Source of the DNA: Ianthella basta
Lineage: Eukaryota > Porifera > Demospongiae > Verongiida > Ianthellidae
Direction of reading: 5' to 3'
NCBI GenBank assembly: GCA_964019415.1
Contig: OZ025869.1
Coordinates: forward strand, 607,501-671,500
Length of the DNA: 64,000 bases
This document shows positions 1-64,000 of the stretch, one piece after another. The notes beneath the pieces are model-generated. The model had not been told where the DNA came from. It saw only the letters and a list, made by a program, of their open reading frames with translations, and made no database searches. The first letter of the stretch is position 1, and each line of letters starts with the position of its first letter. The translations under genes and the position numbers were made by a program.

Positions 1-1110
1 CAGAAATCGTCAACCCGGAGCGAAGGACAGAGTGACGGTGCGTAGTTGTGCAGCAGTGCTCGGTACGGCGACGGCTTTGTGTCCTTACCAGCTGTTTCGT
101 GCAGAGTTAGATTAGGTGTACGGATCTAGGTCTGTAGCCATGCATTAGGATGTGCTATTCATGATAAGGTTATGTGTTCTATTTCTGTGTCTCTGTTAAA
201 TGTTGCCTTATTCGCTAGGAGACGTCGGATCAGTCACCAAGACCAGACAGACGCTCCACTGTCCTCCTGGTACGTGTGTATGCCTCGTGTACACCTTGTT
301 CAGTCAGTTTCTGTTACCTTGTTCTGCCACTACCCTAACCCTTCACTTCCTGCCTCTCCTCCTCCTTCTATGAGTAGTGTCCCAGTTTCAAATTCCGCAT
401 CTTTGCGGACACCTTGCATCGAAGGCACAGAGCCATGGTCTCACCACTCAACTCACTTCATGACTATCTGCTGTATGTTGTGTTTGTGTGTGCGCGCATG
501 TGTGTGTGCATGTCGGTGTGTGTGTGCGTGCGTGCACTATTACATGTTCTTTCAGCTGCCCGTACACAGTGACATGTACAGTGTGTTGTTTGTAGTCGTC
601 ACATACGTACATGTGTACATGATGTGTGTGTGTGTGTGTGTACCTGTGTTGTGTGTAGGACTTTGCAGTACACAGCTGGGACCCCAAGGTGCAATTGGCC
701 TTTGACACTCAAGTGGGAGTGACCCCACGGAGGATAGAGATTGAGAGGTGAGGGGAGGGGGAGTAGGAGTGTGTGCATGTGCTTAGGGTTAGCAAGTTGG
801 TTCAGCGAGTGTGTGAATAATCTTGTGTATTGTTGTGTAACATGTTTCCTCACTATCCCTTGCTGCTCTTCCCATCTCTCTTCAGATGCAATAGAGACTA
901 TGCCCAACAGAACATTCCAACCCTGCTCTCTTCCATGGCCAGAGCAATGTACCCTCTCTCATCACACCCAAGGCACACAGGAAGGGAAGGGGAGGGGCGC
1001 CGGGGCAGGAGGAGGGGACAGTGAGGACATGCAGGTGTGCACTAGTTGGAGTATGAGACACGAGATTGCTTATTGTCAGTGCACTGGCCCTGTCAATAGT
1101 GAGCAGTGGA
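1..1110 (+). pseudogene. U1: Sema-unit paralogue, 5' part outside window
   Basis: This block matches three other places in the window (15490-16430, 41310-42210, 62322-63360). It keeps a short exon-like piece ending in a gtacgt donor near 271, which corresponds to the last Sema exon of U3. An 89-bp exon lies at 659-747 between a tag acceptor and a gtgagg donor, and another exon opens at 886 after a cag acceptor. The 89-bp exon reads DFAVHSWDPKVQLAFDTQV and continues GVTPRRIEIER. The next exon begins CNRDYAQQNIPTLLSS. I do not recognise the family of these two exons. No Sema blades are left, so this copy is internally deleted relative to U3. It could be a partial gene rather than a dead one. 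Confidence 0.55.
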
Positions 1111-1139
1111 AGCAACAGTTAGGGTAGAACCAACCCAAC

Positions 1140-2340
1140 ACTTCGGATAGCCACCCAAATGGTTCTTATATGCTCCTTTCACACGTGCTGAAATCGGGCA
1201 AACCCGTTGATGATTTTACATACGTAGTCCACTTGGCCCAGTTTGAATTGGGTTAGCAAGTTGGTTCAGTCTTGCTTATGAGTAGGTTTGAACGGAGTGA
1301 ACTCTCCATGTATATTGTTGAGTGGGTACAGCAGCATGAGGATGTGTCTGGACTATAGCTACTCCTGTGCCTCACCTGACAGTCCTTTACTGCAGGCATG
1401 TGGTGGATTAATTAGTACATTGAGAAGTAACCATCTTCACACTCATACCGTTCTTCAAGAACACCTACACTCTCCTACCATTTTCACTTGTCAGATGTGA
1501 TCATCTCTGTGCTGTGTGCCTTAATTCTACACAGCCACAAAAACAATAGAACGTGATGATTCAAAAGGCCGGCCCACAATGTGGATGCCATCTATGATCA
1601 TTTTGTAATATTGCTATGCTAATAATTTATGTCATGTAAAATGATTCTGAATGCCTTAGATTCACATCCACTGCTCATGTATGTTTGCAACACTTCACTT
1701 CACTCTCCTGTCTCTGCTACTGCAAATATCAGGAATGCTATATTACTTCCCTGCTACGAAACAGTGTTCACCAGCAAGTCATGTGACTGCTAATAATGGA
1801 TAGTACCGTATGAGCTTTATTTTTTGCAGGTTTAATGTATGCAGTTTTTGCAGATCAACCGTGTGTGAAAATTTCAGCCATGAATATTTAGACATCTCAG
1901 CATACAGAAACCTACCAAAAAGTGACGTAGTGGTTACTAAAATGCTGGTCGACCAGTAACACTGTAATGGATATTCTTTGCAAATGACCTGGGACACTTT
2001 GCTCTTAATGGTCATGAAGAATGCCTATTCTTAGTCTCTGAACAGATAAGGGTAAAGCACTGCACATGCAAGGCTGAGCAAAAGGTGGTGGCAGCTTCGC
2101 ACGAATCAGAGAAAAACCTCTTGACACAAGCCAACAATTTCATCATATATATGAGAAGAGAAAGATAGCCGGGAGCACCACTGCAAGAGGCACATTTATG
2201 CACATCTGCGAATATTTCATGCACGAATCTTTCAACACCACTTTCTCTAGCAGCTGCAAAACTTGAAAATGCAGGATCTGTCAATATGTATGTACATCCT
2301 CAAAATAGAAATGCGCAATTTAATGCAATATATATGACAA
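1140..2340. repeat. Segmental duplicate of 42290-43560 and 63440-64000
   Basis: Non-coding sequence that follows the U block in three places with the same order of landmarks, including the stretch naming TAGCTACTCCTGTGCCTC near 1357, 42545 and 63658. The copies differ by small indels. It shows the duplicated unit extends at least 1.2 kb past the last recognisable exon. The third copy runs off the window end. Confidence 0.75.
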
Positions 2341-2790
2341 TGGCAAGTGTCTTATCAGTACTGTAGGCCGCCTCTAGTCCTTGACAGGGTGCAAATGTTA
2401 GCCAAGTACAATGTACAGTTGTGTTTGTGCCTGCAACACCTCACTTCACTCTTATTTCTCTGCTAGTATATATGAATATTGGGAATGCCCACTTTCCTGC
2501 TCTGAATTAGTGTGCACTATCAAGTCATGTGACTGCTAACAACGGATAATTCTGTATGAGCTTTAATTTTTTGTTTTAATTTTAAGTTTAATGTTTGCGG
2601 TTTTTGCAGATCAGCCGTGCTTGAAATTTCTGCTGGAAATATTTAGACATCTCAGTCTACAGAAACCTACCAAAAAGTGATGTAATGATTACTAAAACAG
2701 TGACAAGTAACACTGTACTGTAGTTCTTTTGTCTAAGGGCACTTTGTTCTTAACGGTCACAAAGAATTCCTGTTCTTAGTCTCTAAACCC
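1757..2790. repeat. Local tandem duplicate (two arms, about 280 bp each)
   Basis: Two arms, about 1757-2040 and 2505-2790, share the landmark CAAGTCATGTGACTGCTAA followed by a T-rich stretch, the phrase CATCTCAG, and a tail ending in a Ser/Leu-rich but non-coding segment. The U3 flank (42955-43210) holds a single arm. I see no coding sequence here. Confidence 0.6.
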
Positions 2791-3212
2791 TCCCCTAACC
2801 CTATAGCAATGCCTCATATACGTCTATGGGAAAACAACAAACACACAAATTACAGAGAACACTTGCACTCTACTGAATGGCATCATTCCACATTGAGTGG
2901 CTAATGATGTCATATGCTGTCAATTGACCAACATTCCATTCAGAGAATGGCTGACATCCCATGCACTCATGTGGACTGACCAATCAAATACAACAGAATT
3001 GTACACAACTACTGCCATGGTTATACAGTACTGACATTGTACAATGCCATGTATGTACCTACTGTAAGTGCTCCAGTTGTACTACAAGTCCACAGCTCCT
3101 ATTGAGCTCAATGGTAATACCTACAGGCCTATACATGTACAATACAGGAAAGTCTGTTCAGTAGCACACAAACTAAAACTAGAGAGTTCCACTGCTTCTA
3201 TGGTCCTCCACT

Positions 3213-4125
3213 CTACTTGGTGCACACAACGCAAGACAGCTCTTTTCTCTCGTCATAGTTTGGGCATGGAAGGCCGCTGCTGCAGTCAGCCGCAACATGC
3301 CACATCAGAGCACCATTGGTGTTAGCTATTGCAACTGCTCCTGGCACTGTTTCAGGAGTTTTGTCTAGGCAGATGTACATACTTCTGACATGGAGTTCAG
3401 CTACCAACCACCCGCTGTATTCCACTGTCCATGTATCAGGGCAGGTGTATCTTCCTGGGATCATGATCTGCTTGGAATGAGAGGACACTTCGCACACCGC
3501 ACAGGGGGCATTGTGATCATTCAAATCAGTCAGTGCTTGTCCACTAACTAACTGATATTCAGTACCATGCAATAAAGCAGAACCTGCATTCTTAGTGGTA
3601 GCTTCAGGGTGGTACTCAACATCAGCTCCAGCCGCTGTACAGATGTAGTTGGCTCCCCCACTCTGTTGGTTCCAGAAACTGCCTGCAGCGAGGCCTTCAT
3701 AAACTAGCTCTGTTCCAGTAATATTCGGGCACACTGTCCTCCCCCAGCGGATGTAAGTCGTTCCTCCTGAGGCAGGTCCAGGGGGGCCCTGTTCACCAGG
3801 TGGTCCAGCAGTGCCAGCTGGTCCATCAGCTCCAGGTGCTGCAATGGTTGGTAGTATTCATTAGTGCACTCTGCATGCATCAGCTTTGTCTAAATGGCAT
3901 TGCAATTATAGTACAGAAATAGTCCAGCTTACCTCCTGGACGGCCCACAGGTCCAGACAAGCCATCACGGCCGTCCCTCCCTGGTTGTCCTGGCAACCCA
4001 TCCTATCCAGGCAGTCCAGGGAGGGAGCAGGTAGAGCTGCTTTGAGCATCCACTCCAAAGTGGAGGAGGAGAAAGATGGTGCCAAACAGAGCAAGATTCA
4101 TGATGTTAAAACGGTTCACTCTCAT
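3213..4125 (-). pseudogene. C4-1: short-chain collagen C4/spongin-type, nonsense-bearing
   Basis: Secreted short collagen of the sponge C4 type. Exon 1 (4125-3933) encodes a signal peptide (MNLALFGTIFLLLHFG) and the first Gly-X-Y triplets. A 94-bp intron (3932-3839, gtaagc to cag) follows. Exon 2 (3838-3213) finishes the triple helix and encodes the Cys-rich C-terminal domain, with YIRWGRTVCPNITGTELVY, APCAVCEVSS, GRYTCPDTWTVEYSGWL, ICLDK and a final SCVVCTK. Exons are 193 and 626 bp, the same as C4-2. In exon 1 the codon that is AGG (Arg) in the other copies is TAG, so the reading frame stops within the collagen segment near 4010. The rest is open, which suggests recent inactivation. The start was chosen because this ATG lies exactly 72 bp below the TATA box in all four copies. 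Confidence 0.85.
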
Positions 4126-4196
4126 TCCTTCGATGTACATTTCTGAACTTTGTTTCTCACCAATCTGGCTGCTGGAGTGTTGCAAGCAGTACATTC

Positions 4197-4203
4197 TTTT
4201 ATA
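4197..4203 (-). promoter_or_regulatory. TATA box of C4-1
   Basis: TATAAAA on the minus strand, inside the block GAGAAGGTATAAAA shared by the C4 genes and set 72 bp upstream of the chosen ATG. Confidence 0.7.
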
Positions 4204-4735
4204 CCTTCTCTACCTCTGACTTCACACACACATCACACGTGCATCACATTCCACAATCTCTTCCTCCCCCATAGTTATTGCATTCCTGTCTTCTGAGGCC
4301 TAAGTCTGCAGTCAGTATACCCACATGCATAATGTTGACTCAGCATTTGTCATTCTTGTAGAGGCTCTTTGCCACAACGTGTAACTTCAAGAGGGAAATA
4401 GAGTCACAGAACCTATAAAATAATCAACATCGCGTATTCGCCCAGATGTTCTTCAGCTTCAAGAGGGGAAAGTGCTTCATTTAACTGGTGTAATAATCAG
4501 TACACTATAACATTGTGTGTGATGTGTGTACATGTTTGTAAGAGTGTGTGTAGGAGTGTGTGCAGGTGTTGTGGGTGTGGGCATCTGTGCATGCATATGC
4601 ATGTGTATATGTACATCCTTATGTGCATGGTATAATCTGTGCATATACTCAACTGCACAATTTAATACTATTATATCAGAAGTTACTGGTGGGGCAATGT
4701 GTGTATGTGTGTGTGTACTGATGTATTGTGTCATC
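4204..4735. other. C4 upstream flank and V block
   Basis: The first part is the shared C4 5' flank (CACATCACACGTGCATCAC and an AAGTCTGCAGTCAGTATA stretch, repeated at 45600-45800 and 30620-30850). From about 4440 the sequence matches 46060-46375 closely. No gene is visible. Confidence 0.6.
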
Positions 4736-4736
4736 G

Positions 4737-5860
<1,124 letters not shown>

Positions 5861-6439
5861 GGTTATTGCCCAAAAGGTGCTTTACAATTAACTCTCAGTT
5901 GTGTATTGGCTTGCACAGAAATGCTAATCGTGGTACAGTTGGTGTTGATGTACATGTGTGCTGGAGATGTAACCCTTTGAATCCTCCTTCTATCCAGTGG
6001 GGGTGAGCGTTGAAGAGACTGATGGCTGTGTGTGTTTATGTCTTGTCTTTGTGGTTTAAAACTCTTCATACATACAGACAGTGCGTGTGTGTGTGTGTGC
6101 GCGTGCAGTGTGTGTGTGTACACCTGCTTGTGTATTAGCATTGTAGGCATACTTGTGGTGGTTACATTAGCTGTTTTGTACTGATCTTGAGCAGATAGCT
6201 GTCTACTGACTACTAACACACCACTTTGTAGTACTTGCTCTTCATGTAATGGGACACAGCCCCACTCATACCTGTCCTGATTTAGAAGTGCTAATTTTGT
6301 CCACTCTACATATGTCCATCCTGGGACTGTTACTGTGCAGGTCATAAGAGGCTAGACAGACAATGATGCACAAGAAGGCTGCCACACGAATTGCATCATT
6401 ATGGGAAATACACCATGTTTTTCATACTATTATGTACTG

Positions 6440-6856
6440 TGTATACGAGATTCCTGTTCTGTGACTTTGATATGAAGGGCGCATGCCATGCCATCATGGT
6501 AGGCACTTGTGCTCTTCCCTGCAACATAGCTCCAACAGACACATTTTATGGTGCCGTGCTGAAGTAATCAGCTACCACGTACATTTAATGTGACACTAGA
6601 AAGCAGCAACATGGATTGTCTATAGGCTTTTCCTATTTGACTTGACTATTTATAGCTAGCTACGTAGCTAACTGGCTATGCTGTAGACTTTCATGATCAC
6701 AGCAGTTTGCTGTTATGTTCCTGTGTATGCATGTTCGTTTGCCATAGCATGATGGTGTGATAGAACATGTACATGGATGCATATGGGGACATTCCCTCTC
6801 TAATGACATGTCATGCTATTGTTTGTGTGTGTATATTTGCGTGTGTGCATGCATGC

Positions 6857-6910
<54 letters not shown>

Positions 6911-9670
6911 ATGTGTGTGTAACAGCATTGTAGGCTTACCTTTAGAATAGTGGTTACATCTGTATTGTGCTGATTTGGTGCAGACAGCTGTCTACAGACT
7001 ACTAACTGTTCACTTTGTAGTACTTGCTCTTCATGTAATGGGACACAGTCCCACTCATACCTGTCCTGATTTAGAAGTGTGCTATTTTTGTCCAGTTCCC
7101 ATATCCACCTCTGTCTGTTCTCAAGTATATGATCGCAGCACTGCACATTCTGTATGTATGAGATGGAGGTATTGAACTGAAGCGAACACATGTAAGCCAT
7201 ATGCTGCCTATGGCAATGTTTGTAGTTACCTTCTTACTGTACTTTTTGTGTCGGTTGTCCCAACCAGATGTTTGCAATTGACAATCCTCAACATGTAATG
7301 TACATGGTGATGTGGCTATAGTGGCTGCAAGTTTAGCTCAAGCAGCGACAATTTGAATGAGGAAGATTGGCATAAAGCATGTTCAGACTATATTGTGACT
7401 GAGAATGGCATTGCTACACTGGCATGTGGCTCATGGCATTGATGAGCCTCAGCAGGGAAGCCTGCTAGAAGTGGTCTCTCCTTCTAGTTGTGTATTTAAA
7501 TGATGGATGTCCTTTATATATACTAAATGGTATGCGTTGTGTAAAATCTATACACCTAACCAAATCATATGAGTGTGTATGTGTGTGTGCATGTGCAAGT
7601 GTGTGTGTGGTGTGTGTGTATGTGTGTGTGTGTGTGTGTGTGTGCGTGCGTGCATGCGTGCATGCGTGCATGTGTGTGTATGCATTTGTGTGTGGATGAG
7701 TGGTTGGGTATCTGTAGAAAATGCTTGTAGACTTGTATGGTCATGTCTAACTGTTTTGTACTGATTTGGTGCAGACAGCTGTCTACAGACTACTAACTGT
7801 TCACTTTGTAGTACTTGCTCTTCATGTAATGGGGCACAGTCCCACTCATACCTGTCCTGATTTAGAAGTGTGCTATTTTTGTCCTACTGTCCATCCCAGT
7901 CTGTTGTTGACATGATCCCAGTACTACGTATCTATGTAGGTATTCCTGTAGAGCCTGGTTTGTCTGTTAGCAGACTCTTGATACAGCTTGTGTATACCAT
8001 TGACACAAAGTGTGCTAATAGCATGGGTGCTAAATGGGGTTAGTCATAGGGGATAGATGGACAATGTTTCACTGCACCCGCAAAGACTGCAGTAGGAATT
8101 TCTTCATTTACAAGAAAAGACGCCATGTCTTTATACATTTGTGAACTGCTTGTTTGGGATTCAGTTCCTTGGCTTTCAAAATGGGTACCATGCCAAAGAG
8201 TAGGCAGTTGTGATCTTCCCAGCAACATAGTCGCATTGCATAATTCCATGGGGCCATGCTGAAGCAATCAGCTACCACATGTGACATGACAACAGAAAGC
8301 AGCTACACGGATTGCCTATATTTAATAGACTTCCTTCTGTGTGCAATTAATAGCTGGCTAGCTACCTGGCTATTCCATTCTTTATCTTTCTAGATACATA
8401 GCTATACCAGACTTTTATGATCACAGCAGTTAGCTGTTGCCATCCAACATAATAATGCATCTTCGTTTGCCAGTGTTTGCCAGCATAATTGTGTGATAGG
8501 ATAGGTACGTGGGTGGGGACATTCCCTCTCTTATGACACATGCTGTCGTCCACAGAACTAGCTAGCTAATTCCACTCTACAGGGACCATCAGTGTGTCAC
8601 ACTGTATGTGTTGCCCCAGGCATCCTCCACAAACCCATGAAGTCCTCCCTTCACACTGTCCACATTGCTACACCAGCATACACTGTACTTGCTGGGGTCC
8701 ATGCTGCTGTACAGTGAGCTGGAATCTAATGTATGAGTGCATGACATGATGGAATACAACAGACCATGAGGTTGTGTACAAACTGGAGTCCTTGCACTGG
8801 TATGCAACACTCTCGCATTGACGACCTATAGCCCGCCAAAAGTGGTCTTTCCTTCTAGTTGTGTATTTATGCAACAGATGTCCTTTACTAAATGGTATGC
8901 ATTGTGTAATGTAGAACATGTTTGTAGACTTCGCTGGTTATGTTTGACTGTTCTGTGCTGATTTGGTGCAGACAGCTGTCTACAGACTACTAACTGTTCA
9001 CTTTGTAGCACTTGGTCTTCATGTAATGGTACAAATTGCTACTCATACCTGTCCTGATTTAGAGGTGCTATTTTTGTCCACTATACTTATGTCCATATCA
9101 GGCTAGCATCTCAATGAATAGAACTATTGTGTGTGGATATACATCCTGGTCTGCATGGTATACATTGTCTAGCAGCTTTGGTCTAGCCAGTTTGTATGTG
9201 CGTGTGTGTGTCTTTCATGCTTGGATGGAGCTGCCAGCTAATGTATACAATCATACAGTGTCTGTACATGAGATATGTATAATTAGAGTAGACTTTGGTT
9301 CGTGTGTGGTTTGTATGTTGTATGTGTGTACAGTTGTGTATGGTTACAAGTGGGTATATACAAGATTCTAGTTCCCTAACTTTCGATGGGCTACCATGCC
9401 ATAAGGGGGCGCTTGCACTCTTCCCTTCAAAACAGCTGTAATTAACACTTTCCATGGCACTGTTCTGAAAGTAATCAGCTTCCACAAGTGTTTATGACAC
9501 CAGAAAGACCAACACAGATTGACTATAGGCTTCCTTCTGTGGGCCATTTATGGCTAGCTAGCTACGTATAGGGCTATGATATGATACTCTTCCCTCCGGT
9601 GTATTCATCTTCGTGTGTATCATAGGACATGTACATGGGTGGGTGGGGACATTCCCTCTCCTATGACACT
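6440..9670. repeat. Dispersed repeat X (copies at 6440-6815, 8150-8545, 9380-9670)
   Basis: Three local copies share the order: a piece naming CATGCCA and CACTCTTCCC, an AATCAGCTACCAC piece, a CTAGCTAG-rich piece and GGGGACATTCCCTCTC. A fourth copy lies at 55800-56050 and a fragment at 32480-32600. No coding potential is seen. Block Y, which often follows it (8590-8790, 9905-10140, 32665-32900, 56140-56340), is also repeated. Confidence 0.65.
6865..6909. repeat. (TG)n microsatellite
   Basis: Dinucleotide run within the W array. A similar but shorter TG tract lies at 7620-7644 beside copy 3. Confidence 0.95.
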
Positions 9671-9698
9671 CACTGTTGTCTACATAAATAGCTAACTA

Positions 9699-9877
9699 CA
9701 GAAGAACCTCAGAAATATGTAAGACCACCATGAAAAGTGGTCTCACGTTTGAGGTGGTCTAATTTCTGAGAACCATACTTTATGTACGTATGTATACATG
9801 GATTTGGGACTAAATCAAGCGGTCTTATTTCTAAGGTAGTCGTTTTATAGAGGCGGTCATTTAGCGGGGTTCCACTG
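9699..9877. mobile_element. Tigger/pogo-like MITE, 179 bp
   Basis: The ends read CAGAAGAACCTC and GGGGTTCCACTG and are flanked by TA on both sides (9697-9698 and 9878-9879). The body matches 25659-25818. TA duplication and CAGTG-type ends fit a pogo/Tigger non-autonomous element. There is no transposase. Confidence 0.65.
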
Positions 9878-10776
9878 TATGTAATTCCATTATACAAGGG
9901 CATTTAATGTCACCCTGTGTGTGTTGCCCAATGAAGCATTCTCCACTAATTCATAAAACCTTTCCTTCATACAGTCCACACTGCTATACACGAGCATGTG
10001 CATTGTATTCTGCTAGGCTTCCATGCTTCTGTATAATGTACTGGCATTTCATGGGACAGTGCATGCCAAGCTGGAACACAACAGACTACAAGCTGGTGTA
10101 CAAGATGCCAATGTCCGACAAGCTGGTGTCATTACACTAGCTTGTGACACACTGGCATTGATGAGCCAGAGCAGGGAAGCTTTCATGCTGGTTGTGTATA
10201 CATGGGATGGATGTCCAGTACTGAATGGCAGACTTTGCTGGCTACAATTAACTGTTCTTTGCTGATTTGGTACAGACAGCTGTCTACAGACTACTAACTG
10301 TTCACTTTGTAGCACTTAGTCTTCATGTAATGGGGCATAGCCCTACTTACACCTGTACTGAACTGGGAGTGCTGTTTGTGTCCACTCTGCATATGTCCAT
10401 CCCAGTCCACTGTCTGTATGATCACAGCAAGGATGGATGTCCTGTACTGAATGGTGTGCATTGTATGGCAGCTTAGGCCTAGCCAGTTTGTGTGCACATG
10501 TGTGTATGTGTGCATTCATGATAGCCCACTGGACACATTTTTGCTCTGCCACTGCCTGAGTTACAGCAATCCTAAATGAAGGAAATTTCCTCCAGACTGA
10601 CCATTTAATTGACTCTAAATAATGTTACTTTGACGTCATTAACCACACAATGTCAACATTGTGACACACAGCTGTCCATTGTGCCATGTGAACAGGAACA
10701 ACCCAATCTGTGCTAATTGGAATCTGGATCCCAATCTGGATAGCATTGGTCATGTGATTATGACATTGTTGTGGCA

Positions 10777-10817
10777 CTAAAAATAGAACATGGCATCATG
10801 ATAATTGTTCTATAAAA
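10777..10817 (+). promoter_or_regulatory. B1 core promoter: MEF2-type site plus TATA box
   Basis: CTAAAAATAG (10777-10786) is a perfect match to the MEF2 MADS-box consensus CTA(A/T)4TAG, and TATAAAA follows at 10811-10817, 38 bp before the ATG. The same pair occurs before B2 and B3. Confidence 0.65.
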
Positions 10818-10854
10818 GTAATGACCCAGCAACAGCTACAACAAATGAGTAACC

Positions 10855-12117
10855 ATGAAGCTGCTCGGTGTGCTGGTGTTGGCCTGTTTGCTACTCTCCC
10901 TGCCTCCTGTCTTTGGGACTCATTCTCCAACTGCTAATGCCACAGGACACTGCAAAGCAGGCCCCTGGGCTCCAACACCAGTGATAGGACTTCCAGGAAG
11001 AGACGGCCGTGACGGACCTCGCGGGAGAGAGGGTCTCCCTGGCCCTCCCGGTCCACGTGGACCCAGTGGAATAGGCCTTGGAGAAATACGTGAAATTGTG
11101 CGCTTGATAGCAGAAGAGGAGGTGGGGAACTTGACAACAATCGTGCATCAAAATCCTGTCAAGGTAGTGGTGAATTGTGCTGACAGTTCATCTGGAGCAG
11201 TGAATACCCCAACCCAGGCACCCTTCAACCAGACACCATCCACCCCCACTACTGAGCTTCCAACTGGTGACATGCTGACATACGAATGTGCCAACACATC
11301 TAATCAGAACTGTCCCGGGTTGACTTTTCACAACCCTGCTACCTCTTGCCGCGATGTATACCTCTGCAACCGCTTTCTCCCTTCTGGCAACTACTGGGTT
11401 CGGAGATACCATTCTGCTGATGGTTCCTTCACACTTGTCCGTGTCTACTGCTACATGAGAGTAGACAAGTGTGGGATTGGTGGAATCATGCGTGTGGGGT
11501 ACATGAACATTACCAACACAACGGCTAGCTGCCCCCATCCTCTGACACTGTACAACGCATCTGGAACTATACTGTGCGGGCCGACTGATGGTAACAGCCA
11601 GTGCGATCAGCTGACATTTCGAACTTACACTATACCCTACAATTCTGTGTGTGGAAGGGCAGTCGGCTATGGGTATTACGTTAATTATGGATTTTACTAT
11701 GGTAACAGAGACATTGATGACGCCTACCTCAGTGGATTGTCCATCACCAACAGACACAATGGACAACGTTCGCACATTTGGAGCTATGCCGCAGGGTATC
11801 GTGAATCTAGTTCCAATTCATTCAACTGTCCCTGTGCTCGATATGCTGGCAGAGCTCCTTCATCATTTGTTGGCACTGACTACTATTGTGAGTCAGGTAC
11901 TCACACATCGATATCCAACCAGTGGTACACCTCCAACCCACTGTGGGACAACAAAGGCTGTTACAGTGGTAGCAAGTGCTGCAACCCAAGTCATGCACCA
12001 TGGTTCCGAAAGTTCTTGAACGTAGAGGCTACTTCTGATATTGATGTTCGCTGGTGCCACCCAGCTGGCACTAGTGACAAAACTGGCATTGAACTGCTTG
12101 AAATTTATGTTTACTAA
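10855..12117 (+). CDS. B1: secreted collagen / fibrinogen-like domain protein
   Basis: A single-exon gene of 420 residues. It has a signal peptide (about 1-21, [16 protein letters not shown]), a short Cys-containing linker, nine Gly-X-Y triplets (about 45-72), an amphipathic helix ([17 protein letters not shown]) that may help trimer formation, and a Thr/Pro-rich linker. From about 145 comes a Cys-rich C-terminal domain with [80 protein letters not shown] and IELLEIYVY. This domain resembles the fibrinogen-related fold at its start and is the type seen in large sponge and cnidarian families of unknown function. The ATG lies just below a TATA box. Several NxT/S sites fit secretion. I infer an extracellular matrix or lectin-like role. 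Confidence 0.9.
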   Translation: MKLLGVLVLACLLLSLPPVFGTHSPTANATGHCKAGPWAPTPVIGLPGRDGRDGPRGREGLPGPPGPRGPSGIGLGEIREIVRLIAEEEVGNLTTIVHQNPVKVVVNCADSSSGAVNTPTQAPFNQTPSTPTTELPTGDMLTYECANTSNQNCPGLTFHNPATSCRDVYLCNRFLPSGNYWVRRYHSADGSFTLVRVYCYMRVDKCGIGGIMRVGYMNITNTTASCPHPLTLYNASGTILCGPTDGNSQCDQLTFRTYTIPYNSVCGRAVGYGYYVNYGFYYGNRDIDDAYLSGLSITNRHNGQRSHIWSYAAGYRESSSNSFNCPCARYAGRAPSSFVGTDYYCESGTHTSISNQWYTSNPLWDNKGCYSGSKCCNPSHAPWFRKFLNVEATSDIDVRWCHPAGTSDKTGIELLEIYVY

Positions 12118-12690
12118 CTCAGCTGCTGTAATTTTCTGTAGGTTTTAGTAGCCATCTTTCTGCAGTGTAGTTTTCCACAGCAGTAGGTCACTGCTGCCAT
12201 TTTTTCCTGTAGCAGCAGTTCCTGTAGTTTCCAGTAGCCATTTTGTGTGCAGCTGTAGTGCTCTATACTTTTCCTTAGGCCTCTGTAGCTGTTTCTCTAT
12301 GTAACTGAAGTAATTGCAAATGTGTGTTGTAGTGTATTATACAATTACAAATGTAGTTTGAGTGATTCACTATGGTGTGCTCAACAGTTAACTCCAATTG
12401 TTATGGCACAAAACGATTGCTGCAAGTAGAATTGATGATGCATCGGATCACCTGTGAAATTTTGACTTCGCATCTTAATCGCCTTCACCACTTATCTATT
12501 ACAGATGTTTTATACTGTTATATATGCAGTAGGCTAGCCTGTTTGTGAGTAGTTTGTTATGTAACTATATACAAATGTGTGCCGCCAAATCAGTACCGCA
12601 ACACACCACTACAACCAGCTCAAGTTACATTGTTTACATGCTGTAACACCTTCCCATGTTGTACTGTGACCTCTGTGTAAGTGTGTCTAT
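12118..12690. other. B1 3' flank
   Basis: The first 250 bp hold short TGTAGCAGCAGTTC-like repeats that recur after B4 (59140-59330) and, more weakly, after B2 and B3, so they probably form the shared 3' UTR. The rest shows no gene. Confidence 0.5.
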
Positions 12691-12701
12691 AGACACATGG
12701 T

Positions 12702-14126
12702 GTGTTGACGTCTGCTGCATCGTGCACCCAGCATTTGGAGACTGCCAAGGAGGTCTTTGAGGATTGCAACATACACATCACATCCACGGGTCAGAGGCAC
12801 CTTGGTTTGGCCTTGGGGAGTGACTCTTTCCTAAGCGACTTCGTGGCCACGAAGATCTCCACGTGGGTGGACGAACTGGAGAATCTCTCCGAGGTGGCAA
12901 AGACAGAACCACAGGCTGCGTATGCCGCACTCACACATGGGTTGATAGCAAAATGGACGTACCTCATGAGAACTACCCCCGGCATCTCAGACCACATGGC
13001 CCCACTTGAGGAAGTACTCAGGCACAAATTCATTCCTGCCATTACAGGCAGGAAGACTGTAACCGACGAAGAACGGCAACTGCTGGCGCTCCCTTGCAGA
13101 AATGGTGGGTTAGGAATCATTGATCCCACCCACCAGTGCAGTTCGCGGTAGGATGCATCAGTGGATGTGACAGCACCCCTGGTAGAGTTGATAATGGAGG
13201 AGAAGAATGCCGACAGCATTGATGTGGAGATTGAACAGAAGAAGAGGAAATCGAGGCTAAAAGTAAACCAACGCAAAGAAGTCGAGGAGAGGGTGAAGAG
13301 TCTTACACTGCCTGAGACACTTGGAAGGGCTGCCAAGCTTGTCAGCGATAAGGGAGCATCAAACTGGCTCTCAGCAGTGCCACTTGAACGCCATGGGTTT
13401 GTACTTCACAAGGGGGCATTTCGAGATGCCTTGTGCTTGAGGTATGGATGGTTGCCTGAAAAGCTGCCGACCAGGTGTGAGTGTGGGAGTGCCTTCTCCA
13501 TCAACCATGCCTTAAATTGTCCCAATGGTGCTTTTCCCAGTCTCCGACATAATGAAGTGAGGGATTTCACAGGGAAGCTTCTTGCTGAAGTTTGCCCTGA
13601 TGTGACCCTTGAGCCTGATCTCCAACCTCTTGATGGAGAGTCTCTTGATTTTGCCTCAGCCAACCAGGAAGACAATGCAAGGGCAGACATCCGAGCCAGA
13701 GGATTTTGGGGTGGCAACCGTCAGTGCGCATTTTTTGATGTCAAGGTTTTTAACCCAAACGCGCAATCATACAAACGGTCATCCCTGGAGTCTTGCTTCA
13801 GACGCGAGGAAAATGCCAAGAAACGAAAGTATGAACAACGCATCATTGAAGTGGAGCACGGCTCATTTACGCCCTTGGTCTTCTCCACCTCAGGCGGAAT
13901 GGGGAACTTGGCGTCCACATTCTACAAGAGATTGGCTTCACTCCTGTCAGAGAAGAGACAGGAGGCCTACTCATCCACACTGGGCTGGATTCGCACTCAC
14001 CTCAGTTTTTCCCTGCTCCGATCTGCAATCATGTGCATACGGGGAGCTCGATCAAGTTCCAAGCACGTGGTGAAGGGATGTGACAGCTGTGATCTCGTCA
14101 CGGCGGAGGCTCACATCCAAGAGTGA
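12702..14126 (+). pseudogene. 5'-truncated non-LTR retrotransposon: RT C-terminus plus PD-(D/E)XK-like endonuclease
   Basis: One reading frame is broken by a single TAG at 13149-13151. The part before it resembles the thumb region after a reverse transcriptase (AAYAALTHGLIAKWTYLMRT, then LLALPCRNGGLGIIDP). After the stop come a Cys-His knuckle (CECG, then HALNC) and a domain with LEPDLQPL, ADIRARGFWGG and AFFDVKVFNP. The knuckle plus this acidic/Lys pattern suggests the restriction-like endonuclease of early-branching R2/NeSL-type elements. RT catalytic motifs are absent, so the copy is 5'-truncated near 12695. The element lies on the + strand between B1 and U2. Assignment to a named clade is inference. 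Confidence 0.75.
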
Positions 14127-15350
14127 GAATGACGCTTGCAACAACACAACTAATCACCTGTAAATGTCTTGTATTGGACCCACATATCAGAATCTGACCC
14201 ACTATCCATTATCTAATTATGACATGATGTACCTTTGTACCGTGTATTATTACATGAAACTTATGTTATATATGGGCAGTGCGCATGTGTGCCTATTACT
14301 GTTATCATTTCTGATTCTGCGTCTTAGGAGTGCCTAATTAAAAGGCCAAACATTCCATTGATGTAAATCGTTGGTCATGAAGTGACTTTACTGTTGTGCT
14401 CAATTGTCCAAACTGTGCGACAGTGTTGGTTTTCTAATTTCCCAGCCCCAGATCTAGAGGTTGTTGTAAAGTTGAACGCCTGACGTGCGTGAAAACCATG
14501 AAAGAAGTCTACATACTACACTTGGCTACATAACAGTTATGTGTATACTTGGTAATGTACATTAAAGCTCTCACTGAACATGACCTTGATGCATGTCATG
14601 AATTTGATTAATTTTGAATTCCCTGATACAGCTACACATGATTATAGCTAGCTATATAGCTATATAGCTATGGGAGATGCAGCCTTTTCCCCAATGCATG
14701 CATGTGAGGAGCATACAGTGCTATCGCTATAGCTATGTAGTTACAAGGTTTTCAGCTATACTAGCTCTATAGCTATAGGAACAATCTCGATCCATCATGA
14801 CCAGTTGATTGACATGACACATGCATGTGTATATAACCAAACAAATATGTCTTACATCAGTATGTAGCTATATGTATACGTATAGCTACAGCTGGCTAGC
14901 TATACAGCTAGCTATGTACTATAGCTCCTGATCAATAGATCTGGATCATGATCATGCGCGCATGTACAGCTGTACGTATTATATAGAGACAGAACATGCA
15001 GGTTAGCTTTATGATGTCATAATTATATGACGTGCATGATGTCATATGTATGTCATGCAGCCGCCCTGTAGCTAGCTAGCCCCCAGGCCACGGGATGCGT
15101 GTAGCTATAGGTATTACACCCATACCCATGCACTCATCTGATATGCGCCCTGGCCATACAATGTTAATATAATGCATAAATATATCATGCATAAAGTAGG
15201 GGCGATTCGAGACTATACCACGTTTCATAACTGTACCTGGGCGCTAATATAATTATCCTTGAGGCCCCCGGCGCCATATGGACAGTTGCCATGGTTACGA
15301 CGTCCTTTAGCGGGAACATGTCTGCGAGTGAGTCAAGCCACTATCCATGG
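14127..15350. other. Retroelement tail and AGCTAT-rich U2 leader
   Basis: The retrotransposon 3' region probably ends before about 14390. From there the sequence matches 39180-39400 and 61420-61620, the leaders of U3 and U4. The stretch 14640-15080 is full of overlapping AGCTAT and TAGCTAGC palindromes. No gene is visible. Confidence 0.5.
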
Positions 15351-15359
15351 TGAAGCTGT

Positions 15360-16430
15360 ACAGTGATCTCCCGTCCTGGGACTCGTAGTGGAGTGGGTCA
15401 TCGATCACCGCACGCGAGCTGCTGATCAAGTCGAGGGGGAGAAGGAAGGCGCTTGCATTTGGAGCTAGCCTGCGGGGCCGCCGCTCTCCTTCAAATCGTT
15501 AACCCGTGCAGGAGCAAAGAGAAGAGTGACGGTGCGTATTTGTGCAGCAGTGCTCGGTACGGCGACGCACATTGTTGTGTCCTTAACCATCTGTTTTGTT
15601 GGATGAGGTGTATTGAACTAGGCCTGTATGCGTAAGGTTATGCTTTCAGTGCTGTCCTGTAGATATCCGTTCAGTGTTGCCTTATTCGCTGTGCTTAGGA
15701 GACGACGGGTCGGATCTCGCGCCCTGCAAGACACGATCACCAAGACCAGACTGACACTCCACCGTCTTCCTGGTATGTACGTACGTGTGTCTTTGTGTAT
15801 GCACATTTTGTTCTGTTATAATTAGTTTCTGTTTGCTACCTTATTCTGCTATCCTAACCCTTCCTGTCTCTCCTCCTCCCTCTGCTGTAGTGACCCAGTT
15901 TCAAGTTCCACATGACGTTGTGGACATCCTGAAGGCCCAGAGCCATGGTCCAACCACTCAACTCATCACATCTGCTGTATGTCACATCTGTTTGCACAGT
16001 GACATGTACAGTGTGTTGTTTGTAGTCGTCACATACATGTGTACATGATGTGTGTGTGTGTACCTGTGTTGTGTGTAGGACTTTGCAGTACACAGCTGGG
16101 GCCCCAAGGTGCAATTGGCCTTTGATACTCAAGTGGGAGTGACCCCACGGAGGATAGAGATTGAGAGGTGAGGGGAGGGGGAGTAGGAGTGTGTGCATGT
16201 GTGCGCGCATGGTCTCGTGTAATGTTGTTCTTCAAACTGTTTCCTCACTATTCCTTGTTGCTCCTTCCCATCTCTCTTCAGATTCAAGAGGGACTATGAC
16301 CAACAGAACATCCCAGCCCTCCTTTCTTCCAGAGAAGTGGACCCCTCTCTCATACACAGGACACACAGGAAGAGGAGGGGCGGGGCAGGAGGAGGGGACA
16401 GGGAGGACTGCTTCAGCAAGCAAGGACAAA
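15360..16430 (+). pseudogene. U2: Sema-unit paralogue lacking the Sema body
   Basis: The start (15360-15430) matches the 5' ends of U3 and U4 (GGACTCGTAG...GTGGGTCA type). The piece ending at 15771 matches the end of the U3 Sema exon, with a GTATGT donor. After an intron an exon opens at about 15890 in phase and reads TQFQVPHDVVDILKAQSHGP. The 89-bp exon is at 16079-16167 (DFAVHSWGPKVQLAFDTQV). The next opens at 16282 (FKRDYDQQNIPALLSS) and runs to a stop near 16440. Phases agree across these junctions, making this the best-preserved copy of the downstream exons. The five or so missing Sema blades point to internal deletion. The downstream exons are of unknown family. Confidence 0.5.
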
Positions 16431-16659
16431 GCATCTTGTGAGCATTGGTGCACTTCTAAGGGGTCCACTTGGGGGGTGGAGTGTTGACACCCCACCCCAC
16501 TAGCTATAAGATTACCAGGAGTGCAAAAAGTGGGGTACACAAAAATTGGAACAAGTTCCGTAATCTTACAGTTATAGAAATGAAATTTGTTGGCTCTGTA
16601 GAAAATGCATGTAGCCAATTGCATGCAAAGATGATCTGCCCGGAGGCTGCAATGACCAG

Positions 16660-17485
16660 CAGGGCCGTTGGAGGCAATTTAGAAGTGGTAAGGCCATTGG
16701 GTGAAGGATCCAAAATGTTGCGAGCGGAGCGAGCGAAAAATATATTTTTTAGCTACTTTTAATTATCATACAGATAATGTTTGCTGCAGATCTGTGCCTC
16801 AAGAATGGTGATGCCTTTGCTAGCCCAGCATGCACTCTCGATCAGTCAGTAAATCGTTTTAAGAGGGTTACATAGATTTCACAATAAATCATGTACTTGT
16901 TTTGCATGCATTGTCTGTACACAGTATATATAATATATTAATGAATGAAGCCATATCAATATTTCCACAGGTTAGCAGTTCCTGAAAACCTGCGCAAGGC
17001 TGATGAGGCTTGTCACCTATTGTCGGCGTTCTTAGGTCCACGTGCTTCGACGATGAGGCCATTTTGAATTGTTACATCACCATTAAGAGTATAGCAATTC
17101 GCTGACGTGTGGTGCTACAAGCCATGCTTCGTAGCGCCAGGTGATGTGGGTCTATTGGTGCGAGAAAACGATTGCCTACGTACGCGCTGCTGGCCTCAAT
17201 CTTTATTACGTTTTGAATCGATTACGTAACAAAACATGGCGGAAGAAAGGAGCGTGCTTGCAAATCGTGAAGTATTGGACCCTACTTGATATCTCCGGTT
17301 TCATTGCATCTGCTAACAACCTAAGATCATTGCTTCTTTGTTTCCTCAACGGTTAGTTAGGGTAGGGTAGGGGTTATCTGGTTTAGTAGCTAAAAACACT
17401 GCTTTTGAAAATTAAAAAAACTGCTAGCTGTTCAAAAAGTGGTACGGCCATGGCCGTACCGGCCGTACCGCCTCCGACGGCCCTG
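16660..17485. mobile_element. hAT-like non-autonomous element, 826 bp
   Basis: The ends are a 16-bp inverted repeat, CAGGGCCGTTGGAGGC at 16660 and its complement with one change ending at 17485, flanked by ACCAG on both sides (16655-16659 and 17486-17490). CAGGG termini suggest hAT, but the usual hAT duplication is 8 bp, so a 5-bp-duplication subgroup is needed. There is an inner palindrome GGTACGGCCATGGCCGTACC near the right end. No transposase ORF is seen. Confidence 0.65.
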
Positions 17486-17490
17486 ACCAG

Positions 17491-18890
17491 GAAGTGATGT
17501 TAGTAATTTTACGCATGCAAAGATAAGAATTGCCATCAAGGTACCACTTCAGGATGATGAAACTACATTGGACATGTTGGACAACCTTTATCGACTGATA
17601 AAAGTCTTTTCACCTGCTCCTCTCTGTTTCAAAGACAAGTTGCGGTATGTGGTTAAAACATACTATAGTATGCAGGTGTAATATGAGTATGGGTATGGAA
17701 ATACCTATTTACAGCTGCGGCCATGTCAGTAACAAGTATTGGTGTAGTACATACGTGCTTTTAACCTGTAACACTTACTCTCAAGTCAGTCTGTGAAGGT
17801 CCAGCTGAAGTGAAAGCCACATGTGCACGCAGTAGAGTGAAGAAGCCCCTATGATAAAGAGGGTATTGTTTGGAACCCTATGGAATAACCCAGAAAGTGG
17901 TGACTTTCACAACTCTAAATCTTTAAAGTATGGTTTTATGCATGAACATATATAGCATATCTATATAAAATGTCTAACTTGTGTAGCCTCACTGAATGAT
18001 TCTACTGTAGGTATAACTTTAAATAGCTGCAGGACAAAGTATGCAGTGCACTTTCTTTTGGCCATCACTACTGCAGCGGGGACTCCAGTCACCACGTGTC
18101 GGCTTCGTTTGATTCATACCTAATGCATGAACCTCAGATGCTGAAGAGTGCCAATGTGTATTCCAGACCCAGCTTCAATTCAAACCCAGCCTCTGTTTTA
18201 GATCAGGCCTGTGTTGGTTGATTCATTTTCAAATGAAATCATGCACTAAGCTTGGAGCTTGGAGCTCCTCACTGAGAACAAGAAGGAAGGAAATGCCTGC
18301 TTTCTTTATGCAAGAGGCTCCCATAGGCTGTACTGAAATATTTAATGGCAGCATGCTTTAATTATTCTATTGGAAAGTTGAGATAATGTTAAACACTAAA
18401 TACAGAATGTTAAACTTTAGTTACACTCCTCCTTTCTGTGGGAGCACTCTAAAAGTTGTTTCATACATGTTATGCAAACTTGGTTCACTAGGAGATGTTT
18501 CGTTAGGTACCCTTTTGTAGTTACATAGATGATCACATTTGGTCGTGTCCCAGACTTATACATACCATTATAGCAAAATCCATAACATTGTAGCATAGTA
18601 CACACAAGCAATGTAGTGAGATAGTAGGGATGGAAATGGTTCATCGACCCCTCTGTGTGTTGTTTGTGTGTTGTATAACCACTAGTCTCGTGTAGCCCAG
18701 ACCCTTTCTCCATTTCTGCTGTTGCATAATAGGGATGAAAGGATCTGAGAGTTTTCCAAAGCATAAGCTGTTTCACCCATGCACTGCCACTATTTACTTA
18801 ACACCTTTGTGGGATGATAATTCAGAGGTGTTGATTAGGTGTTACACCAGAGATGCGCGTGCACTGCAAACGGCGATGGATGTATTTTCG
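17491..18890. other. Duplicated C4-2 downstream flank
   Basis: From about 18020 the sequence parallels 27840-28770, which lies at the same place relative to C4-3. It holds the landmark CACTTTCTTTTGGCCATC and a CATACATGTTATGCAAACTTGG stretch. I see no gene; 17491-18020 shows nothing recognisable. Confidence 0.6.
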
Positions 18891-19125
18891 GGTCTTCCCT
18901 GCACTCGCTCGATGACAAGGGACAGCAATCTGTAAATAAGAGATTTACTGTAGCCAGTAGGAAGCTATATGGAAGTATCACAACCATTGATGAATTCTAA
19001 GATGGCTTGCATCTGCTCTGGCTATAGATCTTGGAACCCTGCATCGGCCACTGTCACACGTTACACATCATGGTAATACGGTCTCGTTCCACTTCGTCTT
19101 CACTCACTTCAACACTTGCTGCCAT
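18890..19125 (-). pseudogene. RecQ-like helicase N-terminal fragment (degraded)
   Basis: The minus strand holds a decayed version of the fragment at 28770-28967. The best stretch reads LPTGYSKSLIYRLLSLVIER followed by VQGRPENTS, which is the Walker A region of a RecQ-like DNA helicase and the sequence after it. Upstream codons are broken by stops. It continues further past the Walker A region in frame than its sister copy. Confidence 0.5.
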
Positions 19126-20114
19126 TTTCGCTGACTCACTTATGATGACTGTGGTACCACATCAAACAGGGGTTAGATTTACACCTTGTCCAGCTTCCCA
19201 CAGACATTGAACAGTTACTAAACTTCCAGACCCTTTCCACCTGGTTTTTGCACAATAGCCAGAAAGGAAATAGTCTAGGCTACGTGAGACTATATATACA
19301 CATGTACATTTGTGTATGGTTTTGTATGCATAAGTGGCCTTCACATGTGTGGGGCTATAATGTTCATCTTCATGTGTATACTTGCCTCTACAACTGTGAA
19401 CTACTGCATGCTATCATCTCACGCACAAACATCGAGAATCCATGCACTGTAATGGCATCATTCCGCATTCATAGTGCCTAATGATGTCATCAGGAGGTGG
19501 GTTTCCAGGGGTTTCAGGAAACCCCCTTTCAAGCAGCTAGCTATACATTGACAATATAAATTAAAGAGAAATTCTTCATAGCAACACACTTGAGGATGAG
19601 TTAGCATTGCTACTATTGGCCATTCCTGCTGCTGTTGCACTGCATAAGATAGTATCCATTCGCCTCTTTCATCCCTTTCCCATGATTCTAGCGACCAAAA
19701 TTTCACTTTGCTTTTGGCGGCCATTTTGATGATGCACTATGACGTCATATGCTGACAATAATTAGGCCTAATAAACAGGAAACCTCCTTAATAAAATTCC
19801 TGGCTACACCCCTGGTCATGCTGTCAATTGGCCAACATTCCATTCAGAGAATGGCTGGCATCCCATGCACTCGTGGACTGACCAATCAAATACAACAGAA
19901 TTGTACACAACTACTGCCATGGTTATACAGTACTGACGTTGTACAATGCCATGTATGTACCTACTGTAAGTGCTCCAGTTGTACTACAAGTCCACAGCTC
20001 CTATTGAGCTCAATGGTAATACCTACAGGCCTATACATGTACAATACAGGAAACTCTGTTCAGCAGCACACAAACTAAAACTAGAGAGTTCCACTGCTTC
20101 TATGGTCCTCCACT

Positions 20115-21017
20115 CTACTTGGTGCACACAACACAGGACAGCTCTTTTGTAGCGTCATAATTTGGGCATGGAAGGCCACTGCTGCAGTGAGCCTCAACGT
20201 GGAACATCAGAGCACCGTTGGTGTTAGCTGCTGCTCCTGGTACTGTTTCGGGAGTCTTATCCAGGCAGATGTGCATGGTTCGGTAATGGGTACGATCTTC
20301 AGACACCAGCCACCCGCTGTACTCCACTGTCCATGTATCAGGGCAGGTGTATCTTCCTGGTATCATGATCTGCTTGGAACGAGAGGATACTTCACACACA
20401 GCACAGGGGGCATTGTGCTGGAGCAAATCAGCCAGTGGTTGGCCACCTTTGAATTGATATTCTGTACCGTACAAAATGGCATCACCCTCATTGCTAGTGG
20501 TTGCTTCAGGCTGGTACTCAATGTCATCTCCATTTGCTATACAGATATAGTTGGCTCCACCACCACGGTGTTCAAAGTGACTGCCTGCAGTGAGGCCTTC
20601 ATAAACAAGTTCTGTTCCAGTAATATTCGGGCACACTGTCCTCCCCCAGCGGATGTAAGTTGTTCCTCCTGAGGTGGGTCCAGGGGGGCCCTGTTCACCA
20701 GGTGGTCCAGCCGTGCCAACTAATCCATCGGCTCCAGGTGCTGCAATGGTTGGTAGTGTTTCAGTGAGACATGCACAAATGGCAGACTTATCACAAATGG
20801 TTATGGAGAAAGTACCAAGCTTACCTCCTGGAGGGCCCAATGGTCCAGAGGAGCCATCACGGCCATCCCTCCCTGGTTGTCCTGGCAACCCATCCCTTCC
20901 AGGCAGTCCAGGGAGGGAGCAGGTAGAGCTGCTTTCTGCTTCCGCTCCAAAGTGGAGGAGGAGAAGGATGGTGCCAAACAGGGCAAGGTTCATCACTTTT
21001 AAACTGTTCATTCTCAT
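20115..21017 (-). CDS. C4-2: short-chain collagen C4/spongin-type
   Basis: Secreted short collagen, 272 residues. Exon 1 is 21017-20825 (193 bp) and exon 2 is 20740-20115 (626 bp). The 84-bp intron (20824-20741, gtaagc to cag) happens to stay open, so the ORF looks continuous; the splice is supported because it joins Gly-X-Y triplets without a break. Layout: signal peptide about 1-27 (MNLALFGTILLLLHFGAEA), about 17 triplets ([20 protein letters not shown] onward), then the C4-type C-terminal domain with VCPNITGTELVYEGL, GGGANYICIANG, NAPCAVCEVSSRSKQIMIPG, TCPDTWTVEYSGWLV, ICLDKTPE, GLPCPNYD and SCVVCTK. This family forms spongin-like skeletal or basement matrix in sponges. All expected cysteines are present. 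The ATG is 72 bp below the TATA box. Confidence 0.92.
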   Translation of the reverse strand: MRMNSLKVMNLALFGTILLLLHFGAEAESSSTCSLPGLPGRDGLPGQPGRDGRDGSSGPLGPPGGKLGTFSITICDKSAICACLTETLPTIAAPGADGLVGTAGPPGEQGPPGPTSGGTTYIRWGRTVCPNITGTELVYEGLTAGSHFEHRGGGANYICIANGDDIEYQPEATTSNEGDAILYGTEYQFKGGQPLADLLQHNAPCAVCEVSSRSKQIMIPGRYTCPDTWTVEYSGWLVSEDRTHYRTMHICLDKTPETVPGAAANTNGALMFHVEAHCSSGLPCPNYDATKELSCVVCTK

Positions 21018-21088
21018 TCCTTTGATGTACACTTTCCAAGCTTTTCTTCTTGCCAAACCTGGCGCTGTGGTGTTGAAACTGAATGTCC

Positions 21089-21095
21089 TTTTATA
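21089..21095 (-). promoter_or_regulatory. TATA box of C4-2
   Basis: TATAAAA on the minus strand, 72 bp upstream of the chosen start, as in the other C4 copies. Confidence 0.7.
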
Positions 21096-21544
21096 CCTTC
21101 TCTACGTCTGACTTCGGACAGGTATCAGACATGCATCACATTCCACAGTCTCCTCCTTCCTACATAGGTGTCACTTTGTCTGTATTCAGTATATAGTCAT
21201 GTACAGTATAATGCTGACTCAGCGTGTTCATACAGCTAGGTCACACAGACATTGTTCAATGTGCAGTGCAAGTTGTGATGAGTGCAGTACAGGTTCGGGT
21301 AAAACTGATGCAATATACTCACTATTTATCTTGTAGTATTAACTCAGTGATCATGAATTACCAGAAGATTATCAATCTCTGTCACTAGCAACTGAACAAT
21401 GTTATTCCATGCAAACATGCACACAGGACTACAACAAAGAGCATTGTGGTACATGTAACTACATAAAAGAGGTTACAACTCCTATATACTCTGTTGCCGG
21501 GGCAACTGCCAGGATATAACTGCAATAGGAAGCCGTTTTTGGGG

Positions 21545-21744
21545 NNNNNNNNNNNNNNNNNNNNNNNNNNNNNNNNNNNNNNNNNNNNNNNNNNNNNNNN
21601 NNNNNNNNNNNNNNNNNNNNNNNNNNNNNNNNNNNNNNNNNNNNNNNNNNNNNNNNNNNNNNNNNNNNNNNNNNNNNNNNNNNNNNNNNNNNNNNNNNNN
21701 NNNNNNNNNNNNNNNNNNNNNNNNNNNNNNNNNNNNNNNNNNNN
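21545..21744. other. Assembly gap (200 N)
   Basis: Run of N of exactly 200, so the true size is probably unknown. ORFs running through it are artefacts. Confidence 1.
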
Positions 21745-23150
21745 TCCATTAATATTCTGATGTCATCAGTCTCCCACTTGTGCAATAGCGAAATTGGAGG
21801 AAAGGAACCTGGCTATGTGAGACTACTACTGGACTGCGTGGCATGGAGATACTGGCTACAGGCACACACATGCATGTAGGTATAGAGGTACACACAGGGA
21901 CACATTTTGCTACGTAAATACAGCAGAAACAGTTTTATCCAGCCGATAATGTGATCACCTGCATGGGCACATTCTGATACATTTCACATTATTGACTCAA
22001 AGCTACACAGGACCTGCATGCATGTTCATGAGTATCTTTCAACATGTATGTACTTGTCAGTCTAAAGCCAGGTCAACACACTGCAAGAACACACATACCT
22101 GACCCATTCCCATTCCAACACATCCTCCTTTCAGTATTGGACCTTCCTGAATGTGAGGACATGCCCTGTCCCAGAAGGTATACTTGAATGGCCCACACAG
22201 CAGTAAGTGTGAAGAGTACTGTGTTACATGCACTGTCAGTCAGGCACATTGCTATGTACTGTATGTATTGCAATACTTGTACTGTATCCCGTACAAATTC
22301 ATGTATAAGTATACACCTAATTTGGGTACACGAATGGTAATAGTATCAGATAAGTGCCTCCACAGTACAACTATGGCTGCATGCCTGAGTAGCACTAATT
22401 AAATTTCAACCATTCCAAAGTTCCGGTACACAAAATGCCTTGCAAGTTTGCACTCAAACAAGTTGTCAAGTTATCTTCTTCCTTGTAGGGTTTCTGAATT
22501 CCCCATTGAATGCAACCAATATTTCTATACTGGGATTGTAGGCACAAACTGGGCATTATTCAGCTCAAACATCTAGCAAACAGGACTGTTTTCTACAACT
22601 CAAGAGCCCATGCATGTGGCTAGTAGGTAGTTACTCGAGCACTTGCGTAGCGATTCACTGTAATTCAGGACATTTCGGCCACGTAGGCCTTCATCAGCTA
22701 ATAAACTGAAGATACAGCCAGCTTTCCAGTTTCTGCAACAACAAAAAACACAGTTGTATAGCAATCTGTCCCATTGTTGGGTTTTAACACTCCCATTAGA
22801 AATAAGTACCGCCTTTTGTCCTTCAGTCATTACCACTAATAAAACATCATGTCACTTAGGATATTGGATACTGTATGCAACAAAGTGATATTGGTGTATT
22901 GTGCATCCCAACATGTTCAAATTAATGGTAGACACATTTCCAATTTGCCAGTCTAGTGTGTCCATTCCTCAGTTGTCTCATTTAGCCAATGCAAGTCACA
23001 TGACATGCCACTCACGTCTTCCTTGTGCCTATGAACAACATGATAGACATACTCTAAACCATGATATACCAAGTTACAGTGCACCCCAGATGGAAGTTGA
23101 CTGCAGTCTACTTAATGCATACTACTATAGTACCCTAAGTAGATATGACA
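21745..23150. other. B2 upstream region
   Basis: No gene seen. From about 22880 the sequence is the shared B 5' flank, also at 35560-35860 (GACACATTTCCAATTTGCC and TGCAAGTCACATGACATGCC type stretches). Confidence 0.55.
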
Positions 23151-23161
23151 TCACTTTGGCG

Positions 23162-23199
23162 CTAAAAATAGAAGTGGGTATTGTATTGGTTCTATAAAA
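23162..23199 (+). promoter_or_regulatory. B2 core promoter: MEF2-type site plus TATA box
   Basis: CTAAAAATAG at 23162-23171 and TATAAAA at 23193-23199, 31 bp apart start to start, as before B3. Confidence 0.65.
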
Positions 23200-23242
23200 A
23201 TGCTGGCACAGCAGCAGTTCCTACAACGGGCTGCAAGTAACC

Positions 23243-24628
23243 ATGAAGCTGCTCGGTGTGCTAGTGTTGACCAGTTTGCTCCTCTCCCTGCCTCTTGCCT
23301 TTGGTAGTGCCACAGCCACAGGACAGTGCAATTCGTCTCCCTGGGTTCAAGGTCCAACGATAGGGCTTCCGGGGAGAGATGGCCAAGAGGGGCCACGTGG
23401 GAGAGACGGTTCGCCAGGGCGTGACGGTTTGCCAGGACGTGACGGCCTCCCTGGACCATCTGGACCAGCAGGTAAAGAGGGGGCAGATGGACTGCCGGGA
23501 AGCAATGGTTCTAATGGCGTACCTGGCCCTCCTGGCCCACCTGGACCCAGTGGAATAGACTTTGCTGAGATACGAGAGATCGTGCACTTGATTGCGGAAG
23601 AGGAAGTGGGGAACTTGACGAGAGCCAGCGCCGTGCCTCAAGACCCCATCAAGGTGGTGGTGCAATGTGCCAGCAATGCATCTGGAATAGCAGTTCCTCC
23701 CACCCAGACACTCTCCAGCCCCACTAGTGAGCCACCAACCTCTACTGGTGGCATGATCGCTACTCTTCCACCTTACCAATGCTCCAACACGTCTAGTGGT
23801 AACTGTCCTGGGTTCACTCCCTACAACCCAGCCACCTCATGCCGCAGTGTTCTGCTCTGCAACCGCTTTCTCCCTTCAGGCTACTACTGGGTGTGGCGAT
23901 ACCATCCCCATGACATGTCCTACTCTCCAATACGCGTCTACTGCTACATGAGTGAAGACAAGTGTGGGATTGGTGGAGTTATGCGTGTGGGGTACTTGAA
24001 CGTTACCAACTCAACCACCAGTTGCCCCAACCCTCTGACACTGTACAATGCATCAGGAAAGCTGTTGTGTGGACCAACTAACCCTGACAGATTTAAGTGC
24101 GATCCTCTGACATTCCACACTTATCACATCCCTTACAATTTTGTGTGTGGAAAGGCAATCGGCTATGGGTATTATTATAATTATGCTTTCCACTATTCTG
24201 CTTATGGTGGATACAACACAATTGATAATCCGTATCTCAGTGGGTTGTCTATCACTAACCAGTACAATGGACAACGATCACACATTTGGAGCTATGTAGC
24301 TGGGTATCGTGAATCTAGTTCCAGTACATTCAACTGTCCCTGTGCTCTAAACGCTGGTAGAGCAGCTCCATCATTTGTTGGCACTGACTACTATTGTGAG
24401 TCAGGTGCTCACACGTCGCCATCCAGGCAGTGGTACACCTCCAACCCACTGTGGGACCGTAAAGGCTGCTACAGCAGTAGCAGGTGCTGCAACCCCAGTC
24501 GTGCACCGTGGTTCTGGAAGACCTTGAATGTAGAGGCCACTTCTGATATTGAAGTTCGCTGGTGCCAACCAGCCACTGTTACTAATGACAAAACTGGCAT
24601 TGAACTGCTTGAGATTTATGTATACTAA
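23243..24628 (+). CDS. B2: secreted collagen / fibrinogen-like domain protein
   Basis: A single-exon gene of 461 residues, the longest B copy. It has a signal peptide ([21 protein letters not shown]), then 21 Gly-X-Y triplets ([19 protein letters not shown] onward), against 9 in B1 and 12 in B3. After these come the same [18 protein letters not shown] helix, a Pro/Thr linker and the Cys-rich fibrinogen-like domain ([80 protein letters not shown], ending IELLEIYVY). The ATG follows the TATA box by about 44 bp. Convergent with none of the nearest C4 genes; C4-2 on the left runs divergently. Secreted extracellular protein by inference; molecular function unknown. Confidence 0.92.
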
Positions 24629-25150
24629 CTCTTCAAGTGCAGCTGATTGTCTGTGTACAGCAGTAGCTGTCTATAGTTCTCCATTTATTTCCATGTATTC
24701 TCTGTAGCTGTTTCTCTCTGTAGCTGAAGTACTACAAGTGTGTGCTGTAGTGTATACATTAACTGATGTAATTTGAATGATTTAATCATTATGGTGTGCT
24801 CGTTGAACTCTGACAATGAGAAAAATTATTGCTACACGTTCAGATTTCTTACCATCAGTATTGGCAATGTGTTTTGACTAGTACACTTTAGTGCCCAATA
24901 TGTATACAGATAGAATAAACAGTAGATCAGTAGCAGTGAGAGGAGAGCAGGTTGTTCATGTGATACAGCATGCTCACTGTTCTCATCATTGTGTGTGTGT
25001 GCATTATGGTGCTCTCTCGCTCCCTGCAAGGTCCACAAGACTGATTTTACTCACTTTCTCTCCACCTAATTGTGAGGCCGGATCAAAGATGGTCTGAGTG
25101 AGTGTGATGGAGAAGACAGTGTGGGACCGGCTGCTCTCTGCATTCATCTA
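24629..25150. other. B2 3' flank
   Basis: Shares its first 170 bp with the B3 3' flank (37224-37410), including TAGCTGAAGTACTACAAGTG. No gene. Confidence 0.5.
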
Positions 25151-25159
25151 CTTCTGATA

Positions 25160-25177
25160 TTCATATATATTCATATA

Positions 25178-25208
<31 letters not shown>

Positions 25209-25260
25209 GATATTGATATATATTATGATTTTGATTATTGATATTTCTGATATTGAAGTT
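25160..25260. repeat. AT-rich ATATAT / GATATT repeat
   Basis: Short ATATTCATATAT units pass into (AT)n and then GATATT-type repeats. Confidence 0.8.
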
Positions 25261-25579
25261 CATCAGTATTGGCAATGCATTTGATTAGTGCACTTTGCCT
25301 AGTGCATATTGCAGTTGGATAAACAGTGCATCAGTAGCAATGAGTGGAGAGCAGGTTGTTTATGTGGCATGTTCACTATTCCCATCACTCTGTCTTCGTG
25401 CATGTGTGCTTGTACATAAATTGAATTAGCAATGTGTATGCAGGAGATTTGTACATGTAACCTGACTAGAGCTAATGTGTTGACGCTGCTGAAACAGTGT
25501 GAGAAGGTTGAGCCAAGGTTGAGAACATTTAGCTTAACCAAGTGGGTTCAAGTCTGCTTGTGAGGTGTAGGAGCGAGTC

Positions 25580-25818
25580 ATTTGGGACTAAACCAAGGCA
25601 GTCTTATTTCTAAGGTGGTTCCTTTATAGAGGTAGTCGTTTAGCGGTGTTTCACTGTACAGTGGAACCTCAGAAATATGACCACCATCCAGGCCATGCAA
25701 AGTGGTCGTAATTCTGAAAACCATAAAACGTGTATACACGGATTTGGGACTAAACCAAAGTGGTCTTATTTCTAAGGTGGCCACTTTATAGAGGTGGTCG
25801 TTTAGTGGGGTTTCACTG
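25580..25818. mobile_element. Tigger/pogo-like MITE (25659-25818) behind a partial copy
   Basis: The full copy starts CAGTGGAACCTC and ends GGGGTTTCACTG with TA on both sides. A 5'-truncated copy (about 25580-25656) in the same orientation abuts it and shares the central TA, so the second element probably inserted at or arose from the end of the first. Confidence 0.65.
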
Positions 25819-26985
25819 TACGTATATACAGATGTTTTCGGGTTGGTCGTCCACACCGGGCACCGGGTACCGGAGTGGAAATCATGGTATTATACATAAA
25901 CATGAGCATTATTGCTGTATAAAATGTCTATCTCACGATCTATGTCAACACTAGATTTTGCAATTACTGTAAGTATGTGTATGAATCTGTATAATATTGT
26001 ACAAGCGTTTTCAAGCTGATACCGGTATCTGGTCAGGACAACTGACCCAAAAACTACTGTACAGTGATTGACATGGAAGTACAACAACTGCTAGCAGCAG
26101 GCAGTTTACTTATGAAGTTTCATGTTGTTTGTTTGAGGGGGTCTTGATACATAGATACCGTTGTCTTTGCATACTCCACTGGTATAGGGTAGGTTTAACC
26201 TGTTGTATGAACAGTGTAACATGATCTGGCCGTGACGTACAGTGTGGTTGAGTCGCATTCATACAGTGGAACAGAAAGGGCAATTGGCTTCGTATGACAT
26301 CAAATAGAATGGTGTCTCAGTACGTTCTCCTGTGGTATGGCAGCTATAGTTGGATGCCGACCCCTTAGGAGAATGTATTCCAGCTCTGCTCAATCAGCAT
26401 GTAGCAGATTTTATATGGAACACCCAAACACATGTGTAGCATGAAACTCCTTGTGAGTGCAAGAGAAGGAAATATATCTGCTTGGCCAGTGTATAATGTG
26501 TCCATTCCAATATCAATATAGTAGATAATGGAAAATTACTGCATATCATCCATTTTCAAATTTTGAAATTTGCCTTGGTTTCATTCACAAATCACTTTCC
26601 TAATTTGTGATGGCAGCAAAGTAGCTATTTCATTTTTGACCAGGAAACCACCTATGCACAACTGTACTTGTGTATTACCGGTTTGTAAAATAGCTACAGT
26701 ACCTGGTATCCATTGCATTCACGTGAACAACAATGAGAGACTGTATGGAATGCAGGAAAAGTTTTGCTGTGTGTACGTACACTAGCTGCAACTTTCCATT
26801 CTCTTAAACCTTTGTTAGCATGACAATCACATTGAGTTTGTGGTCCCAAATTATTTGCGAAATGTCTGAAGTGGTGTCGGGAGTGGGACCTTGGAGTAAA
26901 AGTGTTGACGCACTTTGTAAACCTTGCTGTGAACATCACTTGTTGCAAGAACTCACGGATCTAGTTTAAAATGTGTGTATGCATG
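25819..26985. other. No gene seen
   Basis: Includes short segments shared with 43600-43870 (GTGAACAGTGTAACATGA). Otherwise no recognisable gene on either strand. Confidence 0.45.
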
Positions 26986-27200
26986 CCATGAGTGCATGCT
27001 TGTATGTGTGCATGAGTGCATGCTTATGTGTGTGCATGAGTGCATGCTTGGTGTGTGTGCATGAGTGCATGCTTGTATGTGTGCATGAGTGCATGCTTGT
27101 GTGTGTGCATGAGTGCATGCTTGTGTGCGTGCATGAGTGCATGTGCGTGCATGTGCGTGCATGAGTGCATGCTTGCATGCATGCATGCATTCGTGCATGC
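26986..27200. repeat. 22-bp tandem repeat, about seven units
   Basis: Unit TGCATGAGTGCATGCTTGTG with small changes. It lies at the same place relative to its flank as the (TG)n tract at 34120-34191. Confidence 0.85.
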
Positions 27201-27700
27201 GTGTGTGTATGTACCTGGTGTTTTAGGACTGTTACTAGACCTTTCTTTAGCATTAGCTCGAAGCCATGCCCACAGCATAAAGTGTTAGCCATATATGGAG
27301 TCACAGGGTTAAGGTACAGCTACGGTTAAGCTTGTACTGATGAGGACTGAAGTCCATTAACGATCTGCACATGACCACTACACAATTCCCTGTAACACAA
27401 ATGGCTTTAGCGTCAAATTTCCCATGTAATCGATGTACACTCTATTTCTTCAGGTCCCACCCTCCATTGCTACTTGTGTTAACTATCCCTTGTGATATGT
27501 GAACAGTGCACAAGTAAGGATTAGCCTTGTACCCAGGCACTTTTCATTAATTGCATGAGAAAGGAAAAGGGCCTGGTATACCACTGTTTTGCTGATGTCA
27601 TGCTTCCATAAGATGACGGTTACAGCACAATTTAACATCTGTGAGGCTTTGTACTGCTGCATCCACTTGGTGGAGGTTCTCCTAAGGTCCTCCACTCTGT
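27201..27700. repeat. Duplicate of 34195-34740
   Basis: Both copies run from a CCTGGTGTTT motif through GGTTAAGCTTGTACTGA and ACCACTACACAAT to a GGTGGAGGTTCTCCTAAGG stretch. The minus strand has short open pieces but no protein I recognise. Confidence 0.65.
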
Positions 27701-28769
27701 GCATAGTTGATATCAGCAACTGATCATGTGTGAAATGAGGTGGAGGCTGGCAAGCTTACAATTTGGTCTGTTCCAGCTATGCCCATTTCCCTCACAGCAG
27801 TTCCTTTTACGGACCTTCTGCATTCACTTCATATCTTTATATAGCTACAGGAAAAAGAATGCAGTGCACTTTCTTTTGGCCATCGCTACTGCAGCAGGGA
27901 CTCCAGTCACCACGTGCCAGCTTCGGTTGATTCATACCTAAAGCATGAACCTCAGATGCTGAAGAGTGCCAATGTGTATTCCAGAACCAGCTAAATTCAA
28001 TTTGAACCCAGCCTCTATTTTAGACCAGGCCTGTATTGGTTGATTCATTTTCAGCTACTGCTGTAATTGGCCAAAGGCATAATGAATAAATCATAATGGA
28101 TAAATCATGCAGTAAGCTTTAAGCTTGGAGCTCCTTACTGAGAGCATAAAGGAAGGAAATGCCTGCTTTCTTTATGCAAGAGGCTCCCAAAGCCTGTACT
28201 GAAATATTTAATGGCACCATGCAGCATGATGTTAAACACTAAATACAGAATGTAATAGTTAAAATTTAGTTGCACATCTCCTTTCTGTGGGAGCACTCTA
28301 AAAGTTGTTTCATACATGTTATGCAAACTTGGTTCACTAGGAGGTGTGTTTTAAGGTACCCTTTTGTAGCTACATAGATAATCACATTTGGTCGTGTCCC
28401 AGACTTATACATACCATTATAGCAAAATCTATAACATTGTAGCATAGTACACACAAGCAACGCCTCTGTGTTTGTTTGTATGTTGTATACACACTAGTCT
28501 CACGTAGCTCAGACCCTTTCCTCCATTTCTACTGTTGCATAATAGGGAGTTTTCCTAAGCATAAGCTGTTTCACCCATGCACTGCCACTGTTCACTTAAC
28601 ACCTTTGTTGGATTATAATTCAGAGGTGTTGATTAGGTGTTACACGATGCGTGTGCACGTCTATACAGCAACAAAGACTGAGATGGCAAACTGCTACTTC
28701 TGTAAACAACTGCAAACGGTGACAGATGTATTTTCTGGTCTTCCCTGCACTCGCTCAATGACAAGGGCA

Positions 28770-28967
28770 TCAATCTGTAAATAGTGATTTACTGTAACCA
28801 GTAGGAAGCGATACGAAAATATCACGACCATTGATGATTTCTAAGATGGCTTGCATCTGCTCTGGCTTTAGATCTTGGAACCCTGCTTCGGCCATTGCCA
28901 CACGCACTAACGCGGTATTATGGTCTCGTTCCACTTCGTCTTTGCTCACTCCAACACTTGCTGCCAT
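28770..28967 (-). pseudogene. RecQ-like helicase N-terminal fragment
   Basis: An open frame of 65 residues on the minus strand reads MAASVGVSKDEVERDH, then GFQDLKPEQMQAILEIINGR, DIFVSLPTGYSKSL, and stops. LKPEQ...AI and SLPTGYxKS are the Q-motif-like region and Walker A of RecQ-family DNA helicases. The Walker A Gly before Lys is Ser here. The frame ends two residues after the motif, so no helicase core follows. This is a fragment carried along with the C4-3 duplicated flank; a worse copy lies at 18890-19125. Confidence 0.65.
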
Positions 28968-29621
28968 TTTCGATGACTCGCTTATGACAACTGTGGTACC
29001 ACATCAAAGAGGTCTTATATTCACACCTTGTCCATCTTTCCACAGACTTTGAACAGTTACTGAATATCCAGACCTATCCATCTAGTTATTGCACAATAAC
29101 AAAAAGGAAAGGGTCTAGGCTACATAAGACTATATATACACATGTTCATTTGTGTATGGTTTTGTATGCATAAGTGGCCTTCACGTGTGTTTGTACTGTT
29201 CATCTTCATGTGTATACTTGCCTCTACAACTGTGAACTACTGCATGCTATCATCTCACGCACAAACATCGAGAATCCATGCATTGTAATGACATCATTCC
29301 ACATAGTGGCTAATGATGTCATATGCTGTCAATTGGCCAACATTCCATTCAGAGAATGGCTGGCATCCCATGCACTCATGTGGACTGACCAATCAAATAC
29401 AACAGAATTGTACAGAACTACTGCCATGGTTATACAGTACTGACATTGTACAATGCCATGTATGTACCTACTGTAAGTGCTCCACTTGTACTACAAGTCC
29501 ACAGCTCCTATTGAGCTCAATGGTAATACCTACAGGCCTATACATGTACAATACAGGAAAGTCTGTTCAGTAGCACACAAACTAAAACTAGAGAGTTCCA
29601 CTGCTTCTATGGTCCTCCACT

Positions 29622-30530
29622 CTACTTGGTGCACACAACACAGGATAGCTCTTTTGTCTGGTCATAATTTGGGCATGGAAGGCCAGTACAGTCAGCCTCA
29701 ACGTGGTACAGCAGAGCACCGTCAGTGTCAGCTGCCTTTCCTATTACTGTTTCGGGAGTCTTGTCCAGGCAGATGTGCATGGCTCGACGATGGCCATGGT
29801 GTCCAGACATTAACCACCCGCTGTACTCCACTGTCCATGTATCAGGGCAGGTGTATCTTCCTGGGATCATGATCTGCTTGGAACGAGAGGACACTTCACA
29901 CACAACACAAGGGGCATTGTGGTTGAACAAATCACTCAGAGCTTGTCCACTTCTGGCTTCATATTCTACACCGTACAAAACACTATCACCAAAGTTTCTA
30001 GTAGTAGCTTCAGGGTGGTACTCAGCATTATCTCCACTTGCTGTACAGATATAGTTGGCTCCGCCACCCTGGTGTTGGTAGTGACTGCCTGCAGCGAGGC
30101 CTTCATAAACTAGCTCAGTTCCAGTAACATTTGGGCACACGGTCCTTCCCCAGCGAATGTAAGTCGTTCCTCCTGAGGCAGGTCCAGGAGGGCCCTGTTC
30201 ACCAGGTGGTCCAGCAACACCATCTGGTCCATCAGCTCCAGGTGCTGCAATGGTTGGTAGTATTCATTACTGCCTTCAACAAGCAGCAGCATTGTCTAAA
30301 TGGCATCACAATGGTAGTACGGAATTGTCCAGCTTACCTCCTGGAGAGCCCACAGGTCCAGAGGAGCCATCACGGCCATCCCTTCCTGGTTGTCCTGGCA
30401 GCCCATCCCTTCCAGGCAGTCCAGGGAGGGAGCAGGTAGACCTGCTTTCTACTTCCACTCCAAAGTGGAGGAAGAGAAGGATGGTGCCAAACAAGGCAAG
30501 GTTCATGACATTAAAACGGTTTATTCTCAT
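29622..30530 (-). CDS. C4-3: short-chain collagen C4/spongin-type
   Basis: Secreted short collagen, 271 residues. Exon 1 (30530-30338, 193 bp) encodes the signal peptide and 5' Gly-X-Y part. A 93-bp intron (30337-30245) splits an Ala codon. Exon 2 (30244-29622, 623 bp) begins APGADGPDGVAGPPGEQG and gives the C-terminal domain: VCPNVTGTELVYEGLAAG, GGGANYICTASG, NAPCVVCEVSSRSKQIMIPG, TCPDTWTVEYSGWLM, ICLDKTPE, GLPCPNYD, SCVVCTK. One codon shorter than C4-2 (TGLPC instead of SSGLPC). There are about 17 triplets in all. No stop or frameshift is seen, so the copy looks functional. It lacks a U block on its right, unlike its sisters. Confidence 0.92.
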
Positions 30531-30601
30531 TCCTTCGATGTACGTTTCTGAACTTTGTCTCTCACCAATCCGGCTGCTGGAGGGGTGCAAGCAGTACATC
30601 C

Positions 30602-30608
30602 TTTTATA
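30602..30608 (-). promoter_or_regulatory. TATA box of C4-3
   Basis: TATAAAA on the minus strand, 72 bp upstream of the chosen start. The GAGGTAGAGAAGG element just above it is conserved in C4-1, C4-3 and C4-4. Confidence 0.7.
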
Positions 30609-31228
30609 CCTTCTCTACCTCTGACTTCACACACACATCACACATGCATCACATTCCACAATCTCTTTCTCCCCCTTAGTTATCACCTTCCAGTCTTCTG
30701 AGGCCTAAGTCTGCAGTCAGTATACCCACATGCATAATGCTGACTCAGCATTGTCTCATTGTCAGCATCACTCGTGTATACTCTACAGCACATATCACTC
30801 AGCACATATGACTCAGCATTTGTTAATCTTGTAGAGGCTCTTTGCCACATCATGTAACTTCAAGAGGAAGGATAGAGTCATGTAGCCTTTAAAGTAATCA
30901 ACAGAACATTTTGGCCAGAGGAATTTCTTTGGTTTGGTCTAACTCTGAAGAAGACCAACTCAGTGTTCCCCCTTAGGTGCAAGTCATAACTGATGATCGC
31001 TATTTCTCTTGTAGTATTATGCACCTTTGGGAATTATGTAGAACTCAAACAACCTCCTTTAGTATCAACTCAGCATCAATATTCAGAACATGAACACCAG
31101 ACCACAACAAAGAACATTGGTATAGATGTAACCGAAGAGTTTACTTGACTATAAAAGATTGAAAGTGCTTCATTTAACTAATGACAATCACTACACTGTA
31201 ATATTGTATGTTACCTTCTAGCTCTCTT

Positions 31229-31392
31229 TAGGTGCAAGAGGGACTATGCCCAACAGCACATCCCAGCCCTCCTCTCCTCCAGAGGAGTGGACCCCTCTCT
31301 CATCATACCCAAGGCACACAGGGAGGGGAGGGGCAGGAGGAGGGGACAGGGAGGACCATTTCAGCAAGCAAGGACAAATCATCACATGAGCA
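31229..31392 (+). pseudogene. Orphan copy of the last U exon
   Basis: A CTCTCTTTAG acceptor is followed by an exon-like segment reading CKRDYAQQHIPALLSSRGVD and PSLIIPKAH. It matches the fourth exon of the U blocks but stands alone, without the exons before it. A second orphan lies at 46486-46650, also just after a C4 gene. Confidence 0.5.
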
Positions 31393-31799
31393 ATTGTATA
31401 TATTGAGATATAGTGTAATTTATAAGCTGTCATTCTCCTGCTGTCAATGTATTTAACAAGCTTTCCTATTACCAATCCTAGCAGCAGTAGTGTGGCAAAG
31501 TTATACTTGCACATCACATTCCAAGGTACACTCCCTCCTTAATGTCTCCTTCCTGTCTTCCTGCCTGAGACCACAGTTACAGTAGTGACTATATACCCAA
31601 CTGATCCTCCCTGTACTCCACCCATCTAAGGAGTGGACCCCTCACTGTCTCCCACCATACAAGTACACATGTAGAGTACCAACTGTACTACTAGCTACCA
31701 TGTATGTGGGGTGTGGGCACAAGGGCAGGAGTTTACTTAATGGAAAGTTGAGTTGAGGCAGGAAGGAGATAGTGAGGAGGGAGGTGATAGGAATGTGAT

Positions 31800-32060
31800 G
31801 CACGTATGATTTGATACGTGAAGTCAGAGGTAGAGTTGGTATATAAGCACATAATTAGAGAAGCACTGAGTGATTCCATCAACCCCAATGATCCCTATGC
31901 TGCATCTGAAGTGTTCTTTGAGATTCATTCCAAGCTGATCATGACCCCAGGAAGATGCACCTGCTCTGGTGCATTGCCAATTGAGTACAGCAAGTGGCTG
32001 GTAGGAGAAGACTGTACTCTCACTAATCTGTACACATCTGCCTGGACAAGGCTTCTGTAA
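31800..32060 (+). pseudogene. C4 collagen relic with promoter fused to C-terminal domain
   Basis: A C4-type promoter block (GAAGTCAGAGGTAGAG, TATATAAGC) runs straight into a decayed piece of the C-terminal domain: SEVFFEIHSKLIMTPGRCTC matches CEVSSRSKQIMIPGRYTC, and IEYSKWLVGEDC matches VEYSGWLVSED. The signal peptide, collagen part and the middle are gone, so an internal deletion is likely. It ends in a stop at 32058-32060. Confidence 0.7.
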
Positions 32061-32084
32061 CAGTGCCTGGAGTTCAAGTGTTCC

Positions 32085-33440
32085 TCTATGCACACAGCTG
32101 GTGAGTACGCGACTCCTACTGTGCAGCTGTAGTCTACAGAACCTCACCTAGCTACAGCTGTAGAGGTACAACACAACATTCCCAATAACAGTGTAGTCAT
32201 GTTAACTGGTGTCTGCACCTGTTGTGGTAAGGTAAACCATCACCAGAGCAACAACATTCCTTGTCAGTGTCACGTAGCCAGCCACACAGTACATGTGTAG
32301 TGTATAGAGCACCACTGGACACACACAGCACATCATTCAGGACAACATGACTCATGAATTCATCAAACAGCAACCAAACAGTATTGAGCATACACACATA
32401 CACACACTATAGGTACGTATATATTGTCATAGAGCTGGATTTGTCTGTTTGCAAGCCCCTCCTACCATCATGTTGACAATAGTCAGTTGTTCTGCCACAG
32501 CATGACCACATGATTGTGTCTCAGAACATGCACCATGTGTCCACTGAGTCTTAGGACATGTACACCGGTGGAGACTATGCCTCTATCACAATTGCTGTTG
32601 TCCTTATAGCTGGCTAGCTCAACTTATTATATTACTATATTATTCTATTTTTCAGGTACCATTTGTGTCACTGTATGTTGCCCAAGCTGATACTTCACAA
32701 TTGCTTCCCTTTGTATTGTTCATATTGCTGCGTACCCCAGCACACACTCTGCTTGCTGGTCTCCATGCTGCTGTACAGTGTACATAGCTACTGGCATCTC
32801 AGGTATCAATGCATGCTATGCCAGAGAGCAGCCGATGTCAATGCACACATGTACAAGATGCCAGCATGCAACATGCTGCCATATACACTGGCATGTGTCA
32901 AGCTGGCCAGTGATATGAATGAAGGTGATGAGCCACAGGGAAGTCCACCAAAGGCAGGCTTCCCTGTAGTGTGTGTATGCACCAACACACACAAGTACGT
33001 ACACCATGTGAACAAGTATACACATGCATACACTGTGTACTGTTATGCTTGTACATGTAGTACTACTTAGGGTTAACGCTACAGATACAATATGCACATG
33101 GACGTGTTCTATGTGTACACGTCCATGTGCATCCACACTGCTGCACAGTAGTTGGTTGTGCTCCTTGCCCATGTTCGGACACAGGACAGGAACTCATCCA
33201 ATTAGGTTTAAGTCAATTAGTAATCCATTTTGGTAACTGGTCACCCACTGCTCCAGTCTACCCATCCACAGCTGGTCAGTGCTGAGTACATGACTCCTAC
33301 TGTGCAGTTGCAGTCTACAGAGCCTCACCTAGCTACAGCTGTAGAGGTACAACACAACATTCCCAATAACAGTGTAGTCATGTTAACTGGTGACTGCCCC
33401 TGTTGTAGTAAGGTAAACCATCACCATAGCAACAACATTC
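32085..33440. repeat. Dispersed repeat R1, two copies (32085-32290, 33270-33440)
   Basis: Landmarks are GAGTACRTGACTCCTACTGT, CTAGCTACAGCTGTAGAGG, ACATTCCCAATAACAGTGTA and GTCATGTTAACTGGTG. Other copies or parts lie at 48235-48430, 49170-49202 joined to 55048-55215 (split by the big transposon), 56590-56690 and 56755-56830. No coding sequence. Block Y lies between the two copies at 32665-32900. Confidence 0.75.
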
Positions 33441-34111
33441 TTCAAACCTTCACTCCCAGTAATAACAGGAGACACATGCGCTCTATAGCTAGCACACACA
33501 CTTATTTTGCAGTTCATCAAACATACTGTTGTTCTAGAGTGATGCAATATGTATACTCCATGCTGGATGTCAGCAATGAACATCCACATTGGTAGTGATA
33601 CATATGTGGGGTAACTCCCATCTCTTCAATTGCTCCTAGGACCTGAAATGTTTTCTTGTACTTTTAGTATACAGATGACACATTGAAATACATAAGACAG
33701 CTGCCAGGACAAGCATCCCTTTTCCTATCCATCTACTAAGTACGTATTTGATCCATTCAGTGATGCATTTCTTGCTTGTTGTGTAATTCATTTCTTCCTT
33801 GTCTCCATGGAAAGCCTACCCATTGCCTTCCCTGACTGAGATGTTTACAATTGGCCATCTGAGATATCAGTTGCTCATCACTCCATTTTATACTGGCTGT
33901 ACAAGCATAGAACTATCTCCAATGATTGTCTTGAGATACAGTGTGTGCATAGCTGTCCCTATGTTTCTATGTACAGTATGCATATACATAGGTAATGACT
34001 GTGTGTTTCTACTGCACACTGTATGTATAGAGATGGCGTGTGATGGTAATACAACCGGCATTATGCCACAATGCTCTGTAATGTATGCCTATAGCTAGTG
34101 TCACTGTATGT

Positions 34112-34119
<8 letters not shown>

Positions 34120-34191
<72 letters not shown>
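34120..34191. repeat. (TG)n microsatellite
   Basis: Perfect dinucleotide tract. Its right flank is the duplicate of 27201-27700. Confidence 0.97.
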
Positions 34192-34193
<2 letters not shown>

Positions 34194-34194
34194 G

Positions 34195-35550
34195 TGTGTG
34201 CACCTGGTGTTTAAGACTGATACTGGACCTTCCTTCCATTCACTCACCACTCCTGTACAGGGTATGTACTGTTTGTGTGCTCTATAGTTGCAAGAACTGT
34301 AGCATTACCTCGAAACCATGCCTGCGGCATGATGTGTTAACTGTATGTAGAGTCACAAGGCAAATGTACAGCTAAGGTTAAGCTTGTACTGAATGCTGAA
34401 GTCCATTAACATTCTACGCACAACCACTACACAATCTTCTATAGCACAATTGGCCTTAACGTCAGCATTCCCATGTAATGGTGTACTCTCACTTTCTTCA
34501 AGTCCCTCCTTCCATTGCTACTTGTAATCACTGTCCTTTGTGTTATGTGTACAGTACACCAATAATGCATTAGCCAGGCTCTCTCCATTAATAGCATGGG
34601 GAAAGGAAAAGGGCCTGGCACTCACTGCTTTGCTGATGTCACGCTTCCATAAGATGACAGTGCAATATAATTTGCTACAGTTCAACACTGTGAGGCTTTG
34701 TATGTACATGCCACATTTTCTTGGTGGAGGTTCTCCTAAGGCCCTCCACTCTCATTTCCCAGCGGGATTGAAGGGGAACCTACCTGGACACCTCAGTCAG
34801 CTTCTGTTAGTGCCATCATTCCCGTAACCTCTCAAATCCAGGCTGGCTGGACTCGTCAAAGGTGACAGCCTGCTGTCTTACAAGAGGCCATTGGTCCCAA
34901 TTGATCACAATTACTGCAATGTCAGGCAGTCCGAGACGAGAAGGAAAGAGTGATAAGATGTAAGAAGAAGACTGTCCCTCTGGTTACTTGTAGGAGCTGA
35001 ATGTTACTTTCATTCTCAATCACCATAGTCTCATTTGTTACACCTGTTTATCCTCGAGCAGATGCGAATCACACATTGTGCAATGTGTGCCAAAAGGTAT
35101 CAGTGTTCTTTTTTATGATTTCTTAGGTGTTATTGTGTGTTCCTGTGAACTGGGGTAACAGGCATTTTAATCATATTCATGTCATGTAATAAATGTCATT
35201 ATCTAGAATATGAATACAATTACTTCACTTTGGTTTGTGGGCCGGTTTTAGGTGCTGATTACATTTTTGTTCACTATTTCACCAAGTCAAATGAGGACAG
35301 CATCCATGAAATTTAGCTATGGTCATCTGTCAAGCACATGTGTAAATCTAAATAGCAGATAGCAGATTGCTTCAAATACTTGGTTGGTCGGATGCCATAG
35401 AAGAGATTCGAGGCCGGTGGGCTTCTTAGCTAGTATATATATATACTGTATATGTATACTCCATTACAAGCACAAAGCTGTACGAATACCTAAAGTGAAA
35501 ACAATATTGGGGTGCCTTTGGTGCCCCAAAATGGTACGCCACATACTGTA
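34195..35550. other. Duplicate of 27201-27700, then no gene seen
   Basis: The first 550 bp are the duplicate. The rest (34741-35550) has no recognisable gene; 35500-35580 holds a small palindrome rich in GGTACC-like words. Confidence 0.5.
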
Positions 35551-35831
35551 GGGTACAGCATGTACCAAAGTGGTACTGGTGTATTGTACATTCCAAAATG
35601 ATCAAATTAATGATAGACACGCTCCCAATTTGCCAATCTACTGTGTCAATCTCTCTGTTGCCTTATGTCACCAATGCAAGTCACATGACATGCTACTCAC
35701 GTATTCCTTGTATCTCTGAACAACTTGGCAGACATACTCAACCAAATTAGTGTGTGCCCCAGGTGGAAGTTGACTGCAGTCTACTTACATAATACTATAG
35801 TGACCTAAGTGAAAATGACATCATTTTGGCA

Positions 35832-35869
35832 CTAAAAATAGAAGTGGGTAATGTATTTGTTCTATAAAA
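35832..35869 (+). promoter_or_regulatory. B3 core promoter: MEF2-type site plus TATA box
   Basis: CTAAAAATAG at 35832-35841 and TATAAAA at 35863-35869, the same spacing as B2. Confidence 0.65.
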
Positions 35870-35917
35870 GTGGAGACACCTGCAGCAGCAGCTTCAACAA
35901 TTGAACTGCAAGCAACC

Positions 35918-37223
35918 ATGAAGCTGCTCGGTGTGCTGGTGTTGACCAGTTTGCTCCTCTCCCTGCCTCCTGCCTTTGGTAGTGCCACGGCCACAGGACA
36001 GTGCAATTCGTCTCCCTGCGTTCAAGGTCCAATGATAGGGCTTCCGGGGAGAGATGGCCAAGAGGGTCCGCGTGGAAGAGACGGTTCGCCAGGACGTGAC
36101 GGTTTGCCAGGACGTGACGGCCCTCCTGGCCCACCTGGACCCAGTGGAATAGACTTTGCTGAGATACGAGAGATCGTGCACTTGATTGCTGAAGAGGAAG
36201 TGGGGAACTTGACGAGATCCAGCGCCGTGCCTCAAGACCCCATCAAGGTGGTGGTGCAGTGTGCCAGCAATGCATCTGGAATAGCAGTTCCTCCCACCCA
36301 GACACCCTCCAGCCCCACTAGTGAGCCACCAACCTCTACTGGTGGCATGATCGCTACTCTTCCACCTTACCAATGCTCCAACACGTCTAGTGGTAACTGT
36401 CCTGGGTTCACTCCCTACAACCCAGCCACCTCATGCCACAGTATTCTGCTCTGCAACCGCTTTCTTCCTTCAGGCTACTACTGGGTGTGGCAATACCATC
36501 CCCATGACATGTCCTACTCTCCAATACGCGTCTACTGCTACATGAGTGAAGACAAGTGTGGGATTGGTGGAGTTATGCGTGTGGGGTACTTGAACGTTAC
36601 CAACTCAACCACCAGTTGCCCCAATCCTCTGACACTGTACAATGCATCAGGAAAGCTGTTGTGTGGACCAACTAACCCTAACAGGCTTAAGTGCGATCCT
36701 CTGACATTCCACACTTATCACATCCCTTACAATTTTTGTGTGTGGAAAGGCAGTCGGCTATGGGTATTATAATAATGTTGCATTCCACTTTAGTACCACA
36801 GGTGGATACAACACAATTGATAATCCCTACCTCAGTGGGTTGTCTATCACTAACCAGTACAATGGACAGCGTTCACATATTTGGAGCTATGCAGCTGGGT
36901 ATCGTGAATCTGGTTCCAATACAGCCAATTGTCCCTGTGCTCTAAACGTTGGTAGAGCTCCTCCATCATTTGTTGGCACTGACTACTATTGTGAGTCAGG
37001 TACTCACACATCGCCATCCAACAGGTGGTACACCTCCAACCCACTGTGGGACCGTAAAGGCTGCTACAGTGGTAGCAGGTGCTGCAACCCCAGTCGTGCA
37101 CCCTGGTTCTGGAAGACTTTGAATGTAGAGGCCACTTCTGATATTGAAGTTCGCTGGTGCCATCCGTATAGCATTACAAATGATAAAACTGGCATTGAAC
37201 TGCTTGAAGTTTACGTATACTAA
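35918..37223 (+). pseudogene. B3: collagen / fibrinogen-like gene with one-base frameshift
   Basis: Very close to B2. It has the signal peptide ([21 protein letters not shown]), 12 Gly-X-Y triplets, the [18 protein letters not shown] helix and the fibrinogen-like domain. At about 36732-36736 there is a run of five T where B2 has four (CAATTTTTGTG against CAATTTTGTG). This shifts the frame inside the C-terminal domain, and the remaining domain continues open in the next frame (VGYGYYNNVAFHF to IELLEVYVY, stop at 37223). Everything else is intact, so this is either a very young pseudogene or a homopolymer error in the assembly. The start at 35918 was preferred over the upstream ATG at 35870, which touches the TATA box. 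Confidence 0.85.
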
Positions 37224-37421
37224 CTCTGTATGAGTAGTTGCTTATACAGCAGTAGTTGTCTTTTCTGTAGCTTTCTGCTTCAATATAATTCTTTGTAGCA
37301 GTTTCTCTCTGTAGCTGAAGTACTACAAGTGTGTGCTGTAGTGTATACATTAACTGATGTAATTTGAATGATTTGGTCATTATGGTGTGCTCATTGAACT
37401 CTGACAATGAGATGAACAATT

Positions 37422-37530
37422 ATTGCTACATGTATAGATTGCTACATGTATAGATTGCTACATGTATGATGATGCTACATGTATAGATTTCTTACCATGT
37501 ATAGACATGGTAAGAAATCTGTACGTGTAG
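37422..37530. repeat. Short tandem repeat leading into a 25-bp hairpin
   Basis: About three TTGCTACATGTATAGA units are followed by inverted arms 37475-37499 and 37506-37530 (inner core AGATTTCTTACCATG, loop of 6). Only a few mismatches occur in the outer stem. It lies 250 bp downstream of B3. Confidence 0.8.
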
Positions 37531-37539
37531 CAGTAGTTG

Positions 37540-39890
37540 CCACATACTGTCTGCAACCTATTTAGTGCACAGATCTGTGTATGAGCTCAACACATGGCAT
37601 ATTGCAGAATATTAATGTTTGACAACTGTACACATCTGTTGGTCCAGTTTGCGAGGAGACAGGAGGGTGTGGTGTTTTGTATCTGCTAAAGACCTCATAC
37701 ATGGTCCAACATCTCACACTCTACATTCTCCAACTATTGCATTCATCTACTGTGTGGTTTCACTCCAGAGTCCTTTGCCCCTGTAGGGAGGTGTGTCTGT
37801 ACTCTTTAGTACATGGGAGGTACGTGTTATCAACAGTTAGATCACTGGACTACCCGAGGGAGAGTACATGTTGTGTGTTTGGTTATGACAATTTTGTGGT
37901 GATGTGTGCCACCAAATGTTTATCTATGTACTTTGGTACAGATGGAGGTTGACTTGAGATGGCATTTCTTCATTACTTCAAGGACGCATGTTGTTATGTG
38001 TCTACACTTTGTAGTTGAGAGTATATTTCACATGGTCATGTCCCAGACTACACCTGTACCACAAGTGGTGGGCATGTCGTCGTAGTGGTACAGTTGGTTG
38101 TCACACAAAAGTGAAACTGGCAGTACAAATTGACCAATCAAAAGTGCCCTAGCTGAAGGCCCATTTAACGACTTACATAGCTATGTAGCTGGTCACCACA
38201 GTTGTGTGTGACTGGTCAGTTTGCAATTGTAAAGTTGAGTTCTACCTTCATTGGTGGGACATTCAGCATGAAGTCAGCTGCACATTTGTGAGCACAACTG
38301 CGTTGAGCTGCAGTCAGCAGTGACTGTATGTAGTGTTATAGCTAGCTATTTGTTGTATGTTGTTTATGGGATAAAGTGTGTGACGCAGTTGGCTTTCTCA
38401 TTAGCTACCTGCACTGAGCAAGTAGCTAGCTGAGTAGTTTCATGATTGGATAGTCAGTGATTGTTCTCAAACATAGCTACAATCGAGGCATGGCTAACAG
38501 CAGTTACATTTTGAACTGTACTCTACTGTACATGCCTTTGTTACGGTGTACTGTTTTAAGAAACATGTCTGAGTGAGTGAGTCATGCAGTGTCATGAATT
38601 TTGCAATGACCTCCTGTACTGCAGTGTGTAGTGAGGTATATATTGATCACTGTCATTGCGAGCTACTCAAGTTTCAAGAAAAGGGGCCGGGAGGGGGCAG
38701 TGGACTTCAGGAAGGAGTGTCAGTGTGTTGTGTTAGGTTTGGCTCCTGTAGAATGTACATCTCTGTTAGCTTGGTTTGTTTAAAGAATTTGGATAGTCCT
38801 TCACTTCTGCAAACGCAGTTGCCAAGACTAGACACTCTCTCTACTACCTGTACATGTGCTGGTGTGTAGCTATGTCTTGGGTATATATATACACCTCTTG
38901 TCTTTGTTACTGGATTTGTGTCACTGTAATATATACTGTGTGTGTGATTTAATGGTGTAAAAGCAGATGAGTTGATGCACTTACACATTTCTAATGTGTA
39001 GGACACTGTCCATGTGCCATCACGGAGGTTGTCACATCTGTTACATTGTGACATGTACAGTGACACTGTGTTAATAGTTCATCATTCAGACCTGTGTCAT
39101 CTTGAGGGCCCAGAGCAATGGTACCACCACTAACTCTCTGCATCAGTCTGCTGTTCGTTGTGTGAGTGTGTGTGAGGTTGACTTTGCTGTTGTGGTCAAT
39201 TGTCCAAAGTGTGTGACAGTGTAGGTTTTCTCATTTCCACAGAGCCTGCATGAGGATGTTCCCCAGTGGGTGTTGTAAAGTTGGACACCTGACATGAACA
39301 CCAGACAGCAGCTACAATGTGTATACATGACAATGTACATTATACAAAGCTGTCACTGAACATGACTTTGATGCATGGCATGACTTTAATTCTAATTCCC
39401 CGGTATAAGAATAGCTTATTCTTAACTAGCCATGTACACATCGGACATGCAGAATTTTATAATTATGCAAAGAATGTTTAGCTAAAGCATAAACCATCAC
39501 TTGTGTAGTTACCATTTGTGGGTTTTCAGAATCCATCATGTAGTCGAATATATGTATATGTATGTGTGTAACCAAATTAATTTTCATGCATTACATTGTA
39601 TTGTGTACTCCTGATCAGTGTATAGATCATGCAGAACAGTTTTAGCCATAATTATAGCGATGTATAGATGTCATAGTGCAGCCCCAGCATGGAGCTTGTA
39701 TATAGGATTGCTGTAGCTATAGTCGGACCCGCTCAATTGATTTTATGCGCAAATAATATTATGCCATGCATGATTTATATGTTCGAGACTAGGATGCATG
39801 TTATATAAATAGGTTCGATTAGATCGTAGGTAGCTAGTGCATGGGCGCATATACAACTGTATAACATAAGGTTGGAGGTATGCGCGTAAC
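37540..39890. other. U3 leader
   Basis: Large parts match the U4 leader 60180-62200: CATGTCCCAGACTACACCTG at 38038 and 60332, GAGCAAGTAGCTAGCTG, and the exon-like GGTCAATTGTCCAAAGTG near 39197 and 61420. No complete gene is seen. One small ORF-like piece, VDFAVVVNCPKC near 39178, recalls the DFAV exon of the U blocks and may be a diverged duplicate of it. Confidence 0.5.
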
Positions 39891-40008
39891 ATATATATGT
39901 GGGCCGTGGCGACATTGCCAGGATTTCCTTCCTTCCTGGAACTCGTAGCGGAGTGGGTCACCGCGCGAGCTGCTCAAGCCGTCCCAAAGCATTTCCCTTG
40001 TGAACCTG

Positions 40009-41362
40009 ATGGACTTTCTACAGTTAATCTTCTTCCTCTGCCTGGTTGCAGGCGCTGCATCCCAGCCCAATTCAAGGCCCGCCCTATCCTCCTCCTCCCT
40101 CAGCAGGATGGCGGCGTGTTCCTCGCAGACAATGACACCGTCTACCTTCTTCCCGGAGATCTGAGTGAGGTGACCAGCAATGTCAGTCGTACGGCGGGGC
40201 AGACACCAGAGGGAATGACGCTCTCCAGGCAAGAGGAAAAGCTGATTGTGTGCTGGGCGTCCTTTATGCAATTGGCCGGCGACTCCTTCAGTGACGCCCC
40301 CTGTGTAGTGTACAACTCGACCGACCTCCTCCAAACACTGCAGACTGTCCCCAGTGATGCCATTGCAGTAGGCGCCGCTCGAGGTAGCCCGTACTTGGTG
40401 AGTCAGGGCTTTGTTGAGGACAAAGGAGAAACGTTCTACGTCATGTCAGTTGGTGACAGTAGGTTGTACCACCGCAAGTACCGCATTCCGGACGGAGTTC
40501 GGGCGTCTGAGACACCTAGCTTCATGAATATAGCGGACAGAAGATACGTGAGTGGATCAACTGCAGGGAACTTCTCGTACTTTGCCACTACCAATATCGA
40601 GGGTGGCACTGCAGTGGTGCGAGTGGTCCGAGTGTGTAACATTGAACCAAGTGCTATGGACAGTGTGTGGGACAGCTGGTACGAGATTCAGGTGATTTGT
40701 GGCGCGGTTCAGGGCAACTTGGTAGATTTTGATAACGAACTGATCAGTGCGAACTTCCTCTTCCCCAGCGATGGAGCAGAAGAGCCACTCTTGGTTGTGT
40801 CAGCATCTACTGATGCAGGATTTTTATCCTTCTGTACTGTTCCTTTGTCTATGATTGATGCCTCAGCAGGAAACATGTACCACTCTTGTGCCACCAATGA
40901 TGTGACATTCCTGTTTCCATGGGAGAGCACTGGGTCATGCACCACATTGGTAAGCTAATTTAAGTGCATGTGTACATTTCATCTTGTCTACCGAATATAC
41001 TTTCTGTCATTTACAGGCACCTTTAATAACAGAGTGTGACTTGTCAGCGAACCTTTTTGGCTTATCTGAGCGTGGCCCAGTAAGGTTGGCCACTCAACCT
41101 CCTCAACCAGCTGATCCATTACCTGGTTTTGGAGCCATCGTGAACTCACAGCCATTTCTTAGCCTGTCGAGTCGAGCCTCTTCCTCAGAAGTGTTTGTTA
41201 CTGATGGAATGGTGGTCATCTTTGTAGGGTACTCCAGTGGTCAAGTCAGGAAGGTATTCACAGTCTCATTTGAGAGAGAGATTTACATGTTATCAGACAG
41301 CACGGTAGTAGTCCTGCAAAACGCAATGGCCAAGACCGGACTGACGCTCCACTGTCCTCCTG
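40009..41362 (+). CDS. Plexin/semaphorin-like Sema-domain gene (partial; frame break near 5' end)
   Basis: Two exons joined in phase: about 40009-40949 (donor gtaagc) and 41017-41362 (acceptor ttacag, donor gtacgt). The product has Sema beta-propeller character: GGVFLADNDTVYLL, EEKLIVCWASF, APCVVYN, RRYVSGSTAGNFSYFAT, VVRVVRVCNIE, WYEIQVICG, and FVGYSSGQVRKVFTV near the end, closing at LTLHCPPG where a PSI domain would normally follow. A signal peptide, MDFLQLIFFLCLVAGAASQ, starts at 40009 but in a different frame from the Sema body, so one base seems lost or gained between about 40065 and 40110. The ATG at 39897 is in the body frame but gives no signal peptide. No PSI, IPT, membrane or GAP part is visible. 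A cell-surface or secreted guidance-type protein is inferred from the domain. Confidence 0.7.
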
Positions 41363-41479
41363 GTACGTATGTACGTGTGTCGGTGTGTATGCTTCGTGTA
41401 CACCTTGTTCAGTTAGTGTCTGTCACCTTGTTCTGCCACTACCCTAACCCTTCACTTCCTGTCTCTCCTCTTGCTTCTG

Positions 41480-42210
41480 TGAGTAGTGTCCCTATTTCAA
41501 GTTCCACATCTTTGTGGACACCTTGAAGGCACAGAGCCATGGTCCCACCACTCAACTCACTTCATGGCTATCTGCTGTATGTTGTGTGTGTGCATGTATG
41601 TGTGTGCGTGTGCGCGCAAGAGAGCATGTGTGTGCATGTGTGTGTGCGTGCGTGCGCTACTGCATGTTCTTAGCTGCCTGTACACTTAAACCATTTGAAG
41701 ACACTGTCCATGTGCCCTCATGGAGGTTGTCACATCTGTTGACACAGTGACATGTACAGTGTGTTGTTTGTAGTTGTCACATACATGTGTCCATGATGTG
41801 TGTGTGTGTGCCTGTGTTGTGTGTAGGACTTTGCAGTACACAGCTGGGACCCCAAGGTGCAATTGGCCTTTGACACTCAAGTGAGAGTGACCCCACGGAG
41901 GATAGAGACTGAGAGGTGAGGGGAGAGGGAGTATGAGTGTGTGCATGTGCTTAGGGTTAGCAAGTTGGTTCGGCGAGTGTGTGAATGATCTTGTGTATTG
42001 TTGTGTAATATGTTTCCTCACTGTTCCTTGCTGCTCTTTCCATCTCTCTTTATGATGCAAGAGAGACTATATGCCCAAGAGAACATTCCAACCCTTCTCT
42101 CTTCCATAGCAATGTACCCTCTCTCTCATCACACCCAAGGCACGTAGGAAGGGAAGGGGAGGGGTGGGGCAGGAGGCGGGGACAGGGAGGACCATTTCAG
42201 CATGCAGGTG
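41480..42210 (+). pseudogene. U3 downstream exons
   Basis: The first exon after the Sema exon (about 41489) is shifted by a small deletion relative to U2, so QVPHDVVDIL becomes QVPHLCGHLEG. The 89-bp exon is at 41827-41915 and the following one opens near 42055, where the acceptor dinucleotide region is altered (TTTATG instead of TTCAG). So the exons after the Sema domain look damaged in this copy while the Sema exons are good. Confidence 0.5.
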
Positions 42211-43559
42211 GGCACTAGTTGGAGTATGAGATGTGTGAGTGCTTTTGTCAGTGCATTGGCCCTGTCATAGTGAGCAGTGGAAGCAACAGTAACGTTAGAA
42301 CCATCCTTGGATAGCCACCCAAATGGTTCTTATATGCTCCTTTCACATGTGCTGAAATCGGGTGAACCCAAGTTGATGATTTAACATACGTAGTCCACTT
42401 GACCCAGTTTGAATTGGGTTAGCAAGTTGGTTCAGCCTTGCTTATGAGTAGGTTTGAACTGAGCAAACTCTCCATAGTCCATAGAACGGAGTGAACTCTC
42501 TATTGTTGAGTGGGTACAGCAGCATGAGGATGTGTCTGGACTATAGCTACTCCTGTGCCTCACCTGACAGTCCTTTACTGCAGGCATGTGATGGCCAGAT
42601 TAATCAGTACATTGAGAAGTAACCATCTCCACAGTCAAACCGTTATTCAGCAACACCTACACTCTCCTACCAATGTCACTTGTAAGATGTGATCATCTCT
42701 GTGCTGTGTGCCTTCTACACAGCCACAAGAACAAGAGAATGTGATAATCGAAAGGGCCCACAATGTGGATGCCATCTATGATCACGTTGTAATATTACTA
42801 TGCTAATGCACAATGGTTTATCCATGTAAAATGATTCTAAATGTCTTAGATTCACATCCACTGCTCATGTATGCCTACAGCACTTCACTTCACACTCATG
42901 TCTCTACTACTGCAAATATCAGGAATGCTTATAGTTACTTCTATGCTATGAAACAGCAAGTCATGTGACTGCTAACAATGGATCGTATGAGCTTTAATAT
43001 TTGTGGGGTTTAATGCTTGCGGTTTTTGCAGATCACCAGCAGTGCGTGAAAATTTCAGCCATGAATATTTAATCATCTCAGTACATACAGACCTACCAAA
43101 AAGTGACGCAGTGATTGCTAAAACGCCAACGAGTAACACTGTAATGGAGCTCCTTTGCAATTGACATGGAACACTTTGTTCTTAATGGTCATGAAGAATG
43201 CCTATTCTCAGTCTCTGAACAGATATGGGTAAAGCACCGCACATGCAAGGCTGAGCAAAAGGTGGTGGCGGCTTCGCAGGAATGAGAGAAAAACCTCTTG
43301 ACACAAGCCAACAATTTCATCATATATTTGAGAAGAGAAAGATAGCCAGGAGCACCACTGCAAAAGGCACAATTATGCACATCTGCGAATATTTCATGCA
43401 CGAATCTTTGAACACCACTTTCTATAGCATCTGCAAAACTTGAAAATGCAGGATCTGTCAATATGTACGTACATCCTCAAAATAGAAATACGCAATATAA
43501 TGCAATATATATGACAATGGCAAGTGTCCTATCAGTACTGTAGGCCGCCTCTAGTCCTT

Positions 43560-44590
43560 GACAAGGTGCAATTGTTAGCCAAGTACAATGTACAGTTGTG
43601 TGTGTGTGTGTGCCCATGCAGTGACAATAATGGTGTATACAGTGAATGACATGCAAGTAGCAGGCAGTGGTTTGCTGGTCGAATATCCCATTTTTGACAT
43701 TGGTATTCTGCTTGTTATGTAATCTCATACATGTGTAAGTTGAAACTGTTGTGTGAACAGTGTAACATGAGCTGGCTGTGGCATTGCAGTGCAGTTGAGT
43801 TACATTCACACAGTGGAATGGAATGCGTAAAGGCTTATAAGCAGTTACGTATGATTATAGGTATCTACGTAGAATGTGCACCGTGATCTTCTGCAGCAGT
43901 GCAGTTAGTTTAACACTGATGTTGCAACCCCCTCAATCAGCAAGGAGTATTCTGAGGCGACGCCTTTTGTATTTCTATGGGAAACAACAAAGCACACAAA
44001 CGGAGAACACCTGCACTGTATTGAATGACATCATTCAGACCCTTTCCACCCAGTTATTGCTCAATAACTAGAAAGGAATAGGTCTAGGCTACGTGAGACT
44101 ATATATACGCATGTTCATTTGTGTATGGTTTTGTATGCATAAGTCGCCTTCACATGTGTGTCTGTAATGTTCATCTTCACGTGTATACCTGCCTCTACAA
44201 CTGTGAACTACTGCATGTTATCATCTCACGCACAAACACTGAGAATCCATGCATTGTAATGACATCATTTCACATTCATAGTGGCTAATTATTTCATGCT
44301 GTCAATTGGCCAACATTCCATTCAGAAAATGGCTGACATCCCATGCACTCATGTGGACTGGCCAATCAAATACAACCGAATTGTACACAACTACTGCCAT
44401 GGTTATACAGTACTGACACTGTACAATGCCATGTATGTACCTACTGTAAATGCTCCAGTTGTACTACAAGTCCACAGCTCCTATTGAGCTCAATGGTAAT
44501 ACCTACAGGCCTATACATGTACAATACGGGAAACTCTGTTCAGTAGCACACAAACTAAAACTAGAGAGTTCCACTGCCTCTATGGTCCTC
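43560..44590. other. C4-4 downstream flank
   Basis: From about 44030 it parallels the sequences after C4-1, C4-2 and C4-3 (for example CAATTGGCCAACATTCCATT). No gene. Confidence 0.6.
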
Positions 44591-44594
44591 CACT

Positions 44595-45491
44595 CTACTT
44601 GGTGCACACAACACAGGACAGCTCTTTTGTAGCGTCATAATTTGGACATGGAAGGCCACTGCCGCAGTCAGCCTCAACGTGGTACAGATAAGCACCACCT
44701 GTGTGAGCTGCTGCTCCTGGTACTGCTTCAGGAGTCTTGTCCAGGCAGATGTGCATGGATCTGTGGTTATTAAATCTTAAGCTCTCAGACATTAGCCACC
44801 CGCTGTACTCCACTGTCCATGTATCAGGGCAGGTGTATCTTCCTGGGATCGTGATCTGCTTGGAACGAGAGGACACTTCACACACAGCACAAGGGGCATT
44901 GTGGTTGAACAAATCACTAAGTACTTGTCCTTCTCTGGCTTCATATTCTGTACCATACAAAATTGCGTCACCTAAATTTATAGTGGTAGCTTCAGGGTGG
45001 TACTCGGCATCAGCTCCACCTGCCATACACACATAATTGGCTCCTCCACCCAGGTGTAGATAGTGACTGCCTGCAGTGAGGCCTTCATACACGAGCTCAG
45101 TTCCAGTAACATTTGGGCACACTGTCCTCCCCCAGCGGACGTAAGTTGTTCCTCCTGAGGCAGGTCCAGGAGGGCCCTGTTCACCAGGTGGTCCAGCAGT
45201 GCCAACTAATCCATATGTGTATGCCATCACTCTACATGCAGCAGCTTGTCAAAATGGCATATTTATTTCAATGGTTAGGGAGAAAGTACCCAGCTTACCA
45301 CCTGGAGGACCCACTGGTCCAGACAAGCCATCATGGCCATCCCTCCCTGGTTGTCCTGGCAACCCGTCCCTTCCAGGCAGTCCAGGGAGGGAGCAGGTAG
45401 ACCTGCTTTCTGCTTCCACTCCAAAGTGGAGGAGGAGAAGGATGGTGCCAAACAGAGCAAGATTCATGATGTTAAAACGGTTCACTCTCAT
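44595..45491 (-). CDS. C4-4: short-chain collagen C4/spongin-type, altered splice acceptor
   Basis: Exon 1 is 45491-45299 (193 bp, donor gtaagc) with the usual signal peptide and collagen start ([20 protein letters not shown]). Exon 2 runs to 44595 and encodes GLVGTAGPPGEQGPPGPASG and the C4 domain: VCPNVTGTELVYEGLTAG, GGGANYVCMAGG, NAPCAVCEVSSRSKQITIPG, TCPDTWTVEYSGWLM, ICLDKTPE, GLPCPNYD, SCVVCTK. The segment that in the sisters holds the intron end and the APGAD codons is missing, with about 10 unrelated bases in its place. A weak acceptor (GACAAG at about 45247) would keep the frame open and give a product with a broken triplet pattern (CRVMAYTY in place of APGAD). The gene may therefore be impaired or differently spliced. 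Confidence 0.8.
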
Positions 45492-45562
45492 TCCTTCGAT
45501 GTACGTTTCTGAACTTCGTTTCTCACCAATCCGTCTGCTGGAGCGTTGCAAGCAGTACATCC

Positions 45563-45569
45563 TTTTATA
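45563..45569 (-). promoter_or_regulatory. TATA box of C4-4
   Basis: TATAAAA on the minus strand, again 72 bp above the chosen ATG. Confidence 0.7.
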
Positions 45570-46059
45570 CCTTCTCTACCTCTGACCTCACACACACATC
45601 ACACGTGCATCACATTCCACAATCTCTTCCTCCCCCATAGTTATCACCTTCCTGTCTTCTGAGGCCTAAGTCTGCAGTCAGTATACGCACATGCATAATG
45701 CTGACTCAGCATTTGTCAATCTTGTAGAGGCTCTTTGCCGCGTCATGTAACTTCAAGAGGGAAATAGAGTCACAGAACCTATAAAATAATCAACATCGCG
45801 TATTCGCCCAGATGTTCTTCAGCTCTATCTAACACCTGAAGAAGGTCTTATAGGCTCAACTCACTGTTCCCTCCTCTTAAAGTCAGCATTTGCTCACATT
45901 CATGCAGTTTAACACAGATATTAGTTTGGTGTACAGTGCAAGTCATAACTGAGCCTTTGGAAATTGTGTAGAAATCACACAACTTCCTTCAGTATCAACT
46001 CAACATCAATATTCAGAACTGTTCAACATGTACACCAGACCACAACAAACACCGTTGTT

Positions 46060-46650
46060 ATGCAGTAGATGTAACTAAAAGAGGTTACATGACTAAGATA
46101 GAAAGTGCTTCATTTAACTGGTATAATAATCAGTACACTATAACATTGTGTGTGATAAGTGTACATGTTTGTAAGAGTGTGTGTAGGAGTGTGTGCAGGT
46201 GTTGTGGGTGTGGGCATCTGTGCATGCATATGCATGTGTATATGTACATCCTTATGTGCATGGTATAATCTGTGCATGTACTCAACTGCAAAATTTAATA
46301 TATACTATTATATCAGAAGTTACTGGTGGGGCAAAGTGTGTATGTGTGTGTGTGCTGGTGTATTGTGTCATCAAGAGGTTGTTTACATAGTGACATGTAC
46401 AGTGTGTTATAGTTCATCACTCTACATGTGTACATGATGTGTGTGCTTGTATGTGTACATGTATTGTGTGTTACCCTCTAGCTCTCTTCAGATTCAGGAG
46501 GGACTATGCCCAACAGCACATCCCAGCCCTCCTCTCCTCCAGAGGAGTGGATCCCTCCCTCATCATACTCAAGGCACACAGGAAGGGGAGGGGCAGGAGG
46601 AGGGGACAGGGAGGACCATTTCAGCAAGCAACAGCAAATCATCACGTGAG
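46060..46650 (+). repeat. V block and orphan U exon
   Basis: 46060-46375 matches 4440-4735 but without the long TG expansion. 46486-46650 is an orphan of the fourth U exon (FRRDYAQQHIPALLSSRGVD), with its CTCTTCAG acceptor kept. Confidence 0.6.
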
Positions 46651-46842
46651 CATTGATGCGCATTTCTTAAGGGTACACTTAGGGGGTGGTGTGGTGTGGA
46701 GGGTTGATGTATTCACTTCACTAGGTTTCAGGCAGCAGCTTTGACAAAATGACACTTAGAGTCACAGTATATGCGATATTTCACAATAGATATATCACAT
46801 GATGTATTGTAATGGGTGAGAAAGTATCCAGCTTACCTCCTA

Positions 46843-46905
46843 GAGGGCCCACAGGTCCAGAGGAGCCATCACAGCCATCCCTCCCTGGTTGTCCTGGCAT
46901 GCATG
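46843..46905 (-). pseudogene. C4 exon 1 fragment
   Basis: On the minus strand, MPGQPGRDGCDGSSGPVGPLGG is followed by a gtaagc-type donor. It is the end of C4 exon 1 with the beginning of the intron, cut off sharply on its right where the next, oppositely oriented relic begins. Confidence 0.75.
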
Positions 46906-46939
46906 ATAGGAATGTGACGCACGTATGATATATGATACG

Positions 46940-48000
46940 TGAAGTCAAAGGTAGAATTGGTATATAAGCACTCGCAGTTTGCGGCACTGCTGTACTGGGA
47001 TTGGTGAGAGATGAAGATTATGAAAAGTACTTGGATCGTTCAAGAATGACCAATTTCAGTGTCATCAACTTTGCCTGTTTGGCACCATTTTTGCTTCCAC
47101 TTTGCATTTGAAGCAGAAAGCAACTACTTCCTCCCTGGACTGCCTAGAAGGAATGGGTTGCCAGGACAACTGTGAAGGGATGGCTGTGATGGCTTGTCTG
47201 GACTGGTGAGCCCTCCAGGAGGTAAGCTAGAGTCTGTCTCCTGACCATTGCTTGCCAGTATAACAAAGCTACTGCATGCACATAGAGTCATGGCATAGAC
47301 ATGTATTGAATGAAAACTGCATATCAACTGTTCTAACACATAGAGCTTATAAGAGCAATAGTATAGCGGGATCACCTGGTGATTAGGGTCCTCCTGGACC
47401 TCCTGGTGAATCAGTCATCTTAGCAGTAATGATTGATGTTGGCTGGGGTCAGAGTTGTCTCATGCATCAGATATTGCTACAGTTACCAGGCAGCTTGCAT
47501 GGTCAACTGCCCCCAGGAATGTCTGTACGACACAAGGGTAGGGCGGTGCACCCAAACAGTACTGGACATAAGCTCATTTATTGTGGCCTTACTGTAGGAG
47601 TTGACAAGCTTGTGGTGTGCTAACTAATTGTACATGGCAAATGGAACTGAAGTCAAGTTTAGCTGTACGGTACAGAATATCAGTCAGTGGTAGAGAAGCA
47701 CTGAGTGATTTTTTTTAAACCACAGTGTCCCCTGTGCTACATCTGAAGTGTCCTCTGAGCTGATCATGATCCCAGGAAGATACACCTGTCCTAATACATG
47801 GATAGTAGAATACAGTGGGTGGCTGGTAGGAGAAGACTGTACCCTCACTAATGTATGCACATCTGCCTGGATAAGACTCCTGAACCAGTGCAAGGAGCAG
47901 AGGCTGACACATGTTGAGGCTGAGGTCACTTATAATTTTCAGAGCCCAACTTATGAATCTACAAATCTCACCAAGCTAAGTGAAAGCCATACATAGCAGC
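46940..48000 (+). pseudogene. C4 collagen relic, full length but degraded
   Basis: On the + strand one can follow a promoter (GAAGTCAAAGGTAGAA, TATATAAGC near 46962), a decayed signal peptide and collagen exon (about 47060-47222, with GGTAAGC donor), a Gly-Pro-Pro piece near 47391, the VHPNSTGHKLIYCGLT piece near 47550, and the end of the C4 domain near 47740-47890 (SELIMIPGRYTCPNTWIVEY, SGWLVGED). Several frameshifts and stops separate them. It is an old copy in reverse orientation to C4-4. Confidence 0.75.
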
Positions 48001-48234
48001 CATGGAGCAGTTTAGTTTATGTGCTATTGAACAGCGTTCACCAAATTGCACATGTATAGGCCTGTAGGCACTATAGATTGGAAGTGGACACTATCTGGCC
48101 CATGCATTAGACTGTATGTTACCTTGAGGACTCTGGTAATGTGACTGTTGACATTATTGCACTGAGGCTGGCATCACGTTGTGTTACACTGTCTGTAACT
48201 GTACTGGTGGTAGTGGGTGTCAACTACAAAGACA

Positions 48235-48430
48235 AGTGTTCCTCTATGCACACAGCTGGTGAGTACGTGACTCCTACTGTGCAGCTGCAGTCTACAAAGC
48301 ATTCCTCCCCCACTAGCTACAGCTGTAGAGGTACAACACAACATTCCCAATAACAGTGTAGTCATGTTAACTGGTGACTGCCCCCTGTTGTAGTAAGGTA
48401 AATGATCACGACTACTACAACATTCCTCAT
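48235..48430. repeat. Dispersed repeat R1 copy
   Basis: Carries all R1 landmarks, directly behind the C4 relic. The relic at 31800-32060 is also followed by R1, so the pair was duplicated together. Confidence 0.75.
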
Positions 48431-48459
48431 TACCATCACGTAGCCAGAGCTGGCTATGT

Positions 48460-48560
48460 GACACTAATACCCCACACACTGTACAACACATCTGACACTA
48501 ATAGGATTCCCCACACACTGTACAACACATCTGACACTAATAGGATTCCCCACACACTGT
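48460..48560. repeat. 39-bp tandem repeat, about 2.5 units
   Basis: Unit starts GACACTAATAGGATTCCCC and ends with ACAACACATCT. Confidence 0.9.
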
Positions 48561-49196
48561 CATATGGTGTGAAGAGAATCACTCAATGCACGTACGAAGT
48601 GCAGCCATTAATGTACCTTCAACACTTCACTCAGGGCAATATGACACCCGAAATGAGCAAACAGTAACTTAACATAAATACGAGCATACTTCCATATGTG
48701 CACATATGTACAGTATGTTATGCGCATGACATATACACTAACACATGCAGCTATGCCGCATGAACTAGTACTATGCAAACACTGGTATGCTTCCGCAAGT
48801 GTCCCTAAATGTGCACCACAGGAACAATATACACATGGACATGTCATTGCATACATGCTCTCTCAGTTTTGTCTTCAGTACTACTTGCCCCATGTTTGTG
48901 TGTGGGGCAGGAACACGGCCAATTAGTTTAATAATGAATTCACTCACACAGTAGTGTCCTTGCTTAGGCCTGAGGCATATCTTCTAACATTCACAGGTCC
49001 AGTGGGTGTGGTGTATGTGGAATGGTTGTTGCATGGTGACAGGAGGTAACGATATGTGGTATAAGTGGAGCTCAATAGTCCATCTTTATTAGAGTGGGAC
49101 AGGAATTAACTTAGCTAATTGAGGTGTAGGTCCGTTAGTAGTCCAATTTAGTAACTGGTCACCCATTGCTCCAGTCTACCCACTCACAGCTGGTCA

Positions 49197-49202
49197 GTGC
49201 TG
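49197..49202. repeat. Left target-site duplication GTGCTG
   Basis: Directly abuts the left end and is identical to 55048-55053. Confidence 0.9.
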
Positions 49203-49530
49203 TATGGGGCGCCGTCTGGGTAAAAACACATCTTGAAAATGGGATCTATAATAATCTGGATATATATTATATATCCAGATGTATACAATATATATCCGGA
49301 TGTATAATTATAGATCCAGATCTATAGTATGCATCCGGATGTATATTATATAACCGGATGCATATTATAGATCCAGATCTATAATTATACATCTGGATGT
49401 ATATTATAGATCCAGATGTATACTATATATAGATCCGGATATATATTATAGATCCGGATGTATAAATTATATATCCGGATGCATACTATAGATCCGGATG
49501 TATATTATACATCCGGATATATAATATATA
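49203..49530. repeat. Left terminal inverted repeat with ATCCGGAT array
   Basis: About 330 bp. The first 100 bases pair almost without mismatch with the right end. The inner part is an array of short palindromic units, GATCCGGATGTATA and relatives, spaced by AT-rich steps. Many units carry CCAG or CTGG in place of CCGG. Similar units continue, imperfectly, to about 49640. Confidence 0.85.
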
Positions 49531-49746
49531 TCTGGATGTATATTATATATCCTGATGTATACTATAGATCCGGATATATAATATACATCCAGATCTGATA
49601 TATAGCTATATATCCAGATATTTAATAAATATCTGAAGATTTATCTCTATACCAGGATATAAAGCTAAATATCCAATATAGTCAGTATTGCCCAATAGCA
49701 TGTGACATGTGATCATACCATGTGATCTATAGAATGCCATATAAGG

Positions 49747-51003
49747 ATGATACTATTCATAGTGACCACATGTTGCTCTGAAATGGCAGAACTTCCAGCT
49801 GATGCAGAAACTGAGCCTGTATGTGGCAGACCACAAGTTGAAGTGGACATGGGAGAAGTGGACAAACTCATCAGGATGGGATTCACAAAAACAAAAATAG
49901 CTGATATCATGGGAATCAGCAGAAAGACTTTGTATACTAAGATCATGGCTGTTCAGCAACAAGGGCCTTCAGGTATTGTCAGCAACAGGTATGTGCAAAT
50001 GACGGATGATGAATTGGACACAAAAGTGAAGTCAATCAAACAGACGCATCCACAATATGGAGAAGTCATGATTGTAGGTCATCTTCGACAAGATGGAATC
50101 CGATTGGCTCGTTCACGCATACGTGCAAGTATTCATCGTGTGGATCCAGACGGTGTTGCAGAAAGACGAAGCAAAGCAGTTAAAAGAAGGGTCTATCAAG
50201 TTGGGTTTCCAAATGATATCTGGCATATTGATGGGAACCACAAGCTTATAAGATGGCGGTTCGTTGTACATGGTGGTATTGATGGTTTCTCTCGCCTAAT
50301 AACATTTCTTGCATGCAATTCCAACAACTGTGCAAAGACTATGCTCAATGCATTTGAGGAGGGCATCCAGAAATGTGGGTGGCCTAGAAAGATTCGCAGT
50401 GACCACGGGGGAGAAAATGTTGATGTATGGCGTTCCATGATGATGGCTCATGGTTCCCAACAATGTGTCATTGTTGGCAGCTCCACCCACAATGAGAGAA
50501 TAGAGAGATTATGGCGAGATGTGCATCGGTCAGTTTTACTAACATTTAGCACTTTGTTTAGAGAATTAGAAAGTAGAGAACACCTAGACCCACTCAATGA
50601 AGTTGATATCTATTGCTTGCAAAAGATTTTCCTACCAATAATAAATGAAAGCCTATCTCAGTTTGCAGCTAGCTGGAATCATCATTCTCTATCAACTGAA
50701 AATATGCAAACACCAATGCAGCTTTTCTACGCAGGCCAACTACAATTGGATGACACTAGTCAGAGCAGCAGTGATTCTGAAGCAGATCACGAGACTGTGA
50801 TTCCCTCTCATGACCCTGTTTCTGTGCCACGTTGCACTTTCAAGCCCTGCCAACTCCTCCTCCAAACTCTCCGTAGCACTACAGATGCTGCTAATTGCAG
50901 TCAAAGTGCAGAGCAAGGCAGTAGACTATACATGCAAGCAACGGACATAGTTGGGCAGCACCTTATGACAAGCTGTCACGCATGCCAGCAAGACTCTGAC
51001 TGA
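49747..51003 (+). CDS. IS3EU-like DDE integrase-type transposase
   Basis: 418 residues in one exon. A helix-turn-helix lies at about 35-66 (VDKLIRMGFTKTKIADIMG, then ISRKTLYTKI). The rve-type catalytic core spans about 150-265 with DDE residues D162 (WHIDGNHKLIRW), D219 (IRSDHGGENVDVW) and E253 (NERIERLWRDVHRS). A Ser/Asp-rich tail follows. This matches the animal stand-alone integrase-core proteins often annotated as integrase catalytic domain-containing. The likely role is cutting and joining the element's own ends. A second ATG at 49783 (MAELPADAE) would be an alternative start and removes an uninformative hydrophobic leader. No stop or frameshift is seen. Confidence 0.9.
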   Translation: MILFIVTTCCSEMAELPADAETEPVCGRPQVEVDMGEVDKLIRMGFTKTKIADIMGISRKTLYTKIMAVQQQGPSGIVSNRYVQMTDDELDTKVKSIKQTHPQYGEVMIVGHLRQDGIRLARSRIRASIHRVDPDGVAERRSKAVKRRVYQVGFPNDIWHIDGNHKLIRWRFVVHGGIDGFSRLITFLACNSNNCAKTMLNAFEEGIQKCGWPRKIRSDHGGENVDVWRSMMMAHGSQQCVIVGSSTHNERIERLWRDVHRSVLLTFSTLFRELESREHLDPLNEVDIYCLQKIFLPIINESLSQFAASWNHHSLSTENMQTPMQLFYAGQLQLDDTSQSSSDSEADHETVIPSHDPVSVPRCTFKPCQLLLQTLRSTTDAANCSQSAEQGSRLYMQATDIVGQHLMTSCHACQQDSD

Positions 51004-51258
51004 TTGTAGCTCTAGCTAGCTAACACTCTATAGGAGTTGCATGTTGTGTTTTGATTTTATAAGCTGTATCCCTAATGTGATGCATTCCTTCAAATTCATG
51101 TCACCCTTTACAGTTCTTTGAGTATCTAAGCTGTTCAAAGGTGCTAATGCGCAAAGATATGCCAAATACCTTTGATGGACTTCTGAAACTCAGAAACACG
51201 AATCTCATGAGCATGTGGCAAATGGTCTATGTACGCAGCAGTTCAGCACTTTTTTTGA

Positions 51259-51392
51259 GCAATTAATGCGACGTAGGTACCATAATATGGTAAACTATTG
51301 CGCAAACGCAACGTACCAAAAACTATTGTGCAATTAATGGGACGTAGATACCATATCTGGTAAACTATTGCGCAAACACAACGTACCAAATA
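51259..51392. repeat. 71-bp tandem pair inside the transposon
   Basis: Two units beginning GCAATTAATG and sharing GGTAAACTATTGCGCAAAC lie between the two convergent genes, where transcripts would end. Confidence 0.75.
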
Positions 51393-51497
51393 TCCAGTTT
51401 CACCACGCCCAGACAAGAGGGGCTTCGCTTCGCTCGCCCTAATTATATCATCACGTACTACATGCATACAGTCTAAGTTGTGTGTGAATATTGCAGT

Positions 51498-54400
51498 CTA
51501 CAGCTGGCCAAAGCCAACTGTGTTTAGAATGGCCATATCCATTCTTTCCTTGAAAGTGTCATAGTCATAATCGGGGCCACCTGCAGGATCACAGTTGACA
51601 TTCTGGCGTAGTGGCAGAAAGAGGGTACATGCACAGGTGGAGGCTGTTGGCAAAGTCCCATGGGCAGTAAATCTGATTGATGGCTGTTGAACAAAGCCCA
51701 TTGGGGGCGGCAGCTGAGCCCCGTCACAAAGGCCAACAACTTGGCTGGAGTTACAGCAGCATCAGATTCTTCCTGCTCTGTATAAGGGAAGTCACATAAG
51801 GCGAATTAAGTACATTCTTTTAGAGTTCCTAAATTCTCTTGCATTCACATCCATACCTTCCATGTCTTGAATGTAATCACTCCAGGCAAGTAATACTGCC
51901 TCCTCTTTCTCTCTCTGATTGTGTCCGTGTGGTGATAGAACTGGGGACAGCAAGCGTGACAGATACTGAGCTGTTACACGTGCCTCAGAAGGGTCATTCA
52001 CAAATAGCTTCCTTAAGCATCGTGGATGGCGCCTTAGCAGTGTGGCAATTTGAAGAGTTTCCAGCCCCTCAATAAACTGGGAAATCTCCTGTGTTGTCTT
52101 GAATACTATGTGCTCCAGGAAAGCTGCTTTGATTATGGCTGGAATGTCTGCTTTTGTCACTTTCATTGCTGGCTTAATAAAGCCGGATTCTGCAACAAAA
52201 GCGAACTTAGCCTCGCACAGCATGTCCTGCAGTTCGCCATCACTAGGGCTGGCTTGGATCTGTATGTGATACATTGATGCAAATGCACGAGATGGCATAT
52301 ACAACACGTACAGAGTGCTGCAATAAAGATGACGTTTTACTGTAACTTATACTAAACCTCACCTGTTGCAAGCACTCCTGTAGGTTGGAATCAGGAAGTA
52401 GACTTAGATCTGGAGCAAAGTCGCCATGAAGGCCGAAACAAAGATATGTGTACAGAGCCTCAGCAAGACATGGGAGTCCAGGTCCACCATTTGCAAGTGA
52501 AATAGCAACAAGCATGCCAGCATAAAAGTATTTCTTGCTGGCAAGAGCTTGTACATTGTGCAGAAAATAACGGCTGTGAGGAGGACCCTGAAAAACATTT
52601 CCATCTTCTGCCATTTCCTGTAGTGCCAATGTGAAAAACTCTCGCCTAGGCCCTCCACCATCTACAGCCTCCTCCCCAATAAATGTGACGTGCACACTTT
52701 TGTTGGGGTTAAAGGCAGTGCGTGAGATGGCTCGAATTGCATCTCTCCAGATATGCTTACGGCGAATTGTGATACTGCCTACGTCATCCGGATCTTGAAT
52801 GATCACTTTATCAAAATGTGCCTTCAGTATCATTGCAATAGATTCCGATGTGTTGTCCTCCCTACATACATATATGCATAAGAACAAGACAGCACCCATG
52901 CATGCATGCACACATTCATGCAATTGTATAATTATCTGTTACTCATGCTCGGCGTATGCCAGCTGGTCGGACACACACTGGCAATGCCATTGCTACTCAG
53001 GCCCCAGCTAGTAATGCACTGGCTGGTCATGCATGCTCTGGCAAAGGATAGCTAGTCCAGGCTGGCCTGGTGATTTGAAATCTGCACTCGATCACGTGGC
53101 ACGTGATAAATGAGCGTCACGATTCGTCATTTTGTATTCAAAATTTGAATTGCCTGAGCATTCTTTGTACACTGAGAGTGCTCACGCAATTTGAATTTCG
53201 AATACGAAATGACGAATCGTGATACTCATTTATCACGTGCCACGTGATCAAGTGCAGACTTCAAATCGCGATCGGGACAAGGAACCTCGAAAGCACTGTA
53301 CTACTACAGTAAATAATAAAATGCTAACCTGTTGGTTTCCAATAAACTTGCTTCGATTACAGACTGCAATTCTGCAACTGCCTGAACTGTCTTCTCCAAG
53401 CAGGCTGATGTATTCCCTGCATGATACAGAGTAACTCTATAGCTATATATGTACTAATGCATGTGGTCACAGGGGGAAAACATGCATATGCCCACAGGTA
53501 TATGAACATGTGCATGCATCCACCATAACTGACTTACGCATGCATAGTTCTGCTGCTAGTTTGACGCCTTTCGCTTCTAGGACTTGGATTGTGACTGGTA
53601 GCTGGCGTATCTTGTTGTACCAAGTCGTCAGGATTAAAGCTGTAGAATACTTCTACCTGCTCTGGATCACTGCTGTTTTCTCTGTATATTATATAAGGTT
53701 GGAGGTATGCGCGTAACATATACATGAACCGAGCACAAAATATTAACAGTATACAATTAGAATTATTATAGTCATTCAGACATCCATTTATTTAGTTGCA
53801 TGCAGTCATGAATAGTTAGCTATATATGTGGACACGTACCGCCAACTGCTTCCTTCCTTGCTTTCTTCACAATCATCTTCCACAATGTCAGGAGTGTTGG
53901 TTTGCTTTTCTGCTAGAATGTACACGGCACCTTTTCCTGCTGAGGACACCAATTCCTTGGCTGTCCACTGGAAGGTTGGCGATGTGCATGGGACAGTCAG
54001 GCACCGTGATCCACCCCCTATTGTCTGAAGAAACTTGAAAGGGAAGGTTTTTTCTTCATGAAATGCCACGTTGAAGACAGAGCAAATCTCTGCTCTCATG
54101 TCTGACTCTGACATATCTGATGACAGTAGCACCTTGCCTATCAACCCTGCTTTGGCAAGTTGGGCTCTACTGTTTCCCCTGGGAATGGGCAGCTCCTGAC
54201 TTCTGCTGTGATAGTCAGCTGGCAGACAAACTATATCCTTTGACCAGGTCTTCACTGCCACCTTCTTCTGTTTCCCTTTGTCCTTCCTCAAAAATCTAGA
54301 TGGTAGTGGGCAGCTGGGTCTCTTCTTTTTCTTACAGGGCTCTTCTTCTCCACTGTTATCCCTTCCTCGTGAGGAACACAGTAAATCTTGGCTTCTGACA

Positions 54401-54528
54401 GCTGCAGTCACCGCCGAGGTCAGAGATGTCACAGTGTTGGTGATAATATCTCTGATGCACTCAGGATCCATTGCTGTTGAGACCATGTACTCAGACCATG
54501 TGCTCAGACCACTCAGCTGCAGGTTCAC
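51498..54528 (-). CDS. HECT-domain E3 ubiquitin ligase carried by the transposon (one frameshift)
   Basis: A spliced gene running against the transposase. Likely exons: 54528-53840, 53681-53538, one near 53416-53329, 52861-52363, 52317 to about 51800, and 51777-51498. Some inner junctions are not phase-proven. The first exon has a Lys-rich patch (CKKKKRPSCPLPSR) and a domain ending AVYILAEKQ. The fourth holds the HECT N-lobe (VTFIGEEAVDGGGPRREFFT, then KKYFYAGMLVAISLANGGPG). The last holds the C-lobe with the catalytic Cys in LPTASTCACTLFLPL and the GFGQL end. One base appears lost near 51717-51722, just before the LPPPMGF motif. The layout recalls G2/M-phase-specific E3-like proteins of animals. 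A role in ubiquitin tagging of host or transposon proteins is inference. Confidence 0.75.
53072..53267. mobile_element. Foldback (MITE-like) element inside the HECT gene
   Basis: Two arms of about 85 bp pair closely: GATTTGAAATCTGCACTCGA at the left and its near complement ending at 53267, both passing through CACGTGGCACGTGATAAATG and ACGATTCGTCATTT. The loop is about 25 bp. It lies between the third and fourth exons of the HECT gene, so it is probably intronic. No clear target duplication is seen. Confidence 0.75.
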
Positions 54529-54565
54529 TAAGGACTGCCATGCAGCTGCAGAGCCTTCCTGTTAT

Positions 54566-54602
54566 TGGTAATTGTTTACATTGTGGTTGGTATGTAAACA
54601 AT
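54566..54602. repeat. Small hairpin upstream of the HECT gene
   Basis: AATTGTTTACAT pairs perfectly with ATGTAAACAATT across a 10-bp loop, just inside the right terminal repeat and upstream of the HECT start. It may be a regulatory or transposase-related site. Confidence 0.6.
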
Positions 54603-54712
54603 TGCTTCCTGTTACGTAATCATGTGCCTATACCCCCACTTAGACCATGATGCAACACATTGCTGTAATCTGATTGGTCCAACGGAGGTCTTCTAAATCT
54701 TATACCACCTTT

Positions 54713-55047
54713 ATATATCTGGATCTATAGTATACATTCGGATATATAATTTATACATCCGGATCTATAGTATACATCCGGATCTATAATATATATCCGG
54801 ATCTATAGTATACATCCGGATATATAATATACATCCAGATGTATAATTATAGATCTGGATCTATAATATACATCCGGATCTATAGTATACATCCGGTTAT
54901 ATAATATACATCCGAATGTATACTATAGATCTGGATCTATAATTATACATCCGGATGTATATTGTATACATCTGGATATATAATATATATCCAGATTATT
55001 ATAGATCCCATTTTCAAGATGTGTTTTTACCCAGACGGCGCCCCATA
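54713..55047. repeat. Right terminal inverted repeat with ATCCGGAT array
   Basis: Complement of the left repeat. It shows the same order of unit types over most of its length, with scattered substitutions and length changes in the AT spacers. Confidence 0.85.
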
Positions 55048-55215
55048 GTGCTGAGTACGTGACTCCTACTGTGCAGCTGTAGTCTACAGCTGTAGAGGTA
55101 CAACACAACATTCCCAATAACAGTGTAGTCATGTTAACTGGTGCCTGCCCCCTGTGGTAGTAAGGCAAATGGTCGTGACTACTACAACATTCCTTGTCAG
55201 TGTCACGTAATCACA
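55048..55215. repeat. Right target-site duplication and rest of repeat R1
   Basis: GTGCTG is followed by AGTACGTGACTCCTACTGTG, the continuation of R1 that is interrupted at 49202. Confidence 0.85.
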
Positions 55216-56590
55216 CACTGCACATATGCTGTCAGAAACACCATGCACTGGACACACATGCAGTGCAGATATGAATGTATGCATTCAATACATTGTCCAG
55301 AACACCGTCGAACAGCTACTGAGCAACCAGTAACCTACCTATAATGAGCACACACATGCACACATGCATTTACTGTACATGTATATTTCATGGAGCTACT
55401 GTAGATATACGAATCTGTTCACATGCAAGCTCCTCGTACTGCAGCTTGCACACAATGAGTCCAAAATGCAAAACTTTCTGTTGCGCTGCATCGGGATGGC
55501 CACAAGGGGTAGATGGATGATTTGCTGTACGTACCCAAGAAGCCCGCCATATGAATTAGCTCCCTTAGTTATGGGAGAAGGCACCATTCTTTTGTTGTTT
55601 GGCACATTCAAACTTGCTACATTAACAGCTGAAGGTAGTGTTAATATGCATTAACATTTCTACTTGCACGAGTGAAATGTATAATTATGCATGCACGAAC
55701 CAAAAGCACACTACACACAATTTGCTGGATTTGTATCTCTAATCAGTACAGTAGTATGTTTATGGACTGTTTATGAGAAAATCTGATTTGCTTACTTTTA
55801 GAAAGCCGTGCCATGCTAAAGAGAAGGCATTCAGACTCTTCCATTCAAAGTATATCAGCTACCTCATGACACCAGAAACCAGCACCATGGTTAGCTTTTA
55901 GGTTTCCTTCTGTGGGCATTCTCTATAGCTAGTTAGCTATAGTAAATAGCTGTGGTATAATCGTGCTATCATACTCAACAGCTGTTTATCATAGCATGGC
56001 CACATGATTGTGTCATAGCACATGTACATGGGTGGGGACATTCCCTACTTGGTATTGGCCACTTACAGTAGCTAACTAGCTACTGTTAACATAATGTTTG
56101 TGTAATTCTACATATTGCATGTATATTGAGACTGTTTGCGTCATGGTTTGTGTCACCCCAGCATATTTGCACAAATTCTTCCTTATGTACTGTCCACATT
56201 GTTCCACCACCGTTCACCCTGCTTACCGGGATTGATGCAGCTGTACAATGTAGCAGTTGGTGTCTCAAGTATCTGTACTTACCCCGTGTGTACAAGATGC
56301 TAGCATCCAACAAACTGGTGTAGCTACACTGGCCTGTGTCAAGATGGCACTGAAGGTAGCTTGACTCATAAAGGCAGGCCTCCCTGCTAATGTATCTGTA
56401 CACCAACATACCACGTACACCACATAGAGTATAATCTGGTACCCATATACATACTGTATGTATACTGTTATGCTTGCACATGTATATATACACTAATGTG
56501 TACTACAGGTACAGTGTGCACATTAACATGTACATGAATGTACTGTATGTCTGGTCACCCACTGCTGCAGTCTACCCATCCACCCACCCA
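55216..56590. other. Repeats X and Y, no gene
   Basis: Copies of dispersed repeat X (55800-56050) and Y (56140-56340). The ORF-like stretch at 55364-55654 shows no domain I recognise. Confidence 0.5.
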
Positions 56591-56896
56591 ATAACAGTGT
56601 AGTCATGTTAACTGGTGACTGCACCTGTTGTAGTAAGGTAAATTATCCCGACTACTACAACATTCCTTGTCAGTGTCACGTAGCCAGCCACACAGTACAC
56701 TTGTAGTGTATAGAGCACCACTGGACACACACAGCACATCATTCAGGACAACGTAATAATACAGTGTAGTCATGTTAACTGGTGACTGCCCCCTGTTGTA
56801 GCAAGGTAAACTATCACCAGAGCAACAACATTCCTCTATCCTTTACATTGAGTGATAACAGGAGTACAACGTGATGTACATTTGAGATGTGTCATC

Positions 56897-57237
56897 CAAT
56901 ACACACACTCAAACACATACACTCTCACACACGCACTCCAACACGCGCACTCCAACACATACACTCCAACACATACACTCCAACACATACACTCCAACAC
57001 ATACACTCCAACACACACACTCCAACACACACACTCCAACACACGCACTGCAACACACACACACTCCAACACACACACTCTAACACACACACACTCCAAC
57101 ACACACACTCCAACACACACACTCCAACACACGCACTCCAACACACACACACTCCAACACACACACTCCAACACATGCACTCCAACACATACACTCCAAC
57201 ACATACACTCCAACACATACACTCCAACACACGCACT
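56897..57237. repeat. 12/14-bp minisatellite (ACACACTCCA type)
   Basis: About 25 units alternating between AACACATACACTCC (14) and AACACACGCACTCC-like or 12-bp forms. The Thr/His-rich and Cys/Val-rich ORFs across it are artefacts. Confidence 0.95.
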
Positions 57238-58240
57238 ATAATTAGCACTAATTTGGATTGGTATAAATCTACAATACACGGGCAAGAAGTACGTAAGGGT
57301 TAGCAAACCAGACTAGGACGTCATGAGCAATCACATGTAGACTGTTCGTACATAGAAGGCCCTAAGCACATAGAAGTATAATTTAAATGTAGGTGCCCTG
57401 TTTGCTTAGAATGTCTGACTAACATCTGCCAGTGTGTATTGTACATCTTCAGCTTGAATTGAATGAATAATGGAGGGGTAGGAGCAGGAAGTGCCAACGC
57501 AAGTAATTACATTTGTGATATATTCTTATGGCTGAGGCATTGCTGAGTTTAGAATGAAGTGTACAAGGACTGGGTAGAGTGGAATCATCATCTGTTGTCT
57601 CCTGAAAGTAGTATTGCGGGTGTTAGTGACCGCCACGATTACTTATGCAGCAGCTGTTAGTGATTTCAGCTGCTAGACAATGATTTCTAAGGCAGATAAC
57701 AGCTCAATTTGACCTGGACCATGTACACGGTGACCAGCTGCTACAAATGAAGCCATGGCAATGATATTGTATACAATGAGATGCAGACCTAATTCCGAAG
57801 GGACTATACCATGCAGCAATATATTCCACCTCACACAGTATGTGTATTGTACGTTGTTCCACACACTCTATAAACTGTGGAAATGTTTTCATGTCTGCCA
57901 TTTCCAGTGTTCATGTGTACATAACCGCCTCTACAACTGTGAACCAGTACATGTGTGTGTATTTGCATCTCTTCATTGTATAAATGTGACCTGTATTCAC
58001 TAGTACAGTGTATCTCTTACACACAAACACTGTCCTTCACGCATACATGTGGAATCAACCCTTGGGGATGCCTTCATGTCTACCTCCACATGGGTGCACT
58101 GAGAGGTTACTTTGTCAAGGGGATGTCAAATGGCACGTCACTGTGTAATGTAACAAACACACATGCAAGTAAGTGATGGATGCAAGATTAATCATGGGTG
58201 TAGGAAGACAATTCAGGATGGGGGGCACTTGCATACTAGA
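57238..58240. other. No gene seen
   Basis: The piece around 57900-58000 resembles the C4 downstream flanks (CCTCTACAACTGTGAAC), so it may be a fragment of a lost C4 unit. Otherwise nothing recognisable. Confidence 0.45.
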
Positions 58241-58257
58241 GTGGGCCAATGTCTATT

Positions 58258-58323
58258 CTTGTGAGCTAAACCACCATTTAGATGCCTACATTGTAGGCAA
58301 CTAATGGTGGTTTGGCTCACGAG
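58258..58323. repeat. 33-bp-arm hairpin
   Basis: GTGAGCTAAACCACCATT at the left pairs with AATGGTGGTTTGGCTCAC at the right with almost no loop. Weaker pairing extends outwards to about 58242 and 58338. Probably a foldback element. Confidence 0.75.
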
Positions 58324-58539
58324 ACTAGGCAATGTCCAGGCACATATATATCTCCTTTATTGGGAAAGATGAAGGTTAGTTCTTCATTAAAGTAACATCA
58401 TTTGCTGAAATATACAATATGCTGACTAAGTATTCAAAACAATGCACTGAATTTTTTTCCAAACAAGTCAATCTTCAAGGGGGGCACTCTCAAATCTTTA
58501 ATTTCAAGGGGAGGCACATGCCCCTGGTGCCCCCTGGTT

Positions 58540-59131
58540 CCCTCTGACACTGTACAACGCATCAGGAAAGCTATTGTGTGGGCCAACTAACCGTAACAGG
58601 TACCTGTGCGATCATCTGACGTTCCACACTTATCACATCCCTTACAATTTTGTGTGCGGAAGGGCAGTCGGTTATGGGTATTATATTAATGTTGCTTTCC
58701 ACTATAGTGCCTCAAGTGGATTCAATACAATTAATAGTGCCTATCTCAGTGGGCTCTCCATCACTAACCAGTACAATAGACAACGTTCACATATTTGGAG
58801 CTATGCAGCAGGCCAATCTGACTCCGGTACAATCAACTGTCCCTGTGCTCTAAACGCTGGTAGAGCTCCTCCATCATTTGTTGGCCCTGACTACTATTGT
58901 GAGTCAGGTACTCACACGTCGCCATCCGAGCAATGGTACACCTCCACCCCACTGTGGGACGGCAAAGGTTGTTACAGTGGTAGCAATTGCTGCAATCCAA
59001 CTCATGCACCTTGGTTCCGGAAGTTCTTGAAGGTAGAGGCAACTTCTGATATTGAAGTTCGCTGGTGCCATCCGCATGGCAATACAAATGACAAAATTGG
59101 CATTGAGCTGCTTGAAGTTTACGTGTACTAA
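58540..59131 (+). pseudogene. B4: 5'-truncated collagen / fibrinogen-like gene
   Basis: Homology to B2 begins abruptly at about 58540 within the C-terminal domain ([17 protein letters not shown]) and runs open to IELLEVYVY and the stop at 59129-59131. The missing part is the promoter, signal peptide, collagen stretch and the first third of the fibrinogen-like domain. The sequence before the break is unrelated, with GGGGGCACTCTC and CCCCTGGTGCCCCCTGG repeats. The remaining 190 or so codons show no damage ([56 protein letters not shown]). So the truncation is recent, or the rest is read from another start. Confidence 0.85.
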
Positions 59132-61200
59132 CTCTTTAGCTGCTTGGCTTCATACAGCAGTAGTTGTCTATATTGTAGCTTTCTGTTTTCATGTAATTCT
59201 CTGTAGTTGTTAGGGACTCTATAATTTCCTGTAGCAGCAGTTTTCTGTAGCCATTTTGTCAGCAGCTGTAGTTTCTTTGTCTCCGTTTCTGTAACTGAGT
59301 TTATTTACTACAAGTGTTTGTTAATTGTAGTGTTTACATTTGTCATGTAGTTTGAGTGACTCATTGTAGTCTTCTCCGAAGTGGCAAAGCATTGGAATAT
59401 GGTCAGGATGTCAAATGCAGAATAAATAATCACATACTGTACATATTGCTGACTCAGCACCTTGCACACCACACTCACTTGCAATGGACTTTTCTGTGCA
59501 AACCAAACAATGCTTTGTTTTCTTAGTTGCTAAGCTACCATACAATACATCCAAGAAAAGTGTTAAACTTCCTTTATTCTTCGATCACACAGTTGTGTAT
59601 GAGCTAAGGTGCACCCCAAAGAGGAAGGCATAACTTCCCTATATAGTTCAGACACACACTGAAACTATCCTCCATGTGATGCATGAACCATGCAATGCTT
59701 AGTAACTTGTGTATGATGGTCTACTCCAGTGTATGCAGTGCACAGATGCACAATTGTAGTATAGTAGTATAATATATGGGCATGCATATGTCAACACATG
59801 AATATACCCTCACCACATTGTCCAGGACAACATGGCACATGAACTGAGCAAACAGTAACCAATGAATGAGCGTATACACATGCACACATGTATGTATGTA
59901 TGCAACAGCACACACACAAGTATACCACATGAACTGGCACTAATACATGCACTGTTGTGGGTGTATATACCTACAATAATACACATATCTGCACGTACTG
60001 CAAGTACAGTATACACATGAATACACATGTTGTACATGCTGTACTGAAAAAAATGCAAACAGTATTATATTCAAACAAGCATAATGTGTATGTATGTATG
60101 TACATACATGCATGTGCATGGCAATGTACTCAAGTACACACATCGACACATGCACAAATACACAGTCATATATTAGCTAGGTTATATCAGTTTGAGGTGA
60201 TGGGTGCCACCAAATATTGATCCATGTACTTTGGCAAAGGGGAGGTTGACTAAAGGTAGCTTTCTTCAGGGACATGTATTAATTATGTGTCATCACGTTG
60301 ATGGTTGAGAGTAACTGTACATGTGTGGTCATGTCCCAGACTACACCTGTACCACAGGTGGTGGGCATGTTGCTGTGGTGTGACATTCCTCCAGTGGAGG
60401 CGAGTTGCTGCAGTTGGTTGCATGTGCCATGAACATGAATCTGGCAGTACAGTACAAACTGACCAATCAGATGAGCCATGGCTGATGACACATTTAACAT
60501 CTTATGCATCTATATAGCTGGTCTTTATAGTTATGTTACTGGGGGGGAGGAAGGAGGCAGTTGTAACATTGAGTTCTAATTACATACATATGTACATCCA
60601 GCATGAAGTCATCCACACATTTGTGAACACAACAGCAGTAGATACTGTACCCAGTGCAGATCTGTGTTGTGTCTTATTTGTGGGATAAAGTGTGTGATGT
60701 TGTTGTCTTCCTCATTAGCTACTTGCACTGAGCAAGTAGCTAGCTGTATGGCTCCATGATCAGACTATATCAGTGATTATTCCTAGAATTGAATCTGCAT
60801 GCCTACAGGTATTATAATTGAAGCATGCCAAACGACAAATGCATAATGTATAAGTTGCATTTTGGACTGTACATGTGTGCACATGAATGAATGAGGTCAT
60901 GAATGCAGTGTGGCACGCCATGCCGTGGTTACTGGTTGTGGCGTTCTGTTTTAAGGAACATGTCTGAGTGAGTCAAACAGTATTTTTTGCAATCACTTCC
61001 TGTCTTGTATTGGGGCTTATATAGTGAGGTATACATTGCATAAGTCTGTCATTGCAGGCTGCTCAAGTTTCAGAGCTAGTCACCTCCTAATGTGTAGGAC
61101 ATTGTCATCATGGAGGTTGTCACATCTGTTACATAGTGACATGTACAGTGTGTTATAGTTCATCACTATGCATGTGTCATCTTGAGGGCCCAGAGCAATG
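59132..61200. other. B4 3' flank and U4 leader
   Basis: 59140-59340 shares TGTAGCAGCAGTTTTCTGT with the B1 3' flank. From about 60180 the sequence is the U leader also found at 37900-39100. No gene. Confidence 0.55.
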
Positions 61201-61237
61201 GTCCCATCACTAACTCTCTGCATCAGTCTGCTGCTTG

Positions 61238-61355
<118 letters not shown>

Positions 61356-62199
61356 ATGCGTGCATGCATATATGTGTGCGTGTGTGGCGTGTATGCGTGA
61401 GGTTGACTTTACTTTTGTGGTCAATTGTCCAAAGTGTATTAGTGTTGGTTTTCTCATTTCTCCAGAGCCTTCATGAGGTCGTTGTAAAGTTGTAAAGTTG
61501 GACACCTGACATGAACACCAGACGGCAGCTACATATGTGTATACATGACTATGTACATTATACAAAGTTGGCACTGAACATGACTTTAATTGATGCATGG
61601 CATGACTTTGATTCTAGCAAATTTCCTGGTATGTGAATAGCTTATTCTTAACTAGCCATGCACACACATGCATGGGACATTCAGCATTACCCCCACTTTA
61701 TGCACAGGGAATGTTTAGCTAAAACATATATAAATCATCGGTAGTTATGTGTACATATAGTTATATACTATGTATATGTATGGTTTCAGGATCCATCATG
61801 CAGTCAGCGTGTACATGTGCAGCCATGCAATTATACATTCATTACATCGTATTGTGCACGCCTGAATCGTGATCAGTGTATAGGTCATGATCACACAGAA
61901 CAGTTTAGCTGTAATTACAGTAATGTATTTCATATAATGCAGCCACCCTATAGCCCCCTGCATTGAGCTTGTATGCGTGGGATTGCATGGAGCTAGTCGG
62001 ACCCACTAGATTGCATGATTATTATGCGCGCCCCAAATTACGTCATGGCTCGAGCCTATAGGATCGATGCGTGTTGCATATAATAGGATTGTCCTGCTCG
62101 CATACAACTGTATGGCAGTGTGGGCCGTACGTGGCGACGTGGACGTTGTCATATGGTTTCGGAGCCGCGCCCTTTTCAGCACAAACATGTCTGCGGAGT

Positions 62200-63360
<1,161 letters not shown>

Positions 63361-63439
63361 GTGTAATTGCTTTTGTCAGTGCACTGGGCCTGTCAATAGT
63401 GAGCAGTGGAAGCAACAGTTAGGGTAGAACCAAACCAAC

Positions 63440-64000
63440 ACTTCAGATAGCCACCCAAATGGTTCTTATAGTTATGCTCCTTTCACACGTGCTGAAATTG
63501 ACTGAACCCAAGTTGATGATTTCACGTACGTAGTCCACTTAACCCAGTTTGAATTGGGCTAGCAAGTTGGTTAGTCCTTACTTATGATATAGGTTTGAAC
63601 TGAGCGAACTCTCCATTGTTGAGTGGGTACAGCAGCATGAGGATGTGTCTGGACTATAGCTACTCCTGTGCCTCGCCTGACAGTCCTTTACTGCAGGCAT
63701 GTGATGGCCAGATTAATCAGTACATTGAGAAATAACCATCTCCATGCTCATACCGTTCTTCAGCAACACCTACACTCTCCTACTAATGTCACTTATGAGA
63801 TGTCATCACCTCTGTGCTGTGTGCCTTAATTCTACACAGCCACAAGAACAAGAGAACGTGAGCCCACAATGCATGTGGATGCCATCTATGATCACTTTGT
63901 AATATTACTATGCTAATGAACAATGGTTTATGCCATGTAAAATGATACCGAATGCCTTAGATTCACATCCTCAACTCATGAATGTTTGCAACACTTCACT
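63440..64000. repeat. Duplicate of 1140-1700 and 42290-42880, cut by window end
   Basis: Same flank as follows U1 and U3, showing that the array continues past the window. Confidence 0.75.

Follow-up and report, generated by a model that had tools for sequence, protein, structure and literature searches.

An IS3EU-type transposon of Ianthella basta with convergent genes for a transposase and a predicted HECT E3 ubiquitin ligase

The element and its insertion site

The window, the 64,000-nucleotide stretch of Ianthella basta DNA analyzed here, contains a 5,845-bp element with two genes that converge between its terminal inverted repeats, a transposase gene on the plus strand and a HECT gene on the minus strand. 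The HECT gene was overlooked in an earlier note on this DNA, which reported the transposase only. The minus-strand half of the element was found to be a gene of six exons, which encodes a HECT E3 ligase domain with a catalytic cysteine, preceded by a putative ubiquitin-like domain and a UIM-like motif. The features are listed in window coordinates; those without a sign have no strand, and C1 denotes the sole other full-length copy of the element.

33191–33400 (+): paralogous empty site in the same host repeat, with an uninterrupted GTGCTG at 33279–33284
49197–49202: left target-site duplication, GTGCTG
49203–55047: whole IS3EU-type element, 5,845 bp
49203–49292 (+): left perfect terminal inverted repeat, 90 bp, starting TATGGGGCGCCG
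49203–49672: left outer 470 bp, array of the palindrome ATC[CT][AG]GAT, 17 units, mostly at 19–21 bp spacing
49783–51003 (+): intact transposase of 406 aa, or 418 aa if translation starts at the upstream ATG at 49747; HTH and rva_4 integrase core
51498–51777 (−): exon F, HECT C-lobe, including the TASTC cysteine; lacks one base present in C1, frame shifted in the window
51857–52259 (−): exon E, HECT; open in the window
52363–52861 (−): exon D, HECT N-lobe; open in the window
53072–53267: fold-back repeat within the C–D intron, 93-bp arms 89% complementary; also in C1
53329–53416 (−): exon C, containing the UIM-like motif; lacks 14 bp relative to C1, frame shifted in the window; presumed acceptor placed by comparison with C1, where the exon is open
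53538–53681 (−): exon B; open in the window, boundary set to fit a GT donor
53840–54486 (−): exon A, coding for the N-terminal domain (putative ubiquitin-like beta-grasp); frame open in the window, start codon not fixed
54708–55047: right outer 340 bp, array of ATC[CT][AG]GAT, 12 units
54958–55047 (−): right perfect terminal inverted repeat, 90 bp
55048–55053: right target-site duplication, GTGCTG

The earlier note was correct about the perfect pairing of the ends but gave its length as 20 bases, and the perfect repeat is 90 bp long. Pairing is 96% over the outer 181 bp. Beyond the perfect repeats, the arms of the element are AT-rich subterminal arrays of the palindromic octamer ATC[CT][AG]GAT, which occurs 29 times in the outer 810 bp of the element, twice in the inner 5,035 bp, and three times in the remaining 58,155 bp of the window. 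These palindromes are probably binding sites for the transposase.

The 6-bp duplication of GTGCTG described earlier was located at 49197–49202 and 55048–55053, and the empty site claimed within the same window was also recovered. When the flanks are joined with a single GTGCTG they align to positions 33191–33400 with 83% identity, and the alignment is continuous across the site, reading through the GTGCTG at 33279–33284. This empty site is paralogous and not allelic.

The transposase and HECT genes

The open reading frame at 49783–51003 is uninterrupted, and the DDE residues are found at positions 150, 207, and 238 of the protein (codons at 50230, 50401, and 50494), in agreement with the earlier claim of an intact DDE transposase. 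The protein matches rva_4 with an E value of 4.8e-74, versus 28.5 bits for the generic rve model. The NCBIfam models for IS481 (74 bits) and IS3 (43 bits) both score below their own cut-offs and above rve. The match to retroviral integrase is weak (E 0.0045), and no HHCC pattern was found in residues 1–149, N-terminal to the core. A search for relatives in viral contigs gave 36 pattern matches, none of which was confirmed. The window and C1 transposases differ by 9 nonsynonymous and 7 synonymous changes, small counts that give a dN/dS of about 0.34. The transposase of C1 is interrupted by an 881-bp insertion. The possibility that this stretch is an intron was rejected, since its translation, inspected by eye, resembles reverse transcriptase; the database protein P0013, which carries PF00078 and matches the transposase at 97% identity and 72% coverage, also counts against an intron.

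The second gene of the element is, as predicted from its sequence, a HECT E3 ubiquitin ligase. The protein spliced from exons C to F of the C1 copy matches PF00632 (HECT) with 43.8 bits (E 3.4e-11; cut-off 23.9), and both the window and C1 copies have splice signals at the borders of the exons. The two unspliced open reading frames that contain exons D and E give no Pfam HECT match when each is taken alone. Solved HECT ligases were matched by sequence (AREL1, E 5e-8) and, with the homologue P0001 in place of the window protein, by predicted fold (pLDDT 85.7, best PDB match E 2.3e-14). The catalytic-cysteine motif PTASTCACTLFLP is present in the window and C1 copies, in the window only past the frame shift. 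The ASTC form of this motif was found in the window family and in three others (L076/L049, L078, and L055), in which it reads PTASTC. The N-terminal domain, a putative ubiquitin-like beta-grasp, gave no Foldseek match at E values up to 0.001, and the UIM-like motif is a weak Pfam match (E 0.14).

The window HECT gene is frameshifted twice relative to C1, while exon A of the C1 gene contains one frame shift and one stop. An early model of exon C with a non-GT donor and an inner acceptor, in which the window frame seemed open, was refuted by the C1 copy. Because of these frame shifts in the window and the damage to exon A and the transposase in C1, neither full-length copy of the window family has both genes intact. 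The earlier description of the element as complete and apparently autonomous holds for its two ends and its transposase but must be qualified, because the second gene is frameshifted in the window copy. Over exons A, D, and E, the window and C1 copies differ by 6 nonsynonymous and 8 synonymous changes, both small counts. Relative to the copy at C2:6308918, dN is 0.17, dS is saturated, and 87 of 120 residues are identical.

Copies and related families

A search of the genome with the ends of the element returned 23 loci. The window and 20 others were examined, with C73:5781 and C13:4074097 omitted, and the ends were scored with a five-mismatch filter. Both ends are retained at 11 of the 21 loci, one end at 7, and neither at 3. 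The 6-bp flanks are identical at 10 of the 11 two-ended copies, and those of the eleventh (L058) agree after a one-base shift, so the further copies with shared termini and 6-bp duplications that the earlier note proposed to look for do exist. Because these copies share the ends and the duplications, a chance inverted repeat was ruled out for the window element. C1 is 97.9% identical to the window copy over 5,812 aligned bases, which makes the earlier description of the element as recent a fair one.

By domain matches, a related second gene accompanies most of the full-length transposases of the window type in this genome. A HECT or N-domain match lies within 10 kb of 18 of the 22 full-length rva_4 loci, a raw count that may include host HECT genes. 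Such a match is absent within 10 kb of the other 4 and of 48 of the 72 merged rva_4 loci, many of the 72 being fragments. Conversely, 24 of the 37 HECT or N-domain loci are within 10 kb of an rva_4 match and 13 are not; at C17:1863530, the N-domain alone was matched. In L076, L077, and L078, the HECT pieces are 24–46% identical and the transposases 43–49% identical to those of the window.

Termini that enclose both genes were demonstrated in two families. The second family comprises six copies in which both termini, of the TA..TA form (TATGGGGTGCC..GGCACCCCATA), surround the rva_4, N-domain, and HECT matches; the duplications are perfect in three of the six, near-matches in two, and absent in one. 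Young families are present in the genome, and one of these has six closely similar two-gene copies.

Outside the sponge, the gene models P0007, P0131, and P0138 of the fish Triplophysa tibetana contain both domains, PF24764 and PF00632. With a fish HECT query, 115 of the 120 matches listed lack PF24764, and the remaining five are all gene models of a single species.

Interpretation and relation to known systems

The element is very probably a recently active IS3EU-type cut-and-paste transposon with convergent genes for an IS481/IS3-related DDE transposase and an accessory, spliced HECT E3 ligase. The transposase would bind the subterminal palindrome arrays, excise the element, and reinsert it at cuts staggered by 6 bp. 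The ligase may have been retained as an accessory protein because it raises the survival or transposition of the element, and it would most likely ubiquitylate a host factor restricting the element or tune the level of the transposase. The window copy would rely on a ligase from elsewhere, or on none, because its own ligase gene is damaged.

Instead, the HECT gene could be a host gene that this element alone captured as neutral cargo, or the element could have grown into an older gene; in either case the gene would have no role in the transposon. The damage to the HECT genes of both full-length copies in the window family agrees with this explanation, as do the 13 of 37 HECT or N-domain loci away from rva_4. 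However, 18 of 22 full-length transposases are accompanied by such a match, the families are deeply diverged in both genes, and the same pairing is found in the gene models of a fish. One random capture would not be expected to leave such a pattern, and we consider this explanation unlikely. Membership in a different integrase-like superfamily (Ginger1 or Ginger2, for example) in place of IS3EU/GingerRoot would accommodate the integrase core and the weak retroviral integrase match. It is nevertheless very improbable, given the lack of HHCC N-terminal to the core, the higher scores of the IS481 and IS3 models than of rve, and the 6-bp duplications and TA..TA ends, compared with duplications of 4 bp for Ginger1 and 4–5 bp for Ginger2 in the available portion of PMC10045372. 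We give almost no credence to a plain IS3EU element with the transposase only, in which the exons on the minus strand would be open frames arisen by chance or belong to an unrelated nested element. The earlier note saw only the transposase, and the unspliced frames of exons D and E singly lack a Pfam HECT match, but the joined exons score above the curated cut-off, splice signals mark the exon borders in both copies, and the 98% identical C1 copy holds the same gene within the same ends.

We tentatively suggest, as a possibility that goes beyond the transposon itself, that IS3EU transposons of animals, in this genome and in fish, have since ancient times had the HECT ligase as their standard second gene, and that many multicopy "G2/M phase-specific E3 ligase-like" animal genes are transposon-borne or descended from such genes. 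The ligase might then eliminate host proteins by which the element is silenced or blocked, playing a part like that of the TET dioxygenases in fungal IS3EU elements, but through ubiquitin. If a ubiquitin ligase has been kept across diverged families, this would suggest that the transposon manipulates host protein turnover, and multicopy G2E3-like genes in animal annotations would need to be re-examined as genes of mobile elements or possible domesticates. The young families in this genome, including the six-copy two-gene family, make the idea testable. To our knowledge, accessory enzymes are uncommon in eukaryotic DNA transposons. A recent example is provided by fungal IS3EU elements that carry genes for TET/JBP and alpha-kinase, as described in the available text of PMC12730594. 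No HECT ligase within a DNA transposon was found in the literature searched, as far as its accessible text extends; the words "HECT" and "ubiquitin" do not occur in the available portions of either the IS3EU account (PMC10045372) or the fungal paper (PMC12730594).

Proteins named in databases as G2/M phase-specific E3 ubiquitin-protein ligase-like, from fish and other animals, share the HECT domain and the TC cysteine motif and are 28–33% identical to P0001; by eye, the N-terminal domain is apparently common to one of these from Myripristis (P0177). They are annotated as ordinary genes, whereas the window gene sits inside a transposon. The termini of the window element, TATGGGGCGCC..GGCGCCCCATA, have the form TATGG..CCATA and agree with both TA..TA and TAYGG..CCRTA. 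With its 6-bp duplications and an rva_4/IS481-like transposase that lacks HHCC, the element fits IS3EU by the features tested, which supports the label in the earlier note. The IS3EU superfamily, in the available sections of PMC10045372, has the same TA..TA termini, usually 6-bp duplications, and an IS3/IS481-related DDE transposase without HHCC. GingerRoot from Selaginella, known to us through the same sections, likewise has mostly TA..TA ends and 6-bp duplications, and the published tree does not resolve it from IS3EU, whereas Ginger1 has an HHCC zinc-binding domain and a 4-bp duplication (PMC10045372). The TET-carrying fungal IS3EU elements, in the portion of PMC12730594 available, have TAYGG..CCRTA ends, 6-bp duplications, and accessory genes. 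The alpha-kinase gene of these elements opposes the orientation of the transposase, as the HECT gene does in the window element, but the accessory genes are a TET/JBP dioxygenase and an alpha-kinase in the fungi and a predicted HECT ligase in the sponge.

Termini, empty site and transposase

The boundaries of the transposon, the features within it and its empty site were determined to be as follows.

49203-55047: element, 5,845 bp, with GTGCTG at each flank
49783-51003 (+): transposase open reading frame, helix-turn-helix region and integrase core
53840-54486 (-): exon A of the HECT ubiquitin-ligase gene (exons A-F), encoding the N-domain
53072-53267: fold-back repeat, 196 bp with 93-bp arms, in the exon C-D intron
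33191-33400: uninterrupted counterpart of the flanks

An earlier note had claimed a GTGCTG duplication, a pre-insertion reference in the same window and 20 perfectly paired terminal bases. The first two were confirmed, and the terminal pairing is real but longer than claimed, being perfect over 90 bp and 96% over 181 bp. The AT-rich subterminal arms are built of arrays of an octameric palindrome, ATC[CT][AG]GAT. There are 17 units within 470 bp on the left and 12 within 340 bp on the right; the inner 5,035 bp of the element contain 2, and the rest of the window (58,155 bp) contains 3. When fused via a single GTGCTG, the flanks align to 33191-33400 with 83% identity, and GTGCTG is unbroken at 33279-33284. 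This stretch is the empty site, a paralogous one, of a local host repeat. Direct repeats of at least 300 bp recur across the window at spacings of about 9.5, 12.5, 15, and 17 kb (e.g. at 2914, 19816, 29323, and 44296), a pattern like that of a gene cluster formed by tandem duplication, and the empty site lies within that background.

The transposase matches the integrase-core profile rva_4 with an E-value of 4.8e-74, and rve with only 28.5 bits. The DDE triad was located at D150, D207, and E238 (spacings of 56 and 30), and the frame is open, in agreement with the earlier claim of an intact enzyme. The NCBIfam scores for IS481, IS3, and ISNCY were 74, 43, and 31 bits, respectively, each under its cut-off; an HHCC motif was sought N-terminal to the core and is absent. 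Relatives at E ≤ 0.001 number 1,810 database proteins. PMC10045372 describes IS3EU elements as having TA..TA termini and usually 6-bp duplications; in PMC12730594, the fungal members have TAYGG..CCRTA ends and a 6 bp duplication. The window element agrees with both descriptions in termini and duplication. By the features tested (termini, duplications, an IS481/IS3-related transposase and no HHCC), it is a member of IS3EU, as had been proposed, and its HECT gene marks it out as a variant.

Copies of the window family and the state of their genes

The 209 Mb genome of the same sponge (96 contigs) was searched with an 84-bp element end, giving 80 matches, many of them to internal repeats, and 23 loci by our count. 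The window and 20 other loci were examined, with C73:5781 and C13:4074097 excluded. Under a five-mismatch filter, 11 of the 21 loci have both ends, 7 have one, and 3 have none. Identical 6-bp flanks were found in 10 of the 11 two-ended copies, in keeping with the earlier note's reading; in the eleventh, L058, the flanks agree once shifted by one base.

Perfect 6-bp duplications in the window family
Window: GTGCTG
C1 copy (L056): GTAAAC
L057: GTTGTC
L059: CTCTCC
L060: TTCTGG
L061: CTGTCT
L062: ACAGGG
L063: TGTACC
L064: GTTGTG
L067: TGCCTG

The C1 copy (C1:9745143-9751958) is 97.9% identical to the window element across 5,812 aligned bases, and the nine others with both ends range in length from only 326 to 3,132 bp. 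Six of these, L059-L063 and L067, share 81-96% mutual identity (compared blocks >500 bp) and have terminal sequences nearly those of the window element, with diverged interiors. Their transposases are truncated with broken frames (44-63% protein identity to that of the window), and no HECT or N-domain matches were found in them. They look like a non-autonomous subfamily that shares these ends and may have been cross-mobilised.

Neither of the two full-length copies has both genes intact. Exon C of the window element is 14 bp shorter than that of the C1 copy and exon F one base shorter, two differences that put the HECT gene out of frame; the other four exons (A, B, D, and E) are open, as is the transposase. 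In the C1 copy, exon A has one frame shift and one stop, exons B to F are open, and the transposase is broken by an 881-bp insertion that terminates in a GATT microsatellite and encodes a peptide judged by eye to be reverse-transcriptase-like. A database protein, P0013, combines rva_4 and PF00078. The two transposases differ by 9 nonsynonymous and 7 synonymous changes (dN 0.0094, dS 0.0275), and HECT exons A, D, and E combined differ by 6 and 8, respectively; these small counts suggest that constraint on both genes lasted until recently. The 120 codons of exon D, compared with a related copy at C2:6308918 (nearest rva_4 match 14 kb away), gave dN 0.17 and saturated dS, with 87 of 120 residues identical. 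The fold-back repeat is common to the window and C1 copies and thus existed before their separation.

Linkage of HECT and transposase genes in the genome

The genome was also queried with two HECT pieces, the N-domain and the rva_4 family; all counts are lower bounds. The rva_4 family gave at least 102 matches in at least 72 merged loci, and none in 14 control genomes. At least 37 merged HECT/N-domain loci were found, 24 with rva_4 within 10 kb and 13 with none near. Conversely, 24 of the 72 rva_4 loci have a HECT/N-domain match within 10 kb, as do 18 of the 22 that are nearly whole (profile positions 2-187 or more), always within 2.2 kb; at C17:1863530 only the N-domain matched. With the window family set aside (22 of 35), a uniform-placement binomial gave 4e-39, which shows only that chance is excluded, because members of a family are not independent of one another. 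At four full-length rva_4 loci (C1:15716720, C19:4470314, C19:4563699, and C12:438648), neither HECT nor N-domain was matched nearby; these may hold a different accessory gene or a HECT that has diverged further. At L038 (C7:3559144-3562470), N-domain and HECT matches occur with no rva_4 within 180 kb; this locus is possibly a remnant or a host-resident descendant.

The 24 linked loci, grouped by spacing and not by alignment, form about 12 groups: the window family with two loci, the L076 family with six, two sets of four, and eight singletons. The genes are convergent in the window family, at C14:1976549 and C2:4183115, and in both four-copy sets; at L085, a member of one of these sets, the HECT N-lobe match sits between those of the N-domain and C-lobe. 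In the L076 family, unlike the window family, both genes run in the same direction. An 89-bp end beginning TATGGGGTGCC brackets its six loci, which span 7.7-12.6 kb and each contain rva_4, N-domain and HECT matches.

Loci of the L076 family
C21:6137858-6145787 (one additional such end inside)
C7:3189108-3196843
C7:7308825-7316559
C3:5099145-5111761
C2:12196634-12205358
C2:7877512-7885292

On the HECT side, one copy shares 99.3-99.4% identity with each of the other five. The 6-bp duplications are perfect in three (TTTGTA, TGAGAT, and AAGGGG), differ at one of six bases in another, are offset by a base in another, and are absent at the C3 locus. The motif PTASTC was found in L076 and L049 (one and the same locus of this family), as well as in the families of L078 and L055.

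Other species and a proposed role for the ligase

The HECT query of the element matched 10 of 7,996 scored proteins at E ≤ 0.001, among them HECT proteins of fish and sea star. A search with the HECT region of P0007, a Triplophysa tibetana gene model, gave 127 matches, the best 120 mostly fish by name and many named G2/M phase-specific E3 ligase-like. Among these 120, PF00632 (HECT) and PF24764 occur together in three (P0007, P0131, and P0138), and P0229 and P0244 carry PF24764 plus a match to part of the HECT query; PF24764 is absent from the other 115. All five are from T. tibetana, and the fish pairing is seen here in gene predictions of that one species. Titles and abstract openings searched contained no HECT ligase inside a DNA transposon; Repbase, GingerRoot or subscription papers may mention one.

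Transposition of the element rests on its anatomy: termini, duplications, empty site, and intact transposase. For the ligase, the case rests on conservation and linkage. We tentatively favour an accessory that counteracts host limits on the element, a role that we regard as somewhat less likely than not and propose by analogy with the TET/JBP genes carried by IS3EU elements in fungi (PMC12730594).
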